A DNA stretch of 64,000 nt. Origin: Dokdonia pacifica (lineage in GTDB: Bacteria > Bacteroidota > Bacteroidia > Flavobacteriales > Flavobacteriaceae). A model generated the notes under the pieces. That model ran no database searches and had not been told where the DNA came from. It saw only the letters and a list, made by a program, of their open reading frames with translations. Position 1 is the first letter of the stretch. Each line of letters starts with the position of its first letter. Shown piece after piece: positions 1 to 64,000 of this stretch. The stretch covers positions 186,001-250,000 of the forward strand of contig NZ_FZNY01000003.1 in the NCBI RefSeq assembly GCF_900188275.1, written 5' to 3'. A program made the position numbers and the translations under genes.

Positions 1-419
1 TAGGTTCTTTGCCAATGTTCTTTTTTGCATAGCGTTTATGATGTACCTTATACCATTTACTAATTGAATTTACCGTAATAAAACGTCCTTTTTTCCTTTC
101 TATTTCAGAATAAAAAGAAGCCGTAGCTAAGGCTATGCCTTATTTCTCTTCCTCATATAAAGAAAAAAATAATCTTTTTCTTTTCTAGTAAATTCAATTA
201 ACAACTGGTATGGATTGCTCGCTTTCCACAATACACACAGGTCCAGTTATCGCGTTTTAAAACGACATAGCGTTTGCGTTTCCAGGCGTCAGATTTTAGA
301 TATACGTTTCTGTAATAATCGCGTCGCTTTTTACGTTTTCTATTGAAGAGCCATTTGTCAAACCACCATTTTCCTATCACGAGGCATAATAGAAGGAAGA
401 GTATGGTGATTTCTTTCAT
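1..419 (-). pseudogene. membrane-anchored HNH nuclease gene, interrupted
   Basis: The intact 5' part (198-419) encodes 73 residues: an N-terminal membrane segment (about residues 5-20), a basic linker, then the start of an HNH domain with RDNWTCVYCGKRA. It then meets a stop codon. About 150 bp further on the same strand, positions 1-49 encode KVHHKRYAKKNIGKEP, the missing His-His half of the same domain. Joining codon ATC (213-215) to AAG (47-49) gives CGKRAIKVHHKRY, which reads as a normal HNH core. The gap is filled by the inverted-repeat element at 50-211. The gene runs off the left edge, so its true end is unknown. That it is non-functional is inferred from the break. Confidence 0.7.
50..211. 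mobile_element. MITE-like element with 24-bp inverted ends
   Basis: The ends at 50-73 and 188-211 are inverted repeats matching at 21 of 24 positions, including 13 perfect bases at 61-73 and 188-200 (TAATTGAATTTAC and its complement). The interior is AT-rich, has a small hairpin (AAGGC-TAT-GCCTT), and carries no ORF of note. It sits exactly between the two halves of an HNH domain. A TA lies just inside the perfect 13-mers, but a clear target duplication is not evident. The size and structure fit a non-autonomous element; no matching transposase is seen here. Confidence 0.6.
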
Positions 420-433
420 GGTGTGTTATTTAA

Positions 434-463
434 GAGCACTCGTCACAGACGAGCGATAGCCCT
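434..463 (-). repeat. GCACTCGTC hairpin repeat, copy 1
   Basis: This is a short stem-loop with stem GCACTCGTC/GACGAGCG and loop ACA, followed by ATAGCCC. It lies 34 bp downstream of the GmrSD-like gene. The same sequence recurs at 23573, 24033 and 25170, with a decayed copy at 22498, always just past the 3' end of a minus-strand accessory gene. It could act as a terminator; its origin is unknown. Confidence 0.75.
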
Positions 464-496
464 TATGAATTATACACATTGTTGTGCTTTCGTGCT

Positions 497-2338
497 TTAT
501 TCAACAATTTCCTCCTCTTCCACTTCTTCAATATCTTGGGGCATCTCAAAATGTTTATCAATTCCCCATCTTTCAATAATCCAAGAAACAAGTGATTTTC
601 TGCGCTCCTTGCAACTATCTACAGTCCAATCGTCAAATTCTGAAATTTTCCTTTCTTGTCTTATATCTGAATTAGCATAACAATGTCCTGCTCCTGGGTT
701 TCCTTTTTTTCTATCAAAATCAAAATTCAAATAATGAGAATTGTCTTTTGTTAAGACAATATTTGAAATATCATGGAGATATAAACGAATATCTGATTCT
801 GACCATTTCTTTTTCCATTGTGAATTTTCATCTGGATTTTGAGGAAGAATATGTTCAAATGTGGCATCAGTCAAATCATTCCACGTTAATTTTGGTTTTG
901 CTCCTTTTCCCTGAGATTTTAATAACCATAATTCTAGTTCGTACAAGGTATATCTTAATAATCTACGCCAATGATACCAATCATAAAATTCCTCTTTCAG
1001 TTCTTTTCTAAAACTATTCTCGACTGAATACCAGTTAATTGTATCTAAAATCCAATTCGTTACTGATTCTACACTATGCTTTTTTGTAAAAACATCATCT
1101 GCCCATCGGTAAAACTTTGATAGTCCAGCATTGCTTCGTTTTCCTGACCACAGGAAAACTCTGTAAGAAAACAATTCTAAAGCTTTGAGTAATGCAATGT
1201 AACTCTCGGGGGTTATTTCGCCTGCTACGACACTTTTTCTAACCGCAATCATTAATGGAAGGTAGTTAGCGACATTACCAGCATTTTTAATTTTTGTTAA
1301 CCAAGTAAATTCATCTTCTATTTTAGAATCTTTAGATGGCTTTATTATCTCAGAATAATGCATTGATATTTCCGCTAAACCAGAGATTATTATTGAAATG
1401 AAATTCTGAGTATCCTCTTTAGTTTTCTTAGAAAAATCCCTTAATGGAATAACATCATTAGATTTAAATCCTGTATAACCGTCCCAATGTTTTGGAGTGT
1501 AGGAATGGTACAATGTCCATGCTATTCTCAAACACTGATTTTCACTACCATTACAATTGGCTATGTTGATATAAATTTCTTTCCACGATTTATTAATAGT
1601 ACCTGTTAAATCTTCTTTTTCGTTTGGTAAACTGACATTCCTATAAACCCAGTACATCAAATAGTTTTTTAACAATTCTAATGATGAAAGGCCTTTGCCT
1701 CTTGAATTCATAAGTTCGAAAGTCATACCAATTTCACTTTCAACTTCGATAGGATAGAATGAGAAATTAAGTTTCCTAATTATTGCATCAAATAAGTCTT
1801 TTAGATATTCAATCCCTTCTGCTTCACGTTTTTCTAATTGTTCTCCAATATGTAACTTCAGGTAATTATACCCCTTCGAAAGCCTTTTTTGGTGAACTGT
1901 TGATGCATTAACATTTGTACTGCCCTTAGATATTAAGTCAAAAAAGAAGTCAGCAGTATCATTATTTAGCCTTAGCTTACTTTTTGTACCTGACAAAAGA
2001 TAAATTGAGATTTCAGCTTTAAAATCTTCCTGACCCTTATTTATCAATTCGTTTAGTATGATTGCTAAATATAAACTACAAGTTGTCAGCCTCTGTTGCC
2101 CATCTACAATATCAACGACCTCAAGTTTTTTAGTGCCATAATTTTCAGTAGGCTTGTCTAGTGGTTGATGAATTACAATTGTTCCTGTATAATGACTAAT
2201 AATTTTGTCGTCTATCAATGCGTCAATGTCTTGTACAAAATCTTTCCATTGTTTTTCTTCCCAAGCGTATCCACGCTGATAATCGGGAATCTGAAATATT
2301 TTTCCTTCAAGTAGGTTTGATAGGGTTTTCTTTTCCAT
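497..2338 (-). CDS. GmrSD-type (DUF262/DUF1524) restriction endonuclease
   Basis: This 613-residue protein has the two halves of single-chain GmrSD enzymes. The N-terminal DUF262 half shows IPDYQRGYAW (17-26) and the nucleotide-binding motif DGQQRLTT (79-86). The C-terminal DUF1524 half has the HNH-like FEHILPQNP (494-502), where His496 is the likely catalytic residue. The tail is acidic. Family members cut DNA with modified cytosines (type IV restriction) and protect against phages such as T4. No methylase or BREX gene is adjacent, which suits a stand-alone type IV enzyme. A neighbouring HNH gene and flanking repeats mark the locus as accessory. Family assignment is firm; substrate is inferred. 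Confidence 0.88.
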   Translation of the reverse strand: MEKKTLSNLLEGKIFQIPDYQRGYAWEEKQWKDFVQDIDALIDDKIISHYTGTIVIHQPLDKPTENYGTKKLEVVDIVDGQQRLTTCSLYLAIILNELINKGQEDFKAEISIYLLSGTKSKLRLNNDTADFFFDLISKGSTNVNASTVHQKRLSKGYNYLKLHIGEQLEKREAEGIEYLKDLFDAIIRKLNFSFYPIEVESEIGMTFELMNSRGKGLSSLELLKNYLMYWVYRNVSLPNEKEDLTGTINKSWKEIYINIANCNGSENQCLRIAWTLYHSYTPKHWDGYTGFKSNDVIPLRDFSKKTKEDTQNFISIIISGLAEISMHYSEIIKPSKDSKIEDEFTWLTKIKNAGNVANYLPLMIAVRKSVVAGEITPESYIALLKALELFSYRVFLWSGKRSNAGLSKFYRWADDVFTKKHSVESVTNWILDTINWYSVENSFRKELKEEFYDWYHWRRLLRYTLYELELWLLKSQGKGAKPKLTWNDLTDATFEHILPQNPDENSQWKKKWSESDIRLYLHDISNIVLTKDNSHYLNFDFDRKKGNPGAGHCYANSDIRQERKISEFDDWTVDSCKERRKSLVSWIIERWGIDKHFEMPQDIEEVEEEEIVE

Positions 2339-2562
2339 AATATCTTAAGTTTTTTCAAAGCTCTCTTTTCATAACGCCAAAATGTGTCGCAAGTCTCTTT
2401 TTGCAAGAAACACAACTACTTTATATCATACGTGTATGGTATATTATAAATAATATCCTTCTTATCAAATGTAATCGAATTTTAAGTCATTACATTTATA
2501 ATTTGCTGTTAATTAGGTGTTTTGGTGTGATGAATAATGGTTTAATTATGCTTATAGATGAC

Positions 2563-2633
2563 TATAAACTTTTGTAATCATTACGAAATCTACCATATTC
2601 TAATAACACTTTATTACGGCTTCCCATAACAAT
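2563..2633. repeat. 70-bp repeat upstream of GmrSD gene (pair of 25977-26043)
   Basis: It aligns with 25977-26043: TTTGTAAT, GAAA-CTACC, AACACTTT and CGGCTTCCC are shared in the same order and spacing. Both copies lie a few hundred bases upstream of a minus-strand accessory gene that has the GCACTCGTC hairpin at its other end. The 334-bp gap in which this copy lies (2339-2672) also holds a near-palindrome at 2424-2446. No gene is seen in it. Confidence 0.55.
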
Positions 2634-2672
2634 AATCTATAATAAAAGATTGGAGATTGAAGACTTTAAGAA

Positions 2673-2975
2673 TTAGTCTTCATTTAAATATGCTTCCAAG
2701 CATTTAGAACAAACGGGTTCAAGAGCATCAAAGAGAGCTTCAAATTTCTTTTGATCGGTTTGAAAATCAATTTTCATGTCTTTAATGCCAAGCGTATTTA
2801 CTAGAGAAATATCTATGATATAGGCTCCATTAAATAGTTCTTTTTTATCTACAACTTGGACTTTTAACACTTCGGTGTCAACACATACTTCTTGATTATT
2901 AGCTTTGTTTGCATGATATTTTGATATAAATGCTGTGACATTTCCTCCATGATATTCACATAGTATATATCCCAT
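2673..2975 (-). CDS. hypothetical 100-residue protein
   Basis: This is a small soluble protein with no signal peptide and no family I recognise. It opens MGYILCEYHGG and ends with a Cys pair, CSKC (about residues 89-92), which together with Cys6 and His9 could bind a metal. It stands alone between the GmrSD-like gene and an epimerase-like gene, with AT-rich repeats on both sides. Codon use looks native. The reading frame is clean and uncontested on both strands, which is the main support for calling it a gene. Confidence 0.6.
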   Translation of the reverse strand: MGYILCEYHGGNVTAFISKYHANKANNQEVCVDTEVLKVQVVDKKELFNGAYIIDISLVNTLGIKDMKIDFQTDQKKFEALFDALEPVCSKCLEAYLNED

Positions 2976-3011
2976 TTGTTATGTTATTAGTATTACCTAC
3001 AATGTATTCAT

Positions 3012-3120
3012 TTTCGCGAAAGCGGGAAAAAAGAAATGATTGGAGATTGTGGATTGTGGATTTTTGATTTAAAAAAGCCTTATGTCCTACGTCCTATAGC
3101 AAAGCGGTCTTATGTCATTA
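3012..3120. repeat. intergenic repeats: half palindrome, GATTGGAGATTG, TTATGTCCTACGTC
   Basis: Three repeat types lie together: a partial CGCTTTCGCGAAAGCG copy (3012-3026), a low-complexity GATTGGAGATTGTGGATTG tract (about 3036-3060; a shorter one is at 2648), and a TTATGTCCTACGTC...AAGCGGTCTTATGTC unit (3080-3118). The last recurs inverted near 26110-26200. A short ORF across this stretch has repeat-like composition and I do not regard it as a gene. Confidence 0.5.
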
Positions 3121-3186
3121 ATTACGAGTCAGCATTTCGATACAATTTCAGCTATGATAAAATCACTCAATGTCCATGTACGAGCA

Positions 3187-4041
3187 TCACAACTTCTGAC
3201 TTCCAGCGACTACCTCTTCATTGGTAATGCTTAAATGCTTGGGGAGTTTATTGTCTCTAGGGAGTACGGCTAAATAGCGATCAAAATTACTGGTGTATAC
3301 ATTTTTATACAACGGTTTTCTGCTAATGTCAAACATGGTAATCAGGTCGTGTATAAACTCCTTATGATGGATCAAATCAGAACTTCCTAGATGAAAAATC
3401 CCATGTAATTTCCGATTGATGATATAATGTACCTGTTGACTAAACTTGGAGTCGGTGGTGGTATTGATAATCAAATGCGGAAATACTTCAATAGGCTCTC
3501 CAAGTAGGAGGTTGTTTTTGAGTTCGCGTACGCGTGAGGACTGTACTCCAAAGACCATCGGCAATCTGACAATAGCATATTGCTTTTCAGGTAAGTTACG
3601 CATGAGTAAAGTCTCTATACGTATTTTAAGCTTTCCGTAAATACTTTCAGATAAGGTCTTGTCATGCTCATAACTAGGGTAGTGGGAGAAGGCATCAAAT
3701 ACATTGGCACTTGATAAAAAGATGACTCTACAGCCACTCATAGCAGCATATTCTGTGATGAGTTCATGTGCTTCTAACTGCGCAGGAAACGGACCTCGTA
3801 ACGCAGATATAATGACAGAGGGTCGTACTTTTTTGAGTAATTCAAACACATCATCAGCGATGAGGTCGTATCTGAAAAAGTGTTTATTGTCACTATATAT
3901 TTTTCCAGAATGATAGGTGCCATAGGTATCATAATATCTATAGAGCTCTTTATAGAGTGCAGCACCTAGAAAGCCAGAGGCACCTAGAATTATGACTTTA
4001 TCTTTTGATTTTTTATAAGCGATAACAAGGGGGATTTCAAT
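3187..4041 (-). CDS. NAD-dependent epimerase/dehydratase, RmlD-like, no standard start codon
   Basis: The Rossmann fold reads KVIILGASGFLGAALYKEL and the protein continues as an SDR-type sugar reductase, with SSANVFD as the substrate-loop region, then YGKLKIRIE (YxxxK) and VRLPMVFG. The first in-frame ATG (3849) would remove the whole NAD-binding motif, so the real start must lie upstream. Between the in-frame stop at 4048-4050 and the motif there is no ATG, GTG or TTG. ATT at 4039-4041 is the best candidate I see; the start is therefore uncertain. It follows gcvT after a hairpin. Function as a dTDP-4-dehydrorhamnose-reductase-like enzyme is inferred from the family only. Confidence 0.72.
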   Translation of the reverse strand: MEIPLVIAYKKSKDKVIILGASGFLGAALYKELYRYYDTYGTYHSGKIYSDNKHFFRYDLIADDVFELLKKVRPSVIISALRGPFPAQLEAHELITEYAAMSGCRVIFLSSANVFDAFSHYPSYEHDKTLSESIYGKLKIRIETLLMRNLPEKQYAIVRLPMVFGVQSSRVRELKNNLLLGEPIEVFPHLIINTTTDSKFSQQVHYIINRKLHGIFHLGSSDLIHHKEFIHDLITMFDISRKPLYKNVYTSNFDRYLAVLPRDNKLPKHLSITNEEVVAGSQKL

Positions 4042-4085
4042 AAGAAGTTAGCACATGATTAAAAATAATCGTTGGCTAACTTCTT
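4042..4085 (-). terminator. terminator after gcvT
   Basis: An 11-bp perfect stem, AAGAAGTTAGC (4042-4052) with GCTAACTTCTT (4075-4085), encloses an AT-rich loop and lies just past the gcvT stop. The following epimerase-like gene begins right at its far edge. Confidence 0.6.
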
Positions 4086-4108
4086 AGTGTATGATAAAAA
4101 ATGTTTAC

Positions 4109-5194
4109 TTATCCTTTTTTATAGAAAGGTGGTCTTACAACGGTTGCAGGGACTGCTTTCTTGCGTATCTGTATGTTAATTTTTGAATCTGACTTACTAT
4201 AGGCAGTGGCTACATAGCCTAAACCAATTCCTTTTTCTACTGAAGGACCCATGGTACCTGACGTTACATGACCTATTTTATTGCCTTCATCATCTACGAT
4301 ATCATAACCTTGACGAGGGATTCCGCGTTCATCCAATACAAAACCAACTAATTTTTTAGAAACACCTGCTTCTTTTTGTGCTTTGAGTGCTTCACTATTG
4401 ATAAAGTCTTTCGTGAATTTTGTCACCCATCCTAAACCAGCCTCTAGTGGTGATGTGGTATCATCTATATCATTACCATATAAACAATATCCCATTTCTA
4501 AACGTAAGGTATCACGTGCAGCAAGTCCTATAGGTTTGATACCCCAATCGGCACCAGCTTCTAATACTTTATTCCAGATCATCTCTGCATCTTTGTTATG
4601 GCAGTATATTTCAAAACCACCACTTCCGGTGTATCCTGTTGCACTAATAATTACATGCTCTGCGCCAGCAAATGGTCCTACTTCAAACGTATAAAACTTG
4701 ATAGCAGAAAGATCTGTATCTGTAAGCGATTGCATAGCCTCGGCAGCTTTAGGTCCTTGAATAGCCAAAAGCGAGAAATCTTCAGAGATATTTCTAAGAT
4801 TTACATCATAGGTATTATGTTTATTAAACCAAGCCCAATCTTTATCAATATTAGATGCATTTACAACCGCTAGGTATTCATTTTCTTTGATGCGATATAC
4901 AATCAAATCATCTACGATACCACCCTCTTCGTTAGGTAAGCAATTGTATTGAGCACCACCCACACCAATTTTTGATACATCATTTGAACAAATACGTTGT
5001 AAAAAATCTAACGCTTTATCTCCATTGATAAGAAATTCTCCCATATGAGATACATCAAAAACGCCTACGCCATTGCGCACTGTCTCGTGCTCAGCGTTTA
5101 CGCCCTCGTAGGATACAGGCATATTATATCCAGCAAACGGAACCATTTTAGCTCCTAATGCTTCGTGTATTGCGGTTAATGCAGTGTTTTTCAT
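4109..5194 (-). CDS. gcvT: aminomethyltransferase (glycine cleavage T protein)
   Basis: GcvT moves the methylene group of the aminomethyl-lipoyl H protein onto tetrahydrofolate and releases ammonia. The 361-residue protein shows VPFAGYNMPVSYEG, the folate-site FDVSHMGE, IVDDLIVYR and LEAGLGWVTKFTKDFIN, all typical of the family over full length. I chose ATG 5192-5194 (MKNTALT); an in-frame ATG seven codons earlier would lie in the promoter, since TACATTTG sits at 5215-5222. The gcvH and gcvP genes are not nearby, which is common in flavobacteria. Confidence 0.96.
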   Translation of the reverse strand: MKNTALTAIHEALGAKMVPFAGYNMPVSYEGVNAEHETVRNGVGVFDVSHMGEFLINGDKALDFLQRICSNDVSKIGVGGAQYNCLPNEEGGIVDDLIVYRIKENEYLAVVNASNIDKDWAWFNKHNTYDVNLRNISEDFSLLAIQGPKAAEAMQSLTDTDLSAIKFYTFEVGPFAGAEHVIISATGYTGSGGFEIYCHNKDAEMIWNKVLEAGADWGIKPIGLAARDTLRLEMGYCLYGNDIDDTTSPLEAGLGWVTKFTKDFINSEALKAQKEAGVSKKLVGFVLDERGIPRQGYDIVDDEGNKIGHVTSGTMGPSVEKGIGLGYVATAYSKSDSKINIQIRKKAVPATVVRPPFYKKG

Positions 5195-5214
5195 TTGTGT
5201 GTTTTTTTGCAACA

Positions 5215-5222
5215 CAAATGTA
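5215..5222 (-). promoter_or_regulatory. promoter -7 box for gcvT
   Basis: On the minus strand the bases read TACATTTG, matching the Bacteroidetes TAnnTTTG box. It lies 20 bp before the chosen gcvT start and would give a short leader. No clear -33 TTG was seen. Confidence 0.5.
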
Positions 5223-5270
5223 CATAAAATGAAGTGCTAAAAATAGCTTTATAAAGCCCAAATTATGGAT

Positions 5271-5681
5271 TTAATTTAGGTTGTTTTTACGATCTTGTTT
5301 TGTAGGGAAATATAAGTTAGAACTACTATAGGAAGAGCCAAAGTTCTGAGCGCCTGCATATACTTGTTGAATAGCATCTTCTACTTGGCGTTCTGTAAGT
5401 TCTTTTAATGGATGCATAAAGACAGACCAAAGGATGCCGTCAGAAATCGCATATTTGATATCTAAAGCTGTATGAAAATTGGCTTCCAAACATTTATTTA
5501 TTTCATCAGGCGTTAGTTTATCAGTTTCTATGATAGGAGCCATAAACCGCATTCTATTATGAAGCTCATCAGTTAGACAAATGAGTTGTGTGTCTCCCAA
5601 TATAAATTGCCAATGTCCATGATTGCCTTTTACATTGTCTATAAGTGTATGGAATATGGTATCTAATTGCTTGTTATTCAT
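5271..5681 (-). CDS. hypothetical protein, YbjN/secretion-chaperone-like fold
   Basis: This 136-residue soluble protein has a helix, then alternating strands (WQFILGDTQLICLTDE, RMRFMAPII) and helices (TPDEINKCLEANFHTALDIKYAI). That order resembles the YbjN/type III chaperone-like fold, but I call it on pattern only. There is no signal peptide. Its start overlaps the stop of the upstream esterase gene by one base (TAATG), so the two are probably translated from one message. Function unknown. Confidence 0.7.
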   Translation of the reverse strand: MNNKQLDTIFHTLIDNVKGNHGHWQFILGDTQLICLTDELHNRMRFMAPIIETDKLTPDEINKCLEANFHTALDIKYAISDGILWSVFMHPLKELTERQVEDAIQQVYAGAQNFGSSYSSSNLYFPTKQDRKNNLN

Positions 5682-6460
5682 TATCTGATTTTTCGTTTTT
5701 TACTATAGATCCATGCAAAGAGTTTTTTTTCTGCAAACGCATTGTCCCAACTATTATGCCCTACATTTTTATAAAGTGTAAGTTTTGGTGTTGCTTTCAT
5801 CTTTAGCAAAGAGTTGTACATAACTTTAGAATAATTAGACGGTACTACATTGTCATCTTCTCCGTGAAAAATCCAAACGGGTGTTTGCTGGGCCCATTTT
5901 GCAACATTATCAGAATTTCCGCCACCACATATAGGAGTCGCTGCCGCAAAGAGAGAAGGTCTTCTTGAAAGCAGTTCAAAGGTACCCATACCTCCCATAG
6001 AAAGTCCGCTTACATACACACGATTTTTATCGATATACGCTTCTTCTAAGTATTGGTCTATTAATGCCATCACAGCACTCATAGCCCATGTGGGCTCACT
6101 TTCTTTAGGGAATTTAAATACATTGGCGCCTATTTTTTCATTTCTACTATAGGTGCGTTGTGCCCAATAATCATCTGCTGGACATTGCGGAAAAATAACA
6201 ATAGCAGGATATGTAGGATTTTGTTTTATAAATAACTCACTACCGTGTTTTAGTTGTGCCTGGTTATCGTCTCCACGTTCTCCAGAACCATGTAAAAAAA
6301 TATGAAGTGGATAGGTTTTGGACTCGTCAAAATCTATAGGTTTTAAAATACGATAAGGAAGGGTTTTGTCCTGATGTTCAAAGCCAGCTTTATCAAAAAC
6401 TTGTTGTTGACTAATAGCTGAATACCCAATACATAATGCAAAAAGTAAGAGAAGTCTCAT
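5681..6460 (-). CDS. secreted alpha/beta-hydrolase (esterase / PHB-depolymerase-like)
   Basis: The N-terminus MRLLLLFALCIGYSAISQQ is a signal peptide. The mature part is an alpha/beta-hydrolase: oxyanion region LHGSGERGDD, nucleophile elbow GLSMGGMG (Ser), acid in HGEDDNVVP and His in NVGHNSWD. This pattern is that of phospholipase/carboxylesterases and feruloyl-esterase or PHB-depolymerase-like enzymes of about 250-300 residues. It probably acts in the periplasm on an ester-linked substrate; the actual substrate cannot be read from the sequence. It is co-transcribed with the small gene at 5271-5681. Confidence 0.85.
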   Translation of the reverse strand: MRLLLLFALCIGYSAISQQQVFDKAGFEHQDKTLPYRILKPIDFDESKTYPLHIFLHGSGERGDDNQAQLKHGSELFIKQNPTYPAIVIFPQCPADDYWAQRTYSRNEKIGANVFKFPKESEPTWAMSAVMALIDQYLEEAYIDKNRVYVSGLSMGGMGTFELLSRRPSLFAAATPICGGGNSDNVAKWAQQTPVWIFHGEDDNVVPSNYSKVMYNSLLKMKATPKLTLYKNVGHNSWDNAFAEKKLFAWIYSKKRKIR

Positions 6461-6680
6461 ACAATAAAATTTTATAGGTGTAAGATAACTAAAACATCGA
6501 TCATTTATTAGTAAAACACTATTTTGTAAAGTCTGTAAGACGCATACACAATAGATAGTTGAACTAATCCCGCTTTTTCAGCGGGATCTTGGTTTAATAC
6601 CTTTTATGAAAATTAATAATGAAGATCTCCTTTGTTTCTTACTATATTTTTAGAGGATGAAATGCATTTTAATAAGGTGG

Positions 6681-6769
6681 TATACGCTTTCGCGAAATCG
6701 AACTTGTGAGGCCTGCCTGCCGTCAGGCAGGTTTACGACCAAAGGGAGAGCGAAGCGTTAAATCGTATA
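6681..6769 (-). repeat. compound 89-bp palindromic repeat, copy 1
   Basis: The element starts TATACGCTTTCGCGAAA and ends ATCGTATA, with an inner hairpin GCCTGCCTGCCGTCAGGCAGG. Reverse-complemented, it aligns along its length with 16218-16304, including CTCTCCCT, TCGT-AACCTGCCTG and AAGTTCG. Its two ends together resemble the short 24-bp palindrome found in many places of this window. Confidence 0.7.
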
Positions 6770-6812
6770 AAGGAAAAGAAAAGATTTATAAGAAAAATAT
6801 ATAAAAAGATTG

Positions 6813-6842
6813 TTTTGTAACTAATAAATAATAGTATATTTG
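6813..6842 (+). promoter_or_regulatory. promoter of tRNA-Pro
   Basis: TTTTG (6813-6817) and TATATTTG (6835-6842), 17 bp apart, match the Bacteroidetes -33 and -7 boxes (TTTG and TAnnTTTG). The tRNA starts 20 bp further on. Confidence 0.75.
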
Positions 6843-6861
6843 CACCCGCAAAACACCAATT

Positions 6862-6939
6862 CGGGGTGTAGCGTAGCCCGGTTATCGCGCCGCGTTTGGG
6901 ACGCGGAGGTCGCAGGTTCGAATCCTGCCACCCCGACCA
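6862..6939 (+). tRNA. tRNA-Pro (TGG)
   Basis: The cloverleaf is complete. The 7-bp acceptor stem is CGGGGTG/CACCCCG, the anticodon stem CCGCG/CGCGG encloses loop TTTGGGA with anticodon TGG (6897-6899), and the T arm is GCAGGTTCGAATCCTGC. Discriminator A is followed by an encoded CCA (6937-6939). It has its own promoter and terminator and so forms a single-gene unit. Confidence 0.97.
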
Positions 6940-6978
6940 AAAAAGCCTAAAATCAATACGATTTTAGGCTTTTTGTTT
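6940..6978 (+). terminator. terminator of tRNA-Pro
   Basis: A 15-bp stem, AAAAAGCCTAAAATC with GATTTTAGGCTTTTT, and a 5-nt loop are followed by more T residues, directly behind the CCA end. The U-rich flank on both strands means it may also serve the convergent gene at 6997. Confidence 0.9.
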
Positions 6979-6996
6979 TTTAGTAGGTAGTCTATT

Positions 6997-7443
6997 TTAT
7001 TCTACACGTGTATAACTTTCTCCATGAAAACGATTTCCATCATCATCCAATTGAATCTGTTGATACGCTTTCTTTTCCATAACCAGTTCAAATCGGAATA
7101 CTTGTGTGGTATCTACCACTTTCATCATAGGACCAGATGCATATTCTAATCGCTCTTCAAGCATTCCATTTTTTATAGTATAGGTTCCATATCCAAACCA
7201 TTCATTACTATCTGAAGGATCATTACGAGTCCACATTACTTTTCCTTTACTATACATTTTGACTTGCCTATACCCGTTTTCATTCTCCATGATTTCTGAG
7301 ACTGTTCCATCTTCGTACATCTGTTGGTTTTGTAATTCCCAAACTCCTTCTAGGGAGATCTTTTCATTGGTTATATTTCCTCCATCACTCGTGACGAGTG
7401 TAGCAACCATCAAGTAACAACTAAAGAATAGTAAAGCTTTCAT
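6997..7443 (-). CDS. secreted lipocalin-like protein
   Basis: The 148-residue protein starts with a hydrophobic signal-like segment (about residues 3-18) and then SLEGVWELQNQQMYEDG, the opening strand of lipocalin-like 'GxW' domains in Bacteroidetes. The rest alternates strands (YRQVKMYSKGKVMWTR, WFGYGTYTIKNGMLEERLEY) and ends YTRVE. There is no lipobox Cys at a fitting place, so it is probably a soluble periplasmic protein. It stands alone, convergent with the tRNA. Ligand and role are unknown. Confidence 0.75.
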   Translation of the reverse strand: MKALLFFSCYLMVATLVTSDGGNITNEKISLEGVWELQNQQMYEDGTVSEIMENENGYRQVKMYSKGKVMWTRNDPSDSNEWFGYGTYTIKNGMLEERLEYASGPMMKVVDTTQVFRFELVMEKKAYQQIQLDDDGNRFHGESYTRVE

Positions 7444-7701
7444 AATTTTGGTTTTTAGTGAAACATCGGTTTGACTCGAATGATATATTTAAAAATTCAT
7501 TGTCATACATTACTAATAAATAGTAAGATGGTAGTGTATGAAATGCAGCAAAAATGCTATTTTATACGATTCAAGTTTTTAAAATGAGTACTATAAGATA
7601 CAAAATAATAAGCAGAATAGATAGCGCTTTTTAATTCTTAGGAAGTGTTAGGTATTCCTTGTTAAGATGATAGCTGTTATTTTTTTTGATAATAGGATGA
7701 G

Positions 7702-7723
7702 TACGCTTTCGCGAAAGCGTATA
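7702..7723. repeat. short palindrome CGCTTTCGCGAAAGCG
   Basis: The perfect 16-bp core has TA-rich flanks, in a 307-bp gap (7444-7750) that otherwise shows only AT-rich DNA. It lies downstream of the minus-strand gene ending at 7751. Confidence 0.85.
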
Positions 7724-7750
7724 CAGAATAATACCAACTGAACAACAAAA

Positions 7751-8176
7751 TTATAGATCATCTATAGAGACTGGAGTTTGTTTTTCTTTTTCAGTAAGAA
7801 TACGTTTTATAAACTGATGAACTCTTTTTTCAGTGGCTTCAATCTTTATACAATACGTATCTCTGTATATACTATATTCTTGTGCATCTCCTTTATAGAT
7901 TGTAAGTTTCCAATACGGAATTACAAGGGCATATGATTCTAATAAGGCTCTAAAACCAATAATAATACCATTAGGGCGTAACTCTATGTTGCATTTGTTG
8001 CGGTATTTATCTAGTGCTAGTAAGTTTTGTATTTCGATACTAGAAGAAGTAATTATAAGATGACCGAGACCAATCCCACCTTGTTTGATCCGCTCAAAAA
8101 AAGAAAAAGGTTTTCCTACCTCATTGTCTATTTTTTTACGAATCTCAGGATTATTATAGGAGACATTTAAAAGCAT
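7751..8176 (-). CDS. hypothetical protein, 141 residues
   Basis: I took ATG 8174-8176 (MLLNVSYNNPEIRKK) as the start; a longer frame to 8320 would run deep into the FAD-oxidoreductase gene, and its extra residues look like an antisense shadow. The protein is soluble, with strands LGHLIITSSSIEIQNLL, IELRPNGIIIGFRALLESYALVIPYWKLTIYKG and YCIKIEA and a C-terminal helix, a pattern that suggests a PH-like barrel, but this is inference. It lies 37 bp after the oxidoreductase gene and may share its transcript. Confidence 0.6.
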   Translation of the reverse strand: MLLNVSYNNPEIRKKIDNEVGKPFSFFERIKQGGIGLGHLIITSSSIEIQNLLALDKYRNKCNIELRPNGIIIGFRALLESYALVIPYWKLTIYKGDAQEYSIYRDTYCIKIEATEKRVHQFIKRILTEKEKQTPVSIDDL

Positions 8177-8213
8177 TTTCTTTTTCTTATAAAGATATGA
8201 AATGCTTTTAGCT

Positions 8214-9335
8214 TTATATAGATGGATGTCTTCTTTTCCAAAAAGGATGATCACTCCAACGCATCTCTGCTTTGTAAAAAGTGTTTTTATGATAACAATA
8301 TTGTTCCCAAATAGCTTCAATTTGTTGCGTGTACATTTTTTGAAATTGTGCTTCTATGATACTGTCGGGGTGATTTACAATATTAGACATAACTAATAGC
8401 TCTTTTAACTGCATGGCATTGGCCATGGCATTAAACATACCTTGAGAAGACAGCGGATCAAAACTTATGGCTGCATCTCCTATAGCTGCCCATTGTTGAC
8501 CTGTTACTTTTTCTAATTGTGTTGAGTTTGCTGCTGTAACTCCGTGAAAAGTAATTGCTGCTTTATTCTTTTCTAGAATAGCTGCTATTTGCCTATTACT
8601 TTTAGAAAGTTCTAGAAATGAATTTAGATCTTTAAAGGTACTGCGGTCTACTAGGTCTGAATCTGTTTGAAAAGCAATGACACGTTTATGATGAGGAACA
8701 ACAGCACTATACCACCATCCATTTTCTGAAGCAGTAATGGTACTCATTTTATTTTCTTGAGTGGCAGGAAGTGTTACCCAACAAGCTATCAATTTATCAT
8801 GATGTATACGCTGTACACCCTGACTTCTTGCAAAATGAGATTGTCGTCCTGTAGCATCGATGATAAATTTGGCTTGTATATGTTGTTCTTTATGTATATC
8901 AGAAGTGATCACAACATTCCAAGTGGTATCATCTAACGAACTATTTTGCAATTTAGCTGGCCAGATACATTGTACGCCTCTTTCTACTGCCGATTTTCTT
9001 AGGAATTTTTCAAAACCTTTTCTGTCTATACTTTTACTTAACCCATCAGGATTACGTAAATGATCAACAATATGTACTTGCTCACTACCCCAATACGATT
9101 GCATTCCTAAGTTTTGAATATAGAGTGAGTTTTGATATCGCTGTAGTGGTTCAAGTAATTGAAGCTCTTTAAGGATGCGTTGTGCTGCCGGTGCTAATGA
9201 TTCTCCGATACGCTCTTTAGGTTCTTCTAACTTATCAATAAGCGTAACGGTATGTGTATCTATTAATGAGATGGCGGCAATGCAACCTGCAATACCGCCA
9301 CCTACAATAAGGATGTCTGTTTCTATTTTTGCCAA
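8214..9335 (-). CDS. LodB-like FAD-dependent oxidoreductase
   Basis: This 373-residue flavoprotein has the dinucleotide motif DILIVGGGIAG near the N-terminus, GESLAPAAQRIL (as in flavin halogenases and LodB), IIDATGRQS and the second FAD motif AIGDAAISFDPLSSQGM. It starts 3 bp after the stop of the LodA-like gene, on the same strand. In known LodA/LodB and GoxA/GoxB pairs the B protein makes the cysteine-tryptophylquinone cofactor in the A protein, so that maturation role is the best reading. On sequence alone it could be any halogenase-like monooxygenase; the neighbour decides. Confidence 0.85.
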   Translation of the reverse strand: MAKIETDILIVGGGIAGCIAAISLIDTHTVTLIDKLEEPKERIGESLAPAAQRILKELQLLEPLQRYQNSLYIQNLGMQSYWGSEQVHIVDHLRNPDGLSKSIDRKGFEKFLRKSAVERGVQCIWPAKLQNSSLDDTTWNVVITSDIHKEQHIQAKFIIDATGRQSHFARSQGVQRIHHDKLIACWVTLPATQENKMSTITASENGWWYSAVVPHHKRVIAFQTDSDLVDRSTFKDLNSFLELSKSNRQIAAILEKNKAAITFHGVTAANSTQLEKVTGQQWAAIGDAAISFDPLSSQGMFNAMANAMQLKELLVMSNIVNHPDSIIEAQFQKMYTQQIEAIWEQYCYHKNTFYKAEMRWSDHPFWKRRHPSI

Positions 9336-9338
9336 AGA

Positions 9339-12300
9339 CTAGTGTTCTTTTGGTATGTAACGCTCAAAACGCACCATTTTTTCAGGAACACCCACAGATT
9401 TTCTAGGTTGTTTCTGATGCTGTGTCGTTTTCACTTGATCAGCTTTATGTGTTTTTGAAGCGAGTAGATCTAATAATCGTTGCACACTAGGTGTGATTTT
9501 ATAATCTTCTACAAGTTCATGTTCAATGAGTGTGAGTAATTGATCTTTTGCACCTTCCATCAAGAATTGCTCATTTAATAGTTTTTTATGTGACAGATGC
9601 TTAACAGTCGTATCTAATAGATCTTTTTCTTTTCTACCCATACGTTTTTTACTACTTATGACTTTTTTCAAGTCATTCATCGTATCAGATAGTAGTTTTG
9701 CATGTTGTTCTTCACTAGGGATAATACCTACCTGCATTTCTGGCGGGAAATTTGGATCATCAGTAACTCCAGGTCGTGGTTGAACGACAGCTAGTTTATC
9801 AAAATACTTAATCATTTTATTGATCTGATTTGTTTGCGTAGGCGCTTCTCCATCCAGAGGTAAGTCATCTAGCCAGAAATAGCGATATGCAAAAGCTTCT
9901 CTACGTGTTTCTTCAGATAGTTTAGGATCAATAGCCTCTTTATAACGCTCTTCACTTAAGATATTATTAGGCACTCTAGCCGGCCAGAAAGTTGGTAAAT
10001 AAGGATCGTAAGAAGTGGTATACCCATCTCTACAGCTGGCAGTATCTGTTTGCCAAGGAATTGCCATCCAACGTGTAATACCTCCTGGTGGTTGTCCTCC
10101 TAATAATGGGCCAGCCGACATGGTAATCACATCGCCATTCATTGTAGAGCCATAATAACTTGTATCTGTTTTTGGTGTCTTTGGCGCATGCTTAAGTCTA
10201 AATGGCGCTGAGTACATACCAGAAGTTCGCATAGGCCATGTCATTTCACATCCTGGATGGAAAGCATCGGCTAGACAGAAATCCATGGCAGCTTTGGTCA
10301 ACATATCAGGTTGTTCTGAAACAGGTAATTGATCAATATCCGTAACGACAGCAGCCTGTACATCATCAAAATCGGCATCAAAATCCCCTTCTACCCATTG
10401 ATCTAAAAATGACAATTGTAATTTGGATAGTGTTGAATGTTGACGAACAGATCCTTGTGATGGAATCGAAATTGCATCCCCGTACATCCAAGGCCATAAT
10501 TGTGGTGCTTCGGCACCAGACACATCATAACGACGGAAATTATTTGAAATCGTTCGGCGCATCTCATAATTGGCAGATGAAGGATCACCTAATTTTCGTA
10601 CCCATTCTTCAGAGGTATAATTAAATTGGCCTCCCCATCCAAAGGCACCGGCAAACCCTGCATTTACCCATTGTAAATTGGTCATACGTTCAAAAATGGG
10701 TAAAATATCTTTCATAAACGAAGGTCTCGCAGGACGCTCAAGCATGCCAGCCTGTACTGCAATATCTCGCATCAAATCCCACATTGTACGCACCGATTTT
10801 TGCATAGGCGCATAATCTGGTGGCGCACAAACTACCCATGCCGGATCTACGTTTAATGCGACTCCTTTATAGGTTACGTCTGCTGTAATAGGCCCATCAG
10901 AAGTATCATCATACCAACCTTCATTATTTGCAAATGTTACAGCAATATCTCCATTAAGATTTTCAGATTTCCCGTGTCCTCCTAACATAATAAGACGCCC
11001 TTTTTTATCGGTATGCATCTCTCCTAAATAGACCTTTTTAGATTGGAATTCCCCTTCAAAAGTATGCCCTTTGGTAATATTAGGCTTTGATATACTTTGT
11101 TTCCCTCCATCTATATGTAATGTGCTTCTATCTTTTACATCGATATTACGGAGTAATGATGGCGGTATATCTGGATCACTTGCGTCGGGAATATCCAAAG
11201 CAATTTGAAATTGATACCAAGAAGCTTTTTGATTTGCCAAATGAGCATGCCAAGTAATCTTAGTGTCTTTATCTGGAGTTAATTCTTTAATCGCTTTTCC
11301 AGCCGCATTAAATCCATAAATTCTAAATTGTGCTGCTTGACGTTTTAAAGCACCCGTTTTATCTCTATACGCATATACATCTTCCTTAGCTTCGGGTACA
11401 TCTACTAGCGGACCTAAAAAGTATTCATCTTTACTATTACCTACACGTGTAATTCCAATAGGAGGATAGATACCCGCTCTTACAATACAATCATCGTCCT
11501 CATCGGTATTTCCCTGAAAAAAGGGACAACGCTGTTTGGGTTCCTGTAATTGTTGTCCATTGGCTTGGTGTCGTGTTTCAGCACTAGCAGCGTATACTGT
11601 CTTACGTACTTCTGCAATTGAGCCTAAAGGTCTATGCGCAGCAAGTGTGCGCCAGATATTAAATGATAAATTAGAACCAAATTCCGCCTGACCAATAGCA
11701 GTAACATCTTGTTGCGGTATATGTAATTCTGCAATACAGATATACGGACTCTCTTTGGTGCTCCATACTACTTGCGCATCATCCAGCGGCATGGTTTTGT
11801 CATTTGTACGCACCTGAATTTCAAATCTAAATTTCGCATCTCCATTACGAAGGCGCTTTTCTAAATCCAGTTTTAAATAATTTGTATCATCAAATGGCGC
11901 TCCTTTTGGTGTACTTTCTTCTGGAACTAAACGATATTTTACAATCTGTGATTTCCCTAATTCAAAAGGAAGTATGGCCCAATAACTAGCGCTTAAACAA
12001 CTCCCTTCTTCTTTTGCCATTGCCGCTAAAATTCTTCCTACTTCGGGATGTTTATTTATATAGGTGTCATAATCTTGATCAATCACACCCGCAGTGGTAA
12101 ATGCACACATTTGTTGTGCATCTCTAGCGAAGAAACGATCTATATTTTGAAAGATAAAATCGGCAGTATCTCCTTCACCAAATAAATTTCTCCCTTTTAC
12201 TCCAAAGAGTTTTAAACCAACTCCTAAAGTAGAGTGTAAATCGGCTGAAGTAGGAGAGGTGTCACTAGAAAATCGCATAGCGCACTCATAAGAGTCGCCT

Positions 12301-12560
12301 GCAAAGATGCCCACTTTATATTTTTTAGGAATATCTTTTTTAATTACAAAATTACCGTAGGCAATACCGTGTTGTTTTCTAAATACAGCACGTTCTGCTG
12401 GTTTTTGTCCATTTTCAATTCGGGTTTTTTGCCCCATTTCTACAAACATCTCTTTAAGACGTTGTGTCACTATTTTTGTAGCACCAGTACTATCCCAGCA
12501 TTTTACATTGTTTGCTGTAGGTTTGTCTACATTTTTTTGGTTGGAGGAATCTTTACTCAT
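9339..12560 (-). CDS. catalase-like domain fused to LodA-like CTQ amino acid oxidase
   Basis: Residues about 25-340 resemble catalase-like heme proteins of the y4iL/SrpA group: distal-His region RKQHGIAYGNF (His64) and a possible proximal Tyr in TVYAASAETR (Tyr323). From about residue 360 it is LodA-like: ITRVGNSKDEYFLGP, WHAHLANQKASWYQFQIALDIP, LGGHGKS, WVVCAPPDYAP, WPWMYGDA, TRWMAIPWQTDTASC and PTFWPARVPN. The CTQ-forming pair appears intact: Cys771 (HPGCEMTWP) and Trp836 (PWQTDT) are 65 apart, as are Cys516 and Trp581 of LodA. LodA proteins are near 700 residues, so this 1073-residue form is a true fusion. LodA-type enzymes oxidise lysine or glycine and release H2O2. No signal peptide is visible. 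The LodB-like partner follows. Confidence 0.88.
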   Translation of the reverse strand: MSKDSSNQKNVDKPTANNVKCWDSTGATKIVTQRLKEMFVEMGQKTRIENGQKPAERAVFRKQHGIAYGNFVIKKDIPKKYKVGIFAGDSYECAMRFSSDTSPTSADLHSTLGVGLKLFGVKGRNLFGEGDTADFIFQNIDRFFARDAQQMCAFTTAGVIDQDYDTYINKHPEVGRILAAMAKEEGSCLSASYWAILPFELGKSQIVKYRLVPEESTPKGAPFDDTNYLKLDLEKRLRNGDAKFRFEIQVRTNDKTMPLDDAQVVWSTKESPYICIAELHIPQQDVTAIGQAEFGSNLSFNIWRTLAAHRPLGSIAEVRKTVYAASAETRHQANGQQLQEPKQRCPFFQGNTDEDDDCIVRAGIYPPIGITRVGNSKDEYFLGPLVDVPEAKEDVYAYRDKTGALKRQAAQFRIYGFNAAGKAIKELTPDKDTKITWHAHLANQKASWYQFQIALDIPDASDPDIPPSLLRNIDVKDRSTLHIDGGKQSISKPNITKGHTFEGEFQSKKVYLGEMHTDKKGRLIMLGGHGKSENLNGDIAVTFANNEGWYDDTSDGPITADVTYKGVALNVDPAWVVCAPPDYAPMQKSVRTMWDLMRDIAVQAGMLERPARPSFMKDILPIFERMTNLQWVNAGFAGAFGWGGQFNYTSEEWVRKLGDPSSANYEMRRTISNNFRRYDVSGAEAPQLWPWMYGDAISIPSQGSVRQHSTLSKLQLSFLDQWVEGDFDADFDDVQAAVVTDIDQLPVSEQPDMLTKAAMDFCLADAFHPGCEMTWPMRTSGMYSAPFRLKHAPKTPKTDTSYYGSTMNGDVITMSAGPLLGGQPPGGITRWMAIPWQTDTASCRDGYTTSYDPYLPTFWPARVPNNILSEERYKEAIDPKLSEETRREAFAYRYFWLDDLPLDGEAPTQTNQINKMIKYFDKLAVVQPRPGVTDDPNFPPEMQVGIIPSEEQHAKLLSDTMNDLKKVISSKKRMGRKEKDLLDTTVKHLSHKKLLNEQFLMEGAKDQLLTLIEHELVEDYKITPSVQRLLDLLASKTHKADQVKTTQHQKQPRKSVGVPEKMVRFERYIPKEH

Positions 12561-12763
12561 GAGTTTATATTTGGTTAAGCTTTGATATTTAATGGATTAA
12601 AAATTACAAAGAATCTCAAAAAAAGAAGGGAATAGAAAAGAGTATTTTCTAAAAACGGGTATAATTACGGGGTTTTTGAATGGTATAGATTGGATCGATT
12701 TATTTTTCTATCTATACATTATTTTCCTCATATATATAACGGTTAATTATCTTGTTTTTATAG

Positions 12764-12800
12764 TATCTTTGCGCTTTGAAATGCCCGTAAAAACGGGCAT
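12764..12800 (+). promoter_or_regulatory. argS promoter and leader hairpin
   Basis: TATCTTTG (12764-12771) matches the TAnnTTTG box. A perfect 8-bp stem ATGCCCGT-AAAA-ACGGGCAT (12781-12800) follows at once, so the transcript would begin almost with this hairpin, 21 bp before the argS start. It may protect or regulate the message; no U-run follows, so it is not a plain terminator. Confidence 0.6.
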
Positions 12801-12821
12801 CTTATGTATTAAATTTGTATT

Positions 12822-14600
12822 ATGTCCTTACAGCAAACGCTTACAACAGCCGTTAAAGAAGCCATTCAATCCATATATCAAGCAGAATTAACTGCAGTAG
12901 AGTTTCAAGCAACCCGAAAAGAGTTTGAAGGTGATATTACCGTAGTGGTATTCCCAATGTTACGTGTGGTGAAAGGAAACCCTGTGCAGATTGGTACCCA
13001 AATAGGAGAGTACCTTGTCGAAAATGTTACTGAGGTAACTGCATTTAACGTGGTAAAAGGATTTTTGAATCTTGTGATTGCCGATGGATATTACTTAGAC
13101 TTTTTTAAAGGCATTCAAGCTGATGTACAATTTGGATTCAAAGCTCCAGAAGGCAAGGCCGTAATGGTAGAGTATTCTTCTCCAAATACAAATAAACCTT
13201 TACACTTAGGACATATTCGTAATAATTTATTAGGGTACGCTGTCGCGAAAATTATCCAAGCCTCAGGTAAAAATGTATACAAAACACAGATTATCAACGA
13301 TCGTGGTATTCATATTTGTAAGTCTATGTTGGCATGGCAACGATTTGGAAATGGAGAAACTCCAGAAAGTGCAGGAATGAAAGGCGATAAACTTGTTGGA
13401 AATTACTATGTAAGATTTGACAAAGAATATAAAATAGAAATCCAAGAGCTAGTTACTGCTGGAAAAACAGAAGATGAGGCCAAAAAAGAAGCACCTATTT
13501 TACTAGCTGCGCAAGACATGCTTCGTAAATGGGAAGCAGGAGATGAAGAAGTGGTAGCCCTTTGGAAAACTATGAATCAATGGGTATATGACGGTTTTGC
13601 GGTGACCTATAAAAATTTAGGTGTAGACTTTGATAGTTTATACTATGAAAGCAATACCTATTTATTAGGAAAAGACAATATTGATGAAGGACTAGAAAAA
13701 GGTGTATTCTTTAAAAAAGAAGACGGTTCTATATGGTGTGATCTAACGGATGAAGGCTTAGACGAAAAATTAGTGCTTCGTTCAGATGGAACAGCTGTGT
13801 ATATGACACAGGATATAGGGACGGCGATTCAACGTGTCAAAGACAATCCTGACGTAGGAGGAATGATTTATACTGTAGGAAATGAGCAAGACTATCACTT
13901 TAAAGTATTGTTCTTAATCCTTAAGAAATTAGGATATGACTGGGCAGAAAACTTATACCACTTAAGTTATGGAATGGTAGATCTTCCTTCTGGAAAAATG
14001 AAATCCCGCGAAGGAACTGTAGTAGATGCTGATGATTTGATTGTAGAAATGGCAACGACAGCAGAAACACTATCTAAAGAATTAGGAAAACTAGAAGGTT
14101 ATTCTGAAGAAGAAAAACAAGAACTCTATAAGACGATAGGATTAGGAGCACTGAAGTATTATATATTAAAGGTAGATCCGCAAAAACGTATTTTATTTAA
14201 TCCTGAAGAATCGGTAGAATTCCAAGGAAATACAGGACCTTTCATCCAATATACCTACGCGCGTATCCAATCAATATTACGTAAAGCAAAAGAGTTAAAA
14301 GTTGATACTTCTGTTATTTCGTTAAATGAATTACACGAAAAAGAAAAAGAACTCTTAAAATTATTACAGGAATATCCTACTACTATACAATTGGCAGCAA
14401 AAAATCATAGCCCAGCTTTAATTGCAAATTACACTTATGATCTTGCTAAAGGATTTAATTCTTTTTTCCAAAATGTAACCATATTAGGCACTGACAATGA
14501 AGCTGAAAAAGCATTCCGTGTGGCTTTAAGTGGAAAAGTAGCCCAAGTAATTAAAAGTGCTTTTGGACTATTAGGTATTGACGTACCTGAGCGTATGTAA
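12822..14600 (+). CDS. argS: arginyl-tRNA synthetase
   Basis: ArgS charges tRNA-Arg with arginine. At 592 residues it is full length. It has the N-terminal Add-1 domain (about 1-110), the HIGH-type motif HLGHIRNN after EYSSPNTNKPL, the KMSKS equivalent KMKSREG, and a C-terminal anticodon-binding helical domain ending in GIDVPERM. GNTGPFIQYTYARIQSI is also typical. It is a single-gene unit with its own promoter, a leader hairpin and a strong terminator at 14676. Confidence 0.97.
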   Translation: MSLQQTLTTAVKEAIQSIYQAELTAVEFQATRKEFEGDITVVVFPMLRVVKGNPVQIGTQIGEYLVENVTEVTAFNVVKGFLNLVIADGYYLDFFKGIQADVQFGFKAPEGKAVMVEYSSPNTNKPLHLGHIRNNLLGYAVAKIIQASGKNVYKTQIINDRGIHICKSMLAWQRFGNGETPESAGMKGDKLVGNYYVRFDKEYKIEIQELVTAGKTEDEAKKEAPILLAAQDMLRKWEAGDEEVVALWKTMNQWVYDGFAVTYKNLGVDFDSLYYESNTYLLGKDNIDEGLEKGVFFKKEDGSIWCDLTDEGLDEKLVLRSDGTAVYMTQDIGTAIQRVKDNPDVGGMIYTVGNEQDYHFKVLFLILKKLGYDWAENLYHLSYGMVDLPSGKMKSREGTVVDADDLIVEMATTAETLSKELGKLEGYSEEEKQELYKTIGLGALKYYILKVDPQKRILFNPEESVEFQGNTGPFIQYTYARIQSILRKAKELKVDTSVISLNELHEKEKELLKLLQEYPTTIQLAAKNHSPALIANYTYDLAKGFNSFFQNVTILGTDNEAEKAFRVALSGKVAQVIKSAFGLLGIDVPERM

Positions 14601-14675
14601 TTTTACAAGTGAATGTTATAAGAATAACTGTCACTAAAAATGAGTTTAACTCTTGAATAATAAAATAAATGAATC

Positions 14676-14709
14676 AATAAAGGTTCGGATTTTCACCCGA
14701 ACCTTTATT
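14676..14709. terminator. bidirectional terminator of argS
   Basis: The 13-bp stem AATAAAGGTTCGG / CCGAACCTTTATT has an 8-nt loop and T-rich sequence on either side. It lies between argS and the convergent gene at 14715, so it can serve both. Confidence 0.85.
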
Positions 14710-14714
14710 TGATT

Positions 14715-15083
14715 TTACCCCCTCATTTGCTCATACACGTTTTTCCAACCTGAAGAATCATAGACTAAATGAGATTCCTTTATGATTTTATTTTCAACCC
14801 TAAACCATTCAGAAGCTATATTTGATTCAAGTCCAACAATAGATGATTTAAAATTATAAAATACACTAACCCAATTTTTATTTTCAGCAATATTTATGAT
14901 GTCTATTCCTGTTATTAATGTTCCAATTTCTTTAGCTAATGCAATAAATTCTGTTTTAGAGTTTAATACTACTATTGGGTTTTTAAATACATAATCGTCT
15001 GCTAGTAAAGCCAGGGATTCTTGAATATATTCAGGATTATTAAATCCATTTAAAAATTTCATTATGATTTCTTTATTTGTCAT
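14715..15083 (-). CDS. SnoaL/NTF2-like protein
   Basis: This 122-residue protein has the cone-shaped NTF2-like pattern: an N-terminal helix (MTNKEIIMKFLNGFNN), a second helix, ADDYVFKNPIVVLNSKTEFIALAKEIG, then strands with ENKNWVSVFYNFKSS and ASEWFRVENKIIKESHLVYD. Members bind small molecules or act as small hydrolases and isomerases. No signal peptide. It is on the same strand as the lipoprotein and MarR genes upstream, but a 106-bp gap without the MarR operator separates them, so co-regulation is uncertain. Confidence 0.75.
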   Translation of the reverse strand: MTNKEIIMKFLNGFNNPEYIQESLALLADDYVFKNPIVVLNSKTEFIALAKEIGTLITGIDIINIAENKNWVSVFYNFKSSIVGLESNIASEWFRVENKIIKESHLVYDSSGWKNVYEQMRG

Positions 15084-15189
15084 AATCTTTTAAAAATTAA
15101 TTGAAATACATTAAAACGATAATTATAAATTTAATGTAGAACAGAATGTTAAAAATAGACAGTTAATTTTAAGGATAATTGTATAAATG

Positions 15190-15621
15190 TTACTTTATTA
15201 GAGTTACATAATCTTGAATCACTAACCACTCATTCTTTAATTTTACAAGGGAATAAAAATTCTTTAATGTTGGTTTACCAGGACTTGTAAGTGTCACCTT
15301 GATAGTAGCCATATGCTCTTCGATAAATTCAATAGCTTCATAGTTAATGTTCCTTTTATAACCTCCAAATTTTTTAGTTTTTATAAAAGATACATAGGTT
15401 GATTTATCCAAAATAGAAGTAGCATCTTTTTTTGTGTCATATAGGACTACTCTAAAGTCGTCATGTAAATAGTGCTTTAGTTTTTCTGCGTCATTAATAT
15501 CTCCAGCGTGTATATAGGACTCTAAGGTAGATTTTACATCTTTCATAGTATTGTTTTGAGCGTTTGATTTGCAAGCTATTAGTAGCATCACTGTAAGAAG
15601 GGATAAAATTTTTGTTTTCAT
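15190..15621 (-). CDS. lipoprotein with NTF2/lumazine-binding-like domain
   Basis: The signal peptide ends LLIACKSNAQ, so Cys17 is the probable lipidation site. The mature domain has TLESYIHAGDINDAEKLKHYLHDDFRVVLYD and NFYSLVKLKNEWLVIQDYVTL, the usual shape of NTF2-like 'putative lumazine-binding' proteins of Bacteroidetes. The operator at 15648-15668, identical to the one before the MarR gene, lies 27 bp ahead of the start, so MarR repression is likely. Role unknown; it may deal with a hydrophobic or toxic compound sensed by the MarR protein, which is inference. Confidence 0.78.
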   Translation of the reverse strand: MKTKILSLLTVMLLIACKSNAQNNTMKDVKSTLESYIHAGDINDAEKLKHYLHDDFRVVLYDTKKDATSILDKSTYVSFIKTKKFGGYKRNINYEAIEFIEEHMATIKVTLTSPGKPTLKNFYSLVKLKNEWLVIQDYVTLIK

Positions 15622-15647
15622 AATTTTTAAATTAAAGAGTTATATTT

Positions 15648-15668
15648 ATAGTTAGCTAGACAACTAAA
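15648..15668 (-). promoter_or_regulatory. putative MarR operator 2
   Basis: TAGTTAGCTAGACAACTAAA recurs exactly (21 bp with its leading A) at 16125-16145 in front of the marR-like gene. It is an imperfect dyad, TAGTT...AACTA. It overlaps the -33 region of the lipoprotein gene and the sequence just past the marR stop. Confidence 0.7.
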
Positions 15669-15678
15669 TAGATAAATT

Positions 15679-16104
15679 TTAGGTGTCTAAATTTTTTTGA
15701 ATTTTATTTAAAATGGATTTAATATGTTGACTTTCTTTCTCAGATAGTTCTTGTAAACCTTTAAGGCGTATTCCTTCAATAATAGGTTGTAAATTATGAA
15801 TTAGTGTTTTTCCTTTTTTAGAAATAGAAAGCGATACTTGTCTAGAGTCTGAAGAAGAAGAAGTTTTTATAATAAACCCTTTTTTATCTAATTGATTTAC
15901 CATTCTTGAGATAGTAGGTTTATCTTTTACCAGTTTTTCTCCTATAAAAATTTGGTTTGTAGTTTCATTATCATTGATAACATTTAAAACTAACCATTGT
16001 TCTATAGTGATATCAATGCCATGAGATCTTAGAACGTTTTGCCCATATTGTCTGATTTTTCGAGCAGTAAGTTCGATCTGAAAATAGATGTTGTTATGAA
16101 TCAT
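15679..16104 (-). CDS. MarR-family transcriptional regulator
   Basis: This 141-residue winged-helix protein shows the MarR layout: dimer helix (NIYFQIELTARKIRQYGQNVL), ITIEQWLVLNVI, the recognition helix region GEKLVKDKPTISRMVNQLDKKGFI, and the wing SSSDSRQVSLSISKKGKTL, followed by C-terminal dimer helices. A perfect TATATTTG box is just upstream and a dyad at 16125-16145 covers its -33 position. The same dyad precedes the next gene, so it most likely represses itself and the lipoprotein gene. The inducer is unknown. Confidence 0.92.
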   Translation of the reverse strand: MIHNNIYFQIELTARKIRQYGQNVLRSHGIDITIEQWLVLNVINDNETTNQIFIGEKLVKDKPTISRMVNQLDKKGFIIKTSSSSDSRQVSLSISKKGKTLIHNLQPIIEGIRLKGLQELSEKESQHIKSILNKIQKNLDT

Positions 16105-16108
16105 ATCG

Positions 16109-16145
16109 CAAATATATAATAAAAATAGTTAGCTAGACAACTAAA
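16109..16145 (-). promoter_or_regulatory. marR promoter with operator 1
   Basis: On the minus strand TATATTTG (16116-16109) matches TAnnTTTG. The -33 TTG lies 21 bp upstream, inside the dyad at 16125-16145 that is repeated at 15648. A repressor bound there would block the -33 contact. Confidence 0.7.
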
Positions 16146-16217
16146 AATAATTTTAATGCTTTAATTTTTATTATTGTGTAGTTATATAGTTTCCTATCTA
16201 CCTTTTAATGGTGGTTG

Positions 16218-16304
16218 TATACGCTTTACCATTTCATTCTCCCTCCGATCGTGAACCTGCCTGCCGGCAGGCAGGTCTCGAAAGTTCGCTTTCGCGAAAG
16301 CGTA
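16218..16304 (+). repeat. compound palindromic repeat, copy 2
   Basis: This copy runs TATACGCTTT ... CCTGCCTGCCGGCAGGCAGG ... TTCGCTTTCGCGAAAGCGTA and is the reverse complement of 6681-6769 with point differences. It sits in the 400-bp gap between marR and the small peptide gene. Confidence 0.75.
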
Positions 16305-16504
16305 ATTATGTACACTTACATCATAGAAAGTGATTACTTTTTAATACCAGTAATCGTTTTTTCTACTTTTCGAATGTTCTTTGACTGATTTTTTATACTA
16401 TTCAAAATCAGTTATTTAAAAAATGTTAAATACAGATCTATCGTAGCGAATTCATAGACCGTTTTGTATTTTTAGGTAATTAGTAACCTTAAAAACAATT
16501 AATT

Positions 16505-16678
16505 ATGAAAAAGAAAGATCTAAAATCTTTAGAGCTAAACAAGGAATCAGTAGCAAATCTTGACAAATTAAAAGGAGGGAATGGATTAGAAAATGGTTCG
16601 GGTTCTCAAAATAATTCGCAATGTGGTTATTCTTGTGATCCTAATTTATGTACATCTGTTGAACCTTGGGGATGTTAA
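16505..16678 (+). CDS. GG-leader RiPP precursor peptide (lanthipeptide-type)
   Basis: This 57-residue peptide has the leader pattern MKKKDLKSLELNKESVANLDKLKGG, split here as MKKKDLKSLELN and KESVANLDKLKGG, which matches Bacteroidetes natural-product and class I lanthipeptide precursors (LNK..I/V.NL...GG). Cleavage after GG25 would free a Ser/Thr- and Cys-containing core with four Cys (40, 44, 49, 57), e.g. QCGYSCDPNLC and EPWGC. The start has the AATTAATTATG context also seen before the aquaporin gene. No lanthionine synthetase, GG-peptidase or ABC exporter is nearby, so it is an orphan precursor. The class of modification is inferred. Confidence 0.75.
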   Translation: MKKKDLKSLELNKESVANLDKLKGGNGLENGSGSQNNSQCGYSCDPNLCTSVEPWGC

Positions 16679-16771
16679 TATGAGTTACAGGTAACAATGA
16701 TTTGAAAAAGAGTACTCTTGCTAACTACTATGGGAAAAGATACTGTCTGAAAATTACTGTTATTTTGTCAA

Positions 16772-16823
16772 AAGTTTGTCGAAGTTTTTAATCTTTAAAT
16801 TATAAAATGCCTTCGACAAACTT
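16772..16823. terminator. hairpin between peptide gene and tlpA-like gene
   Basis: A 13-bp perfect stem, AAGTTTGTCGAAG / CTTCGACAAACTT, encloses a 26-nt AT-rich loop and lies between convergent genes. It probably ends one or both transcripts; the long loop makes it less certain. Confidence 0.55.
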
Positions 16824-16866
16824 CTTTATACTTGCTTCGTAAATACCCAAGATTAGAGATGCTTTT

Positions 16867-18063
16867 TTACTTTTTTCGATAGAGTTCTAGTACTTCAATA
16901 GGTAGTTTATTTGTTGATTTTTCTAAGACCAATCCATATTCTTTTAATGCAGCATGTAATGTTTTGGGATCGTCTTCAAACCATTCTAATTCAATGTCGT
17001 AAGTTTCTGTTAGATGCGTGCTATCTATAACAGGGAGGTCTGTGAATTTTTCTAAATATTTTGTAAGTGTTGCTATAGGTGCTTTTGTAGTTGTAAGCGT
17101 TGATCCCATAAATGAGTATCCAAATGCACTAGCCTTTGATGCTGTGATGGTATTGTCTACATTCTTTAAGATATAACTATCTAGTGTATCTATACTTGTT
17201 TTGGCATGGATGTCAAAATGTTCTTGAAGCATGGTAATTCCTAACTGTTTCCAATCGCCTCTATATTTTTGGGAGGTTTCAATCAATAAGGAATATCGAT
17301 GTTTTTTATCAAAAGGAAAATCTTTGTCGCTTAAGCTGTCTTTATAGACTATTCTATTAAAAGAAGGAATATCATATAGGGTTTTATAGAGCACGTCTAA
17401 GGTACGCGTCCACATTTTAATCCCATTATTTTCTCCATCGATGTCCTTTAGGTATTGAATTCCTCGTTTTTGTGCTTCAAAAGATCGTAATTCTAGCGTA
17501 TAATCTGAATTAGAGATGGCTTTTATCGTTTTTCCTTTTACGAGTGTATCGGCATAAAAATCATTTTTTATAGCTACTGAAATTTCATCAGTTGCGATGA
17601 GCCTACGTATCACTTCTTTATTGATAGTCGTTGGATTTGTAATGCCTCTTACAATGCCATCTTTATCTATAAGTATAGCATGAGGAATTACTTTATAATT
17701 GAAATACTTAGTGTGCATTGTATCAGATGCAATGCGTAATGATGTACCTGAGCGTTTTATATATTTTTCAAGACGTTCTTTATTTTCTGATGAAACTGTA
17801 ATGATTTCAATGTCATCTTTAAAGTGATTTTGCAAGCTGTCTAGTTTCTTCATTGCAGGAATGCACGGACCACACCAAGTAGCCCAAAACTCCAAAATAA
17901 CGGGCTTCCCTTTTAGATCAGATAAGGGAAGCTCTGTTTGAGTACTATTTAAAATATTTTGAAAGGTATAATTAGGAATAGGTTTTCCTACTTCAACTAC
18001 GGTACTTTCTTTTTTGCAGGCAATGAGGGAAACAACTAAAAAGAGGAAGAGTATTTTTTTCAT
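16867..18063 (-). CDS. TlpA-like thioredoxin lipoprotein with DUF3738 domain
   Basis: The signal peptide ends SLIACKKE (Cys16 lipidated). A thioredoxin domain follows with FWATWCGPC (Cys64, Cys67) and the cis-Pro segment KVIPHAILIDKDG, so it is a membrane-anchored disulfide reductase of the ResA/TlpA kind. From about residue 190 the protein is unlike TlpA and ends with DSTHLTETYDIELEWFEDD and a predicted final strand, as in the 'soil-associated' DUF3738 family. The pairing is known in Bacteroidetes, but its job is not. It is convergent with the RiPP precursor gene; no functional link can be shown. Confidence 0.85.
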   Translation of the reverse strand: MKKILFLFLVVSLIACKKESTVVEVGKPIPNYTFQNILNSTQTELPLSDLKGKPVILEFWATWCGPCIPAMKKLDSLQNHFKDDIEIITVSSENKERLEKYIKRSGTSLRIASDTMHTKYFNYKVIPHAILIDKDGIVRGITNPTTINKEVIRRLIATDEISVAIKNDFYADTLVKGKTIKAISNSDYTLELRSFEAQKRGIQYLKDIDGENNGIKMWTRTLDVLYKTLYDIPSFNRIVYKDSLSDKDFPFDKKHRYSLLIETSQKYRGDWKQLGITMLQEHFDIHAKTSIDTLDSYILKNVDNTITASKASAFGYSFMGSTLTTTKAPIATLTKYLEKFTDLPVIDSTHLTETYDIELEWFEDDPKTLHAALKEYGLVLEKSTNKLPIEVLELYRKK

Positions 18064-18091
18064 TTTTGGTGGAGATTTAAAACAATCAAAT

Positions 18092-18259
18092 CTATTTCAT
18101 AATGCGCCTTCCCAAAATGATAAATGTGTGAATGGTTCTTTTCAATGAGGGAAAAGGTGGTTTTTCTGTGTAAGTAGCCGTAGTAACACCATTGATTTCA
18201 ATTGCAGAACCCTTTGCTTTGATATAAACGTCATTTCAATGATTAGGTTTAATAATGCT
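18092..18259 (-). pseudogene. remnant of a DUF1080-type protein gene
   Basis: On the minus strand the fragment reads KPNH-stop-NDVYIKAKGSAIEINGVTTATYTEK. Here TGA (18236-18238) stands where the family has Trp (H-W-N). The pattern WN-x-YxIxAKGxxIxxxxNG is that of 3-keto-disaccharide hydrolase (DUF1080) C-terminal parts. The rest of the domain is missing on both sides, and the frame drifts into unrelated sequence (PPFPSLKRT). It lies between the SUFU and TlpA-like genes. Called from eye alignment only. Confidence 0.45.
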
Positions 18260-18261
18260 AT

Positions 18262-18978
18262 CTATAAACAGACATTTTTTCGTCCTACTTTGACAATTTC
18301 TTCAATTCCAAATTTGTCAAATCTCTCAAGTAATTCTCGTGTGCTATGTTGTTTTTTAAATTCGAGTTCCTCTTTATAAAGTGGAATTAAGGTATAAATG
18401 TCAATGATCTTATCATTTTCAAGTACAATCTCAGTAAAATCAGCTGATAACTCCATAGAATGTGCTAGCATGACCGAATTAAAGCCTATGCCTTCGGCAA
18501 ACTCCGTATCCTCTTCGTGACCATAGGTATGTCCAAAACCTAGCCAAGTTTTATTAGGGTGTGGAAGCGCCATTAATTCTTTCATAATTCGCATAGGCCA
18601 ATAGTTTTGTTCATCCTTAAAAGATTCATAGGCTAGGTTCCACTCTTTTGGAAGCAACATCATAACTTCTGCATATGGAGATGATGCTATATCTTTTGGA
18701 ACATTCATAGGTAAGGCACTCATCCCACAGCTTAATAAAATATGAAAAGGTCTGTCTTCTGTTGCTTTGATAAAGTAAATGTCTTTATGAATGATTTCAG
18801 ATTCTATTTCATTAAGCACGTCAATGTCTTCACTTTCATCGAAAAATTGATCTAAATGATTATCAATAATTGCTACACTATTGGGTACTTTTTTGGGTGT
18901 GTTTTTTACTGTTTTATGAGAACAAGAGAAAGCAAAGAATACAATGATAAGTATGGCAGTTTGACAACATGTCTTCAT
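18262..18978 (-). CDS. SUFU (suppressor of fused) domain lipoprotein
   Basis: The N-terminus is a lipoprotein signal ending FFAFSCSHK. The mature part carries the SUFU pattern: PFHILLSCGMSALPMNVP, YAEVMMLLPKEW, YWPMRIMKELMALPHPNKTWLGFGHT and a late acidic region. Bacterial SUFU proteins often act as immunity proteins next to polymorphic toxins, but no toxin gene is seen here. The family assignment is strong; the immunity role is an inference from other genomes. The lipid anchor would place it in the envelope, which is unusual for an immunity protein against a cytoplasmic toxin. Confidence 0.85.
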   Translation of the reverse strand: MKTCCQTAILIIVFFAFSCSHKTVKNTPKKVPNSVAIIDNHLDQFFDESEDIDVLNEIESEIIHKDIYFIKATEDRPFHILLSCGMSALPMNVPKDIASSPYAEVMMLLPKEWNLAYESFKDEQNYWPMRIMKELMALPHPNKTWLGFGHTYGHEEDTEFAEGIGFNSVMLAHSMELSADFTEIVLENDKIIDIYTLIPLYKEELEFKKQHSTRELLERFDKFGIEEIVKVGRKNVCL

Positions 18979-19116
18979 TTGGTTTTCATTTAGAATGAAT
19001 TGCTATTAAGTAGCTTCTAAAATACAAAAGCTATAGATATAGACCTATAGCTTTCTGTGTTTAAAATGATGAGATTCATTCAATATGGGATTCGCCACAT
19101 ATAGTCTTTAGAAATC

Positions 19117-20499
19117 TTAGTTTTCTAATACTTCCAAAGCGCGATCTATTCCACTATCTACCCCTTCTTCAAAGTCTGCGGTTGAGAAAAAGGAAATTTG
19201 ATTTTCTGGAGCACCAGGACCAATCCCTACAATTTCAAAAGTAACACCCTGCGCATCTGTATAGATCTCATTGGATAGTCCTACTTCGGCTCCATTGGGT
19301 AATACGTGATTTAATATTGTAGAAAATGCACCTGCGGTATTTTCTCCTACGATAGTCACATAAGGTTGATCTTTCAGACATAATGTAAAAAGCTCTCCTG
19401 CGCTTACCGTGATAGGACTTGCAAGTAATACAATGTCTTCTGTAAATTGAAAATTACCTTTAGGACCTATAGAGAAAGCAGTGTTCTCTGTATAACTATC
19501 TCCTAATCTCGCTTTTTTGAAATAGGACAGTCGTTCTTGATCCATAAAACGCGATGCGATATCTAAGGCTACGGTATCAATACCTCCTTCATTAAAACGG
19601 AGATCCAGTACGAGCTTCGAAATTCCTGCCGCAGTAAGATCTTCCATGATGGTATCTAAAATATCATTTAATGTCGATAACTCATTATTGAAATCTGTAC
19701 CGTAGCCTTCCATCGTTAAGACATTAATATATCCAGTTTCATCATCTATCAATCCCCAGATAATATTATCTCTGTCATCTATTCCAAATTCACCTCCTAA
19801 GTATTCTGTAACGATGGTGATGAGTTTTTCATTACCAAGATCATAATAGTCTTGTATATCTTGTATGATCAAATCTCCGCTTAAGTTGGCGTTTAATCGT
19901 TCTAATAATCTAACATCTCCAGATTCAATTTCAATGCCTAGTTCGTCATCATAAATACTTACATGCCCATCTTCTAATACTAAAGCTAACTCTTCTATAA
20001 TATCATATAAGTTTTCGGAAGTTACTTGATCTCTTAGGCTTTCATACTGAGCCCAGTCTATATTTCTAGCTTCAAAAAAAGCATAATAGTCATTAAAAAT
20101 ATTCCAGAAATGATCAAAATTCACCTTTGGCTCATCTGTCATAGCTATCTGGTCAGATAGACAGAATGGATTTTGTTCTGGAAGTCGTGTAAATACCACA
20201 TCGATATCTGAAAGATCTGAAGAAGCAACGAGTTCATTTTCGCTTATTTGATTTAACTCAAAACCAAAGAAATCTTCGATTACAAAATCATCATCTTGTA
20301 TGGCACATCCCGCTGCATTTACATTGTAAAATATATCGTTACTCTCTGTAAATTCAAAAATATATCCTTTCTCTTCAGAGAACCATATCTCACTTACCGA
20401 ATCTCCTGTTGGAGGTGTTGGAGGAGTGGTATCATCATCATTGTTACAAGAGAAGAGAATGAATAAAAGAAAACATAAGAGTCCTTTTTTTATAATCAT
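19117..20499 (-). CDS. S41 family peptidase, lipoprotein
   Basis: I prefer the start MIIKKGLLCFLL (ATG 20497-20499), since it begins the signal peptide; its lipobox is LFSCNNDDD. A Pro/Thr linker follows, then a tail-specific protease fold: LVLDLRFNEGGID, the Ser region LLASPITVSAGELFTLCLK and IVGENTAGAFS. Usual CtpA enzymes have a Lys in the last motif and a PDZ domain; neither is evident, so this is the PDZ-less S41 type common in flavobacteria. It follows the small beta-barrel gene by 52 bp on the same strand. Confidence 0.88.
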   Translation of the reverse strand: MIIKKGLLCFLLFILFSCNNDDDTTPPTPPTGDSVSEIWFSEEKGYIFEFTESNDIFYNVNAAGCAIQDDDFVIEDFFGFELNQISENELVASSDLSDIDVVFTRLPEQNPFCLSDQIAMTDEPKVNFDHFWNIFNDYYAFFEARNIDWAQYESLRDQVTSENLYDIIEELALVLEDGHVSIYDDELGIEIESGDVRLLERLNANLSGDLIIQDIQDYYDLGNEKLITIVTEYLGGEFGIDDRDNIIWGLIDDETGYINVLTMEGYGTDFNNELSTLNDILDTIMEDLTAAGISKLVLDLRFNEGGIDTVALDIASRFMDQERLSYFKKARLGDSYTENTAFSIGPKGNFQFTEDIVLLASPITVSAGELFTLCLKDQPYVTIVGENTAGAFSTILNHVLPNGAEVGLSNEIYTDAQGVTFEIVGIGPGAPENQISFFSTADFEEGVDSGIDRALEVLEN

Positions 20500-20551
20500 A
20501 AGTAGAAGTTGTTTGTTTATTGTTTGAAACATCATAGTTTTTGATTTTTAA

Positions 20552-21094
20552 TTAGAAAAAGAAGTAACCAATAGATAGCTGAACGAAGCGATTTTTAGTA
20601 GTAATCCCTTCCACATTACTTATGTTAGCTATACCCAGATTGTATCTGGCATTAAAGAAAAGTCCGTTGTTGAGTGTATATCCTACTCCTAAGCCAAGAC
20701 TAAAATCTACGCTTGTAAATGCATCTTTTATATTGGCATCTGTATCGGTATCTTCTGCAGAAAGTAAAAAACCTATTTGCGGGCCCGCTTCCAGACTTAA
20801 TCCTTTTACCACATAATATTTTCCTATCAAAGGAACATTAAGGTAGGTAAGAATAGCTGATGAAGATCCTTGCCCTGAATACATCAATTCTGGTTGGAAA
20901 GAAATTTTTTCAGTAATAGGAACTTCTAAAAGCAAGCCAAAAGCAACATCTGAGGTAATGTCAAGCTCATCTTCAGCATCGTTAGTAATTGTCGCAAAGT
21001 TCAACCCAGCTTTAGCACCAAATTTTAGTTCTTGTGCACTACCAGTGGTTAATCCTATAACTGTGATGACAGTTATTAATAATCGTTTTTTCAT
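20552..21094 (-). CDS. outer-membrane beta-barrel (porin family) protein
   Basis: A signal peptide (MKKRLLITVITVIGLTTGSAQ) precedes an eight-strand-like barrel: LKFGAKAGLNFATI, VAFGLLLEVPITEKISFQPELMYSGQG, YLNVPLIGKYYVVKGLSLEAGPQIGFLL, FSLGLGVGYTLNNGLFFNARYNLGIANI and a final strand ending SIGYFFF with a C-terminal Phe. This is the PF13568-type small barrel of Bacteroidetes. It lies directly upstream of the S41 lipoprotein gene in an apparent operon, behind an AraC-type membrane regulator. Confidence 0.88.
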   Translation of the reverse strand: MKKRLLITVITVIGLTTGSAQELKFGAKAGLNFATITNDAEDELDITSDVAFGLLLEVPITEKISFQPELMYSGQGSSSAILTYLNVPLIGKYYVVKGLSLEAGPQIGFLLSAEDTDTDANIKDAFTSVDFSLGLGVGYTLNNGLFFNARYNLGIANISNVEGITTKNRFVQLSIGYFFF

Positions 21095-21196
21095 TAATTA
21101 CGTTTTTTGATTTATAGTTATAAAACTATAGCTATCAAAAAAGTAAAAGGGTAACTTTTGGTCTGGAGGTGTACTAAAACAGCAGGATTATACAAA

Positions 21197-22288
21197 TCAG
21201 GACGTTTCTTGAAGCTTTCTATACGCACCTGGAGACATTCCTGAATTTGTTTTGAAAGCACTATAGAATGCACTCTTTGATTTAAAGCCCGCTTCCATAC
21301 CAATGGCCTCTACAGAGTATTTGTTAAACACAGGATCGTGTAATAATTTTTTGGCGGCTTCAATGCGGTATTCATTTACAAATTGAATCACACTTTTGTT
21401 GAGCTCTTGATTGATAACTTGAGAGATATTCCCCTCACTAGTTCCCAACCGGGTGGCTAAATCTAATCTACTTAAAAGCGGATCTTTATATACTTCTTCC
21501 TCTTCCATTAAGACATACAGTTGAGGAATAATTTTGGAAGTCGTTGTTGGTTTGATTTTCTTTTTGGGTGCTGTAGTATCTGTTTTTTTCGAAACCAAAT
21601 AGTCATGGATTTCATCCCTTTGTACGACAATTTGTAGCTTAAATACCCCATAATATAATACCCACCAGGATAAAAAAGAAACGAGTATCCATAGATAATC
21701 AACTGTGTATTCAGAATCGAATGCATAAAACTCTATACTTGATAAAAACCAACATAGAATAATCATCATCATAAAAAGGTTAAATCGTAATAACCATCGC
21801 CTTTTATCTTTTGAAATCGTGTTAGATTTTTTGATTAAATACCGACTCCAAAAGATTAAAAAAACATTCAAAAATAAGGTGCTAATATCTTTTGCATAAA
21901 ATACAAAAACTGCAAAATCAGACTCATACAAATGAAAAATGTCATCCAAGTGAAGAATGGTTTCTACAATTACCGAACATATAAAAGGAAGATATAACCA
22001 TTTATACCAAGGTCTTGTAAGATATACATGCTGAATTTGAATGAGGAAATACGTATATAAGGTCACTGCAATCAGTAACTCTATCATGACAAAATACAGA
22101 AAACTTAAAAATCCACTCTCAGGATTGATAATATCTAATAATGCCAAACTACTGATCAAGAATAGCGTTAGGGCAAGGTAATTATTGGCGCGACTCTTAT
22201 AAAATCTAGTGGTGACTAAAGCAATACTGATGAAGTATCCTATGATGATACTTGCAATAATAGCTATGTCACCTAGTGTTGTAATCAA
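21197..22288 (-). CDS. AraC-type regulator with multi-pass membrane N-terminus
   Basis: The first about 210 residues contain seven hydrophobic segments (e.g. IAIIASIIIGYFISIALVT, FLSFLYFVMIELLIAVTLY). The C-terminus is an AraC/XylS DNA-binding domain with both helix-turn-helices: LATRLGTSEGNISQVINQEL and SVEAIGMEAGFKSKSAFYSAFK, then GMSPGAYRK. Such proteins sense a signal in or across the inner membrane and bind DNA directly. The barrel and S41 genes start about 100 bp past its stop on the same strand and are plausible targets, which is inference. Confidence 0.9.
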   Translation of the reverse strand: MITTLGDIAIIASIIIGYFISIALVTTRFYKSRANNYLALTLFLISSLALLDIINPESGFLSFLYFVMIELLIAVTLYTYFLIQIQHVYLTRPWYKWLYLPFICSVIVETILHLDDIFHLYESDFAVFVFYAKDISTLFLNVFLIFWSRYLIKKSNTISKDKRRWLLRFNLFMMMIILCWFLSSIEFYAFDSEYTVDYLWILVSFLSWWVLYYGVFKLQIVVQRDEIHDYLVSKKTDTTAPKKKIKPTTTSKIIPQLYVLMEEEEVYKDPLLSRLDLATRLGTSEGNISQVINQELNKSVIQFVNEYRIEAAKKLLHDPVFNKYSVEAIGMEAGFKSKSAFYSAFKTNSGMSPGAYRKLQETS

Positions 22289-22426
22289 TGATTGTAGGAA
22301 TTAGTTAGTATGTATTTAGACTTATTGATGATATATAAGCACCCGCTAATATACATGGTATCTTAACTGAAAAAACCTAATTATAGTATAAGGATTCGTT
22401 AATTATATGATAATATGGAGATGCAT

Positions 22427-22450
22427 GTATACGCTTTCGCGAAAGCGTAT
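22427..22450. repeat. short palindrome CGCTTTCGCGAAAGCG
   Basis: A perfect 24-bp palindrome with the common 16-bp core. It lies in the 261-bp gap (22289-22549) between the AraC-type gene start and the TetR gene end; the gap has no other gene. Confidence 0.9.
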
Positions 22451-22497
22451 AAAACATTCATTGCAGTGTGAAATAGATCGTTTTTTTTTAATAGGAT

Positions 22498-22523
22498 ATC
22501 TGGTACAGACGAGAACTAGCTGG
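22498..22523 (-). repeat. decayed copy of the GCACTCGTC hairpin repeat
   Basis: GTACAGACGAGAACTAGCTGGGA compares, with about five changes, to the right half of the repeat at 25170 (the segment ACAGACGAGCGCTAGCGGGG). It lies 27 bp past the stop of the TetR-type gene, the same position as in the intact copies. Confidence 0.45.
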
Positions 22524-22549
22524 GAAAGCATTACCTGTAAGGTGCCAAT

Positions 22550-23179
22550 TTACATACTTTTATTCTCTAACATCTTAAAATACTTGTGATATTCATCTCT
22601 TGATTCTTCTTCTAGATAGGGTTCTAATAATCCACAGCATATTTTCATATAATGGATTAACCGTTCCGTTTGATTTAATTTTGGTGATAGTTCAGAATCA
22701 ATGGGCCAAAAATTATTTAGAATATTACCAACATTAATAAGTCTAATGATTTGGCTTTCTGTAATATCTTTTTTTAATATCCCCATTTGCATATAATATA
22801 AGAAGACTTGTTTAGCCATGTTTGTTTCTTCTATTCTGTTTTTAAAATAGGCTTCTTTAATTTTGGGATGATTGGTCAGTATTTCAAATAAGTTAAGATA
22901 GAAGAATTTGTATTTTTCTTGTATTAAGAATAGTGCTTTATGACAATCTAAATAGGTGTTTATTGTTGGTTCCTGTTTTTGAATAGTATCATATATTTTT
23001 TGATTTTCATCTAGTATTTCCTCATATAATTGCTGTAAGATTCTTTTTTTATCAGGGAAATGATAGGAAAAACTCCCTAAACTTATTTTTAGTTGATCAC
23101 AGATCACTCTTGTGGTTACATTACTTATTCCTTTGGCATTATATAATAGTCTTGCTTGGTCAAGTATTTTCTGTTTCAT
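22550..23179 (-). CDS. TetR-family transcriptional regulator
   Basis: The 209-residue protein opens with a TetR helix-turn-helix: KQKILDQARLLYNAKGISNVTTRVICDQLKISLGSFSYHFPDKKRIL. The rest is helical ligand-binding domain with no assignable ligand. A small membrane-protein gene starts 49 bp away on the other strand. A perfect 16-bp palindrome between them overlaps a TACATTTG promoter box, so the regulator most likely represses that gene and itself. Confidence 0.92.
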   Translation of the reverse strand: MKQKILDQARLLYNAKGISNVTTRVICDQLKISLGSFSYHFPDKKRILQQLYEEILDENQKIYDTIQKQEPTINTYLDCHKALFLIQEKYKFFYLNLFEILTNHPKIKEAYFKNRIEETNMAKQVFLYYMQMGILKKDITESQIIRLINVGNILNNFWPIDSELSPKLNQTERLIHYMKICCGLLEPYLEEESRDEYHKYFKMLENKSM

Positions 23180-23198
23180 ATGTCAAAAATATTAAAAT

Positions 23199-23214
23199 TC
23201 GTACATTTGTACGA
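23199..23214 (+). promoter_or_regulatory. promoter box within TetR operator palindrome
   Basis: TCGTACATTTGTACGA is a perfect 16-bp palindrome. Inside it TACATTTG (23202-23209) matches the Bacteroidetes -7 box for the plus-strand gene at 23229. The overlap suits direct repression. Confidence 0.72.
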
Positions 23215-23228
23215 CAAAAAATATAGTT

Positions 23229-23534
23229 ATGAATTTTTCAATAATAGATTTCCTTATTGGACTCACATTAATTAATACAATACCACATTTTGTACTTGGT
23301 ATTTGGAAAGGTAGGATGTTTAGCGGACTTGGCTTTGGGAATACACAAAATATTCTATATGGAGTATTAAATCTTGTAATCTCCATATGCCTATTTGTCT
23401 ATAAATATGGTTTTGAAGGAATGATTCAAAATAGCATGTATTTAGGGGCGCTCTTTGTGATTTTTTCCTATTTTATCGTTGGGAATATATGCTACACCTA
23501 TTTTCATAAAAAATATTATTCAAGACAGGCGTAA
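23229..23534 (+). CDS. small integral membrane protein (TetR target)
   Basis: This 101-residue protein has three hydrophobic segments: IIDFLIGLTLINTIPHFVLGIW, ILYGVLNLVISICLFVYKY and LGALFVIFSYFIVGNICYTYF, with a basic C-terminus (HKKYYSRQA). I do not recognise the family. It is read divergently from the TetR gene through a shared 49-bp promoter region, which marks it as the likely regulated gene. It could be a small efflux or stress membrane protein; this cannot be read from the sequence. Confidence 0.75.
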   Translation: MNFSIIDFLIGLTLINTIPHFVLGIWKGRMFSGLGFGNTQNILYGVLNLVISICLFVYKYGFEGMIQNSMYLGALFVIFSYFIVGNICYTYFHKKYYSRQA

Positions 23535-23572
23535 TAAATTGTATAGATAGTTGGGAATGTTATTTTTCAATA

Positions 23573-23606
23573 AAGCACTCATCACAAACGAGTGTTAGCG
23601 GGGGAT
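23573..23606 (-). repeat. GCACTCGTC hairpin repeat, copy 2
   Basis: This variant reads GCACTCATCACAAACGAGTG followed by TTAGCGGGGGA. It begins 5 bp past the stop of the zinc-ribbon gene and, on the other side, follows the membrane-protein gene at 23229-23534. The paired changes keep the stem. Confidence 0.7.
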
Positions 23607-23610
23607 ACTC

Positions 23611-23904
23611 TTACTCATTCTTCATCTCCCAATTGAAATTTAAAGATTTGCATTTTGGGCATTCAACATATTCTCCTTTTAAGTAATCAACATTACAGCG
23701 ATTACACTTCCCGTAGATGGTATTGATGTGCATTACTGAGAACTTAGCATCAATGTGTTCTACACCATACAATGTTCTTATTTTATCAATAGCCTCCATA
23801 AATTTATGATCAATTTTTAATGCAGTTAGGAGTTTCTTTTCCTCAATAGTAAATTCAGGAATTTGATAGGCTCTTTTTCCACAACGCTTACAAGACTTTA
23901 TCAT
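23611..23904 (-). CDS. double zinc-ribbon protein
   Basis: This 97-residue protein has two separate metal sites: CKRCGKRA near the N-terminus, and CNRCNVDYLKGEYVECPKC toward the C-terminus, i.e. four CxxC-type pairs or knuckles in all. Between them is a helix (FTIEEKKLLTALKIDHKFMEAIDKIRTLYG). No enzyme domain or signal peptide is seen. It may bind nucleic acid or a protein partner. The flanking hairpin repeats place it among the accessory genes of this stretch. Confidence 0.68.
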   Translation of the reverse strand: MIKSCKRCGKRAYQIPEFTIEEKKLLTALKIDHKFMEAIDKIRTLYGVEHIDAKFSVMHINTIYGKCNRCNVDYLKGEYVECPKCKSLNFNWEMKNE

Positions 23905-24032
23905 AGGTATTAGAAATTCTCAGGGTTGTGTTTGTTTATAAGTAATGTTTTAAGATAGCTTCTAAAAATATGAAAAACAAACAAAGTAACATTCTAGTTT
24001 TTATATGTAAGATGGGTAGCACTTTTATTAGA

Positions 24033-24065
24033 TAGCATTCGTCACAGACGAGCGCTAGTGGGGGA
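24033..24065 (-). repeat. GCACTCGTC hairpin repeat, copy 3
   Basis: The copy reads GCATTCGTCACAGACGAGCG then CTAGTGGGGGA. It overlaps the 3' end of the membrane-protein gene at 24042 and supplies its last codons and stop (C-terminal PTSARL). Confidence 0.75.
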
Positions 24066-24890
24066 ATATTTTGGTTCTATCCATTTCTTATAAATAAAAA
24101 AATCGATTAATGGTAGACTGATAATAATGAGTAATAAAGCTAATTGAGACATAACTAATGATATATATTGATTGTATAATAAAGAATCAAACCATACTAT
24201 TAGTTTATCTTTTATTGCTTGTTCAATATCTTTATGTCCTACATCTAATAAGAAATCCATTCCAGTACTAAACTCTTCATATGATAATGATTCGTCAATA
24301 TTTACATGGGCTTTTGCTCCAGCTGCATTAAGCATACCATAGACAGATATTTTGTAAATATCATTTCCATACTTACTTATTAGAAAGTTTGCTAATTTAT
24401 TTTTATTGTTATCTATAACAGAATATCCTGTATTATATTCTGTTGCTGTTATTTTTAGATACTCTTCTAAAGCAATGGAACTATCTTTTACCTCTCGTGC
24501 AGATTGTTGTAATTTAATAATATATTCATTTTTGCTTTTTTCTGATTCAAAAGATAGTTTAAGAATATTGTTATAAACACTAGATATGATAGCTCCATTC
24601 TCTTTATCCAGAATCTTGTATACCCCTGTAATAAAACCAATATTTCCAAAAAGAAATAGAAATCCAATAATAAGCACAGGAACATATAATTTTGCTACCC
24701 AATTATAATATTTAGGTTTTCTTTTTAAAATTTTTTTCTTGTGTAGAATAATAGCGTAAAAGATTGATATAAGTAAACCAAGAAATAAAAATATAATGAT
24801 GTTAAAAATTAAAGTTCCTGTGTGAGGTAGCACAATATTTTTAATAATATCCCAAATCATACCCCATTCTATTTTATCAAAATCTTCCAT
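24042..24890 (-). CDS. hypothetical membrane protein, 282 residues
   Basis: Hydrophobic segments lie at about residues 20-45 (TLIFNIIIFLFLGLLISIFYAIIL), 67-90 (LYVPVLIIGFLFLFGNIGFITGVY) and 245-268 (LVMSQLALLLIIISLPLIDFFIY). A mostly helical 150-residue soluble part with a coiled-coil-like stretch lies between the last two. I do not recognise the family. The last residues PTSARL come from the hairpin repeat at 24033, which suggests that the original end was replaced when the repeat arrived. Confidence 0.65.
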   Translation of the reverse strand: MEDFDKIEWGMIWDIIKNIVLPHTGTLIFNIIIFLFLGLLISIFYAIILHKKKILKRKPKYYNWVAKLYVPVLIIGFLFLFGNIGFITGVYKILDKENGAIISSVYNNILKLSFESEKSKNEYIIKLQQSAREVKDSSIALEEYLKITATEYNTGYSVIDNNKNKLANFLISKYGNDIYKISVYGMLNAAGAKAHVNIDESLSYEEFSTGMDFLLDVGHKDIEQAIKDKLIVWFDSLLYNQYISLVMSQLALLLIIISLPLIDFFIYKKWIEPKYSPTSARL

Positions 24891-25169
24891 TTTATATATT
24901 CCTGATTAATGTATTTGAACCGAAAATGAATGATATCCAATTAAAAGAAAAATGATAACGTAAATAGTCTGTGGTTTCATTGATTGTAAATATTTCATAA
25001 CAACCCTTATGGTTGCCTGTTATGGATTAAAAATACATAAACCTGTTTACTTAATTGTCAGATAACACATAGATATGCGTTTATACCATAAAATCTTGCT
25101 GTAATTATGATTAGTGTGTCTTTGTTATCAAGAGGTATTGACTTTGAGTCATAAATTCTTACTCCATAC
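24891..25169. other. intergenic, possible 30-residue membrane peptide
   Basis: No sizeable gene. On the minus strand 24906-24998 could encode a 30-residue peptide with one hydrophobic stretch (IYVIIFLLIGYHSF). A hairpin-like CATAACAACC...GGTTGCCTGTTATG is at 24998-25025. Both are weak calls. Confidence 0.25.
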
Positions 25170-25200
25170 GGCACTCGTCACAGACGAGCGCTAGCGGGGA
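25170..25200 (-). repeat. GCACTCGTC hairpin repeat, copy 4
   Basis: The fullest copy: GGCACTCGTCACAGACGAGC then GCTAGCGGGGA. The stem GC-CTCGTC/GACGAG-GC closes on a 3-nt ACA loop. It lies 62 bp past the stop of the gene at 25262. Confidence 0.8.
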
Positions 25201-25261
25201 CTTTGCAAATAGACACTGACTTTTTGATTAAACACCAATCTCCCTATTGCTATATATAGTG

Positions 25262-25828
25262 TTAGGCTTTGTTTTTGTATTCATTTATTATTTCATCATC
25301 CCATACTTGGACTTCAATATATTTGTCATATTTAAACCTTTCTTCTGTTTTACATTTTTCATCCGATGGGACTCCGTAATTATTTATTAGGTCATTCATT
25401 TCATCCAACAAGAAAACTTGTCCGTTACAATCTTTTCTATAAGTAGCGAGTTTTGGCTCATCGTAAAATTGAAATGAAACCATACTATCTGGATAAGTAA
25501 AACTTATATGTTCAGGTTTAAAGTCGGTTAAAGGAATTTTTATAACACCAGGATTCACATACCAAGATTTCGCCCAATCACATTCTCCTAATGTAAAATA
25601 AAAAGGGTCATTTCTGTTAGGTTTTCCACCTTTTGAGATTAATTGTTCCTTAATTCTCTTTTCTAACGCTAACCTTAATTCAATATAATTTTCAGGTCTT
25701 TTGCTATTCCAACCTTTCGAGATTTGATTTTGGATTTTTTCAGCTTTTTCATAACCATATTCGGTAATATTTCGGAATGGTCCGTTGTCGAGTTCGTAAT
25801 AATGAAATAAGAATTTCGGTATAATCAT
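25262..25828 (-). CDS. hypothetical protein, 188 residues
   Basis: The protein is soluble and begins IPKFLFHYYELDNGPFRNITEYGYEKAEKIQ, a motif (HYYE..GPFRN) that I have a sense of from other unnamed proteins but cannot assign. A middle part, DPFYFTLGECDWAKSWYVNPGVIKIPL, is rich in aromatic residues and is followed by FTYPDSMVSFQFYDEP. No signal peptide or membrane segment. It carries the hairpin repeat at its 3' side and the 70-bp repeat upstream, as the GmrSD-type gene does, so it is part of the accessory set. A defence or toxin role is possible but not shown. Confidence 0.68.
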   Translation of the reverse strand: MIIPKFLFHYYELDNGPFRNITEYGYEKAEKIQNQISKGWNSKRPENYIELRLALEKRIKEQLISKGGKPNRNDPFYFTLGECDWAKSWYVNPGVIKIPLTDFKPEHISFTYPDSMVSFQFYDEPKLATYRKDCNGQVFLLDEMNDLINNYGVPSDEKCKTEERFKYDKYIEVQVWDDEIINEYKNKA

Positions 25829-25976
25829 ATTTTTTTTTCAAATAAAGCCTAATTTGTTTATATCATTACCTCTAAAATAATAAATATCCTTCTAAGGGTG
25901 AGTGAATTGTAGGGCAACAATATATAATTAGTTGTTTGTTAGTGATTTGTACCGTATACAAACGACTTCAAATAAT

Positions 25977-26043
25977 TATAAACGTTTGTAATTAAAATGA
26001 AACCTACCTATTCCAAAACACTTTCTCGTACGGCTTCCCGTAA
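25977..26043. repeat. 70-bp repeat upstream of 25262 gene (pair of 2563-2633)
   Basis: It shares TTTGTAAT, GAAA-CTACC, ATTC, AACACTTT and CGGCTTCCC in order with 2563-2633. It lies 150 bp ahead of the gene start within a 639-bp gap (25829-26467) that holds no other gene. Confidence 0.55.
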
Positions 26044-26109
26044 ATGGGAATAAAATATTTTTAGCATCTTTTTGTGAGATTGAAAAAGATAGAAGGTTCT
26101 TTGTTTCTA

Positions 26110-26214
26110 AGATACAGACATAAGATCGCTTCGCTGAAAGACATAAGACACTTCCTAAAGAAATAAGTCCTACGTCCTACAGTCTTACGTCTATATTGAC
26201 TTTCGCGCAAGCAT
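26110..26214. repeat. ACATAAGA/CCTACGTCCTAC repeats
   Basis: This tract of related units (GACATAAGATCGCTTCGCTG, AAGACATAAGACA, GTCCTACGTCCTACAGTCTT) ends in a partial CTTTCGCGCAAGC palindrome. The first part is the inverse of the unit at 3080-3118. Confidence 0.5.
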
Positions 26215-26376
26215 AAAAAATCAATCCTTTCACCAAAAAAATAATCCCTCATTTACCATCACAAACACCCCTCAAACCAACGCTTTCACCACACCTTAGA
26301 AACCCTCTCTAATGCTACGAAAACGTTATCATTCCAATATTCCAGACCAACCGGCTATTTATCCATTAAAAAAGAG

Positions 26377-26459
26377 TACTTTTGCACCGCCAAAAACGGG
26401 CTCGTCAAACAGACCGTTTTATAGAAGGCACTTAATTTAAAAGATCCCGTTTGTTCGGG
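26377..26459 (+). promoter_or_regulatory. typA promoter and structured leader
   Basis: TACTTTTG (26377-26384) fits the TAnnTTTG box. The leader of about 80 nt holds two possible hairpins: AAAACGG/CCGTTTT (26393-26399 with 26414-26420) and CCCG-TTTGTT-CGGG (26446-26459), the latter just before the start codon. Confidence 0.6.
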
Positions 26460-26467
26460 CATTCGTT

Positions 26468-28264
26468 ATGGATATTAGAAACATCGCCATTATTGCACAC
26501 GTTGACCACGGTAAGACTACTTTGGTAGACAAGATTATGTATCACTGTGAACTTTTTCGTGAAAACGAATCTAAAGGAGAACTCATCCTTGATAACAATG
26601 ATCTGGAACGTGAACGTGGAATTACCATTACTTCTAAAAACGTATCGGTAAACTATAAAGGAACCAAAATCAATATCATTGATACCCCTGGTCACGCCGA
26701 TTTTGGAGGAGAGGTAGAGCGTGTATTAAATATGGCAGATGGCGTATGTCTACTCGTAGATGCTTTTGAAGGACCGATGCCACAAACGCGTTTTGTATTA
26801 CAGAAAGCGATTAGTTTAGGATTGAAACCTTGTGTGGTGATCAATAAAGTAGATAAAGAAAACTGTACACCAGAAGAAGTACATGAGAAGGTATTTGACC
26901 TCATGTTTGAATTAGGAGCAGAGGAGTGGCAGTTAGATTTCCCAACCGTATACGGAAGTGCAAAGCACAACTGGATGAGTGATGATTGGGAAAAGCCAAC
27001 AGATTCTATCGAACCATTATTAGAAATGGTGATGGCAAATGTACCAGGACCAAAAATTGAAGAAGGAAATACACAGATGTTAATTACATCGTTGGATTTC
27101 TCTTCATTTACAGGTCGTATTGCGATCGGCCGTTTAACACGTGGCGAACTGAAAGAAGGGATGCAAGTTTCTTTAGTAAAGCGTGATGGGACAATTAAGA
27201 AAACACGTATTAAAGAATTACATACATTTGACGGTTTAGGACGTAAGAAAGTACAAAGTGTACAAGCAGGAGATATCTGTGCGATTGTAGGACTAGAAGG
27301 ATTTGAAATTGGTGATACCGTTGCCGATCTTGAAAATCCAGAAGGACTAGCAACCATTGCGATTGATGAGCCAACCATGAGTATGTTATTCTCAATTAAC
27401 GATTCGCCATTCTTCGGAAAAGACGGAAAGTTTGTAACGTCTCGTCATATCAAAGAGCGTCTTACAAAAGAATTAGAAAAGAACTTAGCCCTTCGTGTAG
27501 AAGAAACTGATAGTGCCGATAAGTTTATGGTTTATGGTCGTGGGGTAATGCACTTATCTGTATTGATCGAAACGATGCGTCGTGAAGGATATGAATTACA
27601 GATTGGACAACCACAAGTAATTATTAAAGAAATAGATGGTGTAAAATGTGAGCCTGTTGAAGAGCTTACGATTGACCTTCCAGAGCATGTATCTGGAAAG
27701 GCAGTAGAGTTTGTATCACTTCGTAAAGGAGAGATGCTTTCTATGGAAGCCAAAGGAGATCGTATGATTATCGAATTTATTGTTCCTTCTCGTGGGATTA
27801 TCGGATTACGTAATCAGTTATTAACAGCAACAGCTGGAGAAGCGATTATGGCACACCGTTTTAAAGAATACCAACCACTTAAAGGTGATATTCCAGGGCG
27901 TATCAACGGATCGTTAGTATCTATGGAAAACGGAAACGCAATTCCTTATTCTATCGATAAGTTACAAGACAGAGGGAAGTTCTTTGTAGATCCAGGAGAA
28001 GATATTTATGAAGGTCAGGTAATTGGAGAAAATAGCCGTCAGGATGATATGACAGTAAATATCACCAAAACAAAAAAGCTTTCTAACGTACGTTCTTCAG
28101 GAGCCGATGATAAAGCAAAGATTGTTCCTGCGATCAAGTTTTCTTTAGAAGAAGCCCTAGAATACATTCAGAAAGATGAATATGTTGAGGTGACACCAAA
28201 TCACTTACGTTTACGTAAAGTATACTTAAAAGAAGTAGACCGTAAGCGTAATAAGATTGTATAA
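26468..28264 (+). CDS. typA: ribosome-associated GTPase TypA/BipA
   Basis: At 598 residues it is full length. The GTPase signature is complete: AHVDHGKTT (G1), RGITI (G2), DTPGHADF (G3), NKVDKE (G4) and the G5 region GSAKHN. Then follow domain II (SSFTGRIAIGRLTRG), the EF-G-like domains, and the BipA-specific C-terminus (EALEYIQKDEYVEVTPNHLRLRKVYL). BipA assists 50S assembly and adaptation to cold and stress. It has its own promoter and terminator, with plus-strand flanks empty of genes. Confidence 0.97.
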   Translation: MDIRNIAIIAHVDHGKTTLVDKIMYHCELFRENESKGELILDNNDLERERGITITSKNVSVNYKGTKINIIDTPGHADFGGEVERVLNMADGVCLLVDAFEGPMPQTRFVLQKAISLGLKPCVVINKVDKENCTPEEVHEKVFDLMFELGAEEWQLDFPTVYGSAKHNWMSDDWEKPTDSIEPLLEMVMANVPGPKIEEGNTQMLITSLDFSSFTGRIAIGRLTRGELKEGMQVSLVKRDGTIKKTRIKELHTFDGLGRKKVQSVQAGDICAIVGLEGFEIGDTVADLENPEGLATIAIDEPTMSMLFSINDSPFFGKDGKFVTSRHIKERLTKELEKNLALRVEETDSADKFMVYGRGVMHLSVLIETMRREGYELQIGQPQVIIKEIDGVKCEPVEELTIDLPEHVSGKAVEFVSLRKGEMLSMEAKGDRMIIEFIVPSRGIIGLRNQLLTATAGEAIMAHRFKEYQPLKGDIPGRINGSLVSMENGNAIPYSIDKLQDRGKFFVDPGEDIYEGQVIGENSRQDDMTVNITKTKKLSNVRSSGADDKAKIVPAIKFSLEEALEYIQKDEYVEVTPNHLRLRKVYLKEVDRKRNKIV

Positions 28265-28368
28265 GTTTAGAAACTAAAAAGTAAGTATACCTACCTTATA
28301 TCATTTCTCCCTCTGGGAGAAACAGGAATGAGGGAATATAAAAAAGAGTGCTTATTTTTAAATTATAT

Positions 28369-28400
28369 AAATCCTCGTTTGTTTTCAAGCGGGGATTTTT
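28369..28400 (+). terminator. terminator of typA
   Basis: AAATCCTCGTTTG pairs with AAGCGGGGATTT across loop TTTTC (one G-T pair) and is followed by a T-run. It lies about 105 bp past the typA stop. Confidence 0.75.
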
Positions 28401-28416
28401 TGTTCCCTCATCCTAG

Positions 28417-28658
28417 CCTTCTCCCCAAGGGAGAAGGAACTCTTACGTTTATTTGTTTCTTTATACGCTTTCGCGAAAGCGTATAAAAATATCATAACGG
28501 CTCCTCACCTCTCTGAGGGGAGGTGGCTACATCGAGGATGCGAGATGTAGACGGAGGGGAGTTGTTTATAATTTATATATAAGAGTTCTCTATTGCGCTC
28601 GCACGGACAATCTACGAGGAAACTATCATATATGAGTTTTCCCTCCTAGAAAGGAGGG
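28417..28658. repeat. cluster of unrelated short hairpin repeats
   Basis: Within 240 bp there are CCTTCTCCCCAAGGGAGAAGG (one base over 20, at 28417-28437), the CGCTTTCGCGAAAGCG palindrome (28462-28485), CACCTCTCTGAGGGGAGGTG (28506-28525) and CCCTCCTAGAAAGGAGGG (28641-28658). A further TCTCCC-TCT-GGGAGA lies at 28306. No gene is seen between typA and 28808. Confidence 0.7.
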
Positions 28659-28807
28659 CTAGGGAGGTGTTCTAACATATTTAAAACTTAATTGAACATG
28701 ATAAGATAGCTTCCCATTTTTATATCTTAGCAGAGATAATTACAGGGTTGTAAACGATAGTTGCAATTCTGTCGTTATCCATAAGACACTAAGTAACCAA
28801 AACCATT

Positions 28808-29797
28808 ATTATAAAGAATACTACGCTATATACCGTACAAACGTACCAAGCATCCGATCGCACTACGTGGAATGATTTTATCGCTTCCGCGAAAAATGCC
28901 ACTTTCTTATTCCATCGCGATTTTATGGAGTATCACAGTGATCGGTTTATGGATCACTCATTACTGGTGTACAAAGGATCAAAACTCATTGCAGTATTGC
29001 CAGCAAATCGTGTAGATCAGGCGTTATATAGCCATCAAGGATTGACCTACGGCGGATTGGTAGTATCCCCAAAAATCAAACTTGCAGAGGTCATTGAAGT
29101 GTGTCAGGCGCTTTTAAAACAGCTACACGATCAAGGAATCACCACATTACATCTTAAGGAATTCCCTTCGTTTTATAGCGCATTGCCTTCAGAAGAAATG
29201 GCATATGTTCTACAGTTAGTACAAGCACGCTGTACACGTGTTGACACCGCTTCTGTAATTGATTATCGTAACCGACTAGGGATACAATCCAATAGAATAG
29301 AAGGGGTGAAAAAAGCACAGAAGCAAGGATTACGTATCGAGGAAACACAAGATTTTAAACCTTTCTGGAATGAGATTTTGTTGCCCAGCCTAGAAAAACG
29401 ACACGCGGCTAAGCCAACGCACACCCTAGAAGAGATCAGTTCGCTTCAAGCAAAATTTCCTAAACATATCAGGCAGTTTGCGGTTTATAAAGAAGATCAA
29501 ATAGTAGCTGGTGCTACGATTTTCCAAACGAAAACAACAGCCCATGTACAATACATTTCGGCCAATGAGCAGAAACAAGAATTAGGAGCCTTAGATTTCC
29601 TTTTTGAAACATTGATTACAACAACTTTTGCTGATCTGTGGTATTTTGATTTTGGAATCTCTAATGAGCAACAAGGTACCAAGCTCAATAAAGGACTCTC
29701 CTATTGGAAGGAGTGCTTTGGTGCGCGTACCAACGTACATCGATTTTATGAGATTGAGACTGCAAACCATCACCTTTTAAACAACGTATTCTTATGA
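28808..29797 (+). CDS. FemAB/GNAT-like acyltransferase, non-standard start
   Basis: The body matches the FemAB-like GNAT family (PF13480-type): YHSDRFMDHSLLVYKGSKLIAVLPANR, LGIQSNRIEGVKKAQKQGL, and a final VYKEDQIVAGATIFQTKTTAHVQYISANEQ with FDFGISNEQQG. Before the first ATG (28925) the frame stays open and reads YTVQTYQASDRTTWNDFIASAKNATFLFHRDF (given here in two family blocks split at DFIA), plainly the protein's N-terminus. No ATG, GTG or TTG lies in that stretch; ATT at 28808 is one candidate. Its stop overlaps the next gene by ATGA. It likely modifies a sugar nucleotide or amino sugar of the polysaccharide; inferred from context. Confidence 0.78.
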   Translation: MIKNTTLYTVQTYQASDRTTWNDFIASAKNATFLFHRDFMEYHSDRFMDHSLLVYKGSKLIAVLPANRVDQALYSHQGLTYGGLVVSPKIKLAEVIEVCQALLKQLHDQGITTLHLKEFPSFYSALPSEEMAYVLQLVQARCTRVDTASVIDYRNRLGIQSNRIEGVKKAQKQGLRIEETQDFKPFWNEILLPSLEKRHAAKPTHTLEEISSLQAKFPKHIRQFAVYKEDQIVAGATIFQTKTTAHVQYISANEQKQELGALDFLFETLITTTFADLWYFDFGISNEQQGTKLNKGLSYWKECFGARTNVHRFYEIETANHHLLNNVFL

Positions 29798-30894
29798 TTC
29801 CATTTTTAGATTTACGTGCTTTAAATGCACCCTATGATGCCGAATTTCAGGAGAAGTTTAAAGCTTTCCTTGAGAAAGGATGGTTTATTTTAGGGGATGA
29901 GGTACGTCTATTTGAAGAAGAATTTGCTGCCTATTGCGGTACAAAACATTGTATAGGAACCGCCAATGGTCTCGATGCCCTTCGATTGATTCTAGAAGGA
30001 TATAAAATATTAGGAAAACTCTCCGAAGGCGATGAGGTATTGGTCGCTTCCAATACGTATATCGCTACCATTTTAGGGATTCGTCAAGCCGGATTAGTCC
30101 CTGTGTTAGTAGAAGCTAATCTAGAGACTTATAATTTTGATTTTGCCGATCTTCAAATGAAAGTCACGGTAAAGACCAAGGTGGTGATGCCTACCCATTT
30201 GTATGGGCAATTAGCAGATATGGAGGCAATGTCCGCTTTCGCGAAAGCAAACAATGTATTAATCGTAACAGATTCTGCACAATCTCATGGAGCTAAAACT
30301 TCTCAGGGAAAACGAAGCGGCAATTTAGGAGATGCTTCTGGGTTTAGTTTTTACCCAACGAAGAATCTTGGAGCACTTGGTGATGGAGGAGCCATTACAA
30401 CAAATGATTCAGCGCTCGCCGAGGTTGTCCGATCCTATCGTAATTACGGATTTAAAGAACGGTATGTGAGTGCTTACGAAGGGTTGAACTCGCGTCTGGA
30501 TGAAATACAGGCCGCGTTTTTACGTATAAAACTAAGAGATTTAGATACTTCCAATACGCATAGACGAGCGATTGCAACACGCTATATAAACGAAATTAAA
30601 AATCCTAAAATCACACTTCCTTCTTGGAATGGAAGTGAAGATCATGTGTTTCATCTTTTTGTGATACGATGTAAAATAAGAGCGCATCTTTGTGACTATT
30701 TAAAAACGAATGGTGTGGGAACAATTATACATTATCCAGTACCACCACATCAACAAGCGGCTTTGAAAGATTATAACAATGTATCATTTCCAGTGACAGA
30801 GCAAATCCATGATGAAGTGGTGAGCATTCCTTTAAATCCTGTGATGGATGATGCTATGGTATCGCAGGTAATTTCAATTTTAAATTCGTATTAA
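29794..30894 (+). CDS. DegT/DnrJ/EryC1/StrS sugar aminotransferase (FdtB/QdtB-like)
   Basis: This PLP enzyme transfers an amino group to a keto-sugar nucleotide. It has MIPFLDLRALN at the start, GTANGLDALRL, NTYIATILG, the PLP-Asp motif VTDSAQSHGA and the PLP-binding Lys190 in GFSFYPTKNLGALGDGG, over 366 residues. With the FdtA-like ketoisomerase at 35139 it fits the route to dTDP-3-amino-3,6-dideoxyhexose. Residues 148-152 (AFAKA) are encoded by an in-frame copy of the palindrome CGCTTTCGCGAAAGC at 30234-30248. It overlaps the upstream gene by 4 bp. Confidence 0.92.
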   Translation: MIPFLDLRALNAPYDAEFQEKFKAFLEKGWFILGDEVRLFEEEFAAYCGTKHCIGTANGLDALRLILEGYKILGKLSEGDEVLVASNTYIATILGIRQAGLVPVLVEANLETYNFDFADLQMKVTVKTKVVMPTHLYGQLADMEAMSAFAKANNVLIVTDSAQSHGAKTSQGKRSGNLGDASGFSFYPTKNLGALGDGGAITTNDSALAEVVRSYRNYGFKERYVSAYEGLNSRLDEIQAAFLRIKLRDLDTSNTHRRAIATRYINEIKNPKITLPSWNGSEDHVFHLFVIRCKIRAHLCDYLKTNGVGTIIHYPVPPHQQAALKDYNNVSFPVTEQIHDEVVSIPLNPVMDDAMVSQVISILNSY

Positions 30895-32379
30895 TTGGAA
30901 GACGAGAAGAAGTCATATCAACAAGTGATGAAGGCAACTTCACTCTTTGGCGGTGTGCAAGTACTTCGTATTCTCGTGACGGTGATTCGATCTAAGGTGA
31001 TGGCTGCTTTGCTTGGACCTGAAGGCGTGGGGATTTCCAATCTGTTAACCCGCCCATTACAGCTTATTACAAAAGCTACTCAATTAGGGCTTGATAAGAG
31101 TGCAGTGAAAGAGATTTCATCGCACTACAAAGAAGGAGAAGAAAAACAAGCGTACAGAATGATAGCCATTCTTAAACGTTTGGTATGGATCACCGCGATT
31201 ATAGGGGCTATTTTTACTGTTGCTTTTTCGGGTGTTTTAAGCAAATTTACATTCGACTCTTACGAATATACCTATACCTTCATGTGGTTAGGACTAGCGG
31301 TCGTTTTTAATCAATTAGCCATGAGTAATCTTGCTATTTTGCAAGGACTTCGGAAATTGGCGTTTCTCGCCAAAGCCAATATTTATGGTGCTATCGCAGG
31401 ACTGATTGTTACGATTCCTTTGTATTACTATTTAGAGCTTGATGGGATTTTACCTGCTATTGTTGCGACTTCGGGTTTTGTATTTCTATTTGCCTATTTC
31501 TTTGCCAAACAAACCGTAAAGGCACATGCTTCAGTAACAAATGACACTGTTTTTTCTGAGGGAAAACCGATGATCAAATTGGGATTGGCGTTAAGCTTTA
31601 GCAGTATCGTAGGATTGGTAGTTGCGTATCTTATTTTAGTGTTTATCCGTTCTGAAGGCGGTGAAGTAGAGGCAGGGTTTTATGGTGCAGGAATTGCTAT
31701 TCTCAATAATTATGTCGGGTTGATTTTTAATGCCATGTCTACCGATTATTATCCGAGACTTGCTGCTGTGTGTGAGGATATAAAGGCAGTCATTAAAACT
31801 GTTTTTGAGCAAGCTTTTATTGCTATTTTATTAATTACGCCTATTGTGATTGTATTTATTGCCTTTGCTCCTTTACTGATTACCTTGTTATATTCTAACG
31901 AATTTGAACCTGCGGTGTCATTAGTACGCTGGGGCATTTTAGGGATGGTATTTAAAGCCATTTCTTGGTCTATTGGATATGTGATTATTGCAAAAGGCGA
32001 TTCTAAACTCTTTACAAAAACAGCCATTGCTTTTAATAGTATTTTGCTTATTCTTAATGTGATAGGGTATTACTATTGGGGATTAGAAGGCATTGGAATT
32101 AGTTTACTGGTTTATTTTATCATCCATTATTTAGGAGTACGTATCATAACGTATTACCGATATGGCTTTAAAATGAAAGCAGGGTTTTATCCTGTATTTT
32201 TGATCTGTTTCTTATTATGTGTGGGTGCTTTTCTAGCGACGTATATGGAACAAGCTTTATTTAAATATGGCATACTTATCGGTTTAATTGTAATTTCTTC
32301 GTTATATTCATTTCGATTATTAGACAAGAAAATTGGATTTCGATCGTTGCTAGATACGATCTTAAAAAGAAAAAAATAA
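30895..32379 (+). CDS. O-antigen/polysaccharide flippase (Wzx-like)
   Basis: It has 494 residues with about 12-14 membrane spans, MATE-like (e.g. IIGAIFTVAFSGVLSKFTF, VFLFAYFFAKQTVKA, IISLYSFRLL). The opening VMKATSLFGGVQVLRILVTVIRSKVMAALLGPEGVG is split as ATSLFGGVQVLRILVTV and is typical of PST-family exporters. It begins at TTG directly after the stop of the aminotransferase, with no ATG near, and the N-terminus chosen fits the family. It moves lipid-linked repeat units across the inner membrane. Confidence 0.9.
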   Translation: MEDEKKSYQQVMKATSLFGGVQVLRILVTVIRSKVMAALLGPEGVGISNLLTRPLQLITKATQLGLDKSAVKEISSHYKEGEEKQAYRMIAILKRLVWITAIIGAIFTVAFSGVLSKFTFDSYEYTYTFMWLGLAVVFNQLAMSNLAILQGLRKLAFLAKANIYGAIAGLIVTIPLYYYLELDGILPAIVATSGFVFLFAYFFAKQTVKAHASVTNDTVFSEGKPMIKLGLALSFSSIVGLVVAYLILVFIRSEGGEVEAGFYGAGIAILNNYVGLIFNAMSTDYYPRLAAVCEDIKAVIKTVFEQAFIAILLITPIVIVFIAFAPLLITLLYSNEFEPAVSLVRWGILGMVFKAISWSIGYVIIAKGDSKLFTKTAIAFNSILLILNVIGYYYWGLEGIGISLLVYFIIHYLGVRIITYYRYGFKMKAGFYPVFLICFLLCVGAFLATYMEQALFKYGILIGLIVISSLYSFRLLDKKIGFRSLLDTILKRKK

Positions 32380-32381
32380 TA

Positions 32382-33122
32382 ATGAGTGTACTGAGTCCTT
32401 TACGAAAATTACGCAAACGCTGGAAAGCGTTTTGGTATGTGAATTGGATCAAAACCTATTATTTTAATCTGAAGAAGTTTCCTTTTAAAACGGCTATGAA
32501 GTTGCCAGTATTTATTTACAGGGATTATAAGCTTACCAACATCAGCGGTAAGGTGGTTATAGATGCTCCTATTAAAAGAGGGATGATTGGTTTTGGTCAT
32601 TCTTTTGAAGTGCGTAAGCGCTCGGCTGGATTAGGTGAAATTGTGATTGCCGGAACGGTGGTTTTTAAAGGGAATGTACATATAGAAAGAGATGTGTATT
32701 TTCAAGTGGGATATGGTGCGTATTGTGAAATAGGTAATTTCTCTTCCTTAGGATCTCAGGTTATTTTTATTTGTAGAGAGCGTATTGTATTGGGTGATTA
32801 TGTGCGTGTGACGTATCAAAGTCAAGTGCTGGATTCTATTTTTCATCAATTGATTGATCTAAAAACCAATACCAAAAAACCTAAAACGGCGCCTGTCGAA
32901 TTAGGAAATTATAATTGGATAGGGAATCGATCTACGATTATGAAAGGAACAAAAACTCCTGACCATACAACGGTGGGATCTAATTCTTTATGTAATAAGG
33001 ATTATACCGATTTAGGAAATTATATTGTGATAGGTGGCGTGCCAGCAAAATTATTGCAAACAGAGATAAAACGTGATTGGGAAGGAGAGCAGTATATTTT
33101 GGATAATCTTTTGGTGAAGTAA
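32382..33122 (+). CDS. left-handed beta-helix acyltransferase
   Basis: The C-terminal 160 residues hold hexapeptide repeats (GTVVFKGNVHIERDVYFQVGYGA, IVLGDYVRVTYQSQ, YNWIGNRSTIMKGTKTPDHTTVG, NYIVIGGVPAKLLQT, each quoted in part). The family O- or N-acetylates sugars. The basic N-terminus may contact the membrane. It could serve as the FdtC/QdtC step that acetylates the 3-amino sugar, but the FemAB-like protein is an alternative. It ends 2 bp from the convergent glycosyltransferase gene. Confidence 0.85.
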   Translation: MSVLSPLRKLRKRWKAFWYVNWIKTYYFNLKKFPFKTAMKLPVFIYRDYKLTNISGKVVIDAPIKRGMIGFGHSFEVRKRSAGLGEIVIAGTVVFKGNVHIERDVYFQVGYGAYCEIGNFSSLGSQVIFICRERIVLGDYVRVTYQSQVLDSIFHQLIDLKTNTKKPKTAPVELGNYNWIGNRSTIMKGTKTPDHTTVGSNSLCNKDYTDLGNYIVIGGVPAKLLQTEIKRDWEGEQYILDNLLVK

Positions 33123-33124
33123 GT

Positions 33125-34273
33125 TTAAGACTCACTTTTCCAAATATCAAGATACTTCTTTGCAATGGCTATATGATCATGATGCTTTGTTACAAAAGCT
33201 TTGGCGTTTTTAGCAATTTCGGTAATGCGTTCTGGATGTAGAATTAATTGTTCTAGTTCGGAAGCGATTTGTGCTGGGTCTGGTGTAGCATCCATAGCGA
33301 CGGTATGATCTAATTGGTAGTGCTCTTTAAAATGCTTGCCTGCTCCCGTAAATACCACTTTTCCCTTAGCCATCGCTTCTAATGCATTATATCCTTGGTC
33401 ATGTGAATATACTTGGTCTAATAAGATATGTGCTTTATCATACGCTTTGATGTATTCTGCATAGGGTAGCGACTCGACAGTAATGATTTCTATTTTTGAG
33501 GGGTATTTTGTCGTAACAATTTCTAAAGCCGCTTCAAATACATCATTTCCTTTCTTTATATAATTTGTACGATTAATTCCATGAAAGATGACCACCTTAT
33601 CTTGCTGAGGAATTGTGGTATGATCTAGTTTACTAAGATGAATAGGTGTAGGAATTAGTGTGGTCACTTTTTCATGACCTTGTAGTCCTAGGTAATAATC
33701 CATGTCAGTAGGAATAATGGCCTTGACTTTATCTTCTATAAATGTGTAGAGTGCTTTATGATTTTGAGTAACATACTTCAATGCAGGACTGTAATAACTT
33801 TTTAAAGAAGGATCTTTTAGATAAGGGGTGAGTATATGGTAGGGAAGTTGTTTGTTTGCAAGTAAACTTTCCACCCACGGGGTATCTGTACCACAGGCAG
33901 ATAAGAACAATGCTTTGTTATGTTGTTCTAAAAAAGCAATACATTTTTTTTCCTTTTCAATCGTTGTGCGAATACTCCATGAGTTAATAAATTGCACCAC
34001 ATCGTAGCCTTTCATATGTGCTCTTTGTTTCCAGAATTTATTTCCTGTTTCTACAAGAGCCATATCTATTTTTGTGATTTTATAGATGGCACGGCGTACT
34101 TTTGTAATCAACCAATTAGTACGACACCAACTTGAAGCGATAGAGATATCTACCGGATATTTCTTAAAATCATCACCAGTTCCCACAAGGGTTACTTCAT
34201 GCCCTAAAGCAATTAACCCTTCTTTTAAAGAATTGTGAAAACGACTATATTCGCCAATTAAGAGTATCTTCAT
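33125..34273 (-). CDS. glycosyltransferase, GT4-like, inverted within cluster
   Basis: It starts MKILLIGEYSRFHNSLKEGLIALGHEVTLVGTG, of which MKILLIGEYSRFHNSL is the typical opening of a GT-B fold (ATG 34271-34273 chosen; five earlier residues are in-frame). The C-terminal half has VVIFHGINRTNYIKKGND, ILLDQVYSHDQGYNALEAMAKGKVVFT (in parts), the E-x7-E-like donor site. It is opposite in direction to the genes on both sides: 2 bp from the acyltransferase stop and 34 bp from the next start. Sugar specificity unknown. Confidence 0.85.
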   Translation of the reverse strand: MKILLIGEYSRFHNSLKEGLIALGHEVTLVGTGDDFKKYPVDISIASSWCRTNWLITKVRRAIYKITKIDMALVETGNKFWKQRAHMKGYDVVQFINSWSIRTTIEKEKKCIAFLEQHNKALFLSACGTDTPWVESLLANKQLPYHILTPYLKDPSLKSYYSPALKYVTQNHKALYTFIEDKVKAIIPTDMDYYLGLQGHEKVTTLIPTPIHLSKLDHTTIPQQDKVVIFHGINRTNYIKKGNDVFEAALEIVTTKYPSKIEIITVESLPYAEYIKAYDKAHILLDQVYSHDQGYNALEAMAKGKVVFTGAGKHFKEHYQLDHTVAMDATPDPAQIASELEQLILHPERITEIAKNAKAFVTKHHDHIAIAKKYLDIWKSES

Positions 34274-34307
34274 AATGAGAGATATCAAATATACTATAAT
34301 CCACTAG

Positions 34308-35138
34308 ATGAAACCCGATACTGTGCCTTTTGAAATTTTAATTTCTACGATGTTTCGATCGGACCTTTCATTTTTGGAAGCGATGTTTCCTGATGGCGAT
34401 TATAGTAAGTATCCTATTTTGATTATCAATCAAACGGATGCCGAGCGTCAACTTCATTCTTCCCACACTCACATAAGAGTGATTAATACAGAGGAAAGAG
34501 GATTACCACAAAGCCGTAATATGGCTATCAAAAATGCTATAGGTGAGATATGCCTTGTCGCCGATGACGATGTGCTATATGTGCCTCATCTAAAGGAAAT
34601 CATCCTTGACGGCTATGTGACGTACCCAGATGCTGCGGTGGTTACATTTCAGTTACAGAAATCTGATGGCACCTTATTCAGGAAATACCCAGATGTAACG
34701 CATCATACCAATGCTTCTTATAAAACGGTCAATGGTGTGGTGATCAGTTTCAAAAAAGATATATTATTAGAAAATGAGGTGTTGTACAACCCTCATTTTG
34801 GATTAGGAGCTACCTTTAGTGGAGCCAATGAGTATGTGTTTATGCGCAATGTCATGAAAGCAAAACTCCCTGCTTACTTTATTCCTACGCCTATTCTCAA
34901 ACATCCAGATATAAGTTCTGGACAGGATTTAGGTAGCGATCGACTTTTGTATCTTAGAGGTGCATTAGCGTATAAATGTTACGGAATTTGGGGGTATCTT
35001 TGGGTGATCAAATATGTTTTCTTTTTAGTGAGGCATCAAATTATTAAGACGAAATACGCTTTCGCGAAAGCAAAAACAGCTTACTCAGGAATTAAAAAAT
35101 ATAAACAACTCGTAGCATCTGGCGAAGAACGTAGATAA
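34308..35138 (+). CDS. glycosyltransferase family 2-like
   Basis: The protein has a GT-A fold: PFEILISTMFRSDLSFLEAMF, then NTEERGLPQSRNMAIKNAIGEICLVADDDVLY with the DxD motif ADDDV, and GLGATFSGANEYVFMRNVMKA for acceptor binding. There is no membrane anchor of note. Near its C-terminus residues YAFAKAK come from an in-frame CGCTTTCGCGAAAGC palindrome (35057-35071). It abuts the FdtA-like gene (stop, then ATG with no gap). Confidence 0.87.
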   Translation: MKPDTVPFEILISTMFRSDLSFLEAMFPDGDYSKYPILIINQTDAERQLHSSHTHIRVINTEERGLPQSRNMAIKNAIGEICLVADDDVLYVPHLKEIILDGYVTYPDAAVVTFQLQKSDGTLFRKYPDVTHHTNASYKTVNGVVISFKKDILLENEVLYNPHFGLGATFSGANEYVFMRNVMKAKLPAYFIPTPILKHPDISSGQDLGSDRLLYLRGALAYKCYGIWGYLWVIKYVFFLVRHQIIKTKYAFAKAKTAYSGIKKYKQLVASGEERR

Positions 35139-35540
35139 ATGATAGAGAATAGTAAGATCATAGAAATCCCAAGAATTACAGATCCTCGCGGTAATCTGGC
35201 AGTGATAGAAAAGAATACGCTTCCGTATGAAGTAAAACGGGTTTATTACTTATATGATGTGCCGAGTGATGCCTATCGCGGTGGGCATTCTCATAAAGAA
35301 TGTAAGGAGTTTTTAGTGGCCTTAAGTGGTAGCTTTGAAGTCGTACTAGATGATGGGACTTCTAAAAAACGCTTGACACTTAATAAACCGAATAAAGGCC
35401 TGTTAATTCCTACAGGGATATGGCGCGAATTAGAAAACTTTTCTTCTGGAGCTGTTTGCTTGGTACTCGCTTCTCAAGAATACGAAGAAGAAGATTATAT
35501 ACGTGATTATGATGCGTTTAAAGCTTCAGTAGACGCCTAG
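35139..35540 (+). CDS. FdtA/QdtA-type dTDP-sugar 3,4-ketoisomerase
   Basis: This 133-residue cupin follows the WxcM/FdtA pattern: IPRITDPRGNLAVIEKNTLPYEVKRVYYLYDVP (in part), RGGHSHKECKEFLVALSGSFEV with the two His, and LIPTGIWRELENFSSGAVCLVLAS. It converts dTDP-4-keto-6-deoxyglucose to the 3-keto isomer, the substrate of an FdtB/QdtB-type aminotransferase, which is present at 29794. FdtA versus QdtA (fucose or quinovose series) cannot be told by eye. Its last 15 bp overlap the end of the convergent gene. Confidence 0.88.
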   Translation: MIENSKIIEIPRITDPRGNLAVIEKNTLPYEVKRVYYLYDVPSDAYRGGHSHKECKEFLVALSGSFEVVLDDGTSKKRLTLNKPNKGLLIPTGIWRELENFSSGAVCLVLASQEYEEEDYIRDYDAFKASVDA

Positions 35541-36458
35541 ACGAATTCCTAGTTTTTCCAGTATTCTCTTGATTCCAAAAAGTAGTTTTATCATAAATGC
35601 TGGTGCATTTAGTAATTTTAGCTGCTTCTTTGATAAGTTTTTAGGATCTATACGATCTATAAAAAACTGCGCTTCCTTAGGTTCATTCCACCGTTTTGCT
35701 CTGATAACAAGCGAAAATCTGTTGAGGTCTAAAAACTTTTTAAGAGCCTTGTTTTCTTTTTCTATGTCTTCATATGCGACAAAGTTAGGTCTGTGTTTTA
35801 CAGAGCTAATACTTTTATATAAGCTTACTGGTGCATATGTATATGAGGCGCATGATTTTGTGCTAAAGGCAATAGGATATTGAATTCCTATACGAATCCA
35901 TAAGTCGGTATCTTGCCCACTTTTGATACTGGTGTCATAGTTGCCTATATGATCAAATACTGTTTTCTTAATCACTGTAGAGCTACTAGTTAATAAGGTG
36001 TTTTTGTAACTCGATTCAAAATAATTGAGGGATAGGTGTGTTGCGTTTTCTGGATTTGAAAATGTGTATTGGGAAGGTCGTTTCCCATCGTGTTCTTCTA
36101 TCGTAATAGCTGTCGCAAATACCTGATGATCTGGAAATTTTTCTATCAGTGTACTTATTTCAGCCAGGTAGTTGGTATCCCAGAGATCATCACCATCTAA
36201 TAATGCGATGTATGTCCCAGAGGCAAGCTCAACACCCTTATTACGAGTAGCAGCAGCGCCCTTATTTTCTTGAAAAGCATGATAGATGATCTGATCGTGT
36301 TGGATAGATTGTATGTGTGCTTCACTATCATCTGTAGAGGCATCATTTACAATAATGATTTCATAATCCTTTAGAGATTGTGCCAACACACTTTGCAAGG
36401 TTTTTTTTATAAAATCTCCTTTGTTATAAACAGATATGACTACAGAAAATTTAGGCAT
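35526..36458 (-). CDS. glycosyltransferase family 2
   Basis: Classic GT2 start: PKFSVVISVYNKGDFIKKTLQSVLAQS, with DYEIIIVNDASTDDSEAHIQS, NKGAAATRNKGVELASGTYIALLDGDD (DGDD as the metal site) and SGQDTDLWIRIGIQ for acceptor binding, quoted in part. It has 310 residues and no membrane segment. Its start overlaps the end of the next upstream gene by 8 bp, so the two are translated together. Sugar unknown. Confidence 0.9.
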   Translation of the reverse strand: MPKFSVVISVYNKGDFIKKTLQSVLAQSLKDYEIIIVNDASTDDSEAHIQSIQHDQIIYHAFQENKGAAATRNKGVELASGTYIALLDGDDLWDTNYLAEISTLIEKFPDHQVFATAITIEEHDGKRPSQYTFSNPENATHLSLNYFESSYKNTLLTSSSTVIKKTVFDHIGNYDTSIKSGQDTDLWIRIGIQYPIAFSTKSCASYTYAPVSLYKSISSVKHRPNFVAYEDIEKENKALKKFLDLNRFSLVIRAKRWNEPKEAQFFIDRIDPKNLSKKQLKLLNAPAFMIKLLFGIKRILEKLGIRLGVY

Positions 36459-37338
36459 CTACACGTTTTTTTAAACTTGCATAATGATGTAACTTATAGA
36501 TGTCAAATAAAAATAACGAAGGAGAGGAGCTCAGTAATTTCTTTTCAATCCTTTTCTTAAATGGGGTTACTAATCTTAGAAATAACCCAGTTATTTTTCT
36601 TTTTTCAAGAAGACAATAGCTTTTTTGTAGGTTACTAAGTGTGCATTCCATGAGTTCTTTTTGCTCATAATAGACTGTAGTTTCTACAGCCTCTATGGTT
36701 TTTTTTAGGAATACCGTATTTTCTTCTAACCCTAGATGTATAATAGGATTGTTTATATGTTTAATACGTGCATTGAGAACTTTTAGCTGGTGAGAAAAGA
36801 GATTGTCAAGTCCGTATCTATTTTCGGTACTAACATTGGCTTTTAGGAAAAAGTCTTTTTTAATTAATAAGTTTTGAGAAATAATAAAACAAGGCTGTTG
36901 TAACCTTTTCTTAATAGATTGGGATTCTCGATGTTTTCCATAATACCAGCGCAAATACGTACTTGAATCGGGTGATTTTTCTTGATAAGAAACACCTCCG
37001 TAAATCACATCAATATCTTGTTGTAATTCATCTATATAGTTTTGAATAAAAGAAGAAGTAGCGGGTACTACATCTGCATCCAAAAAGAGTAACCAATCAT
37101 AAGTTGCTGTCGTGGCTAATACCTCACGATTTTTAGTACGCCCTAGGTTTTGTTTTTGAAAAAGGTACTTCGTATGAGAGAATACATTGACTTCTTTATT
37201 TTCTTCTGTATACAAGGATGATTGATCATCAGAAACAATAATTTCAAATGGAATCGCTATTGCTTCTAGTTGCTCATGAATAGTAGCAATGAGTGGGTAA
37301 ATATTATAGTTATATGTTGGGACTAAAATAGAAAGCAT
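36451..37338 (-). CDS. glycosyltransferase family 2
   Basis: It starts MLSILVPTYNYNIYPLIATIHEQ, followed by PFEIIVSDDQSS, QNLGRTKNREVLATTATYDWLLFLDADVVP with DAD as the metal-binding site, and FFLKANVSTENRYGLDNLF. At 295 residues it is a soluble GT-A enzyme with a basic C-terminal tail that may touch the membrane. It overlaps its downstream neighbour, also GT2, by 8 bp. Confidence 0.9.
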   Translation of the reverse strand: MLSILVPTYNYNIYPLIATIHEQLEAIAIPFEIIVSDDQSSLYTEENKEVNVFSHTKYLFQKQNLGRTKNREVLATTATYDWLLFLDADVVPATSSFIQNYIDELQQDIDVIYGGVSYQEKSPDSSTYLRWYYGKHRESQSIKKRLQQPCFIISQNLLIKKDFFLKANVSTENRYGLDNLFSHQLKVLNARIKHINNPIIHLGLEENTVFLKKTIEAVETTVYYEQKELMECTLSNLQKSYCLLEKRKITGLFLRLVTPFKKRIEKKLLSSSPSLFLFDIYKLHHYASLKKRVDA

Positions 37339-37404
37339 GATGAATTACGAAAATACGATATTCATCTAGATATTGTTGATGTCTTAAAAAGTAAAATGAG
37401 AATC

Positions 37405-38136
37405 CTATTTCGTTGCTTTGATGACATGTTCAGGTAGCCAACCATTTTGATGGTTTTCAATGGCTTGAAATGCAATAATTTCTGTGTTGAAGTTGACAGA
37501 TTGTAATCTTTCATTCAATCCGTTTAAAGAATATATACGGACGTGATCTTTTTGACCAAAAGCGTTGAGTCGTCCTGCTTCAGAAGTGATACTATAATCC
37601 TCATAAATGTCACCTTCTTTGAAGGGTGTCTGGATGAGACAAACTCCATTGGGTTTTAGGATACGGTATAATTCGTTCATAGCTTTTAAGTCCTCAGTGA
37701 TGTGTTCTAATACGTGATAACAAATAATAACATCTTGCGAGTTGTCAGGAAGTTTTATATCTGTGATGTCATAAGAATGATCTGCTATGAATTCATCTTC
37801 AAAATCGGTAGCGATATAGTGGATATCGGTTCTTTTTTTAAAAGAGCGGTATAAGGTTCTAGGAGGAGAGAAGTGTAAGATACTTCCCGATAATAGCTCA
37901 TGGGTTTGCAATAGATGATAGAGTCTTCTAGACCTACTTCTACTGCCACAAATAGGACACAATAGATCTCTTTTGCCTAATGGAATAAACTTTTTAAGAT
38001 GTGTATTACAGACATTACAGGTATATGTACTCCCTCGGTATTTGAATAAAAATAGTTTACGAAAAAATACTTCATGCTTCGTTAGGAATGAAGTAGGTAG
38101 TATTGATTTCGCTATTTTTTTTAGGGTGTTGTACAT
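37405..38136 (-). CDS. SAM-dependent methyltransferase with N-terminal zinc ribbon
   Basis: A zinc-ribbon-like start (CNVCNTHLKKFIPLGKRDLLCPICGSR, in part) is followed by a class I methyltransferase half: DIHYIATDFEDEF, DVIICYHVLEHITEDLKAMNELYRIL and LKPNGVCLIQTPF. The place of the glycine-rich SAM motif reads ILHFSPPRTLYRSF, so motif I is not the usual GxGxG; this variant occurs in a known group of such proteins. It lies between a GT2 and an asparagine-synthase-like gene and probably acts on a glycan or its lipid carrier (inferred). Confidence 0.82.
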   Translation of the reverse strand: MYNTLKKIAKSILPTSFLTKHEVFFRKLFLFKYRGSTYTCNVCNTHLKKFIPLGKRDLLCPICGSRSRSRRLYHLLQTHELLSGSILHFSPPRTLYRSFKKRTDIHYIATDFEDEFIADHSYDITDIKLPDNSQDVIICYHVLEHITEDLKAMNELYRILKPNGVCLIQTPFKEGDIYEDYSITSEAGRLNAFGQKDHVRIYSLNGLNERLQSVNFNTEIIAFQAIENHQNGWLPEHVIKATK

Positions 38137-38154
38137 GTAAAAACCTTTACTAAA

Positions 38155-39624
38155 TTATTCTTTTTTCCTATACCTCAATAAACGTACTTGTTTCTTTATA
38201 TGTTGATAAGGAATGATACTTTTTACATAATCTCTCCAGGTCTTAGGATTAAAAGGAATTTTTGTGGTGCCAGGTAGCAACTCTTCCATGACCGTTTTGA
38301 AAAGAGTCGCATCTGGCATATGTCTTTGAGACTCTGGGATATTTAAAAAAGCCATATACATGATATGTCTCGAATTAAGAGGGGAGTAGTACTCTACAGG
38401 GGTGATATCTGCTTCGTGATACATTTTTGAAGCCCATTTCCCCATACGTAACTCCTGAAAGAATAAATCATTCAGCGGGATTTTATATTTTTCGGCATAG
38501 GGTTTTGCTTCCTTGAGCCATTTTTCTAGTGCTTGTTTATGAATAGGTAACATATCATACTCTATAGCTTTACAAAGCGCTTCAATAGATGAAAAAGCTT
38601 CTCTATCATATACTCCTTTTAGGTTCCCACCACCACCAGCGATATTGATGGTAGGTGTATTGATATGTTTTTTAAACCAAGCGATATTTCTTGTTTTTGA
38701 TAAAAAACGAGGCACTATAAAATGAGTGGCAAATTCTTTTTTAAAGGAAGCACTAGCACCAGGGACTTTAATTTCTTCAAATGGGAGTTGAAACTTTTTT
38801 GCAATCTTCTTGGCGATTTTTACATCCCGAACGACATAGGTCTTCCCTGAATTAAAAATATAATACTTCATTTTATCTTTCCAAGGCATACTAGCGGCTA
38901 ATAGTAATCTGGAATCATAGCCTGCCGTTATTGGAAAATAAATGGAGTCATACCGTAGCGCAAGCGCTTTCATTACATTTTGTAAATAGGTTTTATACGC
39001 ATCTATAACATCAGTTTCCTTAAGATTGTGCGCTACAAAAATGGGAAGCCTTATGGTTTTGCTTTTTTGAATATCTAGATAATGATTAGGGATTAGTTTT
39101 TTGATTCGATCATCCCAATCTTCTTCAGTGAGTAACCAATGTTCATTAATGTTGAGAAATAATGGCGAGGAAATTAAGACTTCTTTTTTTTGGCTTATTT
39201 CTGGTTTGAGTTGAAGGGTATCTAAGATAAGTTTATCTGAAGATGATATATAGTAATGATCTGCTCTCTTCCAGTAATACAATTGTCTTTCTGAAAAGAA
39301 ATCTGTAAGTAGTACTTTATGCGTCTTAGAGTGAAAAAAAATGGTAAATTTCCCTGTAAGTACTTCTAAGGATTTGAAAAGATGCGTCTCAGAAGTAGAC
39401 CGAACGAGGGTATCAGCGATTTGCTGATTGGTTTTTTCAGGGGTATCTGGATGTAGGATAAACCCTAAAATAACCACATAGCTATCTTCACATTGAGCCA
39501 GAGTTGTTTCTAAATCATTGTGATAAAAAACAGTATAGGTGTCTATAGGGTATGATGAAAACCCTTCTTCAGAAGCAAAATCTATGGTCGGATCATCAGT
39601 AATAAAATATTGTTTTCTTCTCAA
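38155..39624 (-). CDS. asparagine-synthase-like protein without glutaminase Cys
   Basis: The 489-residue protein has the layout of AsnB: an N-terminal Ntn-like half (LYYWKRADHYYISSSDKLIL) and a C-terminal PP-loop ATPase (SIYFPITAGYDSRLLLAAS, then IAKKIAKKFQLPFEEIKVPG). The usual Cys2 nucleophile is absent (MRRKQYF), and the PP-loop reads TAGYDS where AsnB has SGGxDS. It may use free ammonia or another amine and amidate a uronic acid or similar glycan group; that is inference from clusters of this kind. Lies 18 bp upstream of the methyltransferase gene. Confidence 0.8.
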   Translation of the reverse strand: MRRKQYFITDDPTIDFASEEGFSSYPIDTYTVFYHNDLETTLAQCEDSYVVILGFILHPDTPEKTNQQIADTLVRSTSETHLFKSLEVLTGKFTIFFHSKTHKVLLTDFFSERQLYYWKRADHYYISSSDKLILDTLQLKPEISQKKEVLISSPLFLNINEHWLLTEEDWDDRIKKLIPNHYLDIQKSKTIRLPIFVAHNLKETDVIDAYKTYLQNVMKALALRYDSIYFPITAGYDSRLLLAASMPWKDKMKYYIFNSGKTYVVRDVKIAKKIAKKFQLPFEEIKVPGASASFKKEFATHFIVPRFLSKTRNIAWFKKHINTPTINIAGGGGNLKGVYDREAFSSIEALCKAIEYDMLPIHKQALEKWLKEAKPYAEKYKIPLNDLFFQELRMGKWASKMYHEADITPVEYYSPLNSRHIMYMAFLNIPESQRHMPDATLFKTVMEELLPGTTKIPFNPKTWRDYVKSIIPYQHIKKQVRLLRYRKKE

Positions 39625-39679
39625 TGGTATATTCTTATGACTATAAAAATAATAGGCAGAAGATACTGAAAAAATGGTA

Positions 39680-40363
39680 TCATACGGTGCGCTGTACTAC
39701 CTCAAAAATCTTATTATTATCACACTTTAATGTTTTTGATGGGTATTTAAGTAATAAGGCATAATCATGTGTTGCCATCAAAATAGTGTTTCCATTCTTA
39801 TTAATTTCTTGAAGAACTTCCATCACTTCTACACTGGTTTGTGGATCTAGATTTCCTGTAGGCTCATCGGCAAGAATTAATTCAGGATCATTAAGTAATG
39901 CTCTAGCAATCGCTACACGTTGTTGCTCACCCCCAGAAAGCTGGTAAGGATACTTAAATCCTTTACTTTTCATACCTACTTTGGCAAGTACTTCTTCAAT
40001 CTTAGCATCAATGGCAGTTTTGTCCTTCCATCCAGTAGCTTTTAAAACAAACAGTAAATTATCTTTTACAGTACGATCATTTAGTAGTTTGAAGTCTTGA
40101 AAAACAACTCCTAATTTTCTTCGTAAAAACGGAATTTGCTTTTCTTTTAAGCCATTTAAAGTAAACCCTACGATTTCTCCTTCTCCTTCCGTAAGTGGTA
40201 GATCACCATAGAGTGTTTTCATAAAACTACTCTTTCCAGAGCCTGTTTTCCCAATAAGGTATACAAAGTCTCCTTTATTAATAGTGATTTGTACATCAGA
40301 GAGAATCATATTTTCTCTTTGATATATAGCGGCGTTTCTGAGATGAAGTACGGGTTCTGACAT
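39680..40363 (-). CDS. ftsE: cell division ABC ATPase FtsE
   Basis: ABC ATPase of 227 residues with Walker [10 protein letters not shown] (38-46), Q-loop VFQDFKLL, signature LSGGEQQR, Walker [14 protein letters not shown] and H-loop ATHDY. Length and the [17 protein letters not shown] block fit FtsE, which with the membrane protein FtsX links the divisome to cell-wall hydrolases. No ftsX is adjacent; the upstream neighbour is a GT39-like membrane transferase, 29 bp away. LolD-type function is the main alternative. Confidence 0.85.
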
Positions 40364-40392
40364 ACTAATGATTGACTAACGATAAAAATAGA

Positions 40393-41766
40393 TTAATTCT
40401 TATGATTTATGGGAATAATCTTTTTAAAAATTTCTTTTTTATACAGATAATGAGAGATCACTAGAATGATAAAAGGAAGAAAAGGAACAGAGAATCGGTC
40501 GTTATTCCCATAAATAACCAATGCTTGCCCTAATGAAGATCCTATGATGAGTACCACGCAGAAGAAATAAAAATCAAAATAAAACCCTTTTTTCCGAATG
40601 CGAGTGATTATCATGAGACCACTAATCATCAAAAAGACAACATTCATGATATATAACATAGGAGTTTGTATATAAAGCCATGTCCCTGTCAATACCTGTT
40701 TTGGGGTTTTGAGTTTGAACTTATTGTGATTCCATAAAATAGACTCCTTCCAAAAATCTACCCAGGAGATTCCTACTTGTTTTAGATAGTCAGATGGGTT
40801 GTTTGTAATAAGTTCTTTATTCATAGGATCAAAACGCTGAGAAAGTTCTGAAACAGTGATGTTTTCTTTCGCTTTAAGCGTTTCATATACCCGCCAAACA
40901 GTCATTGATACATCGCCATTTCCTGCGATAACAGAGTCTCTTTTATGTACGTATAAATCACGTAAATCGGCATGTGTATCACTTGCTTTGTCTACAAAAG
41001 AGACACAGCTTTGCGCTAGATTCATTCCTGAAAATGCCGTCACAGATTTATACCCTGTATTTTGAAAATTAAGGGCACTCCAACCTTGATAACTTACTAC
41101 AGCAGGGATAGCTAGAAGAAGCATCCTAGTTATGAGCAATGTGAATTTAAGTTGTCTATAATAGATGATTATAAAACAGAAAACAACAAGTGGTGTAATG
41201 ACAATAAACATGGGTCTTACCAGAAATACAATGGCCATTAGGATACCCAAAATAAGACTTTGCCAGTGTGTAATGGTGCTTTTTTGTTTTGGGTTGAAAA
41301 AATCAATGTGAACGATATACCATACACATACAATGAGTGTACATAGCGTCAATGATTCGGTGAGAATAGCTCTTTCATAAAACAAAATGTGTAAGAAAAA
41401 AGACAGACTAAGACCGTTTACAAATGCTAGGAATGTATGATTGCGTAGTTTATAACTGATTTTAAAAAGTAAGACAGATGAGAGAATTCCTAAGATTGCT
41501 TGAATGATTGCAACGATACTAAAATTAATCCCAGTAAGCATTAATAGGAAGGGATATCCAGGCGTACGTAATCCATTATACCCATCTAAATTTAAAGCGC
41601 CTAACTGTTCGGCGAGTGGAACATAACTTTGCGAGTCATTAAAAATAGAGACTTGATTGCTGTAACATATCGCAATAAGTACTCTTACCAAAAGGCCTAT
41701 ACCTACTAAAAATAAGATAGGCCTTTCTAGAATATGTTTTTGTATGTTATGAATAAATAGCTTCAA
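40393..41766 (-). CDS. membrane glycosyltransferase, GT39/ArnT-like
   Basis: This 457-residue protein has about ten membrane spans and the first-loop signature of GT-C transferases: NDSQSYVPLAEQLGALNLDGYNGLRTPGYPFLLML (in part), with Asp in the position of the catalytic residue. A periplasmic domain near residues 250-340 precedes the last three spans. It likely moves a sugar from a lipid carrier to an outer acceptor. It precedes ftsE on the same strand and ends the polysaccharide cluster. Confidence 0.82.
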   Translation of the reverse strand: MKLFIHNIQKHILERPILFLVGIGLLVRVLIAICYSNQVSIFNDSQSYVPLAEQLGALNLDGYNGLRTPGYPFLLMLTGINFSIVAIIQAILGILSSVLLFKISYKLRNHTFLAFVNGLSLSFFLHILFYERAILTESLTLCTLIVCVWYIVHIDFFNPKQKSTITHWQSLILGILMAIVFLVRPMFIVITPLVVFCFIIIYYRQLKFTLLITRMLLLAIPAVVSYQGWSALNFQNTGYKSVTAFSGMNLAQSCVSFVDKASDTHADLRDLYVHKRDSVIAGNGDVSMTVWRVYETLKAKENITVSELSQRFDPMNKELITNNPSDYLKQVGISWVDFWKESILWNHNKFKLKTPKQVLTGTWLYIQTPMLYIMNVVFLMISGLMIITRIRKKGFYFDFYFFCVVLIIGSSLGQALVIYGNNDRFSVPFLPFIILVISHYLYKKEIFKKIIPINHKN

Positions 41767-41798
41767 GTTATGGACTATAAAAATCTAAACTGTTTATG

Positions 41799-43004
41799 TT
41801 AGAATTTCAAAATATTATAGCTTAACGTTACCATTAAACTTGTGTATTCAGATTTTGAGGGTATATGCTCTTTTAGAGTGTTATAACGAATATCTCCTCT
41901 AAAGTTTTTCCAAGAAAACCCAGCAGAAAGGCCAAGACTTCCTTGCCCATTTGTAGCTGTGATATCTTGAGATATTGTATAGGTTACATCTGTGTTTGCT
42001 ATGACTTCTACCCCATAGCTGATCCCTAAATGGATTTTGGTAGATGGATTTAAAAAGAAATAATGACGACCTCCTAGGCTTATATCAAAAAAACTAAGAT
42101 CTGCTTCAACGTCTTGGGTAAAAATGACATCAGTAAGAAGAGATTCAAATGAAGAAGAACCTCCTTTATTAAATGTTGTATACCTACCATCAATAAAAGC
42201 AGCCCATTTGTTATTATTATTTGGTAATAAAAATTCAATTTCAAAACCAAAAGTAGGGTTTACCTCAGATCCAAAATCAAAATTACTATTGTTAGATTCT
42301 TTTATTCTAAAACTATTATAATTTGCTCCTGCAAGAAGATATATATTAAAAGTAGCTCCTTTTTCTTTTTCTCCTATTCGAGTTGTTACTTCTCCCTTGC
42401 ACGAATTGTATTTTTCTACATATTTTATGATATCACTTCTTTTGTAGCTTAAATTCGAGGTATTGTATGATAATTCTTCACAAGCAAAGTCACTAGTTAA
42501 TTGCTGTCTGAAGTAATTATTCTCATTAATTTTATTGTCATAGGTGAGAAATCGTTTATAAACAAGTGGGTAAATAAGTTCTCCTTTTTTCTGGACAAAA
42601 AACTTTGTTCCTGCTGTTATTGAGTGAGAATATAATTTTAGAGCACCTTCTAATTCTACTTTTAAGAAAAGTGTTTCTACTTTCATGTTTGGATCTCTAT
42701 CTCTACCAAGGTCATTTAGTTTATTTGAAGACCTATCAATATTTACTTTATGCCTTTCATATTTTGATACATTATAAATTCCAAAACCACTAGCTTGAGC
42801 AATAGTAATGGTTTTTCCTTCTGTATTTTCACTACTGTAAAATGTAAATGACTCTGGTGTAATTCCCCAATCTAAATCTTTTATGAACCCTTCTTTTTTG
42901 GAGCCATTATTATCGATATAATATCCTTTTCTGTTTTTTGTTTGTGCTTGAATACTAAAACAATAGATAAATGCGATAAATAAAAAAATGTATTTTCTTT
43001 TCAT
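41799..43004 (-). CDS. outer-membrane beta-barrel-like hypothetical protein
   Basis: A signal peptide (MKRKYIFLFIAFIYCFSIQAQ) is followed by KGYYIDNNGSKKEGFIKDLDWGITPESFTFY, part of a conserved N-terminal domain found in many Bacteroidetes surface proteins of unknown role. The second half alternates amphipathic strands (FNIYLLAGANYNSFRI, FGFEIEFLLP, AAFIDGRYTTF, DISLGGRHYFFL, LSAGFSWKNFRGDIRYN) and ends MVTLSYNILKF with a C-terminal Phe, as in barrels. Single gene with no clear partner. Confidence 0.78.
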   Translation of the reverse strand: MKRKYIFLFIAFIYCFSIQAQTKNRKGYYIDNNGSKKEGFIKDLDWGITPESFTFYSSENTEGKTITIAQASGFGIYNVSKYERHKVNIDRSSNKLNDLGRDRDPNMKVETLFLKVELEGALKLYSHSITAGTKFFVQKKGELIYPLVYKRFLTYDNKINENNYFRQQLTSDFACEELSYNTSNLSYKRSDIIKYVEKYNSCKGEVTTRIGEKEKGATFNIYLLAGANYNSFRIKESNNSNFDFGSEVNPTFGFEIEFLLPNNNNKWAAFIDGRYTTFNKGGSSSFESLLTDVIFTQDVEADLSFFDISLGGRHYFFLNPSTKIHLGISYGVEVIANTDVTYTISQDITATNGQGSLGLSAGFSWKNFRGDIRYNTLKEHIPSKSEYTSLMVTLSYNILKF

Positions 43005-43150
43005 GTAAGTTGTTTTTTTTAGATAGTAACTTTTTGTGGCAAATTACTAAATAATAAGTTTAAAAGTCTTGTTTTTTAGATTGTTAATTTCCTTTTTAAA
43101 ACTCGATATAATTATAAAGGATTTCTACCGTTATCCATATATAAGAAAAC

Positions 43151-43158
43151 TATCTTTG
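43151..43158 (+). promoter_or_regulatory. promoter -7 box for TPR gene
   Basis: TATCTTTG matches TAnnTTTG and lies 50 bp before the TPR-protein start. No clear -33 box was seen. Confidence 0.5.
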
Positions 43159-43207
43159 AGTTAGAAAAATAGACCCAATCTCATACATCATATCAAAAAC
43201 AATCATT

Positions 43208-46200
43208 ATGCAGAAATTTATTACGGTATTTACCGCATTTCTACTATATACAAGCATACTCTCTGCACAGCAAACTGCTATTTATACAGACGACCTTGTC
43301 AAATATAATAAGGCATTGTCATTGTATAATAGTCAGCAATACCTAGCGGCTCAGACCTTATTTGAAGAAGTTAAACATGAAACTGATGATACCACCGTAA
43401 AAGGAGACTGTGCGTATTATATCGCAAATGCAGCGGTGCGCTTAAATCAACAAGGAGCAGATAATTTAATGCAAGCTTTTGTAAGTGAATATCCTACAAG
43501 CACTAAGCGAAATTCAGCATTTTTGGATGTCGCTTCCTTTTATTTCGAAAATGGGAAATATGCCTATGCACGTAAGTGGTATGATCGAGTAGATGAAGGG
43601 AGTCTCACTGGAGGAGCAAGAGAAACTTTTGACTTTAATAATGGGTATTCCTATTATAAAAGTAAGCAGTACGATCAAGCAAAGAAGTTCTTAAACCGGG
43701 TGCGCGATTCTCAAAAATATGGATCACAAGCAAAATACTATTTAGGTTTTATGGCCTATGAAGGAGATGATTATCAAGAAGCCGATGAGCTCTTTGACGC
43801 AGTAGAAGATAAAGAAGATTACAAAGAAGAGCTTGCTTATTTTAAAGCCGATCTGAATTTTAAATTAGGAAAATTTGATCAAGCTATCGCCGAAGGGAAA
43901 TCACAACTTCCCACTGCAAATCCTAAAGAGAGATCTGAACTTAATAAGATTATAGGGGAGAGTTACTTTAATCAAGAAAAGTATACCGAAGCATTACCCT
44001 ACCTAAAAGAATATAAAGGCAAAAGAGGACGATGGAATAATACAGACTATTATCAACTTGGATATACCTATTATAAGCAAGGAGATTATGAAAATGCTAT
44101 AAATGAGTTTAATAAAATTGTAGATGGAAAAAATAGTGTAGCCCAAAATGCCTACTATCACTTAGCAGAATCCTATCTTAAAACAGATAAAAAACAACAA
44201 GCATTGAATGCCTTTAAAAATGCATCAGAAATGGATTTTGATGAAAAGATAAAGGAAGACAGTGGTCTTAATTATGCAAAACTTAGTTATGAGATTGGAA
44301 ATGCCTATCAAACTGTACCACAGGTTATCGCAAACTATATAAAAGATTTTCCTAAAACCCCAGCAAAAGAAGAATTAGAAATCTTATTGATAGACTCTTA
44401 CATCACTTCAAAAAACTATAAAGAAGCCCTAGTTTTATTAGAAAAGAATAATTCTTTTGAAAACAAAGTTGCATTGCAAAAAGTTGCTTTTTATAGAGGT
44501 GTAGAGCTCTATAATGAAGGAAATTATTTGGAGTCTCAAGAAATGTTTAAGAAATCTCTAAAAGAACCTAGAGATGAGCAATTTGTTGCAAGAGCAACGT
44601 ATTGGAATGCAGAGTGTGATTATGTACTAGGAAATCATAAAGAAGCTGTTATAGGGTATAAACAATATGCTCAAAATAGTAATGCTGCTTCTACTCCAGA
44701 ATACAATGATCTTAACTATAATATTGCCTATGCTTATTTTTCAGATAAGGATTACGAAAATGCGGCTTCCTATTTTGAAAAATTCACCACTGAAAATACC
44801 GAAGATAGGGTACGTCGTAATGATGCTTATTTACGATTAGGAGATAGCCGTTTTATTTCTAGTAAATACTGGCCTGCATTAGAAGCATATAACAAGGCGA
44901 TCGAAATCAATGCAGCCGATAGAGATTATGCGACTTTCCAGAAATCGATGAGCTATGGATTTGTAAATCGTAATGCAGATAAGATCAATGGTCTTAAGAA
45001 CTTTACACAAAGTTTTCCAAAATCTAGTTATAGAGATGATGCTTTATATGAATTGGGGAATGTTTATGTCTCTCAAAATAATAATGATGAAGCGATTGCA
45101 GCCTATGATCAATTAGTGCGTGATGTGCCTGGTAGTTCTTATGTGTCTCGTGCATTGCTCAAAAAGGCATTGATTTACGATAATAATAATCAGTCAGACC
45201 AAGCACTTACCATTTTAAGAAAGGTGGCTGGTGATTACCCAGGAACTCCTGAGGCATTGCAAGCAGTAACTACCGCAAAACTTATTTACATAGATTTAGG
45301 TCGTGTAAATGAATATGGACAATGGGTAAGTACCTTAGACTTCATAGACGTAGAAGATGCAGAGCTCGATGATGCGGCATATGCTTCGGCAGAAAAACAA
45401 TATTTAGAAAATAATACCACACAAGCAACACGCTTGCTAGATGAGTATGTAGAGAGTTATCCAAATGGGCAGCATGCCTTGAAAGCTCACTTTTATCTGG
45501 GGCAACTCGCTTTCGCGAAAGCGGACTACCCAACCACTATTCCTCATTACCAGTTTGTTATTGCTAAAGAACGATCGGAGTTTACAGAACAGGCACTAGC
45601 TAGATTAGGGCAAGTATTCTTAACACAACGCTCATATGCAGATGCGATTCCTGTATTAGAACGCTTAGAAATAGAAGCCGATTTTCCTCAGAATATCATC
45701 TTTGCACAATCTAACTTAATGAAATCCTATTATGAGTTAGAAAATTATACAGATGCAGTGACTTATGCAGAAAAAGTATTGACCAACGCTAAGATTGATA
45801 ATGCTGTCAAGAGTGATGCACAAGTTATTATTGCCAGATCTTCTATTAAAACAGGAGATGAAGATCGTGCAAAAACAGCATATGCAACGGTACAAGGAAT
45901 TGCTACTGGAGCACTTGCAGCAGAAGCATTATACTATGATGCGTATTTTAAGCATAAAGCCAATGACTTTAAAGGTTCTAATACAACTGTACAAGAACTA
46001 GCCAGAGATTATAGTGGCTATAAAGAATTTGGCGCTAAAGGACTTGTACTTATGGCAAAAAACTTCTATGCTTTAGAAGATGCATATCAAGCTACGTATA
46101 TTTTAGAAAGTGTGATTACTAACTTCTCAGAATATTCAGATATCGTAAAAGAAGCAGAAGAGCAACTTGCACTTATTAAAACCAATGAAGCCAAAACTAA

Positions 46201-46228
46201 TTCTTCTGTAGAAGAAGGTGGCAACTAA
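43208..46228 (+). CDS. large periplasmic TPR-repeat protein
   Basis: After a signal peptide (ending SILSAQQ), the 1006 residues are TPR and Sel1-like helical pairs from end to end, e.g. KYNKALSLYNSQQYLAAQTLFEEV, YYQLGYTYYKQGDYENAINEFNKI and AYFSDKDYENAASYFEKF (quoted in parts). It is followed 33 bp later by a TonB-receptor-like gene, a pair kept together in flavobacteria; together they probably form an envelope complex for transport or gliding-related assembly, which is not established. Residues LAFAKAD near 770 come from an in-frame palindrome (45508-45523). Confidence 0.88.
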   Translation: MQKFITVFTAFLLYTSILSAQQTAIYTDDLVKYNKALSLYNSQQYLAAQTLFEEVKHETDDTTVKGDCAYYIANAAVRLNQQGADNLMQAFVSEYPTSTKRNSAFLDVASFYFENGKYAYARKWYDRVDEGSLTGGARETFDFNNGYSYYKSKQYDQAKKFLNRVRDSQKYGSQAKYYLGFMAYEGDDYQEADELFDAVEDKEDYKEELAYFKADLNFKLGKFDQAIAEGKSQLPTANPKERSELNKIIGESYFNQEKYTEALPYLKEYKGKRGRWNNTDYYQLGYTYYKQGDYENAINEFNKIVDGKNSVAQNAYYHLAESYLKTDKKQQALNAFKNASEMDFDEKIKEDSGLNYAKLSYEIGNAYQTVPQVIANYIKDFPKTPAKEELEILLIDSYITSKNYKEALVLLEKNNSFENKVALQKVAFYRGVELYNEGNYLESQEMFKKSLKEPRDEQFVARATYWNAECDYVLGNHKEAVIGYKQYAQNSNAASTPEYNDLNYNIAYAYFSDKDYENAASYFEKFTTENTEDRVRRNDAYLRLGDSRFISSKYWPALEAYNKAIEINAADRDYATFQKSMSYGFVNRNADKINGLKNFTQSFPKSSYRDDALYELGNVYVSQNNNDEAIAAYDQLVRDVPGSSYVSRALLKKALIYDNNNQSDQALTILRKVAGDYPGTPEALQAVTTAKLIYIDLGRVNEYGQWVSTLDFIDVEDAELDDAAYASAEKQYLENNTTQATRLLDEYVESYPNGQHALKAHFYLGQLAFAKADYPTTIPHYQFVIAKERSEFTEQALARLGQVFLTQRSYADAIPVLERLEIEADFPQNIIFAQSNLMKSYYELENYTDAVTYAEKVLTNAKIDNAVKSDAQVIIARSSIKTGDEDRAKTAYATVQGIATGALAAEALYYDAYFKHKANDFKGSNTTVQELARDYSGYKEFGAKGLVLMAKNFYALEDAYQATYILESVITNFSEYSDIVKEAEEQLALIKTNEAKTNSSVEEGGN

Positions 46229-46261
46229 TTTTTATCAATCACAGACATAATCTATTTATAT

Positions 46262-48040
46262 ATGATAATTCATCAGATCAAAACATATAAAACTATTTTC
46301 TTACTTGTATTAGGGTTAGGAGTTTCTCAGGTATATGCTCAAGAAGAAGAGGAGAAGGAAGAAAAGCAAGACTTAGGAACCGAGGTCGTAAATGTTGTCA
46401 AGCCGTATACACCCACCATTAGTGATGCGTTTAAAGTAAAGGCAACCCCAAAGCTTAATGACTCTGTAAATACAGCCAAGAAGAAAGTAACATACAGTAT
46501 ATTTTCTGTTCCTGTTGCCAGTACATTTACACCTGCCAAAGGAAGAGCGGCTGCCGTTAAGAAAGCACCTAAACTGAAGCTATATGATAATTATGCGACC
46601 CTAGGCTTTGGAAGTTTTACATCAGTACTCGCAGAGTTTTATAGCAATTTTCAAATAAGCCGAACCGAAGATTTTGGAGTCTTCTTAAATCATAACTCCT
46701 CACAAGGAGGTATTGATAATGTAATTGTAGATGATTTCTTTTATGATACACGTTTAAACTTAAATTACGGAGCGAGAGAACGTGATTTCTCTTGGCGTAC
46801 CGATCTTGATATACAACATCAAGTATTTAATTGGTATGGAATATCACCTACCATTATAGACATAGGTCCAGCAGATGCACCTATCCTTACTGAAGACTTT
46901 GATGTTACACACTCCTATATCACTGGCGCTATTAATGGAAGTGTTGCCTTTAAAGATGGTATTTTTAAAGAAGGAAAAGGAACCGTACGTTACTTAAGTG
47001 ATTCAGAAAGTAGTAATGAATTACGTGCCATTGTAAAACCAACGGTAGAGTTCCCTATCGCAGGAGAGAATATTACGACAGCATTTACGGTAGATTATGT
47101 AAATGGTAGTTTCGCAAATGATTTTGATATGAATCTAGAGGAAACAAACCATAGTATTCTTAATGTAGGAATCAATCCAAGTCTTGTTATTTTAAGAGAT
47201 GACCTTACGGTAAATCTTGGAGTTGCAGGATTTGTGAGCTTAGATAGCGAAAATAGTGATACCGATTTCTTTGTGTATCCAAGAATAACAGCATCTTACC
47301 GCGTGGTGGGTGATTACTTTATAGCCTATGGAGGACTAGAAGGAAACTTAAAACAAAATAGTTATTATGATTTTGTACAAGAAAATCCTTTTGTTGCGCC
47401 ATCACTTGCGATTACACCTACAGATCAACAGTATGATGGATATCTAGGGATGAAAGGAAAACTCTCTAATAATGTAAGCTATAACCTAAGAGCCAATTAT
47501 AGCGCAGAAAGTAACAAAGCCCTATTTGTATTTAATCCAGCACAAGTATCATCACCAGTAGCCTTTCTAAATGGAAACTCTTTTAGTATTGTGTATGATG
47601 ATGTTGAAACATTAGGCGTATTTGGAGAACTTAATTTTGATGTAAATAGCAACTTCAAAATGAAAATTAATGGACAGTATAATTCCTATACAACAGACAA
47701 TCAGGCAGAGGCGTGGAACCTTCCAGAATTAAGAGCTTCTGTATTTGCAGATTATCAAATCACACAGCAATGGTTTGCAGGAATTAATCTATTCTTTGTA
47801 GGAGAGCGTCAAGACTTATTATTCTCAAATGACCCTACCGATATCCTTGCACAACCACAAATAACAACATTAGATAGTTATCTAGATGCAAATGCGCATG
47901 TTGGGTATCGATTTAATGATAGACTTTCTGCTTTTGGAAGGGTTAATAATATTTTGAATAGTGATTATCAAAAATGGTTAAATTATGAAGTACAAGGCCT
48001 CCAAGGAATGGTAGGTGCTACCTATAAATTTGATTTCTAA
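46262..48040 (+). CDS. TonB-dependent receptor-like outer-membrane barrel
   Basis: The signal peptide ends VYAQ. An acidic stretch EEEEKEEKQD and a VVNVVKPYTPTISDAFKVKATP segment precede a barrel of about 20 strands (e.g. NYATLGFGSFTSVLAEFYSNF, YFIAYGGLEGNLKQNSYYDF). It ends GLQGMVGATYKFDF with a C-terminal Phe, as in barrels. At 592 residues it is short for a TonB receptor and no plug domain is evident, so it is more a barrel partner of the TPR protein. A strong terminator follows. Confidence 0.85.
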   Translation: MIIHQIKTYKTIFLLVLGLGVSQVYAQEEEEKEEKQDLGTEVVNVVKPYTPTISDAFKVKATPKLNDSVNTAKKKVTYSIFSVPVASTFTPAKGRAAAVKKAPKLKLYDNYATLGFGSFTSVLAEFYSNFQISRTEDFGVFLNHNSSQGGIDNVIVDDFFYDTRLNLNYGARERDFSWRTDLDIQHQVFNWYGISPTIIDIGPADAPILTEDFDVTHSYITGAINGSVAFKDGIFKEGKGTVRYLSDSESSNELRAIVKPTVEFPIAGENITTAFTVDYVNGSFANDFDMNLEETNHSILNVGINPSLVILRDDLTVNLGVAGFVSLDSENSDTDFFVYPRITASYRVVGDYFIAYGGLEGNLKQNSYYDFVQENPFVAPSLAITPTDQQYDGYLGMKGKLSNNVSYNLRANYSAESNKALFVFNPAQVSSPVAFLNGNSFSIVYDDVETLGVFGELNFDVNSNFKMKINGQYNSYTTDNQAEAWNLPELRASVFADYQITQQWFAGINLFFVGERQDLLFSNDPTDILAQPQITTLDSYLDANAHVGYRFNDRLSAFGRVNNILNSDYQKWLNYEVQGLQGMVGATYKFDF

Positions 48041-48075
48041 TACGATTCTTGTAAAGAAGATGTACATACATACTG

Positions 48076-48117
48076 AAAAGGTTGCATTACTTTCTATAAA
48101 AGTGACGCAACCTTTTT
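48076..48117 (+). terminator. terminator after TPR/barrel operon
   Basis: AAAAGGTTGC (48076-48085) pairs with GCAACCTTTT (48107-48116); the T-run continues. An inner ACTTT/AAAGT pairing extends the hairpin. Confidence 0.8.
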
Positions 48118-48161
48118 TAGTTTTATGAATCTGGAGAGTAGAGCATAAAGACTACTTAATC

Positions 48162-48614
48162 ATGAAAAAAATCATTTTTATACTATTCATAAGCCTTTCA
48201 TTAGTACAATGTGCCAATGATGACGATGCTCTTGATTGTAGCACCGTATTATGTGAAGGACCTAGTTTCGTTTTTGAATTTATAGACAGTGATACCGGAG
48301 ATAATGTATTAGAAGGCGTCTTTGATAATGGAGTCCCAGATGGTTTTTTTATTGCCTTAGGAGAAGATGATATTGCCTTAGAATTTGGAATAGACTATGC
48401 TGTCAATCCACTGAATCAATTAGGAGTTTTTAGGTTTTCTGAACAATTTCAAATTTCATTACCAAACGTATTTGACGTTACGATTGCCTATGATTTTGGC
48501 GCCATCTCAAATGGATGTTGTCAAGACTATACCTATGAAAATGTGACCGTTATCAATGCTACTTTTGAACAGGTGGAAGATGGCAATAGATTGTTTTTAC
48601 GTATTTTTATATAA
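48162..48614 (+). CDS. lipoprotein, paralog A
   Basis: The signal peptide ends SLVQCANDDD (lipobox Cys). The mature part starts with two close Cys (CSTVLC) and has FVFEFIDSDTGDNVLEG, the middle FQISLPNVFDVTIAYDF, and a CC pair (GCCQDYTYENVTV). The next gene has the same order of features. The two look like a tandem duplication. No known family; small surface or periplasmic lipoprotein, role unknown. Confidence 0.78.
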   Translation: MKKIIFILFISLSLVQCANDDDALDCSTVLCEGPSFVFEFIDSDTGDNVLEGVFDNGVPDGFFIALGEDDIALEFGIDYAVNPLNQLGVFRFSEQFQISLPNVFDVTIAYDFGAISNGCCQDYTYENVTVINATFEQVEDGNRLFLRIFI

Positions 48615-48633
48615 CACCCCCAGAATATTAATT

Positions 48634-49104
48634 ATGTTACAACGAAGTATAAGCACTTTATTCGTACTCATTATGTGCCTTTCTTGCGCAACTGATGATG
48701 CAGAAACTGCTGCAAGCCCATGTGAACTAATAGATTGTGCTACCATAAGCCTAGCATTACAATTTGTGTCTAGCGAAACTGGTGAAGATTTATTTTTTAA
48801 TGAAACCTTTTCTATAAACAGTTTGCAAATTAGAAATACACAAACCAATGCAGTAATTCCCTTTGCCGTAGGAAGCTCTGGAACAGAACGTACGATTATC
48901 TCACTTCCTACATTTACAGAAAGCAGTGATTTAGAAAACTATCAGATTACGATACCAGAAGTATTTGATATTGGTTTTAGTTTTTCTGTAGAAGTGATAG
49001 AAGATCCCTGCTGTTTAGGGAATACCTATAGCAATGTTGCACTCCAAGCAGATGGGGTTCAAATTGAAAATACAGAATTCGGCATTTACAGATTGCTCTT
49101 TTAA
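48634..49104 (+). CDS. lipoprotein, paralog B
   Basis: I took ATG 48634 (MLQRSISTLFVLIMCLSC), which gives a lipoprotein signal; a frame from 48556 overlaps the preceding gene and its first 26 residues look unrelated. The body has CELIDC, LQFVSSETGEDLFFNE, YQITIPEVFDIGFSF and PCCLGNTYSNVAL, which align in order with paralog A. It lies 19 bp after paralog A, in one transcript. Confidence 0.78.
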   Translation: MLQRSISTLFVLIMCLSCATDDAETAASPCELIDCATISLALQFVSSETGEDLFFNETFSINSLQIRNTQTNAVIPFAVGSSGTERTIISLPTFTESSDLENYQITIPEVFDIGFSFSVEVIEDPCCLGNTYSNVALQADGVQIENTEFGIYRLLF

Positions 49105-49165
49105 AAGTATTTAGAAGCTATTGTAAAAGGACGATGTTTTGTACTTTAGTGCAAAAATCTTTGTC

Positions 49166-50794
49166 ATGCGAATACTTACTTTTTTATTTCTTTTATGTAT
49201 TGCTATTTCCTGTACTCAAAAACAAGAAGTAGATCTTATTGTTACCAACGCAACAGTATATACGGTGAATGACGCTTTCGCGAAAGCAGAATCATTTGCC
49301 ATTAAAGATGGTGCTTTTGTAGCGGTAGGAACCTCTCAAGAAATCACCGATTCATATACCGCCACAGCAACCATAGATGCTTCTGGTAAAACAGTATTGC
49401 CTGGACTCATTGATGCCCATTGTCATTTTTATGGATTGGGACAAAATCTACAAATCGTAGACCTTGTCGGTACAACAAGTTATGATGAGGTGTTGGAACG
49501 TGTGTCCGCTTTCGCGAAAGCAAACCCAGCTACCTCCTTCTTACGAGGAAGAGGATGGGATCAAAATGATTGGGAAGTCAAAGAGTTTCCAACCAAAGAA
49601 AAATTAGATGCACTATTTCCAGACCTACCCGTAGCCTTAGAACGTGTAGATGGTCATGCATATCTCGTAAATCAAAAAGCGTTAGATATGGCTGGAATTA
49701 CAAATGCAACTACAGTTACTGGTGGTGAAATTGTAAAAGTAGATGGAGAAATTACAGGTGTATTAGTAGATAGACCACAAGAATTAGTAGACGCTGTGAT
49801 GCCTAAAGCCAGTAGAGCACAAAATATTACCTCTCTTAAAGATGCCGAAGAACTTTGCTTTTCGTATGGATTAACTACCGTCAATGACGCAGGATTGGAT
49901 AAACCTATCATTGAGCTCATTGATAGCCTTCAAACTGCCGGCGATCTTAAAATGCGTGTATATGCAATGATTAGCAATAATGATGAAAACTTAGATCATT
50001 ACTTAACCGCTGGAAAAGTAAAAACAGACTATCTGAATGTACGTTCTGTAAAAGTATATGGTGATGGTGCATTAGGTTCTAGAGGCGCTGCTTTAAAAGA
50101 AGCTTATAGTGATAAAGATGGACATTTTGGAGCTATGATTACACCAGTGACCGATATTCAAAACCTATCAAAACGTATTGCGCAAGCAGGCTTTCAAATG
50201 AATACACATGCCATTGGTGATAGTGCCAATGTTGTGGTATTAAGGGCTTATAAAGAAGCATTACAAAATGTAGATGATCCACGTTGGAAAGTAGAACATG
50301 CACAAGTAGTAGCACAAAATGATTTTGATTTCTTTAATCAAAAGATCATCCCATCGGTACAACCTACACATGCAACAAGTGATATGTATTGGGCAGAAGA
50401 TAGAGTAGGGGCAGCACGTATAAAAGGAGCTTACGCCTTTAAAGATCTTTTAAATAAATCTGGTATTGTTGTCTTAGGAACCGATTTTCCTGTAGAGCAA
50501 GTAAGTCCGTTTTATACCTTTTATGCCGCTGTAGCTCGTAAAGACTTAAAACAATATCCTGAAGGTGGTTATCAAATGGAAAACGCATTAACGCGAGAAG
50601 AAACCTTAAAAGGGATGACTATCTGGGCAGCTTATTCTAATTTTGAAGAAGGAGAAAAAGGAAGTATCGAAGTTGGAAAATTTGCCGATTTTATTATCAT
50701 GGATAAAGATATCATGACCGTAACAGAAGATGAAATTCCAAACCTAGAAGTAAGAGCAACCTATGTAGGAGGAGAAAAGGTATATGGGGAATAA
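49166..50794 (+). CDS. YtcJ-like amidohydrolase, lipoprotein
   Basis: From ATG 49166 the protein has a lipobox (LCIAISCTQ). The TIM-barrel amidohydrolase shows the metal motif LPGLIDAHCHF, KVYGDGALGSRGAALKEAY, MNTHAIGDSAN and the late VLGTDFPVEQVSPFYTF, i.e. PF07969 type (YtcJ). Such enzymes hydrolyse C-N bonds of uncertain substrates. Two in-frame palindrome copies (49273-49287 and 49507-49521) encode DAFAKAE and SAFAKAN; the first lies before the barrel, the second in a loop. The next gene overlaps its end by 11 bp. Confidence 0.9.
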   Translation: MRILTFLFLLCIAISCTQKQEVDLIVTNATVYTVNDAFAKAESFAIKDGAFVAVGTSQEITDSYTATATIDASGKTVLPGLIDAHCHFYGLGQNLQIVDLVGTTSYDEVLERVSAFAKANPATSFLRGRGWDQNDWEVKEFPTKEKLDALFPDLPVALERVDGHAYLVNQKALDMAGITNATTVTGGEIVKVDGEITGVLVDRPQELVDAVMPKASRAQNITSLKDAEELCFSYGLTTVNDAGLDKPIIELIDSLQTAGDLKMRVYAMISNNDENLDHYLTAGKVKTDYLNVRSVKVYGDGALGSRGAALKEAYSDKDGHFGAMITPVTDIQNLSKRIAQAGFQMNTHAIGDSANVVVLRAYKEALQNVDDPRWKVEHAQVVAQNDFDFFNQKIIPSVQPTHATSDMYWAEDRVGAARIKGAYAFKDLLNKSGIVVLGTDFPVEQVSPFYTFYAAVARKDLKQYPEGGYQMENALTREETLKGMTIWAAYSNFEEGEKGSIEVGKFADFIIMDKDIMTVTEDEIPNLEVRATYVGGEKVYGE

Positions 50795-51104
50795 AAAAAC
50801 AATTTTTGTATTAGGAACAATAGGCGTTTTAGTGTATTTATTAACTCCTAGAGTTGCTGCCTATTTTTACAGATCTACTACAGACCCTATTGAAATAGAG
50901 AGTAAAAGGAAAGAGTATTGGGAATTGACTGATTATGCTTATAAGAATAATGTTAAGTCTTCTGAAATTCAAAAAAGGCGGAAGGAATTATTTTTATGGA
51001 TGCACGTCAGGGATTTGCAAATAGACGAAGGGCATGATGGTTTAACGCTACTAGAAGAATGGAACGAGTTACTTGAATATTGGAAATTAGAAGATAGTAA
51101 CTAA
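50784..51104 (+). CDS. hypothetical protein with one membrane segment
   Basis: This 106-residue protein has an N-terminal hydrophobic span (TIFVLGTIGVLVYLLTP), then a charged helical part (EIESKRKEYWELTDYAYKNN, IQKRRKELFLWMHVRDLQID). I do not recognise it. It overlaps the amidohydrolase gene by 11 bp and the next gene by 1 bp, so the three are co-translated. Probably a small inner-membrane protein. Confidence 0.65.
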   Translation: MGNKKTIFVLGTIGVLVYLLTPRVAAYFYRSTTDPIEIESKRKEYWELTDYAYKNNVKSSEIQKRRKELFLWMHVRDLQIDEGHDGLTLLEEWNELLEYWKLEDSN

Positions 51105-51343
51105 TGACACCTCAAGATCACCTTATCGAACTCGCACATTACAGAATGCCTTTTGGAAAATATAAAGGAGAGTACCTTGTGGATATTCCTGAACATTACT
51201 ATGTGTGGTTTAAGCAAAAAGGGTTTCCAGAAGGAAAACTGGGGCGTTTACTTCAGGAAATGTATGAGATCAAAGTAAACGGCTTAGAACCTATGATTAA
51301 GAAAGTACAGCGTACATATTCAAAACCTTCTAATTTGAAATAA
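51104..51343 (+). CDS. DUF3820 family protein
   Basis: This 79-residue protein reads LAHYRMPFGKYKGEYLVDIPEHYYVWFKQKGFPEG in its conserved part (quoted: YRMPFGKYKGEYLVDIPEHY), the pattern of DUF3820, a small family in many Proteobacteria and Bacteroidetes linked by similarity to nuclease-associated modules, but without known function. It starts at the last base of the previous gene and ends 3 bp from the convergent gene's stop. Confidence 0.85.
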   Translation: MTPQDHLIELAHYRMPFGKYKGEYLVDIPEHYYVWFKQKGFPEGKLGRLLQEMYEIKVNGLEPMIKKVQRTYSKPSNLK

Positions 51344-51346
51344 AAT

Positions 51347-51772
51347 TTAAGGATAGCTTCTTTTTTTGAATAGCGCAATGGTAAGATTAATCATTAGAAT
51401 AAGCTGTGCAATACTAATTAGAATAACGGCATTCTTATCAGATACTATACTCGTATTTGTGTAATATACACGCTTCATATTGAATAATGGAATGACTATG
51501 AAGCCTAGTACTCCTAGAAACATCAAAACCATATAGACAATATCTAACCATCTGAGAGTCTTTTTTCCTACCTTATAGTATAACCAATACAATAAACCTA
51601 CAATCCCAAAATACATAGCTATACCATTATACAACTGATTTTTTGCTATTACATAATAGGTGTCATGTACATTGAAGTCTAATGTTTCTCTTCTTTTAGT
51701 AAAACCTATAACTAAGGTTAGAATTGCAGCGATCCAAATGATATAGTGTGTCTTTAAATAGCGTTTTATCAT
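51347..51772 (-). CDS. hypothetical membrane protein, four spans
   Basis: Four hydrophobic stretches (YIIWIAAILTLVIGF, GIAMYFGIVGLLYWLYY, LDIVYMVLMFLGVLGFIVIPL, AVILISIAQLILMINLTIAL) make a small integral membrane protein; NVHDTYYVIA between the first two recalls cytochrome-oxidase-like small proteins, with weak support. Its ATG overlaps the stop of the RsmI-like gene (4 bp, ATGA), so it is coupled to it. Role unknown. Confidence 0.7.
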   Translation of the reverse strand: MIKRYLKTHYIIWIAAILTLVIGFTKRRETLDFNVHDTYYVIAKNQLYNGIAMYFGIVGLLYWLYYKVGKKTLRWLDIVYMVLMFLGVLGFIVIPLFNMKRVYYTNTSIVSDKNAVILISIAQLILMINLTIALFKKRSYP

Positions 51773-52494
51773 AAACCCTTATGAATAATAAAAATCGCAG
51801 GACGCTTATGAAGGTCTGGTAAATTAGTTTTCCAAAAACTAGCTTTCTTTGTTTGGATAAACTCGGTAGGTAAGGTGATGTCACATGCTATGCATACTAA
51901 TGTATCAGGACGTACTGTATTTACAATATCCATTAGCATTTTGTCATTACGATACGGAGTTTCTATAAATAATTGAGATTGACCCGTCTCGAAAGATAAT
52001 TTTTCGAGACGTTTCAATTCCATTTTACGTTGTTTTTGTTCTATTGGAAGGTACCCATTAAAGGCAAAATTTTGTCCATTCATGCCACTACTCATCATCG
52101 CCATCAAAATAGAAGAAGGTCCTACAAGAGGTACTACTTGAATTCCTTTTTGATGTGCAATTTTCACAACATCTGCACCAGGGTCTGCAACCCCAGGTAC
52201 TCCAGCTTCAGAGAGTAATCCCATAGAAATTCCTTCAAAACAAGGATCTAAGTACGAAGGCAATTCCAATTCATCCGTATACTTGTTTAGAAGTCTGATC
52301 TGTAATTTAGGCTGTGACTTCCCAGGAGAAATAGATTTGATAGATCGTCTTGCTGTTTTTTCATTTTCAACTATATAATGATCTACAAGTTCTATGACTT
52401 TTTTTACCGATAGCGGTATCACTTCAAGAGCGCTAGTTTCTCCTAAAGTAGTTGGGATAAGGTATAATTTGCCTAGTGTTTGGGGTTCACTCAT
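51769..52494 (-). CDS. RsmI-like tetrapyrrole-methylase-fold methyltransferase
   Basis: The protein has the tetrapyrrole methylase fold: GKLYLIPTTLGE at the N-terminus, GLLSEAGVPGVADPGADVVKIAHQKGI, then VVPLVGPSSILMAMMSSGMNGQNFAFNGYLP and a C-terminal IFIETPYRNDKML-like part (seen as LFIETPYRNDKML). RsmI methylates the ribose of C1402 in 16S rRNA. At 241 residues it lacks the extra C-terminal domain of the E. coli protein, as in other Bacteroidetes. The assignment to the family is firm; the exact target is inferred. Confidence 0.85.
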   Translation of the reverse strand: MSEPQTLGKLYLIPTTLGETSALEVIPLSVKKVIELVDHYIVENEKTARRSIKSISPGKSQPKLQIRLLNKYTDELELPSYLDPCFEGISMGLLSEAGVPGVADPGADVVKIAHQKGIQVVPLVGPSSILMAMMSSGMNGQNFAFNGYLPIEQKQRKMELKRLEKLSFETGQSQLFIETPYRNDKMLMDIVNTVRPDTLVCIACDITLPTEFIQTKKASFWKTNLPDLHKRPAIFIIHKGL

Positions 52495-52503
52495 TAGAAT
52501 GTG

Positions 52504-53883
52504 TTATTTAATAATTAGTTTTTGGGTATATCCCGAATTTTCTAATTGTACAAGATACACACCAGCGGTTAAATTACTCATTGGTATCGTAGTTTCTGTT
52601 TGTTGTACACCCACTGACTTTACAAGCTTTCCAGTAATATCAAAAACTCGAAGTGTATCGGAAATTGTGGGATTAGAAAAAGTAACCGTAATGACATCTG
52701 TTGCTGGGTTTGGATATATACGTATGGTGCTTTCTTGAGAGAACTCATCAACATTTAATAAATTGGCATCAACCACTCTATATACGGTTCCAGCAAGACC
52801 AGATATATATAATTCCTTATTTTGATCTTCCCCAAAAGTTACAAATGAGTTGTTACTAAATTCTTCACTAAAGGTAATATCAGCAGGGGTTGTTGCATCT
52901 ACATATCTGATGTCATCTGCGCACGTATCAGAAAAGAAATATAACCCTTGCATGGTAGGAAATTCGGTCCCTCTATAAACATACCCTCCCACTATAGAGA
53001 AGAAACCACAACTATTGTCATGTGTATATTGTACTACAGGAAATGTGAGTTCATTTTGATTAGGGCATCCAGAAGTATTAAAAGGACTATTCCCTTCATA
53101 ACAACGCCATCCGTAATTATGACCACCTCCAGTACCGCGGTCTATTTCTTCTACAGCATTCTGTCCGACATCGCCTATCCACATAGCTCCAGTTTCATCA
53201 TCAAAAGAAAAACGGAATGGATTACGAAGTCCTAAATCCCATATCTCTCCTCGAAAACTCGTATTATCTACAAAAGGATTAGAATCTGGGATGCTATAGT
53301 TTAAGTCACCATCTTGATTATCTACATCTATACGTAGCATTTTACCTAGTAGAATACTTGGGTTTTGAGCTCTGTTGCCAGGATCACCGCCACTTCCTCC
53401 ATCTCCTAAGGCAATATATAAGAAACCGTCCTCGCCAAAGGCAAGTCCGCCGCCATTATGATTTCCAAACGGTTGCGCTACTTCTAAGATTTCAAATTCC
53501 GAATTTGGATCTGCAATATCGGGGTCGTCAGTCACTGTAAATCTCGATATTCGAGAAGCTCCATTATTTCTTGTGTAATGCACATAAAAAAAGCCATTTG
53601 TAGCATAATCAGGATGAAAGGCAAGTCCTAAAAGTCCTTGTTCATTACCGCTATCATTAACAGCTATTGAAATAAAAGGAGTGCTATTTACGGTATCATC
53701 ATCATTAATAATTCGGATAGCACCAGGTTGTTCTACAATAAATAACCGATCGTCTCCTGCATTTTGGATGTCTATAGGTCGGTTAAAGCCAGAAGCAACT
53801 TCTAAGATATCAATGTCAGGATCTTGTCCGTATAATACATAAGTTGCTAAAAATAAAGTGAGTAGGATTTTAATTTTTTTCAT
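52504..53883 (-). CDS. PQQ-dependent sugar dehydrogenase, secreted by T9SS
   Basis: The signal peptide (MKKIKILLTLFLATYVLYGQ) precedes a six-bladed propeller of the soluble glucose dehydrogenase/aldose sugar dehydrogenase type: GFNRPIDIQNAGDDRLFIVEQPGAIRI (in part), QGLLGLAFHPDY, NHNGGGLAFGEDGFLYIALGDGG and GLRNPFRFSFD. The last 75 residues (VDEFSQESTIRIYPNPATDVITV ... VYLVQLENSGYTQKLIIK, quoted ends only) are a type A sorting domain that sends proteins out by T9SS. It thus acts on the cell surface or outside, needs PQQ, and oxidises an unknown sugar. Confidence 0.92.
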   Translation of the reverse strand: MKKIKILLTLFLATYVLYGQDPDIDILEVASGFNRPIDIQNAGDDRLFIVEQPGAIRIINDDDTVNSTPFISIAVNDSGNEQGLLGLAFHPDYATNGFFYVHYTRNNGASRISRFTVTDDPDIADPNSEFEILEVAQPFGNHNGGGLAFGEDGFLYIALGDGGSGGDPGNRAQNPSILLGKMLRIDVDNQDGDLNYSIPDSNPFVDNTSFRGEIWDLGLRNPFRFSFDDETGAMWIGDVGQNAVEEIDRGTGGGHNYGWRCYEGNSPFNTSGCPNQNELTFPVVQYTHDNSCGFFSIVGGYVYRGTEFPTMQGLYFFSDTCADDIRYVDATTPADITFSEEFSNNSFVTFGEDQNKELYISGLAGTVYRVVDANLLNVDEFSQESTIRIYPNPATDVITVTFSNPTISDTLRVFDITGKLVKSVGVQQTETTIPMSNLTAGVYLVQLENSGYTQKLIIK

Positions 53884-53931
53884 AATAAGATAGTTTTCTT
53901 AAATATACGAAATCTACGCATATACAGATTA

Positions 53932-54390
53932 CTACCTTATGTTTTGACTAATCATATCACAGGCTTCATCTAGCATTTTATATACACGCTCAAAACCATC
54001 ATCACCACCATAATATGGGTCAGGTACATCCACGCGTTCTCCAGGAAATATAGTGTCTAGAATCATAGATACTTTTGAACGATCAAGATCGCTTTCTGCC
54101 AATGAGAGTACATTTTCTAAATTAGAACTATCCATCACATAAATATGATCAAAATCTTGATAATCCATACTTGTAAATTGTCTTCCACGAAGCGTGGAGA
54201 TGTCTAATCCATATTTTTTTGCAACAGCAATACTTCTACTATCTGGAGGGTTTCCTATATGCCAGTTTCCAGTTCCTGCTGAGTCTATAATAAATTTATC
54301 AGTATCTAATTTATTACGTAGTATTCCTTCAGCAAGTGGCGATCGGCAGATATTGCCAAGACACACCATGAGCACCTTAGTCTTGTCCAT
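53932..54390 (-). CDS. low molecular weight protein-tyrosine phosphatase
   Basis: I prefer the start MDKTKVLMVCLGN (ATG 54388-54390), which puts the active site near the N-terminus as the family needs; 18 in-frame residues before it look unlike the family. Motifs are C-x5-R in CLGNICRSP, STLRGRQFTSMDYQDFDHI and the catalytic Asp in VPDPYYGGDDGFERV. It removes phosphate from tyrosines, often linked to polysaccharide kinase control, but no kinase is nearby. Confidence 0.92.
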   Translation of the reverse strand: MDKTKVLMVCLGNICRSPLAEGILRNKLDTDKFIIDSAGTGNWHIGNPPDSRSIAVAKKYGLDISTLRGRQFTSMDYQDFDHIYVMDSSNLENVLSLAESDLDRSKVSMILDTIFPGERVDVPDPYYGGDDGFERVYKMLDEACDMISQNIR

Positions 54391-54504
54391 AATCATTGGT
54401 TTTGGGGGTACTAAAATAGGGATTGTTATGCTTTCTAGGAACAAAGTGATCTAGAAGTTTATACTGAGTTATGTCGAAGTACGAAAACGTATGGTATGAT
54501 AATC

Positions 54505-55593
54505 CTAACGTAAAGAGGGTAAAATTAAGTCTTGTACAATCTTAAATGGTAGCTTGTCTTCCTGTGAATTATAGGCACCTCCAGTAAATACAATAATCAT
54601 ATCTTGTTCGGGAAATACCATAATGTATTGTCCTCCATTTCCAGTAGCTAATGTAGCAGAAACACGCTGCCCTTGAATATTAAAAGGAAATTGCCACCAT
54701 AAATACCCATAATTAATTCCAGTGATTTTTGTATGCACAGCAGTAGCTTTATCTATCCATGCTTCTGAGACAATTTGTTGGCCATTCCAATTTCCTTTTT
54801 GTAATATGAGCTTACCAATTTTTGCCATATCTCTAGGAGTCATGTAAATGCGTTTAGCAGTATTAATGATTTCCTTGTTGGTGGTCGTATGTCCTCGCTT
54901 AATATTTGTAATCCCTAACGGATCAAAGAGATATTTTTGAGTAAATTCTTCTAAAGGCATACCGGAAGCCTGTTGGATAATTTCGGCGGCTAGTAATGTA
55001 CACATAGAGCAATACAGTGATGTTTCTCCGGGTTCTCGTACCATTGGAAGATCAAGCGTGTATTGTAACCAATCTTTCTTTTTATAGACGCGATCTTCTT
55101 GCCCTTTTGATTTTTTATCCCAATCATTACATTCTAAACCTGTACTCATGGTAAGTAAATGTTTAATCGTGATTTTTTCTTTTCTGGGATCTAAATTTTT
55201 CTCAGGCACAGGCTTTTTTAAATATTTTGAGATAAGATCATCTTCACTATCTATAAAACCTTTGTCAATAGCGATCCCCATGAGAATAGACTTTATGCTT
55301 TTATTTACAGAGCGTAAATCCTGTTGCTTATTATAGGCATAGTCTTGATAGTAGTGTTCAAAGACAATATGATCATTTTTAATAATGAGTGCACTATGCA
55401 TTTTATGATCTACGGTAGCTAGTTGTGTAAATCCTTTATATAATAAGGTGGTATCAATACTTTGAGAGTGAAGATCACTGGTTTTCCATCCATCGGAGTA
55501 TTGTGTTGGGGTAGTGTAGGTGAATGTTTCTTGTCCAAAACTTGAAGCAGAAAGTAGTCCAAGGAAAAACGAATAGATAAGTTTTGTATTCAT
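54505..55593 (-). CDS. secreted serine hydrolase, beta-lactamase class C family
   Basis: Signal peptide ends SASSFGQ. The penicillin-binding-fold motif SxxK is seen in RSVNKSIKSILMGIAI. The usual YxN region reads LYCSMCTLLAAEII, i.e. with Ser in place of Asn, and the third motif is around TGNGGQYIMVFPEQDMIIVFTGG. It is full length at 362 residues. Members are esterases, D-Ala peptidases or unknown; not a resistance enzyme on present evidence. Confidence 0.88.
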   Translation of the reverse strand: MNTKLIYSFFLGLLSASSFGQETFTYTTPTQYSDGWKTSDLHSQSIDTTLLYKGFTQLATVDHKMHSALIIKNDHIVFEHYYQDYAYNKQQDLRSVNKSIKSILMGIAIDKGFIDSEDDLISKYLKKPVPEKNLDPRKEKITIKHLLTMSTGLECNDWDKKSKGQEDRVYKKKDWLQYTLDLPMVREPGETSLYCSMCTLLAAEIIQQASGMPLEEFTQKYLFDPLGITNIKRGHTTTNKEIINTAKRIYMTPRDMAKIGKLILQKGNWNGQQIVSEAWIDKATAVHTKITGINYGYLWWQFPFNIQGQRVSATLATGNGGQYIMVFPEQDMIIVFTGGAYNSQEDKLPFKIVQDLILPSLR

Positions 55594-55667
55594 ATAAAAT
55601 GAAATGTCTAGTTGTACGTGATCATGCCACTAAAATAATGCCGAATTTTCAGAAAAGATTTAAATAA

Positions 55668-55711
55668 AATATAAAAGGGATCAAATAGTACTATTTGATC
55701 CCTTTTATATT
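55668..55711 (-). terminator. perfect 44-bp palindrome, dnaA terminator
   Basis: The sequence is its own reverse complement over 44 bp with no loop: AATATAAAAGGGATC-like outer arms (AAAAGGGATCAAATAGT and its complement) meet at AGTACT. It lies 19 bp past the dnaA stop and ends in T-rich DNA on both strands. It can serve dnaA and, in the other direction, nothing obvious. Confidence 0.75.
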
Positions 55712-55729
55712 GAATTAAGCCTCCTGTAA

Positions 55730-57157
55730 TTATACAGTTAATTTTTTATTTAAATCTTCTACATATTTACGGAATTGCTTATCTGTAGAAGCAAGGTTGT
55801 CTACTGTTTTACATGCATGTAAAACAGTGGCATGATCACGTTGTCCTATTTGAGAACCAATACTTGCTAACGATGCTTTTGTTAATTTCTTAGCAAAGAA
55901 CATAGCTAGTTGTCTTGCTTGTACAATATGACGCTTACGTGTTTTAGATTGTAAGGTATCTACATCCATTTGGAAATAATCTGATACGATTTTTTGGATA
56001 TAATCGATAGATACTTCGCGTTTGGTATGTTTTACATAGTTATCTACAATCTTTTTAGCAAGATCTAATGTAATTTCCTTTTTATTGAAAGAAGAATGTG
56101 CAATTAATGAAATGATAGCACCTTCTAATTCACGGATATTTGTTTTGATATTATTGGCAAGAAACTCTACGATCTCTTCTGGCATTTCTACACCATCTTG
56201 GTAAAGCTTATGCTTGATAATAGAAATTCGGGTTTCGAAGCCAGGATGTTGTAACTCGGCAGATAGTCCCCATTTAAAACGAGATAATAAGCGTTGTTCT
56301 ATATCTTGCATATCTACAGGGGCCTTATCACTTGTAAGGATAACCTGTTTTCCATTTTGGTGTAAATGATTAAAGATATGGAAGAATACATCTTGTGTTC
56401 CTGCCTTACCACTTAATAATTGAATATCATCAACAATAAGGACGTCAATTACTTGATAGAAGTGAATAAAATCATTTCTATTATTTTTCTTAACAGACTC
56501 TATATATTGTTGTGTAAACTTCTCGGCAGAGATATAGAGTACTGTTTTTTCTGGATATTGATCTTTAATATGTACACCAATAGCATGCGCTAAATGTGTT
56601 TTACCTAGACCAACACCTCCAAATATAAGTAGTGGATTGAAAGAAGTTCCTCCAGGCTTATTTGCAACTGCCATACCCGCAGAGCGAGCTAGACGGTTTG
56701 AGTCTCCTTCTAAAAAATTATCAAAATTATAACTTGGGTTAAGCTGTGATTCAATTTGTAAATTACGTATTCCAGGAATTACAAATGGATTTTTTAATTC
56801 AGGGTTTTTATTCTTTAATGGAGCATCTACATCTTGAGATTTCAAAGAAGTTCTGTTTGCACTAGGTATTTTTTCCGTAAACGGTTGATTATTACCATAG
56901 GTGTTTTCCATTTTTATAACATACACCAGCTTTGCGTTCTCCCCCAGTTCCTTATTAAGTGCCACTTTTAAAAGCTTAACATAATGCTCCTCTAGCCACT
57001 CATAGAAAAACTTACTTGGCACTTGTATGTTAAGTGCCACATCTGTAAGCTTTACAGCTTTGATAGGTTCAAACCACGTTTTATATGCTTGGGGTGTAAT
57101 GTTGTCCTTTATAAAAGACAGACAATTATCCCATACAGATTGCGCAGTTCTACTCAT
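55730..57157 (-). CDS. dnaA: chromosomal replication initiator DnaA
   Basis: Full-length, 475 residues. It has the N-terminal helicase-loading domain (VWDNCLSFIKDNITPQAYKTWFEPI), a short linker, the AAA+ core with Walker A FGGVGLGKTHL and Walker B VLIVDDIQLL, arginine-finger area RLLSRFKWGL, and the DNA-binding DnaA signature GQRDHATVLHACKTV. No cluster of TTATCCACA boxes is seen on either side, so oriC may lie elsewhere. dnaA stands by itself, not next to dnaN. Confidence 0.98.
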   Translation of the reverse strand: MSRTAQSVWDNCLSFIKDNITPQAYKTWFEPIKAVKLTDVALNIQVPSKFFYEWLEEHYVKLLKVALNKELGENAKLVYVIKMENTYGNNQPFTEKIPSANRTSLKSQDVDAPLKNKNPELKNPFVIPGIRNLQIESQLNPSYNFDNFLEGDSNRLARSAGMAVANKPGGTSFNPLLIFGGVGLGKTHLAHAIGVHIKDQYPEKTVLYISAEKFTQQYIESVKKNNRNDFIHFYQVIDVLIVDDIQLLSGKAGTQDVFFHIFNHLHQNGKQVILTSDKAPVDMQDIEQRLLSRFKWGLSAELQHPGFETRISIIKHKLYQDGVEMPEEIVEFLANNIKTNIRELEGAIISLIAHSSFNKKEITLDLAKKIVDNYVKHTKREVSIDYIQKIVSDYFQMDVDTLQSKTRKRHIVQARQLAMFFAKKLTKASLASIGSQIGQRDHATVLHACKTVDNLASTDKQFRKYVEDLNKKLTV

Positions 57158-57361
57158 TCGTTAGTTTAAATTATTTGGTTGTTAGTTGTAATTAGGAGGC
57201 TAAAAATATATCAATTATTAACATAATTGTTCCCCGTTTTAGCCTGTAGCAAATATGTGAACAATTTTTTGAAAAAAAAAACGACTTAGGGGTTGTTTTT
57301 CGATTAATTTTTGTGCATACTTTACATGATTTAAATCTACAAAAAAAAACCGTACCATTTC

Positions 57362-57760
57362 TTGAAAACACATAATTCTTTTATAAAAGTTAGATATGCA
57401 GAGACAGATCAAATGGGAGTGGTCCATCACGGCAATTACCCACAATATCTTGAAATAGCGAGGCTTGAGTGGTTAAATGACTTAGGTGTGTCCTATAAGA
57501 CTATGGAGGAGAATGGCATCTTCTTGCCTGTATATACTATAGGTATAACTTACAAGAAATCAGCACAATTTGACGATGTGTTAAAGGTGGTTGTAAGCTT
57601 GCGGAATTTACCTACAGTTCGAATCATTTTTGACTATAAAATTTATAATCAGCATAATGAATTGTTAACAACTGCACATACAGAATTGATTTTTATGGAT
57701 GCAGCAAAAAATAGACCGATAAGATGTCCTGCTTATATTCTCGATAAACTACAAGATTAA
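57362..57760 (+). CDS. acyl-CoA thioesterase, YbgC/FadM-like hotdog fold
   Basis: The 132-residue hotdog protein starts at TTG (57362). It has VRYAETDQMGVVHHGNYPQYLEIARLEWL, whose Asp and following AETDQMG-VVHHGNYPQY block is the 4HBT active-site motif, and RIIFDYKIYNQHNELLTTAHTELIFMD. It hydrolyses acyl-CoA thioesters. It reads divergently from dnaA and its last 4 bp overlap the end of the convergent yigZ-like gene. Confidence 0.88.
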   Translation: MKTHNSFIKVRYAETDQMGVVHHGNYPQYLEIARLEWLNDLGVSYKTMEENGIFLPVYTIGITYKKSAQFDDVLKVVVSLRNLPTVRIIFDYKIYNQHNELLTTAHTELIFMDAAKNRPIRCPAYILDKLQD

Positions 57761-58365
57761 TCTTCTTTTTCTTTGACTTTTACACCGTAGATATTTTTTA
57801 CAAGTAAACTTTTTTGCTCAAAATCTTTTTTTCTAATGGCTAATGTGTATTCACAAGCCAATTCAGACTTTTGACCAATAATCCTAATATTTTGTTCTTT
57901 GATCACTCTCATGACTTTATTCATGAGTGCATATTCAAAAGTAATTGTAAATTCAATATCGATTGTTTTTTCTTGAATAGTTGCTTTTTCTAAGGCAAGT
58001 TGTGCCGCAGTGCGGTAGGCATTGATCAATCCACCTACGCCTAATTTAGTACCTCCAAAGTAGCGAACTACTACTACGAGGGTATTTGTGAGTTCGAATG
58101 CTTGTAGTTGTCCATGTATAGGAGCACCCGCACTATTAGATGGTTCTCCATCATCATTTGCGCGATATCGGTTGTATGCTGTTCCAAGTACCCAAGCATA
58201 ACACCAGTGACGTGCTTGATGGTGTTGTTTTTTGAGTGTTTCAATACATTCTTTTATCTGATCTTCATTCTCAACAGGAAAGGCATAGCCATAAAATTTA
58301 CTATTCCGATCCTTAAATAATGCTTCAGGAGAAGGAGTAGTGATCGTTTTATAGGTGTCTTTCAT
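57757..58365 (-). CDS. YigZ/IMPACT family protein
   Basis: Matches the YigZ/IMPACT family over full length: SKFYGYAFPVENEDQIKECIETL, HHQARHWCYAWVLG, ANDDGEPSNSAGAPIHGQLQAF and VVVVRYFGGTKLGVGGLINAYR (quoted in parts). The C-terminal half is an EF-G domain IV-like part. It may bind nucleic acid or nascent ribosome complexes; the function in bacteria is unsettled. Followed (upstream side) by a palindrome at 58401. Confidence 0.9.
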   Translation of the reverse strand: MKDTYKTITTPSPEALFKDRNSKFYGYAFPVENEDQIKECIETLKKQHHQARHWCYAWVLGTAYNRYRANDDGEPSNSAGAPIHGQLQAFELTNTLVVVVRYFGGTKLGVGGLINAYRTAAQLALEKATIQEKTIDIEFTITFEYALMNKVMRVIKEQNIRIIGQKSELACEYTLAIRKKDFEQKSLLVKNIYGVKVKEKED

Positions 58366-58400
58366 AGGAAACAGTATGTGCTTAATCTATAATGTTGGTT

Positions 58401-58426
58401 GTATACGCTTTCGCGAAAGCGTATAC
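58401..58426. repeat. short palindrome CGCTTTCGCGAAAGCG
   Basis: A perfect 26-bp palindrome around the common 16-bp core, between the EamA gene end and the yigZ-like gene start. It could act as a terminator hairpin for the former. Confidence 0.9.
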
Positions 58427-58446
58427 TTAAAGGAGCATATACCATT

Positions 58447-59313
58447 TCACGAAAGTGAAACGAATATAATAGAAATCACCGCAAGTGCAATACCAATCCA
58501 ATTTTTAAGGTGTAATTTTTCTGTAAATAATAAGATGCCTATTAAGGTTGAGACCATTACGACCCCTACATTATTGATGGTGAAAATAGTAGAACTGTCG
58601 AAGGCATCATTTCGTAATGCCTTTACTAAAAAATACATAGATCCATAATTAGGAACGCCTAGGCAGATACCTGCAATGATGTTTTTAACCTCAAACGTAA
58701 AGCGCTTTCTTAGGATTTGTCCAATGATAATAAGAGTACCTATAATACCAGCGGTACCAAAAACCATTGTCAAAAAAATAGGCAAATCTCCTTCACTGAG
58801 ATACTTCCCTTCAAGGTATTTTATACTTGTATCAATAGCGCCACTTCCTAAAAAGACAAGCACTGGAAAAATAAGATCTGTTTTTTTAAAGGCAACCCCA
58901 TCTTTAGATTTTACAGAGGCAAGGTATACCGCAATAAGCGCAATGATGATTCCTGTGGTTTTAAAAAAACCTAAGGACTCCTTATAATAGAGTATTCCGA
59001 ATAATATGGGAATGACTACACTCATTTTTGTGGCAACAGATACTACAGAAAGTCCGCTGCGTTGTGTGGTGAGCGCCATCAAATTAAAAATGAGAATAAA
59101 CAAGAATCCAAGTGCTACGGCAGAAAAAAACCAATCTTGGTGGGGTATCGATGGTAGGGGAATCTCTCCATTATATAATAGGACACCTAAGGTACTTGCT
59201 GTAAAATAATTAATGACAATAGCATGCAGTGTGTTTACTTTAAAACGCGCAAATAACTTAAAAACCACAAAAATGATACTAGAGGAAGCAATACTAAGGA
59301 GTAAATAGATCAC
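58447..59313 (-). CDS. EamA-family (DMT) transporter
   Basis: The 288 residues contain about ten membrane spans in two EamA halves, with typical segments (MIYLLLSIASSSIIFVVFKLF, VVSVATKMSVVIPILFGILYYKESLG, FTINNVGVVMVSTLIGILLFTEKL quoted in part). It exports or imports a small metabolite. Its ATG overlaps the ribD stop by 4 bp (ATGA), so it is coupled with ribD; transport of a flavin precursor is a fair guess, not shown. Confidence 0.88.
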   Translation of the reverse strand: MIYLLLSIASSSIIFVVFKLFARFKVNTLHAIVINYFTASTLGVLLYNGEIPLPSIPHQDWFFSAVALGFLFILIFNLMALTTQRSGLSVVSVATKMSVVIPILFGILYYKESLGFFKTTGIIIALIAVYLASVKSKDGVAFKKTDLIFPVLVFLGSGAIDTSIKYLEGKYLSEGDLPIFLTMVFGTAGIIGTLIIIGQILRKRFTFEVKNIIAGICLGVPNYGSMYFLVKALRNDAFDSSTIFTINNVGVVMVSTLIGILLFTEKLHLKNWIGIALAVISIIFVSLS

Positions 59314-60311
59314 GTGGTTTTGTTTTTATAAGTAGTGAGTATATCTCCTTTTATATCTTGCGTAATAGATGAAGTAGGTTGTTTGGGAAATACAGGTGCC
59401 TTCGTGCCATTACCAAAAGTGGTTTTTCCTGTAAACACTCTTGCCTCATCCCAATTGCCAGTATCTATAAAGCGCTGTAATGTTTTTGCACCTCCTTCTA
59501 TAATAATAGACTGTACCTCTTTTTTATAGAGGATACTTCCAATTTCTTCTGGATCTTGTGATTTTATAACAATAGTAGCCGCTTGCTCATTAAAAACCTG
59601 CGCATCTTTAGGGATCGTATCGCTTTTATCTAACACGACGCGTAACGGTGATTTTCCTTCCCAATCTCTTGTAGTTAGTGAAGGGTTATCTGCCAGTACG
59701 GTATTTGCCCCTACTAAAATTGCTTGTTCTTCACTACGCCATTTATGAACGAGTTGTCTAGCATATAGATTTGTAATCCACACAGGAGCTTTTTTATCTC
59801 TATGAGCAGGAGCGATATACCCATCTAAGGTTTCTGCCCATTTTAATAGTATATAAGGACGCTTTTTCTCGTGGTATGTAAAAAAACGTTTGTTAGCTTC
59901 ATAGCATTGCGATTCTAGAACCCCTACTGTTACATCAATTCCAGCTTCCATAAGTTTTTTTATCCCATTACCCGCAACTTTTGCATGCGGATCTGTGGTA
60001 CCAATGACTACTTTTTTGATACCAGAAGCAACGACAAGATCTGCACAAGGAGGTGTTTTTCCATGATGACTACAGGGTTCTAAAGTAACATACAAGGTTG
60101 CTTTCTGAAGAAGCTCAGGCGAATGTGTTTGTGCGTAGGTAATGGCATTTACCTCGGCATGAGGCCCTCCATAGGCACTGGTATATCCTTCGGCAATGAT
60201 AATATCATTTACTAATAGAAGTGCTCCAACAGATGGATTAGGCATCGCGCTAGGAAGTCCATTTTTAGCTAAATCTATACAACGTTTTATGTACTTTTCG
60301 TGTATCTTCAC
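59310..60311 (-). CDS. ribD: bifunctional riboflavin deaminase/reductase
   Basis: RibD performs steps two and three of riboflavin synthesis. The deaminase half has GGPHAEVNAI, TLYVTLEPCSHHGKTPPCADL (in part) with the zinc His and two Cys. The reductase half has ILLKWAETLDGYIAP, ILVGANTVLADNPSLTTR and IIEGGAKTLQRFI. The length of 333 is a little under the usual 350-370. The EamA transporter gene follows. No FMN riboswitch is visible in the 27-bp space to the divergent GNAT gene. Confidence 0.96.
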   Translation of the reverse strand: MKIHEKYIKRCIDLAKNGLPSAMPNPSVGALLLVNDIIIAEGYTSAYGGPHAEVNAITYAQTHSPELLQKATLYVTLEPCSHHGKTPPCADLVVASGIKKVVIGTTDPHAKVAGNGIKKLMEAGIDVTVGVLESQCYEANKRFFTYHEKKRPYILLKWAETLDGYIAPAHRDKKAPVWITNLYARQLVHKWRSEEQAILVGANTVLADNPSLTTRDWEGKSPLRVVLDKSDTIPKDAQVFNEQAATIVIKSQDPEEIGSILYKKEVQSIIIEGGAKTLQRFIDTGNWDEARVFTGKTTFGNGTKAPVFPKQPTSSITQDIKGDILTTYKNKTT

Positions 60312-60338
60312 ACTGCAAAAATAGAACTATAACTTTCG

Positions 60339-60824
60339 ATGAGCAAACCTATTATTCGTCCTATAGAAAAGGCAGACAATGAGCAAGTTGCTGCCATGAT
60401 TCGTAAAATACTTATAGATATTGGAGTTCCTAAAGTGGGTACAGCCTATGAGGATGTAGCCTTAGATCAAATGTTTGAAACTTATGATCGCCCTAAAGCG
60501 GCTTATTTTGTAGTGGTTGCTGATGGAAATATAATAGGAGCTGCTGGAGTTGCACAACTGGATAATTATGAAGGAAATGTATGCGAATTACAAAAAATGT
60601 ATTTCCTAGAAGAAGCCAGAGGAAAAGGGCTGGGTAGTGAGATGATGAAGATCTGCTTGGATGCTGCACGCCGTTTTGGATATGATCAATGTTATCTGGA
60701 AACAATGCCGTACATGAAAGCTGCTCAGAAATTATACCAGCGTACAGGATTTCATTATATAGATGGTCCTATGGGAGATACGGGACATTTTTCTTGTCCA
60801 GTGCATATGCTTATTGACTTGTAA
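60339..60824 (+). CDS. GNAT acetyltransferase
   Basis: The 161-residue protein has the GNAT acetyl-CoA site CELQKMYFLEEARGKGLGSEMMKICLDAARRFG (in part: ARGKGLGSEMM), then CYLETMPYMKAAQKLYQRTGFHYI. It is a stand-alone acetyltransferase of unknown substrate. It starts 28 bp from the divergent ribD and ends 18 bp before prmC, so it shares a transcript with the latter. Confidence 0.9.
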   Translation: MSKPIIRPIEKADNEQVAAMIRKILIDIGVPKVGTAYEDVALDQMFETYDRPKAAYFVVVADGNIIGAAGVAQLDNYEGNVCELQKMYFLEEARGKGLGSEMMKICLDAARRFGYDQCYLETMPYMKAAQKLYQRTGFHYIDGPMGDTGHFSCPVHMLIDL

Positions 60825-60842
60825 AATTTGTAGTACACTTAC

Positions 60843-61688
60843 GTGAAAATAAAAGACCTCCGTACCGCTTTTGTAGATCGTCTACAGGATCACTATCCGC
60901 TTGAAGAAGTGCAAAGCTTTTTTCAAATCACAGCGCATCATTTTTTAGGGTATAGCCGAATGGATATTGTTTTACAGCTAGAAGAGGTTGTAGAAGAAGT
61001 AAAAGTGCAGCAGTTTTTAACTACTTGTGATCGATTAAAAAATCACGAACCTATACAGTATATACTTGGAGACACAGAGTTTTACGGACTTCCCTTTAAA
61101 GTAACACCAGCTACCTTAATTCCAAGGCCAGAAACCGAAGAGTTGGTATCATGGATATTGGAAGACCTCCCCAAAGACACCACGTTACAGCTATTAGACA
61201 TTGGAACAGGCTCAGGGTGTATTGCCATAAGTCTTGCTAAGCATATGGAGCAAACAAATGTAACTGCGTATGACATTTCTGAAGATGCCATAAAGGTGGC
61301 TTCAGAAAATGCAATATTAAACAAGGTTACAGTCACTTTTACATCTGTAGATATTTTAAAAACAACCCGATTAGATCAATCCTATGATTGTATTGTATCT
61401 AATCCACCCTATGTACGTGAGCTTGAAAAAGAAGAAATTCAATCGAATGTATTAGACCATGAGCCTCATAGTGCTTTATTTGTATCAGATACAGACCCAT
61501 TAGTTTTTTATCGTGCTATTGGAAAGCTTTCATATGATAACTTATCAGGAAACGGGAGGTTATTTTTTGAAATCAATCAGTATCTTGGTAAAGAAACCGT
61601 ACAACTCCTTAAAGAGATAGGATTTACACAGGTAGAATTACGCCAAGACATCTTTGGGAATGATCGGATGATTAAGGCGAGTAGGTAA
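60843..61688 (+). CDS. prmC: release factor glutamine methyltransferase
   Basis: PrmC methylates the GGQ glutamine of release factors. It starts at GTG (60843); MKIKDLRTAF fits the family. Seen are RPETEELVSWIL, SAM motif I LLDIGTGSGCIAISLAKH, and the substrate motif SNPPYVRELE, NPPY being diagnostic. It has 281 residues, full length. It follows the GNAT gene by 18 bp. Confidence 0.95.
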   Translation: MKIKDLRTAFVDRLQDHYPLEEVQSFFQITAHHFLGYSRMDIVLQLEEVVEEVKVQQFLTTCDRLKNHEPIQYILGDTEFYGLPFKVTPATLIPRPETEELVSWILEDLPKDTTLQLLDIGTGSGCIAISLAKHMEQTNVTAYDISEDAIKVASENAILNKVTVTFTSVDILKTTRLDQSYDCIVSNPPYVRELEKEEIQSNVLDHEPHSALFVSDTDPLVFYRAIGKLSYDNLSGNGRLFFEINQYLGKETVQLLKEIGFTQVELRQDIFGNDRMIKASR

Positions 61689-61763
61689 GTACTAAATAAG
61701 TTGATATTGATATACGTATTAAAGGTATTTTCGCTTAAAGCGAAATAATATAATGTATAAAAT

Positions 61764-62297
61764 ATGAAGGAATATAATACTGATATAGAATTCTTGATTT
61801 CTGCTTTTGCTTATTCTTATTTATCCTTAAATGAAACTTTTTATCTAAGGAAAAGAGATTTAAAAGTGATTGGAGTTCATGTTCTTGATCATTCGTTGGT
61901 ATCAGATTGTAAATCTAAATATGATTCAGGTTTAACTAAAGCAGAAGAAAATGATATAAAAGAAGCTATTATAGCTAATGAAAAAAACTATGATACTCAC
62001 GTTTTTATTCCAAGATTGACAAAAGAAGAGCGATTTGAAATTATAACAGAATTCATTGCTTTAAATAACAACTTTAAAGAAGAACTTAATAGGAATTATA
62101 AAACTTTAATTGATTCAACCGAAAATTATGGGATTGAATTTTATAAAAAAAGAATTAAGGCAGGGGTAGAGATGGAATATTTAACCAATGGAATTGATAA
62201 TAACGAACTTAAATCTCAATGGACAAGATTCTACAGGGATAAAACAAAAGCGATCGCTATTATATGGTTGAGTGCACAAAAAAGTTTGTTACAATAA
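61764..62297 (+). CDS. hypothetical protein, 177 residues
   Basis: A soluble, mostly helical protein: IEFLISAFAYSYLSLNETFYLRKRDLKV, TKAEENDIKEAIIANEKNYDTHVFIPRLTKEERFEIITEFIAL (each in part) and a C-terminal WTRFYRDKTKAIAIIWLSAQKSL. The RLTKEERFEIITEF block recalls the UPF0158 family of small proteins, to which it may belong; I cannot confirm. It lies between prmC and the LOG-family gene with its own AT-rich upstream region. Confidence 0.72.
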   Translation: MKEYNTDIEFLISAFAYSYLSLNETFYLRKRDLKVIGVHVLDHSLVSDCKSKYDSGLTKAEENDIKEAIIANEKNYDTHVFIPRLTKEERFEIITEFIALNNNFKEELNRNYKTLIDSTENYGIEFYKKRIKAGVEMEYLTNGIDNNELKSQWTRFYRDKTKAIAIIWLSAQKSLLQ

Positions 62298-62409
62298 AGA
62301 ATACAATATGTATCGTTTTTTGAAAGTAATACATACTAAACGATGCATAATCAACAGGAAACTAACTAACACTATTTCCACTTATCTGGAAATACTAAAC
62401 ATATAAGTT

Positions 62410-63000
62410 ATGACAACTATAAAATCCATTTGTGTATTCTGCGGAAGCAGTGATGGCAATGATATCCAAGTAGAAGAAAAGGCCAAAGAACTCGGTACAT
62501 ATCTAGCACAAAACGATATCACATTGGTATATGGTGCTGCTAAAATAGGAGTGATGGGGCAAGTAGCGCAAGCAAGCTTGGATCAAAAAGGAAAAGTAAT
62601 AGGAGTGATTCCAGAATTTTTAAAACTCAAAGAAGTGGTTCATTTAGGATTAACAGAGTTGATTACCAATGAAAACATGCATCAGCGTAAAATGACTATG
62701 CAAGAAATCTCAGACGGGTTTATCACTTTACCTGGTGGTTTTGGAACCTTAGAAGAGCTTTTTGAAATCATCACTTGGAGTCAGTTAGGACTGCATCAAA
62801 AACCAATAGGTCTCTTAAATATCAATGGGTTCTATGATGACTTATTAAAGATGCTAGAACATATGGTACGTAGAGGATTTCTAAAAATGGAAAATTACGA
62901 ACTCTTACTAGTAGATACTACCGTAGAAGGTTTGATCTCAAAAATGAAAGCCTATAAACCCTTAGATGTTCCAAAATGGTTAAAAGGTGATCGTACGTAA
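62410..63000 (+). CDS. LOG-family nucleotide phosphoribohydrolase (TIGR00730)
   Basis: The protein shows both LOG motifs: SICVFCGSSDGND at the N-terminus and PGGFGTLEELFEIITWSQLG (in part PGGFGTLEE) in the centre, with MHQRKMTM between. LOG enzymes split nucleoside 5'-monophosphates such as cytokinin ribosides into base and ribose phosphate. It is often annotated 'lysine decarboxylase' by mistake. Length 196 fits. Single gene. Confidence 0.93.
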   Translation: MTTIKSICVFCGSSDGNDIQVEEKAKELGTYLAQNDITLVYGAAKIGVMGQVAQASLDQKGKVIGVIPEFLKLKEVVHLGLTELITNENMHQRKMTMQEISDGFITLPGGFGTLEELFEIITWSQLGLHQKPIGLLNINGFYDDLLKMLEHMVRRGFLKMENYELLLVDTTVEGLISKMKAYKPLDVPKWLKGDRT

Positions 63001-63051
63001 TGTGCCAAAAGTAAACTTGATAGCTAACTATTTAAAATCTAAAATAAGTTT

Positions 63052-63528
63052 ATGAAGTATTTTTTTGTTGTGTTATTAATGCTATTAATGACAGGCTGTA
63101 AAAAGGAATATGAATTTTGGAACCTTTCCAAATTCAATATAGATGACACGGCTTTAAACGATGGAGAAGAAATAAAGCTTCTTTATACAAGTAATGGACC
63201 AGATGAAAATTTGGAACAAAAATATTATATACACTTAGTTGTTGTTTCTCAAAGAAGCAAGGATACCGTCAATATTTTAACGACGTCAAAAAACTTTTTA
63301 GACGGAAAGTCAGGGAGCAAAACTTTTAATTATTACAAAGAAAATAGCTTAATCTCCAAAATAACTCAAAGTGTACTAAATGGAGAAGATATAAAACACA
63401 TAGATGACTTAAAAAATGTCGATCATAAAGACATAACTAAAGTAGCTAGAGACGTTAAGTTTGACTACATAGCAGATAATAATTTTCCAACTGTAATAGG
63501 AATGATAGGTAAAACAAGTTCAAATTAA
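63052..63528 (+). CDS. hypothetical lipoprotein
   Basis: The signal peptide ends LLMTGCKKE with the lipobox Cys. The mature part (EEIKLLYTSNGPDENLEQKYYIHLVVVSQ, in part) has mixed strands and helices and a lysine-rich end. I do not recognise it. Its last codons lie within the left arm of the terminator at 63510. Confidence 0.72.
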   Translation: MKYFFVVLLMLLMTGCKKEYEFWNLSKFNIDDTALNDGEEIKLLYTSNGPDENLEQKYYIHLVVVSQRSKDTVNILTTSKNFLDGKSGSKTFNYYKENSLISKITQSVLNGEDIKHIDDLKNVDHKDITKVARDVKFDYIADNNFPTVIGMIGKTSSN

Positions 63529-63555
63529 ATTACTATTCATTTTGAACTTGTTTTA
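63510..63555 (+). terminator. terminator overlapping lipoprotein gene end
   Basis: TAAAACAAGTTCAAA (63510-63524) and TTTGAACTTGTTTTA (63541-63555) form a 15-bp perfect stem with a 16-nt loop that includes the stop codon. Confidence 0.8.
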
Positions 63556-63728
63556 CTACGATCTACTAAATAACTAAAAGAGGACTACGTCTAGTATCTT
63601 TTTGTTTATACCAGCATTTAATCGATTTCTTTGTGTTTTTAATCGATGTTTGATTTATAATTTCAATTCATAAGACTGCTCATAATATAATTTTTAAATT
63701 AGTATTACTAACTAAAAATCAATTAATT

Positions 63729-64000
63729 ATGAGTGCAATGAAAAAATACACTGCAGAGGGACTTGGTACTTTTGCGTTGGTTTTATTCGGTTGTGGTGCT
63801 GCTACAATAGCTGGCGTTTCAGCAACGGGACCTTCAGGATTAGGTCTTCTGGGAATTTCTTTAGCTTTTGGATTAGCTGTAGTAGCGATGGCCTATACGA
63901 TAGGTCCTATATCTGGATGCCACATCAATCCAGCCATCTCTGTAGCTATGTGTGTAGCAGGTAAATTATCTGCAAAAGATCTCATAGGATATGTGATCGC
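63729..64000 (+). CDS. aqpZ: aquaporin Z-like channel, 5' part
   Basis: From ATG 63729 the frame reads KKYTAEGLGTFALVLFGCGAATIAG, LGISLAFGLAVVAMAYTIGPISGCHINPAISVAMCVAG (quoted: ISGCHINPAISVA). The NPA box after SGxH is the first of the two aquaporin signature motifs, and the pattern is AqpZ-type (water channel). The frame is open to the right end of the window, so the second half is not seen. Confidence 0.92.
   Translation, partial: MSAMKKYTAEGLGTFALVLFGCGAATIAGVSATGPSGLGLLGISLAFGLAVVAMAYTIGPISGCHINPAISVAMCVAGKLSAKDLIGYVI

Follow-up and report, generated by a model that had tools for sequence, protein, structure and literature searches.

A LodA-type oxidase of Dokdonia pacifica with a predicted N-terminal catalase-fold domain that bears phenylalanine at the distal-histidine position

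The window analysed, a 64,000-nucleotide stretch of Dokdonia pacifica contig NZ_FZNY01000003.1, contains on its minus strand an unbroken 1073-aa reading frame in which a catalase-like domain precedes a LodA-like CTQ oxidase part (residues ∼360–940). An open reading frame (ORF) for a LodB-like protein begins 3 bp past its stop codon. The features of the two genes are:

9339..12560, minus strand: fusion ORF, 1073 aa, made up of a catalase-fold domain, a LodA-like CTQ oxidase and a helical tail
11526..12488, minus strand: catalase-fold domain, residues ∼25–345
10827..11468, minus strand: LodA_N (PF17990), residues 365–578, E = 5.5e-76
9984..10457, minus strand: LodA_C (PF18417), residues 702–859, E = 9.5e-40
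9342..9740, minus strand: C-terminal tail, residues 941–1073, mostly helical in a low-confidence model and without a Pfam match
8214..9335, minus strand: LodB-like FAD protein, 373 aa, TTG start; NF038171 at E = 6.5e-74, below the cut-off

The first-pass annotation had read this frame as a catalase-like domain and a LodA-like part in one chain, followed after 3 bp by a LodB-like flavoprotein, and the uninterrupted ORF and its neighbour at 8214–9335 bear this out. Both LodA models passed their Pfam cut-offs (LodA_N with 255.7 bits against 26.3, LodA_C with 136.2 bits against 25). The catalase match foreseen alongside them appeared only below the cut-off of 25, PF00199 scoring 17.8 with the whole protein and 22.2 with the catalase-like domain alone; the catalase fold of the N-terminal domain is assigned by fold prediction. 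The full-length AlphaFold model has a pLDDT of 57.5 and a pTM of 0.42, its LodA part being poor. Of the named organisms among the matches listed (the best 80 of 523), an uncultured Dokdonia has the LodA part most similar to that of the window protein (L050; 96% identity). The models that best matched the LodB-like ORF were those of the LodB, GoxB and QhpG maturases, all below cut-off. Such an ORF lies directly downstream in 76 of the best 80 of 523 related loci; of the four without it, two finish at a contig end and another (L102) has an interrupted LodA ORF. No conserved neighbours were found beyond lodB across the same 80 loci. The locus is thus very probably, judging from the sequence, a two-gene unit encoding a Group III LodA-type oxidase with an N-terminal catalase-fold domain and a LodB-type maturase. 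A small ORF that follows lodB (7751–8176) has no Pfam match and recurs, among these 80 loci, only in three Dokdonia loci besides its own genome. The D. pacifica genome also encodes another LodA/GoxA-like protein (G000:C11:12146-14050, locus L014), which is unfused and 712 aa long, again with a LodB-like ORF at the locus.

The CTQ residues of LodA are C516 and W581 (PMC4417212), which stand in the contexts PWQADFFNC and YYSYWW (2ymw numbering is higher by 20). Cys771 and Trp836 of the window protein, exactly 65 residues apart, had been proposed as the equivalent pair. When LodA was aligned with the window protein by way of L008, a LodA-like protein that matches LodA at 840 bits, C516 and W581 fell on two other residues:

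10032..10034, minus strand: codon of Cys843, the CTQ cysteine by alignment
9984..9986, minus strand: codon of Trp859, the CTQ tryptophan by alignment

Cysteine and tryptophan occupy these columns in 18/18 aligned rows, and the unfused proteins among them retain both. The pair is 16 residues apart in the fusion compared with 65 in LodA, which has an insertion between the two. The Cys771 column holds cysteine in 7/18 rows and isoleucine in L008, while Trp836 aligns with a tryptophan seven residues ahead of LodA Cys516. The pair proposed earlier was therefore rejected in favour of Cys843/Trp859, and on this alignment the 65-residue spacing is a coincidence.

In catalases and in the coral allene oxide synthase (AOS), the distal histidine lies three residues after a heme-binding arginine (R64, H67, N137 and Y353 in cAOS; PMC5617202); the residues of KatE are His128, Asn201 and Tyr415 (PMC8699984). 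The equivalent of the heme-binding arginine in the window protein is Arg57, which places Phe60 at the distal-histidine position. The register is fixed by the stand-alone relatives, which read R-x-x-H-x-K-x-H-G and often have histidine at both 60 and 64. The pocket residues are:

12381..12383, minus strand: codon of Phe60, catalase distal-His position; F in 69/69 covering fused rows
12369..12371, minus strand: codon of His64, the second His of R-x-x-H-x-K-x-H in stand-alone relatives, earlier taken as the distal His
12144..12146, minus strand: codon of Asn139, the distal Asn of catalases, kept; N in 70/70 fused rows
11604..11606, minus strand: codon of Arg319, proximal Arg; R in 70/70 fused rows
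11592..11594, minus strand: codon of Tyr323, proposed proximal heme ligand; Y in 70/70 fused rows and in 7/7 true catalases

Residues 54–60 of the model have pLDDT values below 50; Phe60 is assigned to the distal position by alignment. To compare position 60 across the family, a table of 135 distinct rows was used, excluding duplicates of the window and contained sequences. Since the fused proteins had been gathered with a query on the LodA part only, their sampling is independent of the residue at position 60. Where LodA lies in the same ORF (70 rows, including the incomplete ORFs L102 of 830 aa and L175 of 392 aa), 69 have phenylalanine and one does not cover the position. Phenylalanine also occurs in 4/4 rows with LodA in the same locus but in another ORF, three of which (L074, L174 and L188) are apparently frame-broken and were counted as found. 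The 54 rows without LodA in the fetched stretch (the longer flank having a median of 1470 bases) contain 47 histidines, four asparagines, two glutamines and one row that does not cover the position; true catalases have histidine in 7/7. The two rows that do not reach this column are L074 and L009. Smaller alignments agreed, giving phenylalanine in 68/68 fused rows versus histidine in 12/12 others, and 68/68 versus 38/42, the single stand-alone phenylalanine of the latter being L133. Among the fused rows the phenylalanine is encoded by TTT in 41 and by TTC in 28. The stand-alone proteins with asparagine (R-x-x-N) are L136, L141, L185 and L186, and those with glutamine (R-x-x-Q) are L137 and L192.

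The remainder of the classical pocket is intact. Tyr323, Arg319, Arg330, Asn139 and Ser98 are conserved in 70/70 fused rows; Tyr323 is also found in 50/54 rows without LodA in the larger alignment and in 43/43 in the smaller one. Ser99, Gln138 and Trp194 are likewise invariant in 70/70 fused rows and variable elsewhere. Of the two heme residues named in the first-pass annotation, Tyr323 is thus retained as the proposed proximal ligand; His64 is not retained as the distal residue, the distal position being that of Phe60. His64 is conserved in 68/69 covering fused rows, but it was ruled out as a shifted distal histidine since 36/54 rows without LodA also have it, mostly alongside a histidine at 60.

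In a quick tree of 129 domains (L001, L003, L023, L177, L102, L074, L009, L175 and L188 being excluded, together with stretches shorter than 200 residues), the Phe-type rows formed one clade of 69 with an SH-aLRT support of 98, L133 being labelled there with the His type despite bearing the phenylalanine. The 69 phenylalanines therefore count as one evolutionary event and not as 69, and the change from histidine is best seen, from these sequences, as a single event retained across proteins down to ∼40% identity. The dN/dS of the domain in four comparisons was 0.041, 0.040, 0.049 and 0.065, rough values given a dS of 0.89–1.88; such low ratios indicate that selection keeps the catalase-like domain.

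The domain is present in 64 and absent in 16 of the best 80 of 523 related loci, a sample that leans toward close relatives. A tree of 100 LodA cores (without duplicate loci, L174, L175, L188 and cores shorter than 420 residues) placed the window protein beside L056 (Flavobacterium soli) and L078 (Tenacibaculum ovolyticum) and required four changes between the fused and unfused states. The fused clade includes three unfused proteins, from Kordia, Aquimarina and Formosa (L061, L063 and L083), and L173 also falls among the fused proteins. One gain and three losses of the domain would fit this topology, as multiple gains possibly would; the trees are quick ones with SH-aLRT support only, and long branches (L173, L176, L006 and L024) meet in the core tree. 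No catalase-like sequence was seen upstream of the Kordia-type gene L061, and a search, run without a positive control, of 10 genomes with unfused genes found no match to the catalase-like domain. Together with the domain-less Kordia, Aquimarina and Formosa proteins, this suggests that the domain is dispensable.

The Phe-type domain occurs separately from the oxidase as well. The stand-alone Phe-type ORF L133 (635 aa from its ATG) clusters with LodA-like (796 aa) and LodB-like (367 aa) genes in locus L173 (G923), where the lodA-like, lodB-like and Phe-type catalase-like genes stand in a row (66-2456, 2429-3532 and 3701-5608, respectively), so that the domain is found also in trans beside LodA. 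The C-terminal half (∼290 aa) of the separate catalase-like protein of L173 has no significant Pfam match, and its LodA-like protein has an additional N-terminal stretch of ∼155 aa. The other Phe-type rows outside a LodA ORF (L074, L174 and L188) are apparently frame-broken fusion copies. With L102 and L175, which also appear to be broken or fragmented, such copies number five, two of them on Sinorhizobium plasmids. Within the sample of 135 rows, the Phe-type domain was never found away from LodA.

Retention of Tyr323/Arg319 and Asn139/Ser98 together with phenylalanine at position 60 makes heme binding plausible and ordinary catalase activity unlikely. Lacking the acid-base histidine, the domain is not expected to behave like an ordinary catalase, and we are largely convinced that it is not one. 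That it is a LodA-dedicated domain that binds heme but is non-catalatic appears rather likely from the residues kept and lost. An electron-relay role seems disfavoured, since catalases with a Tyr ligand have a very low heme potential.

A structural or regulatory domain, acting in assembly, localisation or substrate gating with a heme that is structural, sensing or absent, is a less likely explanation, which we would give perhaps a one-in-several standing. It is consistent with the loss of the acid-base residue, with the fused-specific invariants that lie outside the classical set (Ser99, Gln138 and Trp194) and with the dispensability of the domain in some relatives. However, five classical pocket residues kept in every fused row would be superfluous for a mere scaffold.

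Since LodA enzymes are expected to make H2O2, the obvious idea is that the domain destroys this product, one of two options in the first-pass annotation, the other being that it uses it. In its present form this would have His64, or the heme alone, provide a slow catalase or peroxidase activity protecting the oxidase from its own peroxide. The catalase fold, the conserved Tyr, Arg, Asn and Ser and the near-invariance of His64, which could replace the lost distal histidine, agree with it, as does the finding that the D. pacifica genome contains no PF00199 catalase match at E ≤ 0.001. Nevertheless, the distal column is phenylalanine throughout the fused rows, which speaks against an ordinary catalase and against built-in peroxide removal, and the stand-alone proteins that have both histidines indicate that His64 is not the distal one displaced. 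Moreover, the D. pacifica genome has a separate KatG-type ORF of 806 aa, true catalases (E < 1e-170) occur in 4/10 fusion-bearing genomes examined, and the domain has been lost in relatives. The missing histidine, the KatG-type ORF, the true catalases and the domain-less relatives all weaken the case for peroxide removal as the chief function, and we regard it as improbable.

Very improbable is a part in cofactor maturation, in which the heme domain would help to hydroxylate or cross-link the CTQ tryptophan: it can appeal to the di-heme MauG, a heme enzyme that acts for TTQ, and to the first Trp hydroxylation in LodA/GoxA, thought to be autocatalytic and copper dependent (PMC7876137), but the LodA core occurs without the domain in the 16 loci mentioned above and the aligned unfused proteins retain both CTQ residues, which weakens this role and obligatory peroxide removal alike.

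For a LodA-dedicated, heme-binding domain the following sequence of events can be proposed. The LodB-like protein would make the CTQ in the oxidase part, which would then use O2 to oxidise an amine or an amino acid, releasing H2O2. The N-terminal domain, presumably binding heme through Tyr323, might react with peroxide in a substrate-dependent way resembling a peroxygenase or a hydroperoxide-rearranging enzyme. The model for this, by analogy, is the coral AOS-LOX, in which a catalase-fold domain transforms the hydroperoxide supplied by its partner domain. Peroxide-using chemistry of this kind is the option we favour, though tentatively. With the same reserve, the domains fused to LodA, together with the one encoded separately, may be a distinct LodA-dedicated branch of catalase-fold heme proteins, marked by a single His-to-Phe change since retained, whose peroxide-dependent chemistry would act on the oxidase product or in its vicinity with no dismutation of H2O2. 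If this were true, a quinone enzyme and a heme enzyme would work in series within one chain. The locus with separate genes (L173) and the domain-less L061, L063 and L083 offer natural test material.

Several known systems can be set beside the fusion. LodA (3weu/2ymw) and GoxA (6byw and others) share with it the CTQ Cys and Trp, LodA_N, LodA_C and a LodB/GoxB-type partner; the fusion differs in its additional N-terminal domain and in the shorter Cys-Trp spacing. Its scores with the equivalog models of LodA (lysine epsilon-oxidase, NF038172; 172.9 of a cut-off of 600) and GoxA (glycine oxidase, NF038173; 410.6 of 750) are so far under the cut-offs that its substrate probably differs. In Marinomonas lacking lod and gox, lysine and glycine activities are gone despite an intact Group III gene (PMC4417212).

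On the side of the catalase fold, the domain matches a gene of pNGR234a annotated as a catalase (29% identity), which we take to be y4iL. Stand-alone y4iL/SrpA-type proteins share the fold, the Arg...Tyr proximal motif and, mostly, the second histidine at 64, but have the distal histidine in 47/53 covering rows where the fusions have phenylalanine. Compared with KatE-type catalases, the distal Asn and the proximal Arg-x-x-x-Tyr are present (Asn139, Arg319 and Tyr323) and the distal His is not. The MAP catalase-related protein (3e4w/3e4y) is stand-alone and has histidine at the distal column in the alignment. P450-type allene oxide synthases have an Asn and a Phe close to the heme and function in the absence of an acid-base histidine. 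The coral AOS-LOX and HPL-LOX fusions (1u5u, 3dy5) have a lipoxygenase as partner, and cAOS retains H67, unlike Phe60 of the window protein; should the domain use peroxide, bacteria would have in it an equivalent of these fusions on an amine oxidase. A fusion reminiscent of coral AOS-LOX, with a catalase fold and an oxygenase, was seen in L183 (880-3837, G1053), where a His-type catalase-like domain (PF00199, E = 3.1e-7) and an animal-haem-peroxidase domain (PF03098, E = 6.4e-69) share one open frame.

The fusion itself, previously thought little described, belongs to a kind reported in 2015. Table 3 of Campillo-Brocal et al. (PMC4417212) gives 21 LodA-like proteins of 963–1072 aa that carry a pfam00199/cd08152 (y4iL) domain at the N-terminus. 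They include a protein of 1072 aa from Flavobacterium soli and one of 1061 aa from Tenacibaculum ovolyticum, the orthologues of which were recovered here as L056 and L078. All 21 fall in the uncharacterised Group III, for which substrate and function are given there as not known. The same table has other, unrelated domains at this N-terminal site in further LodA-like proteins, namely pfam14518 (iron redox, 5) and vWA (2). Literature searches for catalases lacking the distal His, closed-access papers lying outside their scope, returned nothing relevant, and the parts consulted of PMC4417212 and of a 2015 review make no mention of the His-to-Phe change. With its N-terminal catalase-like domain, LodA-like part and length of ∼1000 aa, the window protein is a further member of this known, uncharacterised kind: it shares architecture, size range and LodB-like neighbour with the proteins described there, and nothing essential differs. 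The role of the catalase-like domain of Group III, left open in that work since 2015, can now be put as a sharper question, namely what a catalase-fold heme pocket does without its acid-base histidine, and why it is found only beside LodA.
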